Part shown: one piece after another, positions 1 through 23,678 of the stretch
Numbering within the stretch: the stretch's first letter is position 1
How the letters are laid out: each line of letters opens with the position of its first letter
Virus record (IMG/VR): IMGVR_UViG_3300042567_002692
Location: 1 to 23,678 of that record
Source of the DNA: a virus
DNA: 23,678 nt
Reading direction: 5' to 3' (one strand)
Program-made: the position numbers and the translations under genes
The notes under the pieces: model-generated
Seen by the model: the letters and a program-made list of their open reading frames with translations, nothing else
What the model was told of the DNA's origin: nothing
Databases searched by the model: none

Positions 1-306
1 AACAGTTTGAGCTGCAACTTGCATAGCAAGTGGAAGTAAGCTGAAAGGTTTGTCACCAGAACCTGGAGTTTGTGCAGTGAATTGAGTAGTTAAACCAGGA
101 TCTCCAGGGAATGCAGTATTACCCATACCATAAAGGTTCATGTTAGGGTTTAAGTGCACCTGATTGTAAACGTTCTCATTCAACTGGTGGAAGTGGCAAT
201 ATTTAGACATCCAAGATAACTTAGATCTCTCATTAATACCAGTAGCTTCCTCAATAATAGGAGCCCAAGTTTTCACAACTTCAGCTTCGTTAATTAATTG
301 ATTCAT
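1..306 (-). CDS. 23: Major capsid protein gp23-like, N-terminal fragment (cut by window edge)
   Basis: I translated this region by hand. It opens with ATG at 306-304 and stays open for 102 codons to the window edge, so only the N-terminus is visible. The first residues read MNQLINEAEVVKTWAPIIEE, which resembles the start of T4 gp23 (a short helix followed by a KWKPLLE-like segment). Further on come an SWMSKY segment and a glycine/proline-rich stretch ending in PLAMQVAAQT. Position supports the call: it follows the portal and the protease-scaffold gene, as gene 23 follows 20-21-22 in T4. The protein would form the hexamers of the head shell and is normally trimmed by the gp21 protease at an (I/L)-x-E site, which probably lies in or just beyond this part. 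A late-promoter motif lies about 80 bp upstream, so the mRNA would have a leader of about 70 nt, longer than for the other late genes here. The call rests on N-terminal resemblance plus synteny. Confidence 0.8.
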   Translation of the reverse strand, partial: MNQLINEAEVVKTWAPIIEEATGINERSKLSWMSKYCHFHQLNENVYNQVHLNPNMNLYGMGNTAFPGDPGLTTQFTAQTPGSGDKPFSLLPLAMQVAAQTV

Positions 307-385
307 GTTGTATTTTGTTTTTGTTTATTATTTCACGTTTATTCTCATCACCATTTGCTTCTTAGCGTTTGAGTTACGTGATTCA

Positions 386-399
386 TTTTTTTATATATC
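386..399 (-). promoter_or_regulatory. Late promoter element (GATATATAAAAAAA) upstream of the capsid gene
   Basis: On the minus strand the sequence reads GATATATAAAAAAA, identical in its core to five other sites in the window. The first six bases after the G match the TATA-like -10 element of T4 late promoters in style (T4: TATAAATA). It lies 80 bp before the capsid ATG, and the 214-bp gap between the capsid gene and the next gene upstream is otherwise nearly empty. Transcription would start near 380 and run toward lower coordinates. Confidence 0.7.
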
Positions 400-449
400 T
401 ATGCCTTTTAAGCTTTTTGACACCGGTGTATCTTTTTTAAGAGATAACA

Positions 450-518
450 TCATCTTTTATGATCACCAACAGTCTGAGGTCTTAAATCATTAGACTCAGT
501 AACAAAATCTTCAAACAT
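450..518 (-). CDS. Possible 22-aa mini-ORF, unproven
   Basis: A short frame starts at ATG 518-516, 3 bp after the stop of the 309-aa gene, and ends at TGA 452-450. It encodes MFEDFVTES followed by 13 more residues. The opening resembles the start of the neighbouring 309-aa protein (LFEHFVQS) and the short N-terminal helices seen in prohead core proteins cleaved by gp21-type proteases. A second tiny frame (about 20 codons, starting ATGATG) overlaps its stop and runs into the late promoter. It may be a real prohead peptide gene, the remnant of a longer one, or chance. Only spacing and the N-terminal resemblance support it. Confidence 0.25.
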   Translation of the reverse strand: MFEDFVTESNDLRPQTVGDHKR

Positions 519-520
519 TT

Positions 521-1450
521 TTACATTTTAAAGTCTTCTAAGCCAAGATATCCTACCTTATTCAAAGTTGCTGAAAGAACTTTAAGCATTTCTGCCATAT
601 CAGATTCTTTCAAAAATTTTGAATTTTTTTCAATTGCAGTAATAACATCAGTAGCAGCTTTTGCATTAGAACTTAAAGAAAAGTTAAAAGCTTCATCAAC
701 GAAAGATTCGTTTTGCTGAATATTTTCTATATTTTTAATAAAATCTTCAGCTCTTTCGCTTCCTCTCGATCTCACTCGTCCCCAAGTAGATCCATCAGGA
801 TTCTTTAAATATTCAACGTATTTCTGATACTTCTTTCTTAGTTTAGAATCTAAATTAGTGTTTTCCAAAGCTTTTTCAAAATTTTCTAGTGCAGGAAAAC
901 GATATTTTTCCGTTTCATATTTATTTAAAAGAGGATATATCTTAGTATATTCCATATCTTCTGCCAGTTCCTCAATAAGACTAAAAAAATTTCGATATAG
1001 ATCGCTCTTTGTACTAGTCATATTAATATTAGGAATTGAATAAGAATCAAAAACAGGTTTCAGAACTTCTAGAGTCATATTAAAAATATTCAGATCGTTT
1101 GTAGTTTTTAATGATGCAATAAAATTCTTTCTTATAGAAGATTCATTATTCGCTCGCAAATGAATGTCTGGATCTAATGCAACAAGACTATCTGCATAAT
1201 AAACGGCAAAATTACTTACTCTAAGGTAAGTGGGCTGTACAGAAAAATTTTTATTAACATTTTTCCAATCTGAATAATTTTTAGATTTAGAATATTCTTC
1301 AATAATTGCATCAGAAGGATTCCATTTATCTATAGCTTTGACAGCATCTTTATAAAAATCATTCAGATCTATTTTCATCAAAGCCTCATCCATGGCTTCT
1401 GATTCATTTATAGATTGAACAAAATGTTCAAATAACATTATATTTTTCAT
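521..1450 (-). CDS. Hypothetical protein between scaffold and capsid genes; candidate prohead/internal head protein
   Basis: I do not recognise this 309-aa protein. It is mostly charged and probably helical, with no signal peptide, membrane segment or cysteine cluster visible. It starts MKNIMLFEHFVQSINES. That short amphipathic helix ending in a (I/L)-x-E-type site resembles targeting and cleavage segments of T4-type prohead core proteins, and a similar INES/LKES flavour occurs in the scaffold gene upstream. The gene lies between the protease-scaffold and the capsid gene, where T4 has nothing, so a role in head assembly is inferred from position only. A strong terminator separates it from the scaffold gene and no perfect late motif precedes it. 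The leader is very A/T-rich (AATAAATTAAAAAATAAAA), so a degenerate late promoter or read-through must supply transcription. Confidence 0.85.
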   Translation of the reverse strand: MKNIMLFEHFVQSINESEAMDEALMKIDLNDFYKDAVKAIDKWNPSDAIIEEYSKSKNYSDWKNVNKNFSVQPTYLRVSNFAVYYADSLVALDPDIHLRANNESSIRKNFIASLKTTNDLNIFNMTLEVLKPVFDSYSIPNINMTSTKSDLYRNFFSLIEELAEDMEYTKIYPLLNKYETEKYRFPALENFEKALENTNLDSKLRKKYQKYVEYLKNPDGSTWGRVRSRGSERAEDFIKNIENIQQNESFVDEAFNFSLSSNAKAATDVITAIEKNSKFLKESDMAEMLKVLSATLNKVGYLGLEDFKM

Positions 1451-1475
1451 TTTTATTTTTTAATTTATTCTTTAC

Positions 1476-1507
1476 AAAAAAAAGCCCTGTTTTAAAACAG
1501 GGCTTTT
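1476..1507 (-). terminator. Intrinsic terminator after the protease-scaffold gene
   Basis: Positions 1480-1507 form a perfect 28-bp palindrome (arm AAAAGCCCTGTTTT). On the minus strand it is followed by a run of eight T (1483-1476), a textbook intrinsic terminator 13 bp after the stop of the protease-scaffold gene. On the plus strand it is followed by only four T, so it acts mainly in the direction of the genes. Confidence 0.9.
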
Positions 1508-1520
1508 AAATGTTAAGCTT

Positions 1521-3314
1521 TTATTTTAAGTTATTAAATCTTGCTTTCAAAGACTCTCTAATATGAGCCATTGAATCACTAGTGGTAGATTCAGCAGTAG
1601 CACCTGGAATTATACTTTCGTCAATTTTTTCGAAATTAACTTTAGTAGTTCTAAGGTCTCTAGTTTGCCAGAAGTTATTAATCTGATATTGAGAATCTAA
1701 AGGATAAGCTTTTGCCTGTTTTAAAACAGTAGTTTTTTGAGACTCATTTAAAGATTCCCATTTCTCTCTGAATTTATCTGGCATGTTTGTTACAACATCT
1801 AAAGAAGCTGGAGCTTCAGTAATAAAGTTTGATTCCCAAATTCTATTAGCATCAGAAGAAGAGAAATATTTGTTAGTTTTGAATTTCTCTACAATTTCAT
1901 GCTGTTTTCCTTCATTCAACGATTGAAATTCAACTCTCTTAGAATTATCAAGGAATCTGAAGAAGTGAAGATCATCTTTCTTTAAATTTTCTTGTTCTTT
2001 CTTAGCAAGAGCAGATTCTAAAAGAATATTTAATTTAGCTTCTACGCTAGACTTATAATCTACAGCTGGAGCAGCTGGAGCAGAAGTTGCATTCTCATTA
2101 ACTGATTCTACAACGGCTTTAGTTGTTGTAGTTTTTCCTTCTTGAATCTTGTTTAAACTTTCTGCAATATAATTAGCATAAGATCCAAGTTTTTCAACAT
2201 TTTCTTTTAGGTATTCAGAATAAGCTACTGCTCTGTTCATGTTTTCTCCAAGATACTTGCCATATTCTATAGCATTATCAGCACCTTCTGCTACATGTTC
2301 AGAATAAGAAATAGCTTCATCTACTTTCTTACCTACATATTCAGTATAAGCTACTCCATGTTCAAGGTTTTCGGCTAGATAGTTAGTATAGTCTTTTACT
2401 TTATTCAAGTTTTCAACTACATAATCTCCATGCTGGATTGAATTGTCTAGATTTTCAGCTAGATAAGACATGTAACCATGCATTTGGTTCATCTTTTCTG
2501 AAAGATGATTAGTGTAAGCAATAAGCTTTTCAATTGTTGCGCTGTCAGAGTTTCCAAGACCTTCTTTTAAAGAGTTAAATTCTTTCTTTACGTATTCAGT
2601 ATACTTGTTGAAGTCTTCCGCGGTTACGAAATTTTCCATTTTATCTTCGGTATTTTTATTATTTTCTGTTTGAGTTTCTTCGTTAGTTTGAGTTTCTTCT
2701 TTAGTTGCAGCAGCTGCATCAGCTTCGCTTGCTAAGGTTTCGATAGGAGTTGATGTTACTTTATCATTTTCATCCATTTCATAGATTAAAATACTTTCAT
2801 CTTCATCGAATCCCAAAGATTCATTTACTCTGTGAAGTTCAGCATTTGCAAATCCAGGATCAGCTACTAAGTCATAAGTAAAAAGTTTTTGAATTTTTAC
2901 TTTTCCGTTTTCATCAACTCTGCCTGAAGCTCTTGATGAAATATGAAGAGGAATACCTCCTTCAATTAGGGCTTTTGCTTGCTTTCCTTTATCAGTATCA
3001 AGGAGTCTGATTCTTCCAATTACTTGTTTAGTACTTGGATCATATTCGAGTTTTTCAATAACGTGAGAAACATTATTCAATGAAATATCGAATTGCTTTG
3101 GGTGATCAAGTTCTCCTAATAATTTAGAAGATTTTACTTTTTCTTGCAGATCCTTTACGTGAGGTAGGAATTCCTTCTCTTCGTAGATTCTGTTATTTCT
3201 GTTTCTGACTCCGATTTGGGTGAAGACACCTTCTAAAACGACTGAGTCGTTATCATTGGTTTGTTTCAATGAATCACCTGATCGTTCAAGAATTAGAAGT
3301 TTCTTATTTAACAT
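1521..3314 (-). CDS. 21: Prohead protease-scaffold fusion (gp21-gp22-like)
   Basis: A 597-aa protein that appears to join two T4 head genes. Residues 1-165 look like a gp21-type serine protease: GELDHP at 67-72 carries the likely catalytic His71 and ISSRASG at 125-131 the likely Ser, followed by YDLVADPGF at 148-155. An acidic Q/E/N/T-rich linker spans about 170-225. Residues 226-597 look like scaffold: a 14-residue Tyr-rich tandem repeat (about 266-391), then a helical C-terminus with LNESQKTTV (522-530), close to LTESQKEKV in T4 gp22, and an ARF-type end like the SRF of gp22. T4 gp21 and gp22 are separate proteins of about 212 and 269 aa. Met226 follows an A-rich stretch and could be an internal start for a scaffold-only product. 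A late promoter lies 8 bp before the ATG and a terminator follows the stop. The protease call is firm; the gp22 assignment is from resemblance and order. Confidence 0.85.
   Translation of the reverse strand: MLNKKLLILERSGDSLKQTNDNDSVVLEGVFTQIGVRNRNNRIYEEKEFLPHVKDLQEKVKSSKLLGELDHPKQFDISLNNVSHVIEKLEYDPSTKQVIGRIRLLDTDKGKQAKALIEGGIPLHISSRASGRVDENGKVKIQKLFTYDLVADPGFANAELHRVNESLGFDEDESILIYEMDENDKVTSTPIETLASEADAAAATKEETQTNEETQTENNKNTEDKMENFVTAEDFNKYTEYVKKEFNSLKEGLGNSDSATIEKLIAYTNHLSEKMNQMHGYMSYLAENLDNSIQHGDYVVENLNKVKDYTNYLAENLEHGVAYTEYVGKKVDEAISYSEHVAEGADNAIEYGKYLGENMNRAVAYSEYLKENVEKLGSYANYIAESLNKIQEGKTTTTKAVVESVNENATSAPAAPAVDYKSSVEAKLNILLESALAKKEQENLKKDDLHFFRFLDNSKRVEFQSLNEGKQHEIVEKFKTNKYFSSSDANRIWESNFITEAPASLDVVTNMPDKFREKWESLNESQKTTVLKQAKAYPLDSQYQINNFWQTRDLRTTKVNFEKIDESIIPGATAESTTSDSMAHIRESLKARFNNLK
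2142..2519 (-). repeat. Nine-unit 14-residue tandem repeat inside the scaffold domain
   Basis: Within the protease-scaffold fusion, residues about 266-391 form a degenerate repeat with a strict 14-residue period. Tyrosines fall at 267, 281, 309, 323, 337, 351, 365 and 379, and His295 holds the remaining place. The unit reads roughly Y-x-x-Y/H-L/V-A/G-E-x-L/M-x-x-A/x-I/V-x, for example YTNYLAENLEHGVA. Fourteen residues equal two heptads, so a long coiled coil or helical rod is likely. An earlier, out-of-register copy (YTEYV at 238-242) precedes it. The repeat is clear in protein but diverged in DNA. Confidence 0.9.
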
Positions 3315-3322
3315 CTTTCAGA

Positions 3323-3338
3323 TTTTTTTTTATATATC
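3323..3338 (-). promoter_or_regulatory. Late promoter element upstream of the protease-scaffold gene
   Basis: The minus strand reads GATATATAAAAAAAAA, with the same core as the other five sites. It ends 8 bp before the ATG at 3314, so a start 6-7 bp past the TATA-like core would leave a leader of only about 10 nt. There is no Shine-Dalgarno sequence in that leader. Confidence 0.75.
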
Positions 3339-3358
3339 TTTTGTTATTTGAAGATTTT

Positions 3359-5017
3359 TTACACATTCAATCCTGCTAAAGGATCTTCAGCTTCTGGGCT
3401 ATCTTCTTCCGAGCTTTTCTTTTTAAAATCATCCTTTGGCTCTCCGGCTGCTATTTTTTCAGCATCATCTTCACTATATCCTTCTTTCTCGAGTTCCTTA
3501 ATGGTCTTTTCTCTTTCATTCATTCTTAAGTCTTCGGCGGTAAATCCTCCGTATCTCTTAATCAAATAATTAAGATCAAAATATGGAACTTCATTCATTT
3601 CAGAATCTTGTTCCGTTAATCCGCTTCTAAGATTTGAAATATAGTCAATTCTCTTAACTGAAATTTCCATTTGTTTTAATTCTTCAAAGACGTTATCTTT
3701 ATTAAATACAACACTTAAATTTGCCTTAAAGTTAAAATCATCTTCTAATTCAGGAAAATTCAATATCATCTGTATATAAAGAGGCTTTACTAAAATTTCT
3801 TGGAAGTTAGATCTTAATCTATTAATAAATTTAGAGAATTTAATTTCTTCTCTATTCATACCTTCAGCTGCCATTTCATAGGTAGCTGGACTATCTTTAT
3901 CGAAACGACTAAATGGAATTTTTGATGCTAGCTTTAATTTATCAGCAAACCACTTTAAAGTTTCAACATCTGATAAATCCGGACCGTCATTTGCGAGTGT
4001 ATCAATTTCTGGAGATTCTCCATCTTTAGAAGGTAACCAATATTCTTTGTGGAATTGCATCATCGGTTTACCGTTAGTTGTTAGCTCTCCTGATTCTACA
4101 TTAAAGTCTACAACTTCACGATAGTTATGCATTAACTGAGCTAGTGATTGTTTTGCTCTTGTTTTTGACTTACCGCCTACTGGAATAACAAATTTCATTT
4201 TATGACTGGCATTAGTTACAGCCCAAATGATTCTTGAATGTTCCATTATTCTCAATAGGTTAAAAGATCTTACTAATCTTTCAACATAAGATACTCTCAA
4301 AGGAGAATTTACTGAAGAGAATGAAATATAAATGATCTGAGAATCAAAAAGAATTCTTTCTTTTACACCTTGACCTTTATACTGTACCCAAATTTTCTTG
4401 TTACTTTCCTTATCAATACCAGGCATTAATGAAACTGGATCAAGCTCTTTAAAACCTATGATGTTTTTCTGTTCGTCATCATAAACTATTTCAAATGCTA
4501 AATAACCATCAACAAGCCATTTTCTAAAATAGTTCCATGCTGAAAGTCCGTCACTAAATCCAAAATATTCATAAATTTTATTAAAAGAGTCTTGGAGATC
4601 TTCTCTAATTTCTTTTGCAACAGAACCATTTACTGTAGGATAACAAAAATAATTTGTATCATCATATACAACAGTTTCGTCTGCCATTGTATCGAGAATA
4701 TCTTCAATTTCATCCTGTACTGCAAACTGTCTGAGTTGATCTCTTTTCTTTGGATAATTCTTATCAAAAAATGAAATGTTCTTTTTAGATGTAGTATCTG
4801 TCATTGACAGAGAAGCAAACATATAATACATATCGTCTGCATCTGAACCCATAGGGTTCATCGTGTAGCCCAATGCATTTTCTGTAAAACCTACTGCCCT
4901 GGAATTTCTGATGACCATGTCATCATATTTCATCCCCAATTTACTTAGAGATTTTAATCTATCTCCAATAGGATTGCCTCTACTAAGAGAACCTTTTCTG
5001 TCACCGAATCCTGCCAT
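3359..5017 (-). CDS. 20: Portal vertex protein (gp20-like)
   Basis: A 552-aa protein with the look and length of T4 gp20 (524 aa), the dodecameric ring through which DNA enters and leaves the head. Recognisable parts are the segment around WNYFRKWLVDGYLAFEIVYD with the following ELDPVSLMPG, the HSRIIWAVTNA region, and a stem and crown region containing AEGMNREEIKFSKFINRLR followed by a hydrophobic LVKPLYIQMIL stretch. The C-terminus (about 505-552) is highly charged and probably disordered, with a GYSEDDAEKIAAGE segment. It lies directly upstream of the protease-scaffold and capsid genes, matching the 20-21-22-23 order of T4. A late-promoter motif sits inside the end of the upstream gene about 30 bp before the ATG. 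I see no truncation or missing domain. Confidence 0.95.
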   Translation of the reverse strand: MAGFGDRKGSLSRGNPIGDRLKSLSKLGMKYDDMVIRNSRAVGFTENALGYTMNPMGSDADDMYYMFASLSMTDTTSKKNISFFDKNYPKKRDQLRQFAVQDEIEDILDTMADETVVYDDTNYFCYPTVNGSVAKEIREDLQDSFNKIYEYFGFSDGLSAWNYFRKWLVDGYLAFEIVYDDEQKNIIGFKELDPVSLMPGIDKESNKKIWVQYKGQGVKERILFDSQIIYISFSSVNSPLRVSYVERLVRSFNLLRIMEHSRIIWAVTNASHKMKFVIPVGGKSKTRAKQSLAQLMHNYREVVDFNVESGELTTNGKPMMQFHKEYWLPSKDGESPEIDTLANDGPDLSDVETLKWFADKLKLASKIPFSRFDKDSPATYEMAAEGMNREEIKFSKFINRLRSNFQEILVKPLYIQMILNFPELEDDFNFKANLSVVFNKDNVFEELKQMEISVKRIDYISNLRSGLTEQDSEMNEVPYFDLNYLIKRYGGFTAEDLRMNEREKTIKELEKEGYSEDDAEKIAAGEPKDDFKKKSSEEDSPEAEDPLAGLNV

Positions 5018-5030
5018 ATTATTTTTCTAG

Positions 5031-5762
5031 TTAAAGTTGTTGTGACTTATTTATTATATATCTTCTGTACCCCTCATACACTTGGAGAATACTAATATTT
5101 TTGAAATTTCTATTTGATTGTATTGTTGTCATAAGATACCAATATTCATAACTTATCTCATAAGCCTTCCTGATACCTGGTTTATAATAATTTCTTACAG
5201 CATAAGAAAAGAAAAAATTATCATTTAGATTTTTTAAATCTTCGTAAGTAATTTTTAATCCATTTTGTCTCTTTACATTCATGGCTTTATTGCCTTTCAT
5301 CTCAGTAAGAAGTTGACCTTTTGCAAGATTAACGTAACCTTGAACAAAATTTTCTTTTACTTTCTCTGGAAGCCAGTTTAAATTAATTCCAAGAAGATGA
5401 TTTTTTTCTGGTCTAACTCCAAAAAGTCTTAAGACTGATTGAAGAAATCCTCTAGCACCTGGATAGTTAGTATCTGATAGACAAATAATCAATGGAAGCG
5501 TATTATAAGGTCTATCTTTATAAATAGGAACATAATCCATAAAATAAAGTTTTCCAGGTTCAAATACTTCTCCCCTTTTCATCTCTCTTACATATCCATT
5601 TTTAACGGCTTCTAATCCGATAAGCCACTCAAAAGCTCCTTTTGAAGCTTTTTCTAATCCTCCACTCTCTCTAATATAATCCTGTCTCAGCTTCTTGAAT
5701 TTCAAGTAACTATTAGGATCCTGTCCAGAGTTTCGAGTTATAAAAAGTGGGGTAGATGGCAT
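5031..5762 (-). CDS. Hypothetical T4-type virion or packaging protein, 243 aa
   Basis: Not identified with certainty. The central segment GKLYFMDYVPIYKDRPYNTLPLIICLS (split here: GKLYFMDYVP, then IYKDRPYNTLPLIICLS), followed by HLLGINLNWLPEKVKENFVQG, is of a type I associate with conserved proteins in T4-like phages of marine and environmental origin. It is lysine- and tyrosine-rich and has no membrane segment or signal. It overlaps the stop of the gp4 gene by one base (TAATG), so translation is probably coupled, and its own 3' end contains the portal late promoter. Being flanked by gp4 (head completion) and gp20 (portal), a role in head completion, neck or DNA-end protection is a reasonable guess. 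A gp2-like DNA end protector is one candidate, but I cannot confirm it from sequence. Confidence 0.85.
   Translation of the reverse strand: MPSTPLFITRNSGQDPNSYLKFKKLRQDYIRESGGLEKASKGAFEWLIGLEAVKNGYVREMKRGEVFEPGKLYFMDYVPIYKDRPYNTLPLIICLSDTNYPGARGFLQSVLRLFGVRPEKNHLLGINLNWLPEKVKENFVQGYVNLAKGQLLTEMKGNKAMNVKRQNGLKITYEDLKNLNDNFFFSYAVRNYYKPGIRKAYEISYEYWYLMTTIQSNRNFKNISILQVYEGYRRYIINKSQQL
5047..5062 (-). promoter_or_regulatory. Late promoter element upstream of the portal gene
   Basis: The minus strand reads GATATATAATAAATAA, a variant with T after the core, within the last codons of the 243-aa gene. It ends 30 bp before the portal ATG at 5017. The same AATAAA variant occurs in the site upstream of nrdB. 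Confidence 0.6.
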
Positions 5763-6241
5763 TAGATCAGACTACTTTTTTCTGTGATTATTAAAACTTT
5801 CATATTTCTACTTTCAGCATATTTCTTAAGAGCATCCATTTTACAAAGATTTGTAACATAGGTTTGATAAGCTCTTTTAAAAGAACTTACGGTTTTTTCC
5901 GTTAATCTCTTAGGAGGAGTAGGTTTTACTAGCTGAGAATGAGGTTTGACCTCTACTAAATATCCTTGAAAAATTCCATCTCTATTAATCTGGATAAAAT
6001 AATCAGGATAGTATTTGTGAAATTTGTTGTCAAATGTGTTGTAGTATTTTATTTCTACCGGTTCAGAACTCCATTTAACTACTTTATCATTAGTATCACA
6101 AAAAATAGCAAACTTTCTTTCCCAACTACTTCTGCATATAATAGGAAAACTCCCCAGATACTTTTGTATGTTTCTGGGTTCAAAATAGCTTTGTTTAAAA
6201 GCAGATTTTCGATTGGGCTTTATCTTCTTAATATCTGTCAT
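5762..6241 (-). CDS. 4: Head completion protein gp4-like (PD-(D/E)XK nuclease fold)
   Basis: A 159-aa protein close in size to T4 gp4 (about 150 aa). It shares the recognisable core: SSWERKFAIFCDTND (38-52), VKWSSEPVEIKYY (55-67), KYYPDYF (76-82) and YLVEVKP (94-100). The order Glu41, Glu60, Pro79-Asp80, Glu97-x-Lys99 is that of a restriction-endonuclease-like (PD-(D/E)XK) fold. In T4, gp4 acts after packaging to complete heads so that tails can attach. Its biochemical activity is less clear, though the nuclease residues look intact here. The gene starts 2 bp after the gp55 stop and its own stop overlaps the next ATG, so it belongs to a tightly coupled late cluster. The strength of the call comes from the motif series. 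Confidence 0.85.
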   Translation of the reverse strand: MTDIKKIKPNRKSAFKQSYFEPRNIQKYLGSFPIICRSSWERKFAIFCDTNDKVVKWSSEPVEIKYYNTFDNKFHKYYPDYFIQINRDGIFQGYLVEVKPHSQLVKPTPPKRLTEKTVSSFKRAYQTYVTNLCKMDALKKYAESRNMKVLIITEKSSLI

Positions 6242-6243
6242 AC

Positions 6244-6609
6244 TTAGATGGTATAGATTCCCTCGGAATCAACTCCACCGTCAATACTGACAGTACCTGC
6301 ATATTTTCTAGGATGTAGTTGATTCCAACCCTTTGCAAAACCTTTTTTACAAATTTCGGTGTAATATGCAAAAGCATTCTTGCTCTTAGCTGGATCAAAA
6401 CTTCTCCAATATCTCCACAAATCCAGATACGCTGCAGATATACAGTCTTTTCTATCTTCTGGATTTGCGTAAGGTAATTTAGAGGATGCTCTTTTTGCCA
6501 AAAGCATTAGCATTTCCTGAGCTCTTGGAGTCAGTGCATCTTGTTCTTTTGATATGATGATCTCTTCGTAAAGATCTTTATTTTTTAGGTATACTTTTGC
6601 TGTTGTCAT
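6244..6609 (-). CDS. 55: Late transcription sigma factor gp55-like
   Basis: A 121-aa protein that aligns by eye with the core of T4 gp55 (185 aa), a minimal sigma-70 family factor with only region 2-like sequence that directs host RNA polymerase to late promoters. Residues 24-95 hold the match: a helix ending AKRASSKLPYANP (38-50), RKDCISAAYLDLWRYWRSFDP (split: RKDCISAAYL, DLWRYWRSFDP), then NAFAYYTEICKKGFAKGW (78-95), corresponding to [21 protein letters not shown] and NPHAYITQACFNAFVQRI in T4. It is shorter than T4 gp55 at both ends, and I see no SLDFLY-like clamp-binding tail; it ends SEGIYTI. The ATG follows the stop of a 56-aa gene with no gap. Six late-type promoter motifs in the window support the role. 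The main alternative is a small unrelated sigma-like protein. Confidence 0.75.
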   Translation of the reverse strand: MTTAKVYLKNKDLYEEIIISKEQDALTPRAQEMLMLLAKRASSKLPYANPEDRKDCISAAYLDLWRYWRSFDPAKSKNAFAYYTEICKKGFAKGWNQLHPRKYAGTVSIDGGVDSEGIYTI

Positions 6610-6780
6610 TTATATCAAGACCTTTAGGTACTTTCTTAACATCGATCCATCAATACCTTCGGCGGTTTTATATGCAATTTCCTGGTTATCCGAAGCTGAT
6701 GAATATTCTTCTGCATTAACAAAAACTACGTCATCCTTCTTCAATGATTGAAGATCTTGGATGACGTATGCTTTTGTCAT
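6610..6780 (-). CDS. Small hypothetical protein, 56 aa, upstream of the late sigma gene
   Basis: Translated by hand: ATG at 6780-6778, TAA at 6612-6610. The sequence begins MTKAYVIQDLQSLKKDDVVF and continues with an acidic, Ser/Ala-rich stretch and a basic end (LRKYLKVLI). It has 56 codons plus stop, starts 17 bp after the preceding gene, and its stop abuts the ATG of the gp55-like gene, which is what a real gene in this tightly packed operon would look like. I do not recognise the family. A 6-bp hairpin sits just before its start. Being coupled to gp55, it could modulate late transcription, but that is only positional. Confidence 0.65.
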   Translation of the reverse strand: MTKAYVIQDLQSLKKDDVVFVNAEEYSSASDNQEIAYKTAEGIDGSMLRKYLKVLI

Positions 6781-6782
6781 TC

Positions 6783-6797
6783 CTGAGTTAGACTCAG
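6783..6797 (-). other. Small hairpin in the gap between two genes
   Basis: CTGAGT-(TAG)-ACTCAG is a perfect 6-bp stem with a 3-base loop. It fills the gap from the stop of the 583-aa gene to 2 bp before the ATG of the 56-aa gene. In the gene direction it is not followed by a T run, so it is not an intrinsic terminator. It could affect translation of the 56-aa gene or mRNA stability. Confidence 0.5.
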
Positions 6798-8549
6798 TTA
6801 GCTTTTTTTTTCAAGCTGTGCGTAAATATCAATTAACTCTTTTTCCTTATTAATCATTTCAGTTTCTAAGAATTTAATAGATTCTTTTAAAGAAGATTCT
6901 CCGGTAAGATCAAGAGTTCTAACTAAATCTCCTTTTTTCTCTTCTAAAAACTTAATTTCTGCTGAAACTACGTCTTTTTTCTGTTGAAGGTCAAAAAGAT
7001 CTTTCTTTTCTGATTCCAAAAGTTCATATACTAATGGAGAAATATCGTAATTAACAAACTCATTTACTAACTCTTGAGCCATTTTTGCACTTGTCAATTC
7101 GATCATTTCATTTACTCTCATAGTATTGTTAATTCTATTTAAGTAAATTGATTCATTCATCTTCATAACATTTACAGTTACTCCTTTGTGAATAATTGAA
7201 TCGATAGAACTTACAAAATCCAATTCTTTAACTGTATCTAAAGATTCAACTAAGTGGCAGATTAAATCTCCTACTTGAAGTTGGTCAATTTTCAAAAGAG
7301 TGCTCTCTTTAATAGCAGAAGCTACAACAGATGAAGTTGGATTGTCTAATTTCTTTTCATTAATTGAAATTGAACCATCGTGACCAATAGTAAGGTACTT
7401 TGAACCGTTGAAGAAAGTAAATCCGCTTTCATTTATTTTGAAAAGATTCAATGCATTTAAAGTTTTTAAGAATGAATTACAAGGTTTTTGTAAATCATTA
7501 GCTTCTTGAACTTTTCCTTCAGAGATAGCATAAAATTTACCATCTAAGAAGAAAGTGATTGAATTATCTTCATTTACTTGAATTGGAGAGAAGTTTTTTC
7601 TGATCTTTCCAGCTCCTGTAGTTGCTAATCTTCCAGATTCATGAGCAAATTCTCTAACCATATTAGCGATTTCTGGAATCCAAGAGTGTTTTTCAAGTTT
7701 GTTGAAATTTTCTTTTAATTCCTTTTCTCCTTTTGTCATTTGCTCTTTCAATTCTTGAACTGCAGTTGTATACATTTTTGAGAAACGGTTTGAAGATAAG
7801 TTTCTGATGCTCTCGTAAGCTCTCATACTAAATCTATTATTAGCAATTGATTCTTCTACAAAAGAAATTACATTAGAAACTGCTGGAATATGATCGTAAA
7901 TCTTTAAAGATTTTCCTAATCCAGAAAGCATTTCAAATCTAGCTGAATAATTAGCTTCAATTAAACTTTCGCTGATTTGCTTAAGCTTCTTTTCATATTC
8001 AGCAATAACTCCTTGTAAACTTCCATCTGCATTCTTTTCGAATGACTCGGATAAAGCTACTGTCATCTCTGCCGAGAGCTTTTCTTTTTCTTCTATCTTA
8101 AGAGAATCGATCTTTGCAATCGCGAATTCTACGATAGATAATGCGTTCTTAGCGCTATGAGAAATTCTGGAATCATCTGCAGCTAAAGGGTTTAGACTAC
8201 TTACAGATTCTTTTAGAATATTTCCCAATGCCTTGGTTGAAAAATCTTTCATTTTTGTATTATCATTTTTTTGTTCTTCTACACTAATTACTGTTTGGAA
8301 ATATTGCGTTGCTGCATTTGTATTTCCGCTTTCCGGAACCGGAAGGGCATCTGGTGAAAGTTTAGATGCGATTTTTGCTTGATCAATTCCCATTCCATAT
8401 AGGATGGCGAAGATCTGTGCGTCAGTTTTTCCGCTCTTTCTGAATTGGTCAATTAAGATTGCCAACGTATCCTGATCTCTATAAATAGATCCTAGGGTTG
8501 GAATAGCTCCATTCAAATAGACCGAAAAAGACTCTTCTATCTTTTGCAT
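6798..8549 (-). CDS. Hypothetical late protein, 583 aa, probably a virion or internal head component
   Basis: I do not recognise the family. The N-terminal 60 residues include a short domain with QIFAILYGMGIDQAKIASKL, a helix-turn-like segment. A long, mostly helical central region (about 95-330) follows. Then come short beta-rich segments with repeated themes (SITFFLDGKFYAISEG at about 345 and FTFFNGSKYLTIGHDGSI at about 395), which may be two copies of one small module. The last 70 residues are strongly heptad-like and probably a coiled coil. Several VNE, MNES and INES sequences fit the (I/L)-x-E sites of gp21-type proteases, but this is weak evidence. A late promoter lies 8 bp before the ATG, so it is expressed late, and the genes around it concern head and tail assembly. 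No T4 homologue is evident. Confidence 0.9.
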   Translation of the reverse strand: MQKIEESFSVYLNGAIPTLGSIYRDQDTLAILIDQFRKSGKTDAQIFAILYGMGIDQAKIASKLSPDALPVPESGNTNAATQYFQTVISVEEQKNDNTKMKDFSTKALGNILKESVSSLNPLAADDSRISHSAKNALSIVEFAIAKIDSLKIEEKEKLSAEMTVALSESFEKNADGSLQGVIAEYEKKLKQISESLIEANYSARFEMLSGLGKSLKIYDHIPAVSNVISFVEESIANNRFSMRAYESIRNLSSNRFSKMYTTAVQELKEQMTKGEKELKENFNKLEKHSWIPEIANMVREFAHESGRLATTGAGKIRKNFSPIQVNEDNSITFFLDGKFYAISEGKVQEANDLQKPCNSFLKTLNALNLFKINESGFTFFNGSKYLTIGHDGSISINEKKLDNPTSSVVASAIKESTLLKIDQLQVGDLICHLVESLDTVKELDFVSSIDSIIHKGVTVNVMKMNESIYLNRINNTMRVNEMIELTSAKMAQELVNEFVNYDISPLVYELLESEKKDLFDLQQKKDVVSAEIKFLEEKKGDLVRTLDLTGESSLKESIKFLETEMINKEKELIDIYAQLEKKS

Positions 8550-8557
8550 TTACTTAG

Positions 8558-8573
8558 TTTTTTTTTATATATC
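8558..8573 (-). promoter_or_regulatory. Late promoter element upstream of the 583-aa gene
   Basis: The minus strand reads GATATATAAAAAAAAA, identical over 16 bases to the site before the protease-scaffold gene and at the same distance (8 bp) from the ATG at 8549. The gp15-like gene ends 41 bp upstream of the element. Confidence 0.75.
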
Positions 8574-8613
8574 AAACTCATTTCGATGAAATTTCATTAA
8601 CTTTCAACTTACT

Positions 8614-9489
8614 TTATATGCTATTTTTGATAATAGTTTCAGAATAAAAGTTTGCTTTAACGTAACTTGGATTATCTATATTCGCGTTGTATCCGGTGTT
8701 ACTTACTTGTCCTTCTACCGGAGCTAATCCAATTCCAAATATATTGGATTCGATCTCTTCCATAACATTTCCAAAGTAAATTTCTCCTTTATTATAAACT
8801 CCAATACCATCTCTGTTGGTTCCCTTAACAATAAACGGAATATCGGCGAGTCTGATTCCATCTTCAAATATAAACATAAAAGAAGTAACTTCTAGCGAAA
8901 AAGATACTTTAAATTCTTTTTTATCTGTAAATGAAAAATCAAACTGTTTTTCCATAGATAGATCTTCGGGAAGATTAATTCCTGACTGTACTTTAAAACC
9001 GCCCATATCCACATAAAAATTTGCATTCTTATATAAAGTGCTCACAAGAGCTTCGTAAATTTTAAAAAGTTCCAGATTATTAGATACAATGACATCAACT
9101 TGAAAATTGAGCTTAATCGGTATGAGCTGTGTATTGAGAGAGAAAGTCTTTAATACTCCATCATACTCCTTCAGAAAAGTTCCTCTCACATACTTATTTA
9201 TAAGAGAAGAAGAGTCTATAGCAGATGATTCTAATTGTAAAACCCCTCTGGGAACTTTTTCATAATCTCCTATAGCCTTCCCTTGATCCTGAGCATCAAA
9301 CAGAAAAGTGTCAAGTAAGAATCTCTCTTGGCCCGTAACAGAATAATAAAAAGGTACGTGATTTTTGACGTTTATACCGTCAACGTGATTATAGTAGTAA
9401 ATCTTATTTCTCAACTCTTCTAAAAGAGCTATGATAATATATCGTAAGAGTACTCCGTCACTATTAAATTCGGCGTTGTATGAAGACAC
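8614..9489 (-). CDS. 15: Tail terminator / sheath stabiliser, gp15-like
   Basis: A 291-aa protein close in length to T4 gp15 (272 aa), which caps the tail tube and sheath and joins the tail to the head. The order of elements matches gp15: an N-terminal helix (RYIIIALLEELRNKIYYYNH), a VPFYYSVTGQERFL strand like VPITYASKEHF, a long middle ending in PIKLNFQVDVIVSNNLELFK like PIKMIYELSIFTRYEDDMFQ, IYEALVSTLYKNANFYV like IVEQILPYFQPHFNT, and later FKVSFSLEVTSFMFIFEDG like RIEWSLTFEVNGWMYPP. Identity is low and the call rests on this pattern. The start is GTG at 9489: an ATG at 9494 is out of frame and no in-frame ATG precedes it. A late promoter lies 9 bp upstream, overlapping the gp46 stop. Confidence 0.65.
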   Translation of the reverse strand: MSSYNAEFNSDGVLLRYIIIALLEELRNKIYYYNHVDGINVKNHVPFYYSVTGQERFLLDTFLFDAQDQGKAIGDYEKVPRGVLQLESSAIDSSSLINKYVRGTFLKEYDGVLKTFSLNTQLIPIKLNFQVDVIVSNNLELFKIYEALVSTLYKNANFYVDMGGFKVQSGINLPEDLSMEKQFDFSFTDKKEFKVSFSLEVTSFMFIFEDGIRLADIPFIVKGTNRDGIGVYNKGEIYFGNVMEEIESNIFGIGLAPVEGQVSNTGYNANIDNPSYVKANFYSETIIKNSI

Positions 9490-9498
9490 TGCATTGGA

Positions 9499-9513
9499 TT
9501 TTTTTTATATATC
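9499..9513 (-). promoter_or_regulatory. Late promoter element at the gp46/gp15 junction
   Basis: The minus strand reads GATATATAAAAAAAA, and its first bases overlap the TGA stop of gp46 (9514-9512). It ends 9 bp before the GTG start of the gp15-like gene. This marks the switch from the replication-recombination cluster to the late cluster without any spacer DNA. Confidence 0.75.
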
Positions 9514-11182
9514 ATCCAATCGATTCTATTGAAATATCGCTAAATCCTGAGTTTTTAGTAATTTCAATCTTCTTATCAAAAAGTTCAGCTGGTAAAACAG
9601 TGTGATTGATTACGAAAGTATTTAAGTTGATTTCCTTAATTGTCTCATTAAGAATCTCTAAGATGTGATAAACTCCTTCAGAATCTACGGAACTAAAAAT
9701 TTCATCCAAAAACAGAAGATTTAGAGTAGGATATCTAAGTTTTAATAATCTGATTAAAGCTATTACTATTACAAAGTCTGCCTTCTTGCGCTCTCCAGTA
9801 CTGAGAGTCTTTGGATTTACCTCTTCTCCTAGATGAGAAATAATAGAATCAAATTTATCATCAAACTTAATTTGGAAAGGAATATGCATTTTCTTTCCCA
9901 TTAAAGATATGTGATTGTTTAAAGAAGGTAGAATCATTTTCATAGCCAAATTCTTAACTCCGTCTTCACCTAATACGCTTTCTAACATTTGAAGATAGTG
10001 ATCCTCTGAATTCTTTGTAGCTCTGTTTTTATTCTTGTCTTTTTCTTTAGATCTAAATTCATTTACAAGAGAAGTAAATTCATCGAATTGTCCGTCTTCT
10101 GCTGATTTTGCGATATCTACTAATTCAGATTTTAGATTTCTCATCGTAGTCTCTAGAGAGGATATCATCGATATCACTTTATGCTGTTTTGATTGGATCT
10201 GCTCATGAGATTTCCTAGAAGCTTCCATTTCCTTTTGGATAGATTCAGCAGTAGCTTTCTTTTCCTTCTTCTTATCCTCTAGTAATGTTTTTGTATGAAT
10301 ATGAAAATCAGAAGTTAAGTCAGATTGACAAGTAGGACATTTTTTATTCTCATAAAGCTTTAAGCTTCTATCAATTGTAGTTATTTCATAATTTGCATCA
10401 GAATAGACTTTTCTCTTTTCTTGAATTTCTTTGTCTATAGATTTTAGCTTTGCATCTATTTTATCCTTTGCAGTTTGGATATCTTTTTTATCAGAATCTA
10501 ACTTTACAAGTTTTTCTTTAAGATCTGAAATCTTTTCTTTGTTCTTTTCCTTTGCTGTCTGTTCTAAAGCTTCAATCTTTTTCTTAATGGATATAATTGA
10601 TTCGGTGATAGTATTTAACTCATCTTCTAGAGTTTTAATTTCTCCTTTTAAATCTCTTCTTTGTTTTTTTACATCTTCTCTCATTTCATTAATGATAGAA
10701 AAACCAAAGATTTTATCCACGATTTGTTTTTTATCACCAGGTGACATAGTAAGAAAAGACTTAAAATCATTTACAGAAAGAATTATAACATTCTTAAAAA
10801 CGTTATAAGGAATTTCAAAAATTTCGTTCTCGAGATAATCCTGAGTATTTAATTTACCTGCTTGATCGTATTCTTTTCCATTAATAAAAACTTTGAAATG
10901 GTTAGGAGCAAGACCTCTTTCAATCTTAATCTCTTTTCCCTTTGAATAAAGTTCTATCGTTCCAAAAAGATTCTTATTGATTCTATTTGGAAGATCTCCA
11001 TTATTCATTCCGTCGATTTTTCCATAGCAAAGAAATTTTATCACATTTGCTAAAGTAGATTTTCCAAAACCATTACCACCTAATACTAAATAAAGAAAGC
11101 TTTGATCGTTGTCAAATTCTATAGTTTGCAAATTATTTCCATAACTAGCAAAGTTTTTAAACTGTATTTTCTTTATTTTCAT
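9512..11182 (-). CDS. 46: Recombination endonuclease subunit gp46 (SbcC/Rad50-like ATPase)
   Basis: A 556-aa SMC-type ATPase, the partner of gp47, which together resect DNA ends for recombination-dependent replication and host DNA breakdown. The Walker A motif GGNGFGKST is at 35-43. A first coiled coil (about 165-275) leads to a zinc hook CPTC at 282-285. A second coiled coil returns to the signature LSTGERKKADF at 460-470 and Walker B LLFLDEIFSSVD at 489-500, with the H-loop region around INHTV (525-529). Length and layout are as in T4 gp46 (560 aa). The ATG overlaps the gp47 stop (TAATG), so the pair is translationally coupled, and a late promoter begins at the 3' end. All key residues are present. 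Confidence 0.96.
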   Translation of the reverse strand: MKIKKIQFKNFASYGNNLQTIEFDNDQSFLYLVLGGNGFGKSTLANVIKFLCYGKIDGMNNGDLPNRINKNLFGTIELYSKGKEIKIERGLAPNHFKVFINGKEYDQAGKLNTQDYLENEIFEIPYNVFKNVIILSVNDFKSFLTMSPGDKKQIVDKIFGFSIINEMREDVKKQRRDLKGEIKTLEDELNTITESIISIKKKIEALEQTAKEKNKEKISDLKEKLVKLDSDKKDIQTAKDKIDAKLKSIDKEIQEKRKVYSDANYEITTIDRSLKLYENKKCPTCQSDLTSDFHIHTKTLLEDKKKEKKATAESIQKEMEASRKSHEQIQSKQHKVISMISSLETTMRNLKSELVDIAKSAEDGQFDEFTSLVNEFRSKEKDKNKNRATKNSEDHYLQMLESVLGEDGVKNLAMKMILPSLNNHISLMGKKMHIPFQIKFDDKFDSIISHLGEEVNPKTLSTGERKKADFVIVIALIRLLKLRYPTLNLLFLDEIFSSVDSEGVYHILEILNETIKEINLNTFVINHTVLPAELFDKKIEITKNSGFSDISIESIG

Positions 11183-12273
11183 TAGTTTAATTTATCATAT
11201 AACGACTGGATAGATTCATAAAGTCTTTTCTTAAGTTCATCATCATAGCCTGAAGATTCTATAAATCTTTTAGATATTGATATGATATTAAAATCATTTC
11301 CTGATTCATCCATTGGGATTTCAACTCTTTCATTAGTTGCAGAATCTTCGTCTTCTTCATACATATCAGGATCTATTTTTCTCGGAATTCCGTCTAAAAG
11401 ATTCATCAGAAGACTTATATTGTAACTAGAAACAAGCTTAGTTGGTATTTGAAGATCTATAAAGTTGTTCTTGAAAAGATCTTTTACTTCAGAAAGACTC
11501 ATATCATAAAGTTCAGAAATATCAAATTTCAAAAACTTAGGAGAATATGTATTTTCTACAAATTCTTCTGCGCCTGAAGCAACATCTAAAATCCAGATAC
11601 CTTTTCTATTTCCCCTATCGGATCTTGTCATCTGGTAAGGATTTCCAATAAAATTAAAATTCTTTATAATCTGAGCATAGTGAATGTGACCAGAATATAC
11701 TTTTCTGAATTTCTTAAAAGTGGTAATTTCATTCCCACCTTCATGTTTTACTACGGGATTTGGACTTAATCTAGAACCTCTGACTTCAGAATGACAAAAA
11801 AGATAATCCATACCTGGATATTCCATTATCGTCTCCTGTTCGTGTCCTTCATCTCTTCTCCATGGCATTAAAAGACAATTCATTTTTCCAATTCTATGTA
11901 CAATAGGTTCTTTATAGACATGAACGTTCGGAATCCATTTTAACATATCAACTGAAGTTACATCATTGGTATGTTTTCTATAAATGTCATGATTTCCTAC
12001 TATAATATAAACAGGAAGTATTTTTCCTAATCTTTCAAAAAGTTCAATAACATAGTTTCCTATTAAAAGATTGACATTCTGTCTATTATCAAAAACGTCT
12101 CCTAGGTGATATAGAATATCTCCAGGCTGAACATTCTCTTCAAGCCAAGGAATAAAAAAATCATCAAAATGATCTTTCATTATATCGAACCATTCTAAGC
12201 TATTAGATCTGGCACCAAAATGCCAATCTGTACTCATTATAATTCTCTTAACGTCTTCTAACTTTTCTGTCAT
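11182..12273 (-). CDS. 47: Recombination endonuclease subunit gp47 (SbcD/Mre11-like)
   Basis: A 363-aa metallophosphoesterase. It carries the nuclease motifs in order: STDWHFG (14-20, Asp16 and His18), HLGDVFDNR (56-64, Asp59), VGNHD (92-96, Asn94 and His95), FCHSEV (159-164, His161) and SGHIH (194-198). These coordinate two Mn ions in the Mre11/SbcD family. T4 gp47 is 339 aa. An acidic loop around 310-325 (DPDMYEEDEDSATNE) is the main unusual stretch. The gene overlaps gp46 downstream by one base, and its start overlaps the end of a 60-aa gene by 26 bp. With gp46 it forms the phage resection complex that feeds UvsX. Confidence 0.96.
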   Translation of the reverse strand: MTEKLEDVKRIIMSTDWHFGARSNSLEWFDIMKDHFDDFFIPWLEENVQPGDILYHLGDVFDNRQNVNLLIGNYVIELFERLGKILPVYIIVGNHDIYRKHTNDVTSVDMLKWIPNVHVYKEPIVHRIGKMNCLLMPWRRDEGHEQETIMEYPGMDYLFCHSEVRGSRLSPNPVVKHEGGNEITTFKKFRKVYSGHIHYAQIIKNFNFIGNPYQMTRSDRGNRKGIWILDVASGAEEFVENTYSPKFLKFDISELYDMSLSEVKDLFKNNFIDLQIPTKLVSSYNISLLMNLLDGIPRKIDPDMYEEDEDSATNERVEIPMDESGNDFNIISISKRFIESSGYDDELKKRLYESIQSLYDKLN

Positions 12274-12430
12274 TTTCGATATTTAGACCTACTGTTTTAT
12301 TGAACCATTTAATCGTTATGGCTCGATGAATACCCATACCAAATCCTCGAAAGTCATTTTTCCAAGTCTGTAAAGTAGGTAACCATGACCATGTATGTTC
12401 ATTCATCGACCAAATAATTCTGAATTTCAT
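12248..12430 (-). CDS. Small Trp-rich hypothetical protein, 60 aa
   Basis: A 60-codon frame starting 1 bp after the stop of the 202-aa gene and overlapping the gp47 start by 26 bp. It begins MKFRIIWSMNEHTWSWLPTL and continues with a tryptophan- and glycine-rich core (WKNDFRGFGMGIHRAITIKW) and a basic tail. Five Trp in 60 residues is unusual, and the alternation of hydrophobic strands suggests a small beta-rich cytoplasmic protein of a type common in phages. There is no membrane segment or metal-binding motif. Snug fit to both neighbours is the main evidence that it is a gene. Function unknown. Confidence 0.65.
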   Translation of the reverse strand: MKFRIIWSMNEHTWSWLPTLQTWKNDFRGFGMGIHRAITIKWFNKTVGLNIENDRKVRRR

Positions 12431-12431
12431 T

Positions 12432-13040
12432 CTAGAATAGTTTTCTTATTTTCTTTTTCTTTAGTATATTAAGGGATGCATCTAGTTCAAGTATTAAATC
12501 ATTCTTGTACTTATTTGATAGAGAAGAATAAAATTTATTTGGATAAATATCAAAATAATCTGACATCACCGAAAATATTTCTATCTTTCTAATAGATGCA
12601 TCCAAGTTATTAACTACGTAGCTATAAACTTGATTAATTTGAACCTTATTCAGTTTTTGCATCTTTCTTTCAGTATTCATCGTATTGAAAGACTTAAATT
12701 CAGAATCCTGAATTAAAAAATGAATCTTATCAAATAATTGTTTATACTGAAATCTATCTTCAACGTCTTCGTATGAATGGAATCCCTGGTCTACAATAAA
12801 ATTAACTTTTTTACCATCATAATCGGATTCTCCGAATTTATTATCAAAAATCTTATCAACTTTTAATTCGCTTTCTTCATCTTCAGTTTCGGTATCTTCG
12901 GGTACTGCGTTACCTGCAAAGCTCATAGGAAATTCAGGAGACTTTAAAGTATCTTCATCTTCCTCAGCTTCAAATTCAGAATCATCTATGTCAATTCTAT
13001 CTTCAAGCTCTTCTTTTAAAAAATCATTCTCTTTTGGCAT
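12432..13040 (-). CDS. Acidic hypothetical protein, 202 aa; possible gp33-like late co-activator
   Basis: Two parts are visible. Residues 1-65 are extremely acidic (many D/E runs, for example SEFEAEEDEDTLK) and probably disordered. Residues 75-202 are helical and lysine-rich, ending KKKKIRKLF. I do not recognise it firmly. The segment RKIEIFSVMSDYFDIYPNKF and the following SSLSNKYKNDLILELD resemble in spacing the part of T4 gp33 that contacts the RNA polymerase flap (SYLEATTAFLEENSIPETQF, then AKFIPSGIIEKIQSEA), but the match is weak and the usual C-terminal clamp-binding hydrophobic peptide is not obvious. It starts 7 bp after the helicase stop in the replication operon. A DNA-mimic or adaptor role is also possible. 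Confidence 0.85.
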   Translation of the reverse strand: MPKENDFLKEELEDRIDIDDSEFEAEEDEDTLKSPEFPMSFAGNAVPEDTETEDEESELKVDKIFDNKFGESDYDGKKVNFIVDQGFHSYEDVEDRFQYKQLFDKIHFLIQDSEFKSFNTMNTERKMQKLNKVQINQVYSYVVNNLDASIRKIEIFSVMSDYFDIYPNKFYSSLSNKYKNDLILELDASLNILKKKKIRKLF

Positions 13041-13047
13041 ATTGTTC

Positions 13048-14343
13048 TTAATTTGTTATAACATCGCTAGTTTCACGAAGTCTCATATAGTCGTAATTTA
13101 TTTCGAATCTGCATTTCGATCCTTTACCTTCTCCGTCTCTGATTTTTAGGATCTTTAACCAGTATTCCCTGTTTGCATGCATCATGGAATCTTGAATAAT
13201 TGCATACATCATATCGGCAGTATGTGCCAAACCTGCAGATTCTGCAATGTTTGACATTGTAATTTCAGTAGCATCCCAACCGGATCGGGTGATCTGAGTT
13301 GCAGTAATAATGAGCCATTCATTTCTTACTGCCATAGCTCTTAAATCTTCTGCAATTTGCTTTATCTTTAAGTAAGTATTTTCAGAATTTGGATTTCTAT
13401 AATTTGAAAGAATATTGATATAGTCTATAACTATACATTTCATCTGAATGCCGTTAGCTTCTTCTAAACCTTTCAAATAAGTTTCCACATCAACTACACT
13501 GGCTTGAGATGTTGGAAATTCTTTAACAAATAATTTACCAGGAGGTAGAAGTCCATTTGATACTTTTTCAAGTTTTCTTTTAATAAACTGTCGATCTGCA
13601 CTCTTCTTTGCATAATCAAACATTGGAATATCTAATAAGTTAGCACCTATTCTTCGAATAACTTTTGCAGGTGCCATTTCGGCAGTGATATACACCGTGT
13701 TATGACCCATTCTTACAAAGTTACAAGCATCGTTTGCTAACCAAATAGATTTACCGATATTCTGTTCACCTGCATAAACTACTAACGACTTAGGATCATA
13801 ACCTCCTCCTGTTACTCTATCTACAAAATCTCTACCTGAAGATATTTTCGAACTCTCAAGTAAAATATGATCTTCTGGATTAAAAAAATCTAACCCGAAA
13901 TTATTATCAAAACTTAACTTTCCATCATTAATCATTCCAATAGCTTGCTGAACTACTTTTTCTACATTATCCGGACTTACATCCTGTAGTTTTACAAATT
14001 CAATAGTTGAAATTAATTTCTTATCGAAATATTTCCAACTTACCCAAGCTTTAGAAGTTCTATCTAACCAATCTTCATCATATTGTTTGATATCAGTTTG
14101 GAAAACTGCATCAATAAGATCGTCGTCCATTTCTCTCTTTTCCTTTAAATTTCTTATGAGGATTTTGAGTTGATCGCGACTAGGAGGTTCGGAAAACTTA
14201 GCCTGAAAATCTTTGGATACTTGTGCAAGTAAATCAAGATCAGGATTTGAGAAGAATCCTTTATAAATTTTTCTTAAAAAAGCTGGCTTTTCCAAGAAGT
14301 AAAGAAAAAATATCTTCTCGTAGTCTATTCCGTATTTGTCCAT
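13048..14343 (-). CDS. 41: Replicative DNA helicase (gp41-like, DnaB family)
   Basis: A 431-aa RecA-fold helicase of the DnaB/gp41 family that would unwind DNA ahead of the polymerase and recruit primase. The N-terminal domain (about 1-165) is helical. The motor follows: Walker A GEQNIGKS at 192-199, TAEM with the probable catalytic Glu222, Walker B CIVIDYINIL at 303-312, and ITATQITRSG at 346-355 with the Gln sensor, then NIAESAGLAHTADMMYAI for subunit contacts. T4 gp41 is 475 aa, so this is slightly short but no motif is missing. It sits between the 99-aa gene and the 202-aa gene. No primase (gp61) or loader (gp59) is recognisable in the window. Confidence 0.94.
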   Translation of the reverse strand: MDKYGIDYEKIFFLYFLEKPAFLRKIYKGFFSNPDLDLLAQVSKDFQAKFSEPPSRDQLKILIRNLKEKREMDDDLIDAVFQTDIKQYDEDWLDRTSKAWVSWKYFDKKLISTIEFVKLQDVSPDNVEKVVQQAIGMINDGKLSFDNNFGLDFFNPEDHILLESSKISSGRDFVDRVTGGGYDPKSLVVYAGEQNIGKSIWLANDACNFVRMGHNTVYITAEMAPAKVIRRIGANLLDIPMFDYAKKSADRQFIKRKLEKVSNGLLPPGKLFVKEFPTSQASVVDVETYLKGLEEANGIQMKCIVIDYINILSNYRNPNSENTYLKIKQIAEDLRAMAVRNEWLIITATQITRSGWDATEITMSNIAESAGLAHTADMMYAIIQDSMMHANREYWLKILKIRDGEGKGSKCRFEINYDYMRLRETSDVITN

Positions 14344-14374
14344 ATAATCTTATAGTCAATAAGTAAAATTTGTT

Positions 14375-14674
14375 TTATTTAAAAGGGTTTTTTATTAACT
14401 TAAAAGACTTCTTATCAGAAGTCTCTAAGTGAAGTGATACAATTCCATCTTCTACTAGAGAATCTAGAATTGTATCAATCTCTTGAATTTCAGTTTGAAA
14501 CCTAGCAGATAGCTGCTGATTAGAGAAAAAGAAATCCTTAGTGCTTGAAGATGCGGTTTCTACCAAATAAAAAGAGATATCGCTCTTATCTGGATATCCA
14601 GTAAGTTCCTTTGCATTTCCAAGTATGTGTTTTATTTTTAACTTTTCGTAGTCAAATCCTGGGTTGAAACTCAT
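14375..14674 (-). CDS. Hypothetical protein, 99 aa, possible winged-helix fold
   Basis: A small protein whose ATG overlaps the UvsX stop (ATGA). The last half, FFFSNQQLSARFQTEIQEID followed by TILDSLVEDGIVSLHLET, has the helix-helix-strand rhythm of a winged helix, with a final FKLIKNPFK strand. I do not recognise a family, and it does not resemble T4 UvsY. Its place between the recombinase and the helicase, with translational coupling, suggests a mediator or loader role in replication, but that is inference. Confidence 0.8.
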   Translation of the reverse strand: MSFNPGFDYEKLKIKHILGNAKELTGYPDKSDISFYLVETASSSTKDFFFSNQQLSARFQTEIQEIDTILDSLVEDGIVSLHLETSDKKSFKLIKNPFK

Positions 14675-15873
14675 TCTTCAGTTGTTTTTTCATCTTCATC
14701 TATTAAATGATCAATTTCTTCAATAAACTCTTCATCTACACCGTAGCAGAAAGTAGGTTTAATAACTTTTTCATTAATTTCTTCAAGTATAGGTTCCATT
14801 ACACGTGGCGTAAAAAGCTCATTAGGCTTAATTACATCATTTAAGTGTCTTACTGCAATACCTCTTGCAGTTTCAGATGGTTGAAAATATACTAACATTT
14901 CCTTTTCATCCTTCTGATAACGATGTTCTTTGCATTCTGCCTGATCAGCTTCCTTTAATTTAAGATAATCTTTTTCACTAATAAACTTACCTTTTTGAAT
15001 TCCACAATTTTCCCAACTGATAAAGTCTTGAAGACCTACATAAGGATTCATTCCTTTATCGAATCTAATATAAAATTTTACAGGAGTAGGTTTTGCAAAA
15101 CGATTCTTGTTAGGTTTTGCAGTAACAATAATACCGGTTTTTTCTGCACCTTCAGCTAATTGAGCTTTTCCTAAGAAAAGAATAATTGAAGCTGCATACT
15201 CAGGTCCAGTTCCTCCTCCGGCAACTTGCTTACTAAAAAGATCTTGAGTCTGATAAGTGTGATTTGTAAAGATAAAAGGAATCTTACAAATTCCCATTTG
15301 AGTCATTAGGATTCTAAAAGTAGATTTCAAAAGTTTAGCTCTTGTCATATCTGACTTATCAGATCCAGAAGCTGCATCATCAATTTCCTTTTGAGTTGCT
15401 AAGTTTCCTGCAGAATCTAAGATTATCATTAATTTAGGAATTTCTACGCCTTTCTTTTTCTGTTCAAGAAGCATTTTAGTTAGATTAGTAACACTAGATC
15501 TAAATTCTTGAACAGTATTACACGGTTCATATCTTAATTTCTTGGGATCTATTCCAAACTTTTCTACTAAGCTTCTGTCTACTGCGTTTTCCGAATCATA
15601 GTAAACGATATAGTATCCGAGTTTCTGAGCCTCTCTTACCGCGTTTAGAGTTAAGAAAGTTTTACCGGTACCAGAAGGACCTGCAATACATACAGATCGA
15701 TTATTCGGAAAACCTCCGAATAAAGATCCAGTCAATGATGCATTTAATGCATAATTTCCTGTCGAGATGTAATGATCTACTTGTGAAATTTCACTCTTAT
15801 CCAGAGTGTCTCCATATGTAGAGATTTTTGACATCTCTTTGTTTAATTCTTCAAATGAAAATTCTTTTGCCAT
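14671..15873 (-). CDS. uvsX: Recombinase UvsX (RecA-like)
   Basis: A 400-aa RecA-family strand-exchange ATPase; T4 UvsX is 391 aa. The Walker A motif GPSGTGKT is at 65-72, preceded by the UvsX-type N-terminus with ISTGNYALNASLTGSLFGG (36-54). YYDSENAVD at 91-99 contains the catalytic Glu95. Walker B LMIILDSAGNL is at 148-158, and NHTYQTQDLFSKQVAGGGTG at 204-223 corresponds to the DNA-binding loop region. A strongly acidic tail ends the protein (EEIDHLIDEDEKTTEE), as in UvsX and RecA. It lies 21 bp downstream of the polymerase C-terminal gene, and its stop overlaps the 99-aa gene. With gp46/47 it would drive recombination-dependent replication. Confidence 0.96.
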   Translation of the reverse strand: MAKEFSFEELNKEMSKISTYGDTLDKSEISQVDHYISTGNYALNASLTGSLFGGFPNNRSVCIAGPSGTGKTFLTLNAVREAQKLGYYIVYYDSENAVDRSLVEKFGIDPKKLRYEPCNTVQEFRSSVTNLTKMLLEQKKKGVEIPKLMIILDSAGNLATQKEIDDAASGSDKSDMTRAKLLKSTFRILMTQMGICKIPFIFTNHTYQTQDLFSKQVAGGGTGPEYAASIILFLGKAQLAEGAEKTGIIVTAKPNKNRFAKPTPVKFYIRFDKGMNPYVGLQDFISWENCGIQKGKFISEKDYLKLKEADQAECKEHRYQKDEKEMLVYFQPSETARGIAVRHLNDVIKPNELFTPRVMEPILEEINEKVIKPTFCYGVDEEFIEEIDHLIDEDEKTTEE

Positions 15874-15894
15874 ATTATTATTTTTTATTTTTTT

Positions 15895-17049
15895 CTAGAA
15901 AACAGAGGTAGAGTAAATTAAATTTCTATCCAAAGTAGGAAGACCCATTGCAACAATTACTCTATTTATTGGATCTATGATAGCTTTTTCAAACTGCGCA
16001 TCATAATCAACGGGAGGAGCGAATTCATAAGGATGATCTCCTGCAACAAATCCAAAAATATCGCATACAGGATCTTTACTCACATACATTTTTATTTTTT
16101 CTCCGTTTGCAACATTTTTATACTTATTCTTAAATTTACTATTGTTTAATATATAGTTATAATATCCAGCTGCTCTTACATTCATAGGACATCCTTTTTC
16201 CATCTCAAATTCTGAATAATCATTTAGAATATATTTTTGGTAGTTATTAACTCTAAAGTTAAAACAAATATGTTCTATATTTGCAACTTTAAATTCTCTC
16301 TTAGTCTTTTTCATTAAAGCTATAAGTTCAGGATATTCTACCTTATCAACAGAAAAGAAATATTTTAAAATTTCTTTTAGTTTAGTTCTAGCAAAAAGCG
16401 GAGTACTGGACTGAATAATTTCAAATCCTTTTGCACTAATTTTAGTTAAAGAATCATAATGAATATCTGGATCTTTCCAAACAATATTCTGCATGTATTT
16501 CTTTTTTGCTAGCCAAATTGCGTTTTTGGCAACTGATTCTAATTCAAAGCTTAAGAAGTTATCCGAATTGTTCTTTTTTGCATAAGCATCTAGAATATTC
16601 TCAATATAAACTTTGAGTCTTACTTCATAAAGTTTAAGAATAAATTCTTTTTCATTTCCTTGCCACGTTGATTTTTCTAAAACCTCCTGAAATCTGAGGT
16701 AACAAGAATCAGTATCGATATAGATCACCAAAGGTTTTCTAACCTGACTTGTTACCTCAATTCCTAGAGCTTGATGAGCATCCTTGTCTTTATGCCAAAA
16801 TTCGTGGAAATACTTATTAATCATCTTCTCGGTATACAAAATTGCATCTTGTCCTTGAAGAGTGATTGTTTCCGCAAGATTAATATTGAAAAAATAGAAC
16901 CATTCGTTTCCAAATGCACCGTAAATTGAATTAAGCATCAATTTAACAGCTTGCTCAAAGTTATAATACTTTTTTGCTTCCTGTTCTACTCCTTGAAGCA
17001 AAGCTTCAAGTTCCTGAATTGTTAGTTCAGTTTCAATATTATTCTTCAT
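15895..17049 (-). CDS. 43B: DNA polymerase gp43, C-terminal half (palm motifs B and C, thumb)
   Basis: A 384-aa protein that begins in the fingers of a family B polymerase. Motif B (QAVKLMLNSIYGAFG, 33-47) carries Lys36, Asn40 and Tyr43, and motif C (YIDTDSCY, 110-117) carries Asp112 and Asp114. GFEIIQSSTP (208-217) corresponds to METQQSSTP of T4 gp43. The exonuclease domain and motif A are missing here but present in the separate gene at 21694-23109. Together the halves make 855 aa against 898 in T4, so the enzyme is split rather than degraded. The first 30 residues, IQELEALLQGVEQEAKKYYN and those before, form a helix that would pair with the basic helical end of the other half. The ATG overlaps the clamp stop by 11 bp. 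No split-intein sequence is visible. Confidence 0.95.
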   Translation of the reverse strand: MKNNIETELTIQELEALLQGVEQEAKKYYNFEQAVKLMLNSIYGAFGNEWFYFFNINLAETITLQGQDAILYTEKMINKYFHEFWHKDKDAHQALGIEVTSQVRKPLVIYIDTDSCYLRFQEVLEKSTWQGNEKEFILKLYEVRLKVYIENILDAYAKKNNSDNFLSFELESVAKNAIWLAKKKYMQNIVWKDPDIHYDSLTKISAKGFEIIQSSTPLFARTKLKEILKYFFSVDKVEYPELIALMKKTKREFKVANIEHICFNFRVNNYQKYILNDYSEFEMEKGCPMNVRAAGYYNYILNNSKFKNKYKNVANGEKIKMYVSKDPVCDIFGFVAGDHPYEFAPPVDYDAQFEKAIIDPINRVIVAMGLPTLDRNLIYSTSVF

Positions 17050-17794
17050 CGTCAGTTATCGCTACAGCAATAGTTAAAAGTGTGTTAGTATCTAAAGATT
17101 TGAAAACAATTTTATTAGAGCAGATTACTGCTTTATAATTTTCTTTGTCAAGAAGAGGTGCATATTTTTTATACACAGTCACTTCGGAATCGGAAGTTAA
17201 TCCGTTAATCTGATGTGTAAGTACTGCATCATAGCCTTCTCCTTCGATTGAAACTCCTGCAGCAGAACCTTTAAACTTAAATACTTCTTTGTCTTTATCA
17301 AGATTAAAAAGCGATTTCATTTTATCTGCATGAGTAGTCAACATTTCAAAATCAAAAAGAGATTCTGCAGTAGAAAATGCTCTTTTAACTTCTTCATCTG
17401 ACATTTCCATAAAAGATAAACTAGGATCTGCACAATAAAGTTTAATTTTTAAATCATCAGTTTCGATGATAAAGTCACTTGCAAAATAATCATTTCCAAC
17501 TTTGTCGAAAATAATTCTACCGGAACATTCTCCAGCAAAATGTGAAAGTGCTTCAATTACCTTATTTCCATTAAAGAAAGAAACTTTAACTGGAGCGTCT
17601 GGCCATTTTTCAACTTCAAACATTTCTTCTGTTCTTACACTGACAAGTTTTACTCCATCTCGCTGAGGAAGATACACAGAGGATACTGTGGATTTTTCTC
17701 CGATCTTTAAGAAAATAAACTTATCAATGGAAAGAAGCTTCTTGATAAACGCCTGGAATTCAAGCGTGTTTAGCTTTTTGATTTTAATTTCCAT
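17039..17794 (-). CDS. 45: Sliding clamp (gp45-like)
   Basis: I chose the start at 17794 (MEIKIKKLNTLEFQAFIKKL), giving 251 aa; T4 gp45 is 228 aa. An upstream in-frame ATG at 17842 would add 16 residues encoded by A/T-rich DNA that looks like leader. The protein is a gp45-type clamp: a first helix (LEFQAFIKKLLSI) resembling TTALLKNFATINSG, strands with FLKIGEKSTV, and the later inter-domain helix DFEMLTTHADKMKSLF, with an acidic end (ITDDEE). The clamp ring tethers the polymerase and in T4 also activates late transcription. It overlaps the polymerase C-terminal gene, which supports the assignment. A strong terminator lies 60 bp upstream, so the clamp-polymerase-uvsX operon must have its own promoter, probably in the TATAAAATAAAAA-rich leader (17800-17830). 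Confidence 0.85.
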   Translation of the reverse strand: MEIKIKKLNTLEFQAFIKKLLSIDKFIFLKIGEKSTVSSVYLPQRDGVKLVSVRTEEMFEVEKWPDAPVKVSFFNGNKVIEALSHFAGECSGRIIFDKVGNDYFASDFIIETDDLKIKLYCADPSLSFMEMSDEEVKRAFSTAESLFDFEMLTTHADKMKSLFNLDKDKEVFKFKGSAAGVSIEGEGYDAVLTHQINGLTSDSEVTVYKKYAPLLDKENYKAVICSNKIVFKSLDTNTLLTIAVAITDDEE

Positions 17795-17855
17795 TTTTTT
17801 ATAGATTTTTATTTTATAGTTAAAAAGTTCAGATTGTTTCAATATGATTAAAAAG

Positions 17856-17890
17856 AAAAAGGTCCTCTGCTTTAAACAGAGGACCTTTTT
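17856..17890 (-). terminator. Intrinsic terminator between the histone-like gene and the clamp
   Basis: A perfect 14-bp stem (AAAAAGGTCCTCTG, 17856-17869, with 17877-17890) and a 7-base loop. On the minus strand the stem ends in TTTTT-C-TTTT, and on the plus strand in six T, so it could stop transcription both ways. It closes the nrdB-nrdA-histone-like unit. Confidence 0.9.
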
Positions 17891-17905
17891 TAAATCGGTT
17901 TGTAA

Positions 17906-18082
17906 TTACTCAGCGTTCTTAGACTCTTGAACGTTTGTTCTTAAATCTTGAGCAAGTTTCTTAAGATCTTGCATTGATTTTCTTACACGAGTTCCGGCTG
18001 CCTTGTTGCCTTTTTCATAAAACCTTTGGATGTCTCCTTCAGTTTCGTTAACAAGGGCTTTAATTTTTTCAAAAATTTCCAT
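17906..18082 (-). CDS. Histone H1-like DNA-binding protein of Bacteroidota type, 58 aa
   Basis: Translated by hand: ATG at 18082-18080, TAA at 17908-17906. The protein begins MEIFEKIKALVNETEGDIQR and continues FYEKGNKAAGTRVRKSMQDL, ending KKLAQDLRTNVQESKNAE. The block KGNKAAGTRVRK(S/G)MQ(D/E)LK and the terminal VQE-KN are characteristic, to my knowledge, of the short histone H1/Hc1-like proteins found across Bacteroidota, where they bind DNA. Finding one in a T4-like phage suggests acquisition from such a host. It lies between nrdA and a strong terminator, so it would be the last gene of that unit. It may coat phage or host DNA or mimic the host protein. The family call is confident; the role in the phage is unknown. 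Confidence 0.85.
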   Translation of the reverse strand: MEIFEKIKALVNETEGDIQRFYEKGNKAAGTRVRKSMQDLKKLAQDLRTNVQESKNAE

Positions 18083-18157
18083 TTGTTTATTATTTTTTTA
18101 ATTGCACTTAGGTGCATTTTGATTCTTTATATTGAAAATAAGGAAAAAGTTTAAAAA

Positions 18158-20587
18158 CTAGCTTCCGCATGCGATACATTCATCTGGATTATCTAATGAA
18201 CAAGTCATATCTTCAATAACTGAAAAGACTTGCTTATCTTCTACAGACTTAATAGGAACTGCAGGAACCGTAGCCAGTCTTTCAACTGATACTGAACTTG
18301 TATCTATTCCTAATCCCGCGAGAGCGTTTGCTGCAGATTTAGTTCTAAGATAGTACATTCCGGTTTTTAGTCCTTTTTCCCATGAATAAAAATGCGCTGA
18401 AGTAAGTTTAGCGGCATTACATCCTTCTATAAACAGATTCAAAGATTGAGATTGACAGATAAAAGCTCCTCTGTCAGCTGACATATCAATTAAATCTTTC
18501 TGTTTCATTTCCCATACTGTCATATAGACTTCTCTTAGATCTTGAGGAATTTCAGGAATATTCATAACTGAACCTTTTGCTGCAAAAAGTTTCAATCTCA
18601 TTTCCTCAGTCCAAAGACCTCTTATAATTAAATCTTCTACTAAATGCTTATTAATAAGAGTGTATTCACCTGCAAGAGTTCTTCTTTTATAAAGATTAGA
18701 AGTAAACGGTTCGAATGCTTCATTATTTCCAAGAATTTGAGCAGTTGACGCAGTAGGCATTGGAGCTACTAACAATGAATTTCTTACTCCGTGTTTTGCA
18801 ACTTTTTCTTTTAAAGCATTCCAATCCCATCTCGATGAGGGTTCAACATTCCACATATCAAACTGAAAAATTCCTTTTGATATTGGAGATCCTTTATATG
18901 ACTTATATGTCCCTTCTAAAGCTGCAATATCACACGATGCCTCGAGAGATGCGTAATAGATAGTTTCAAATATATCCTTATTAAGTTGCTTTGCTTCATC
19001 TGAAGTAAACGGTAATCCCAATAGCGCAAAAGTATCAGCTAATCCTTGAATACCTAATCCGATTGGACGATGTCTCATATTAGAATTCTTAGCCTCTTGG
19101 ACTGGATAGTAATTAACATCAATAACCTTATTTAAGTTTTTGGTAATTTGATAGGTTACTTCTCTAAGTTTTGCAAAATCGAAAGATCTCTGTCCTTTCT
19201 TCTTTTTAGAAGAAATATTTTCAATATATTTAGGAAGAGCAATTGAAGCAAGATTACATACTGCAATTTCATCTGCACTTGTATATTCCATAATCTCAGT
19301 GCATAAGTTACTTCCGTGTAAAGTTCCTAGATTCTTTTGATTATTTTTTCTATTTGCATGATCCTTAAAAAGAATATAAGGAGTTCCTGTTTCAATCTGA
19401 GATTCTACAATTTTCTCCCAAACTTCTCTTGCCTTTATAGTTTTTCTACCTTTTCCTTCAGCTTCATATTTAGCATAAAGAGCTTCAAATTCATCTCCAT
19501 AAGATTCATGTAAATTCAAAGCTTCATCTGGAGAAAATAAAGTCCAATTTCCATTTTCTTTTACTCTCTTCATAAAGAGGTCTGGAATCCACATTGCCAG
19601 AAAAAGATCTCTAGCTCTTAATTCTTCCTTACCATGATTTTTCTTTAAATCTAAAAAGTCAAATATATCAGAATGCCAAGGTTCTAAATAAACTGCAATA
19701 GATCCTTTTCTCTTACCTCCTCCTTGATCAACGTATCTTGCAGTTTCATTAAAGACTTTCAGCATTGGAATAATTCCATTTGAAGTTCCATTAGTACCTT
19801 TAATATAAGCACCTTTAGATCTTACGTTATGAATATGAATTCCAATTCCACCTGCATTTTTTGAAATCATTGCGCAGTCGGATAGAGTTTTATAAATACC
19901 TTCTAATGAATCATCTTTCATCATTAAAAGAAAGCAAGAAGACAATTGGGCTCTCTTAGTTCCTGCATTAAACAAAGTAGGAGTAGCGTGAGTAAACATT
20001 CCGTTTGACAGAAGTTCATAGGTTTTTAAAACCTCTTCCATATTACCAGACCATATTCCGCATGCAACTCTCATCCACATATGTTGAGGTCTTTCAGCTA
20101 CTTTTCCATAGGTTTTAAGTAAGTAACTTTTTTCCAGTGTTTTGTAACCGAAGTAATCGAAGTTAAAGTCTCTATCATATACGATGGCAGATTCTAATTC
20201 TTCTCTGTTACTTTCAATAAATTCATAGATTTTTTCGTCTATCATTCCAGCCTGAAGATTAGTTTTCGGATCTATATAATCTGAAAGGTCTTTTATAGTT
20301 TCGAAGAAAGATTTCTTTGTTCCTTTATGAAGTGAAGTAACTGCGATTCTACTTGCAAGAATAGAATAATCTGGATGAATAGATGTCATAGATGCTGCAG
20401 TTTCTGCTGCAAGGTCATCCAATTCTATACTTGAAACTCCATCATAAACACCTTGAATAACTTTTTTTGCTACTTCTAAAGCATCTACAAAATCATTATT
20501 TAACCCATAAGTCTGCTTTCTAATTCTATTACTAATCTTGTCATACTTTACGATCTCCTTGGATCCATCTCTTTTTATTACGTACAT
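18158..20587 (-). CDS. nrdA: Ribonucleoside-diphosphate reductase, large subunit (class I)
   Basis: An 809-aa class I NrdA that reduces ribonucleotides to deoxyribonucleotides. An ATP-cone starts the protein ([20 protein letters not shown]). Active-site residues occur at the same numbers as in human RRM1: Cys218 (SSCFLLM), Asn427, Cys429 and Glu431 (NLCTEIM), and Cys444 (AVCNLAS). The radical-transfer tyrosine pair is Tyr745-Tyr746 ([16 protein letters not shown]), and the tail has the redox pair CIAC at 804-807. This eukaryote-like numbering fits the RNR type also common in Bacteroidota rather than T4 NrdA. It follows nrdB by 20 bp, the reverse of the usual nrdA-nrdB order, and both lie between the two polymerase halves. 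No intron or intein is visible and the frame is full length. Confidence 0.97.
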
Positions 20588-20607
20588 TATTCTTTATTTT
20601 TTCTTAA

Positions 20608-21573
20608 TTAGAAGTCTTCGTTAAAACTAAAAGTGTCTGGTTCGACATTATTACCCATAACTCCGGCTTTTTGATATTCTCCTACTCGTTTTTCAAAGAA
20701 GTTTGTCTTTCCTTCGAGCGCAATATTTTCCATAAAATCAAAAGGATTTTTTGTATGATACTCTTTATCATATCCTAATGAAACTAGAAGTCTATCAGTC
20801 ACATATTCAAGGTATTCTTTCATTAATTCTGCATTCATTCCTATTAATCTTACAGGAAGAGCTTCTGTGATAAATTCTTTTTCAATCTGAAGGGCTGAAT
20901 CAAGGATTGAAAGAATTTCATCTCTTGTTAATCTATTAGTAAGTTGTTTATAGAGTAGGCATGCAAAATCAGTATGAAGACCTTCATCTCTTGAAATTAA
21001 TTCATTAGAGAAGCTTAAACCTGGCATTAATCCTCTCTTCTTTAACCAAAATATAGAACAAAAAGATCCGGAAAAGAAAATACCTTCAACCGCAGCAAAT
21101 GCTACTAAACGTTCTACGAATTTTTCACTGTTGATCCATCTCAATGCCCATTCCGCTTTCTTTTTTACTGCTGGTACTGTTTCAATTGCATTAAAAAGAT
21201 AATCTTTATCTTTAGAATCCGTAATGTACGTATCAATAAGTAAAGAGTATGTTTCAGAATGAATATTTTCCATCATAATCTGAAACCCATAAAAACATCT
21301 AGCTTCAGGATACTGAACTTCATTTAAAAAATTAATAGCTAGATTTTCGTTTACGATTCCATCACTAGCTGCAAAAAATGCTAAAACATGTTTGATGAAA
21401 TGCTTTTCATCTTCGTTAAGTTTTTCTCTCCAATCTGTAAGATCTTGGCTTAAATCAATTTCTTCAGCTGTCCAAAAACTAGCTTCTGCGGTCTTGTACA
21501 TTTCCCAGATGTCATGATGTTTAATGGGAAAGAGGACGAATCTAGTCGAGTCTTCTTTAAGTATATTTTCCAT
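20608..21573 (-). CDS. nrdB: Ribonucleoside-diphosphate reductase, small subunit (class I)
   Basis: A 321-aa ferritin-like subunit that generates the tyrosyl radical for NrdA. Metal ligands and radical residue are all present: Asp71, Glu102 and His105 (ENIHSETY), Tyr109, Glu163 ([10 protein letters not shown]), Glu197 and His200 (SRDEGLH). Spacing and wording match eukaryotic R2 (mouse Asp139, Glu170, His173, Tyr177, Glu233, Glu267, His270). The C-terminus TFSFNEDF matches the R1-binding tail. Start: the ATG is preceded by an A-rich leader (AAAAAAAAGAAAAAATGG) and no Shine-Dalgarno. A hairpin and a late-type promoter motif lie just upstream. It is the first gene inserted after the N-terminal polymerase half. 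Confidence 0.97.
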
Positions 21574-21596
21574 TTTTTCTTTTTTTTAATGATAGA

Positions 21597-21617
21597 AAAG
21601 ACCTCTTAGAGGTCTTT
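21597..21617 (-). terminator. Hairpin between the polymerase N-half and nrdB (terminator or 5' mRNA structure)
   Basis: A perfect 9-bp stem AAAGACCTC with GAGGTCTTT and a TTA loop. On the minus strand it is followed by only TTTTCTATC, a weak T tract; on the plus strand by TTTGTTTTTT. It lies about 40 bp downstream of a late-type promoter motif and 24 bp before the nrdB ATG. It may end the polymerase transcript, protect the 5' end of nrdB mRNA, or both. Confidence 0.6.
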
Positions 21618-21653
21618 GTTTTTTGATCGGTATATTGTCAAAGTGTTTTCATA

Positions 21654-21667
21654 GTTTATTATATATC
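21654..21667 (-). promoter_or_regulatory. Late-type promoter element upstream of nrdB
   Basis: The minus strand reads GATATATAATAAAC, with the same core as the five sites before virion genes and the AATAAA variant of the portal site. It lies 26 bp after the polymerase N-half stop and 80 bp before nrdB. It is the only copy seen among the replication genes. Confidence 0.5.
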
Positions 21668-21693
21668 ACATCGGCTCATTGCAGGGTGCTTTT

Positions 21694-23109
21694 TTATTGT
21701 CCGGATTTCATTTTTTTAATTTTTTTTCTGATATCTTCAGCTTTCATCTGAAGCTCAAAGGATTTCTTTTTAAAGGTCTTTCGCTGAGAATAGAGATCAG
21801 TTAAGATATTTTTTAATATGGATTCTTCTTTTGAGTAAACAGCTCCTGTAATTGAAACTATTCGATCAGGTCCCATTTCTTGGTGTCTTTCAGATGGATC
21901 TACTTTCTTAATGAAAGAATCTGGACTTACATTTATCTGTCTCATGATAGATGGATATAGTGAAGCAAAGTCAAAACAAGCTACTGCTCGATGCATACCT
22001 ACTTCAGGTTGTTTTACATAAGCTCCAGCATATTGTTCACTTCGTGTTTTATGAGGAGCTTCCCAATCTTTTGCCATTACCTTCTTCTGTAAAAGAAACT
22101 TTCTGCATAAAAGAGATTCAGTAATTGCAACCGGAGATGCAGCTTTGTAAATTCCCATTTTACACATATTTGCAATAGTTAATGCAATTTCCATTGTTTT
22201 GATTTTATCATGAATTAGATAAACAAGACATGTATCAACTGCGTTATAGAATACATATTTCAAATAATCTTTTTCATATAAATCCTGAAGAGATCCGTTG
22301 TATTTGATTTTCTTTAAACCTACAACAACTTCTGCAGTAGAATCAAGAGTAAAATTCTCTTTAATGTCAATGCTTCTATCCCATTTTCTATAAAGTTCAA
22401 GATAATCCATAACTCCAACATGTAAAGGAATTCTATCTTGTCCTATTAGTTCTCCAGAAGGAGAAGATAGAGAAGGATCAATTGCAAGTTTAATTGCTCT
22501 ATTAGTAAGATAAGTCCAGTCAAAGTTAATAAAATTCCATCCTGACATCATCGGGAATTTCTTTACGAAAGAATCAAAGAAAGTGTACAACATATCATAT
22601 TCACTATTAAATTTTTTGAATATGAAACTAAATTTAACTCCTTTTTCTTTAAAATAATCATCAATCTGATCCTGAACTGTAGATTGTTCTTGTCTTGTAA
22701 TATCTTTAGTAGCGAGTACGATTACTTGAGCAGTTGGAGTTACAATTGCGATAGTAGTAACTGGATTATCAGCTCTTCCCGGTTCTGGGAAGGTGTCTTT
22801 AACTTCAACTTCAATATCAACAAAATAGATTTTTGGAAGACTAAATGCAAAAATTTCTTCGGATTCCTCTGGAGGTAATTTTTCAAAAAATTGAAGTAAA
22901 GAATATTTGTCTAAAGCTTTACCAGCTGCTAGTTTTACGGGTCTTCCATCCCAATTTTTCCATTCTTTAGATGCTGATTTGTCTTTATCTGAACAAACTT
23001 GCCAGTTTACAACTGCATCCAATTCATATTCTTTGAATTTGGTGTTTCCTTCTTTATCATAATAGGAAACTTTAAGATCTTTACCCTTCTGTTCGACGTC
23101 TAGTAGCAT
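21694..23109 (-). CDS. 43A: DNA polymerase gp43, N-terminal half (exonuclease domain and motif A)
   Basis: A 471-aa protein holding the N-terminal domain, the 3'-5' exonuclease and the first part of the palm and fingers of a T4-type family B polymerase. Exo I is FVDIE (96-100, Asp98 and Glu100), Exo II is NFINFD (192-197, Asp197) and Exo III is YNAVD (288-292, Asp292). Motif A is DFASLYPSIM at 380-389 (Asp380). The fingers begin at SQRKTFKKKSF (441-451) and stop after a basic helix ending KKIKKMKSGQ. Motifs B and C are encoded 4.6 kb downstream at 15895-17049. All exonuclease acids are present, so proofreading should be intact. The gene ends cleanly with no trace of an intron, homing nuclease or intein beside it. 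The dUTPase gene lies 31 bp upstream. Confidence 0.95.
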   Translation of the reverse strand: MLLDVEQKGKDLKVSYYDKEGNTKFKEYELDAVVNWQVCSDKDKSASKEWKNWDGRPVKLAAGKALDKYSLLQFFEKLPPEESEEIFAFSLPKIYFVDIEVEVKDTFPEPGRADNPVTTIAIVTPTAQVIVLATKDITRQEQSTVQDQIDDYFKEKGVKFSFIFKKFNSEYDMLYTFFDSFVKKFPMMSGWNFINFDWTYLTNRAIKLAIDPSLSSPSGELIGQDRIPLHVGVMDYLELYRKWDRSIDIKENFTLDSTAEVVVGLKKIKYNGSLQDLYEKDYLKYVFYNAVDTCLVYLIHDKIKTMEIALTIANMCKMGIYKAASPVAITESLLCRKFLLQKKVMAKDWEAPHKTRSEQYAGAYVKQPEVGMHRAVACFDFASLYPSIMRQINVSPDSFIKKVDPSERHQEMGPDRIVSITGAVYSKEESILKNILTDLYSQRKTFKKKSFELQMKAEDIRKKIKKMKSGQ

Positions 23110-23140
23110 ATATTTGTATTAGTAATAAAAAGGGAAAAGT

Positions 23141-23608
23141 TTAATAACCTTTTGTCTGTCTTTTTCTATTCTCTTCATTCTTAGACATGTACATGTTATA
23201 CATTTCTTGAGGAGTCATGCCGATAGAAACGGCCATATTCATAAAAAAGTGTAGAATATCTACAATTTCAAATTTACATTCAACTTGATCATTTTCAGAT
23301 AGGTCTGAAAATTTCTTATCTTGAAAAGAATGATAAGCTTTTTTCCATCGTTTCCAGATAGCATTTCCATCTCCATCTTTTATTCCACCTAAAGCATCAG
23401 TAGCTTCATGAATTTCATCAATAAGTGCATGATTATTCGTGTGCCAGAATTCCATAAGTTCTCTAAGATTCATATTCTCAAAATCATATCCATAGACATT
23501 TTTTTGAGTTTCTGCTTGTAGATTAAGAATATCTCCAAGAGTATCAGTGGAAGTTGCGTACAAATCTTCTATATGAAGATCTGCACATGTATTGTCTGTA
23601 TTTGCCAT
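23141..23608 (-). CDS. Dimeric dUTP diphosphatase (all-alpha NTP pyrophosphatase family)
   Basis: A 155-aa protein of the dimeric dUTPase/MazG superfamily, which hydrolyses dUTP (and often dUDP) to dUMP and keeps uracil out of DNA. It has the helical metal-binding motifs: IDEIHEA (63-69, Glu65 and Glu68) and FEIVDILHFF (113-122, Glu114 and Asp117), followed by SIGMTPQEMYNMYMSKNEEN and RKRQTKGY, the KN-x-x-N-x-x-R-Q-x-x-GY ending of the dUTPase_2 type. The trimeric dUTPase fold is not present. It starts with a short A/T-rich leader at the window edge and precedes the polymerase and nrd genes, so it joins a nucleotide-supply group. A related dCTP- or MazG-like specificity cannot be excluded by eye. 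Confidence 0.85.
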   Translation of the reverse strand: MANTDNTCADLHIEDLYATSTDTLGDILNLQAETQKNVYGYDFENMNLRELMEFWHTNNHALIDEIHEATDALGGIKDGDGNAIWKRWKKAYHSFQDKKFSDLSENDQVECKFEIVDILHFFMNMAVSIGMTPQEMYNMYMSKNEENRKRQTKGY

Positions 23609-23678
23609 ATTAGAGTTTATAGCAATTTTAAATGAATTGTTTCAATAAAAATTAGAAAAAAAACTCAAAGACAAGACG

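Follow-up and report, generated by a model that had tools for sequence, protein, structure and literature searches.

Introduction

Chlamydial Hc1 (HctA) condenses DNA; it dimerises via its N-terminal domain, and DNA binding has been mapped to its lysine-rich C-terminal tail. Short proteins of the same family (PF07432) occur in Bacteroidota, where they are annotated as histone H1. Like the phage proteins described here, these are single-domain proteins (56–65 aa, about 58–66% identical); unlike the phage copies, they are chromosomal and lie on separate branches of the family tree. Eukaryotic linker histone H1 is a winged-helix globular domain, in contrast to the two-helix hairpin without strands that is modelled for the phage protein.

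Phage members of the family have been noted before. The 'histone H1' of S-SRM01 (QPX48246.1), a phage with a cyanobacterial host, belongs to the same family (62 aa, about 47% identical over 36 residues), although its gene lies away from recognised replication genes, unlike the one analysed here. In addition, PF07432 proteins were reported in 2025 from moraphages, large phages probably infecting Bacteroidota (PMC12619734), in the single paper on phage Hc1 that our literature search turned up. These phages carry an Hc1-family gene as the present one does; the passages on it propose genome compaction, call the function unknown and are silent on gene context. Our literature search found no experiment with short Hc1 proteins binding DNA and no paper on the cellular function of the short Hc1 family. 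Phage members were thus already on record, from the 2025 paper (with no function assigned, PMC12619734) and from the annotation of the S-SRM01 copy; what this analysis appears to add is how broadly the family is spread in phages, the argument from domain content and the linkage to replication.

A genuine Hc1-family gene in a phage genome

The DNA analysed, hereafter the window, is a virus record of 23,678 bases. On its minus strand, an ORF with an ATG start (17906–18082) encodes a 58-aa protein with predicted helices at residues 2–24 and 27–57. The sequence-only reading of the window had proposed an Hc1-like product for this ORF, and the profile search bore this out: PF07432 matched the product with 86.2 bits (cut-off 23.5; E = 1.3e-24) over model positions 1–56 of 57, which places it inside the Hc1 family and far over the curated cut-off.

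Relatives of the ORF were found at no fewer than 579 viral loci and at least 525 genome loci, and two extra queries gave 443 and 243 viral matches belonging to more distant groups, sets that may overlap. All 93 of the 93 family representatives matched the profile. Between close phage Hc1 pairs, pN/pS was 0.03–0.14. Given these hundreds of relatives and the low pN/pS, the ORF is more than a chance reading frame; it is a genuine gene under strong purifying selection. Phage Hc1 proteins are 56–69 aa long, and none of the family members examined exceeded 69 aa.

The phage protein corresponds to the N-terminal domain of Hc1

The N-terminal part of chlamydial HctA aligned to residues 4–49 of the phage protein. 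Against the HctA model (NF051889, 121 positions), the phage protein scored 21.9 bits and covered model positions 7–51 only; the equivalog cut-off for this full-length model is 100 bits, and the 58-aa product falls below it. The lysine-rich DNA-binding tail of HctA was absent from all phage Hc1 members examined, and the window protein stops at 58 aa. Judged from these alignments, the phage protein is the N-terminal dimerisation domain of Hc1 alone, without the DNA-binding half.

The AlphaFold monomer was a two-helix hairpin with no strands (pLDDT 97.3). Sequence searches of solved structures returned no relative of the protein, and fold searches with the hairpin model returned generic helical hairpins only. 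Among 93 sequences, R34 and R48 were invariant, R32, K35 and K55 were basic in at least 95%, and position 17 was acidic throughout; the conserved acidic positions of the hairpin are D17, D39 and E50. From the hairpin geometry, D17 should face R34, which may therefore be structural, making R32, K35 and K55 better candidates for exposed contact. The net charge of the window protein is +2, and some phage members are acidic, down to −5.

Gene order around Hc1 in the window

The minus strand carries, in order, a dUTPase-like gene, the N-terminal part of a family B DNA polymerase (21694–23109), nrdB (20608–21573), nrdA (18158–20587), Hc1, a terminator, a clamp gene (17039–17794), the C-terminal part of the polymerase (15895–17049) and a gene for a UvsX-like recombinase (14671–15873). 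nrdA lies immediately upstream of Hc1 and the clamp gene is the next gene downstream. The family B polymerase is thus encoded in two pieces that are separated by nrdB, nrdA, Hc1 and the clamp gene, and the same split was seen in related loci L002 and L045.

The 251-aa clamp product, counted from its ATG, matched no Pfam or PHROG family. Its low-confidence model (mean pLDDT 51.7) displayed four beta-alpha-beta-beta-beta-like repeats, and a fold search with this model gave PCNA chains in all 50 of the 50 best rows (best E 1.3e-5). This finding suggested that the product is likely, rather than proven, to be a PCNA-like sliding clamp.

A palindromic intrinsic terminator with A/T tracts on both sides follows Hc1 (17856–17890, minus strand). 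It forms 16 pairs with a T-run on the Hc1 strand and folds at −23.4 kcal/mol (z −5.5), with 0 of 200 shuffles equally good; by folding, the terminator is real. Both the proposed place of Hc1 as the last gene after nrdB and nrdA, on the same strand, and the proposed strong terminator were therefore upheld. Of the eight distinct loci found by the clamp search described below, seven (L366–L371 and L374) also showed a terminator-like hairpin 3' of Hc1, with differing sequences; L365 lacked one.

In the gap between terminator and clamp gene, a tentative promoter-like motif was located at 17812–17842 on the minus strand (TTGAAAC-N17-TATAAAA); this single match, with 0.29 expected by chance, is weak when taken alone. 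A TGAAAC sequence with an A/T-rich box of the ATAAAA type behind it recurs ahead of the clamp gene in the corresponding gap of L366–L374, and this recurrent element may be a candidate phage promoter.

Hc1 is kept with replication genes

Among 58 viral representatives, which were chosen for carrying Hc1, 32 had it no more than 3.5 kb from a gene for replication, recombination or ribonucleotide reductase; in ten long contigs, about 14% of positions were equally close to such genes. This comparison is biased towards linkage, as some markers and contigs were picked once the neighbours were known and related phages were counted repeatedly. Within the ten long contigs, Hc1 was nearer to such genes than 93–99% of positions. 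No recognised replication gene was nearby in the other 26 representatives, S-SRM01 included, although flanks were cut and divergent genes may have been missed. Across many unrelated phages, the settings of Hc1 were varied: clamp-adjacent, gp32-Hc1-uvsX, gp46-Hc1, pol-Hc1-uvsX-gp41, exonuclease-Hc1 and nrdB-Hc1.

A fairer test used 13 loci retrieved by the clamp alone. Hc1 was directly upstream of the clamp gene in 11 of these (8 distinct). In three of them, L366–L368, a distant reductase replaces nrdAB in place (L366 6–2588, L367 6–2568, L368 985–2583): compared with the window, nrdA was 26% identical there, Hc1 65–70% and the clamp 63–69%, and identity across clamp, polymerase and UvsX was 63–87%. 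Moreover, L365, from the contig of L045, has the order polymerase-Hc1-clamp with nrd genes absent between them. Since Hc1 stays where nrdAB has been replaced or is absent, it is kept with the replication genes and not with nrdAB. The idea that Hc1 is evolutionarily part of the nrd genes was rejected on the same grounds.

Several further features of these phage loci were observed. In contigs related to S-SRM01 (L166–L245), the setting of Hc1 differs from those above but is constant, with phrog_3316 and phrog_512 as its neighbours. In L002 (8202–10749), uvsX is broken by an extra stretch of about 1 kb, and apparently likewise in L374 from 4994 onward; the interruption is possibly an intron, an intein or a homing endonuclease insertion. 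A conserved protein of about 280–290 aa is encoded upstream of gp32 in L049 (4253–5119) and about 34 related loci. It starts with the glycine-rich motif MKIIGLGAAGCNLARAF, resembling an FtsZ or Rossmann protein, and had no PHROG or NCBIfam match.

Phage distribution, host and ancestry

The sequence-only reading had regarded the phage as T4-like. This holds for the head, replication and recombination gene set: portal, head maturation protease, head closure and DNA end protector proteins were identified, together with gp46/47-like SbcCD, a DnaB-like helicase, UvsX and the family B polymerase. The closest isolated relatives of NrdB were those of Tenacibaculum phages (67–69%), and the closest cellular Hc1 proteins among the matches listed were from Bacteroidota (60–66% identical). 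On these two sequence comparisons, a Bacteroidota host is likely. The further claim that Hc1 itself points to the host phylum stood only in part, because the family also occurs in the Synechococcus phage S-SRM01 and in large marine phage clades and is insufficient as a host marker on its own.

The nearest phage Hc1 was that of L002 (70% identical), and the nearest bacterial one was about 66% identical, both among the matches listed. In a tree of 96 sequences and 59 columns, which has many weak forks and gives no dates, the window protein grouped with phage sequences, and phage and bacterial rows were separate, with 6 label changes vs. 45 in shuffled data. A recent capture from the host was thus unsupported. 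That Hc1 is an old phage gene, kept beside genes for replication, recombination and nucleotide supply, forms part of the explanation that we tentatively favour.

On the bacterial side, Hc1 was directly downstream of a serine-palmitoyltransferase-like gene in 48 of 80 Bacteroidota loci (L120 3648–4898 and 47 other genomes). Neither this neighbour nor the biotin carboxylase found beside bacterial copies gave a functional hint.

Discussion

We propose, with a probability of roughly 45%, that the phage protein is a small dimeric accessory on replicating phage DNA, consisting of nothing but the dimerisation domain of Hc1. In this proposal, two hairpins would probably pair into a four-helix bundle, and the dimer would act during phage DNA replication as an architectural protein or as an adaptor to the replication machinery. 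Candidates for the contact with nucleic acid or with a partner are the conserved basic residues R32, R34, K35, R48 and K55, and the timing of expression would presumably fit such a role. It is the recurrent placement with replication genes, in unrelated orders, that favours a role in replication. Counting against it are the 26 of 58 representatives without a recognised replication gene nearby and the acidic phage members, which fit general DNA binding badly.

The family name, the DNA condensation by chlamydial Hc1 and the proposal made for moraphages (PMC12619734) all speak for a histone-like compactor, packaged with the phage DNA or condensing the genome for packaging. We consider this improbable: compaction, which the sequence-only reading had raised, does not follow from the family match, since the domain present is that of dimerisation, the tail that binds DNA in Hc1 is missing up to the longest member examined, and the charge is mild here and negative in some relatives. 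In addition, the neighbours are mostly genes for replication and nucleotide supply, not head genes.

Two other explanations seem unlikely, if less so. The phage protein shares its domain with the chromosomal proteins of Bacteroidota, at the identity given above for the matches listed, and in Hc1 dimerisation is ascribed to this domain; the phage protein might therefore mimic host Hc1, forming mixed dimers or displacing it and so disturbing the host nucleoid or transcription control. However, the tree places phage copies in lineages of their own, the family is also present in a cyanophage, and linkage to replication genes would be unexpected for a host-takeover gene. An adaptor that works purely between proteins and has no role at nucleic acid, for instance by tuning ribonucleotide reductase or else the clamp and polymerase, would suit a simple helical hairpin in which acidic positions are conserved alongside basic ones, encoded next to nrdA and the clamp gene, but the persistence of Hc1 after the nrdAB swap and its quite different neighbours elsewhere leave no single protein partner that fits, and the near-invariant R/K cluster R32-R34-K35 also argues against it.

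Extending the replication-accessory reading beyond this locus calls for more doubt. It is possible, though less likely than not, that the family is a widespread, unrecognised replication accessory in phages that infect Bacteroidota, cyanobacteria and further marine bacteria, acting on replicating DNA or at the replisome and not as a histone. The label 'histone H1' on the Bacteroidota and phage proteins derives from a chlamydial protein, and the half of it that binds DNA is missing from them; this annotation should not be taken as chromatin. For the Hc1 family, the gene contexts in phages instead provide a concrete hint of replication.
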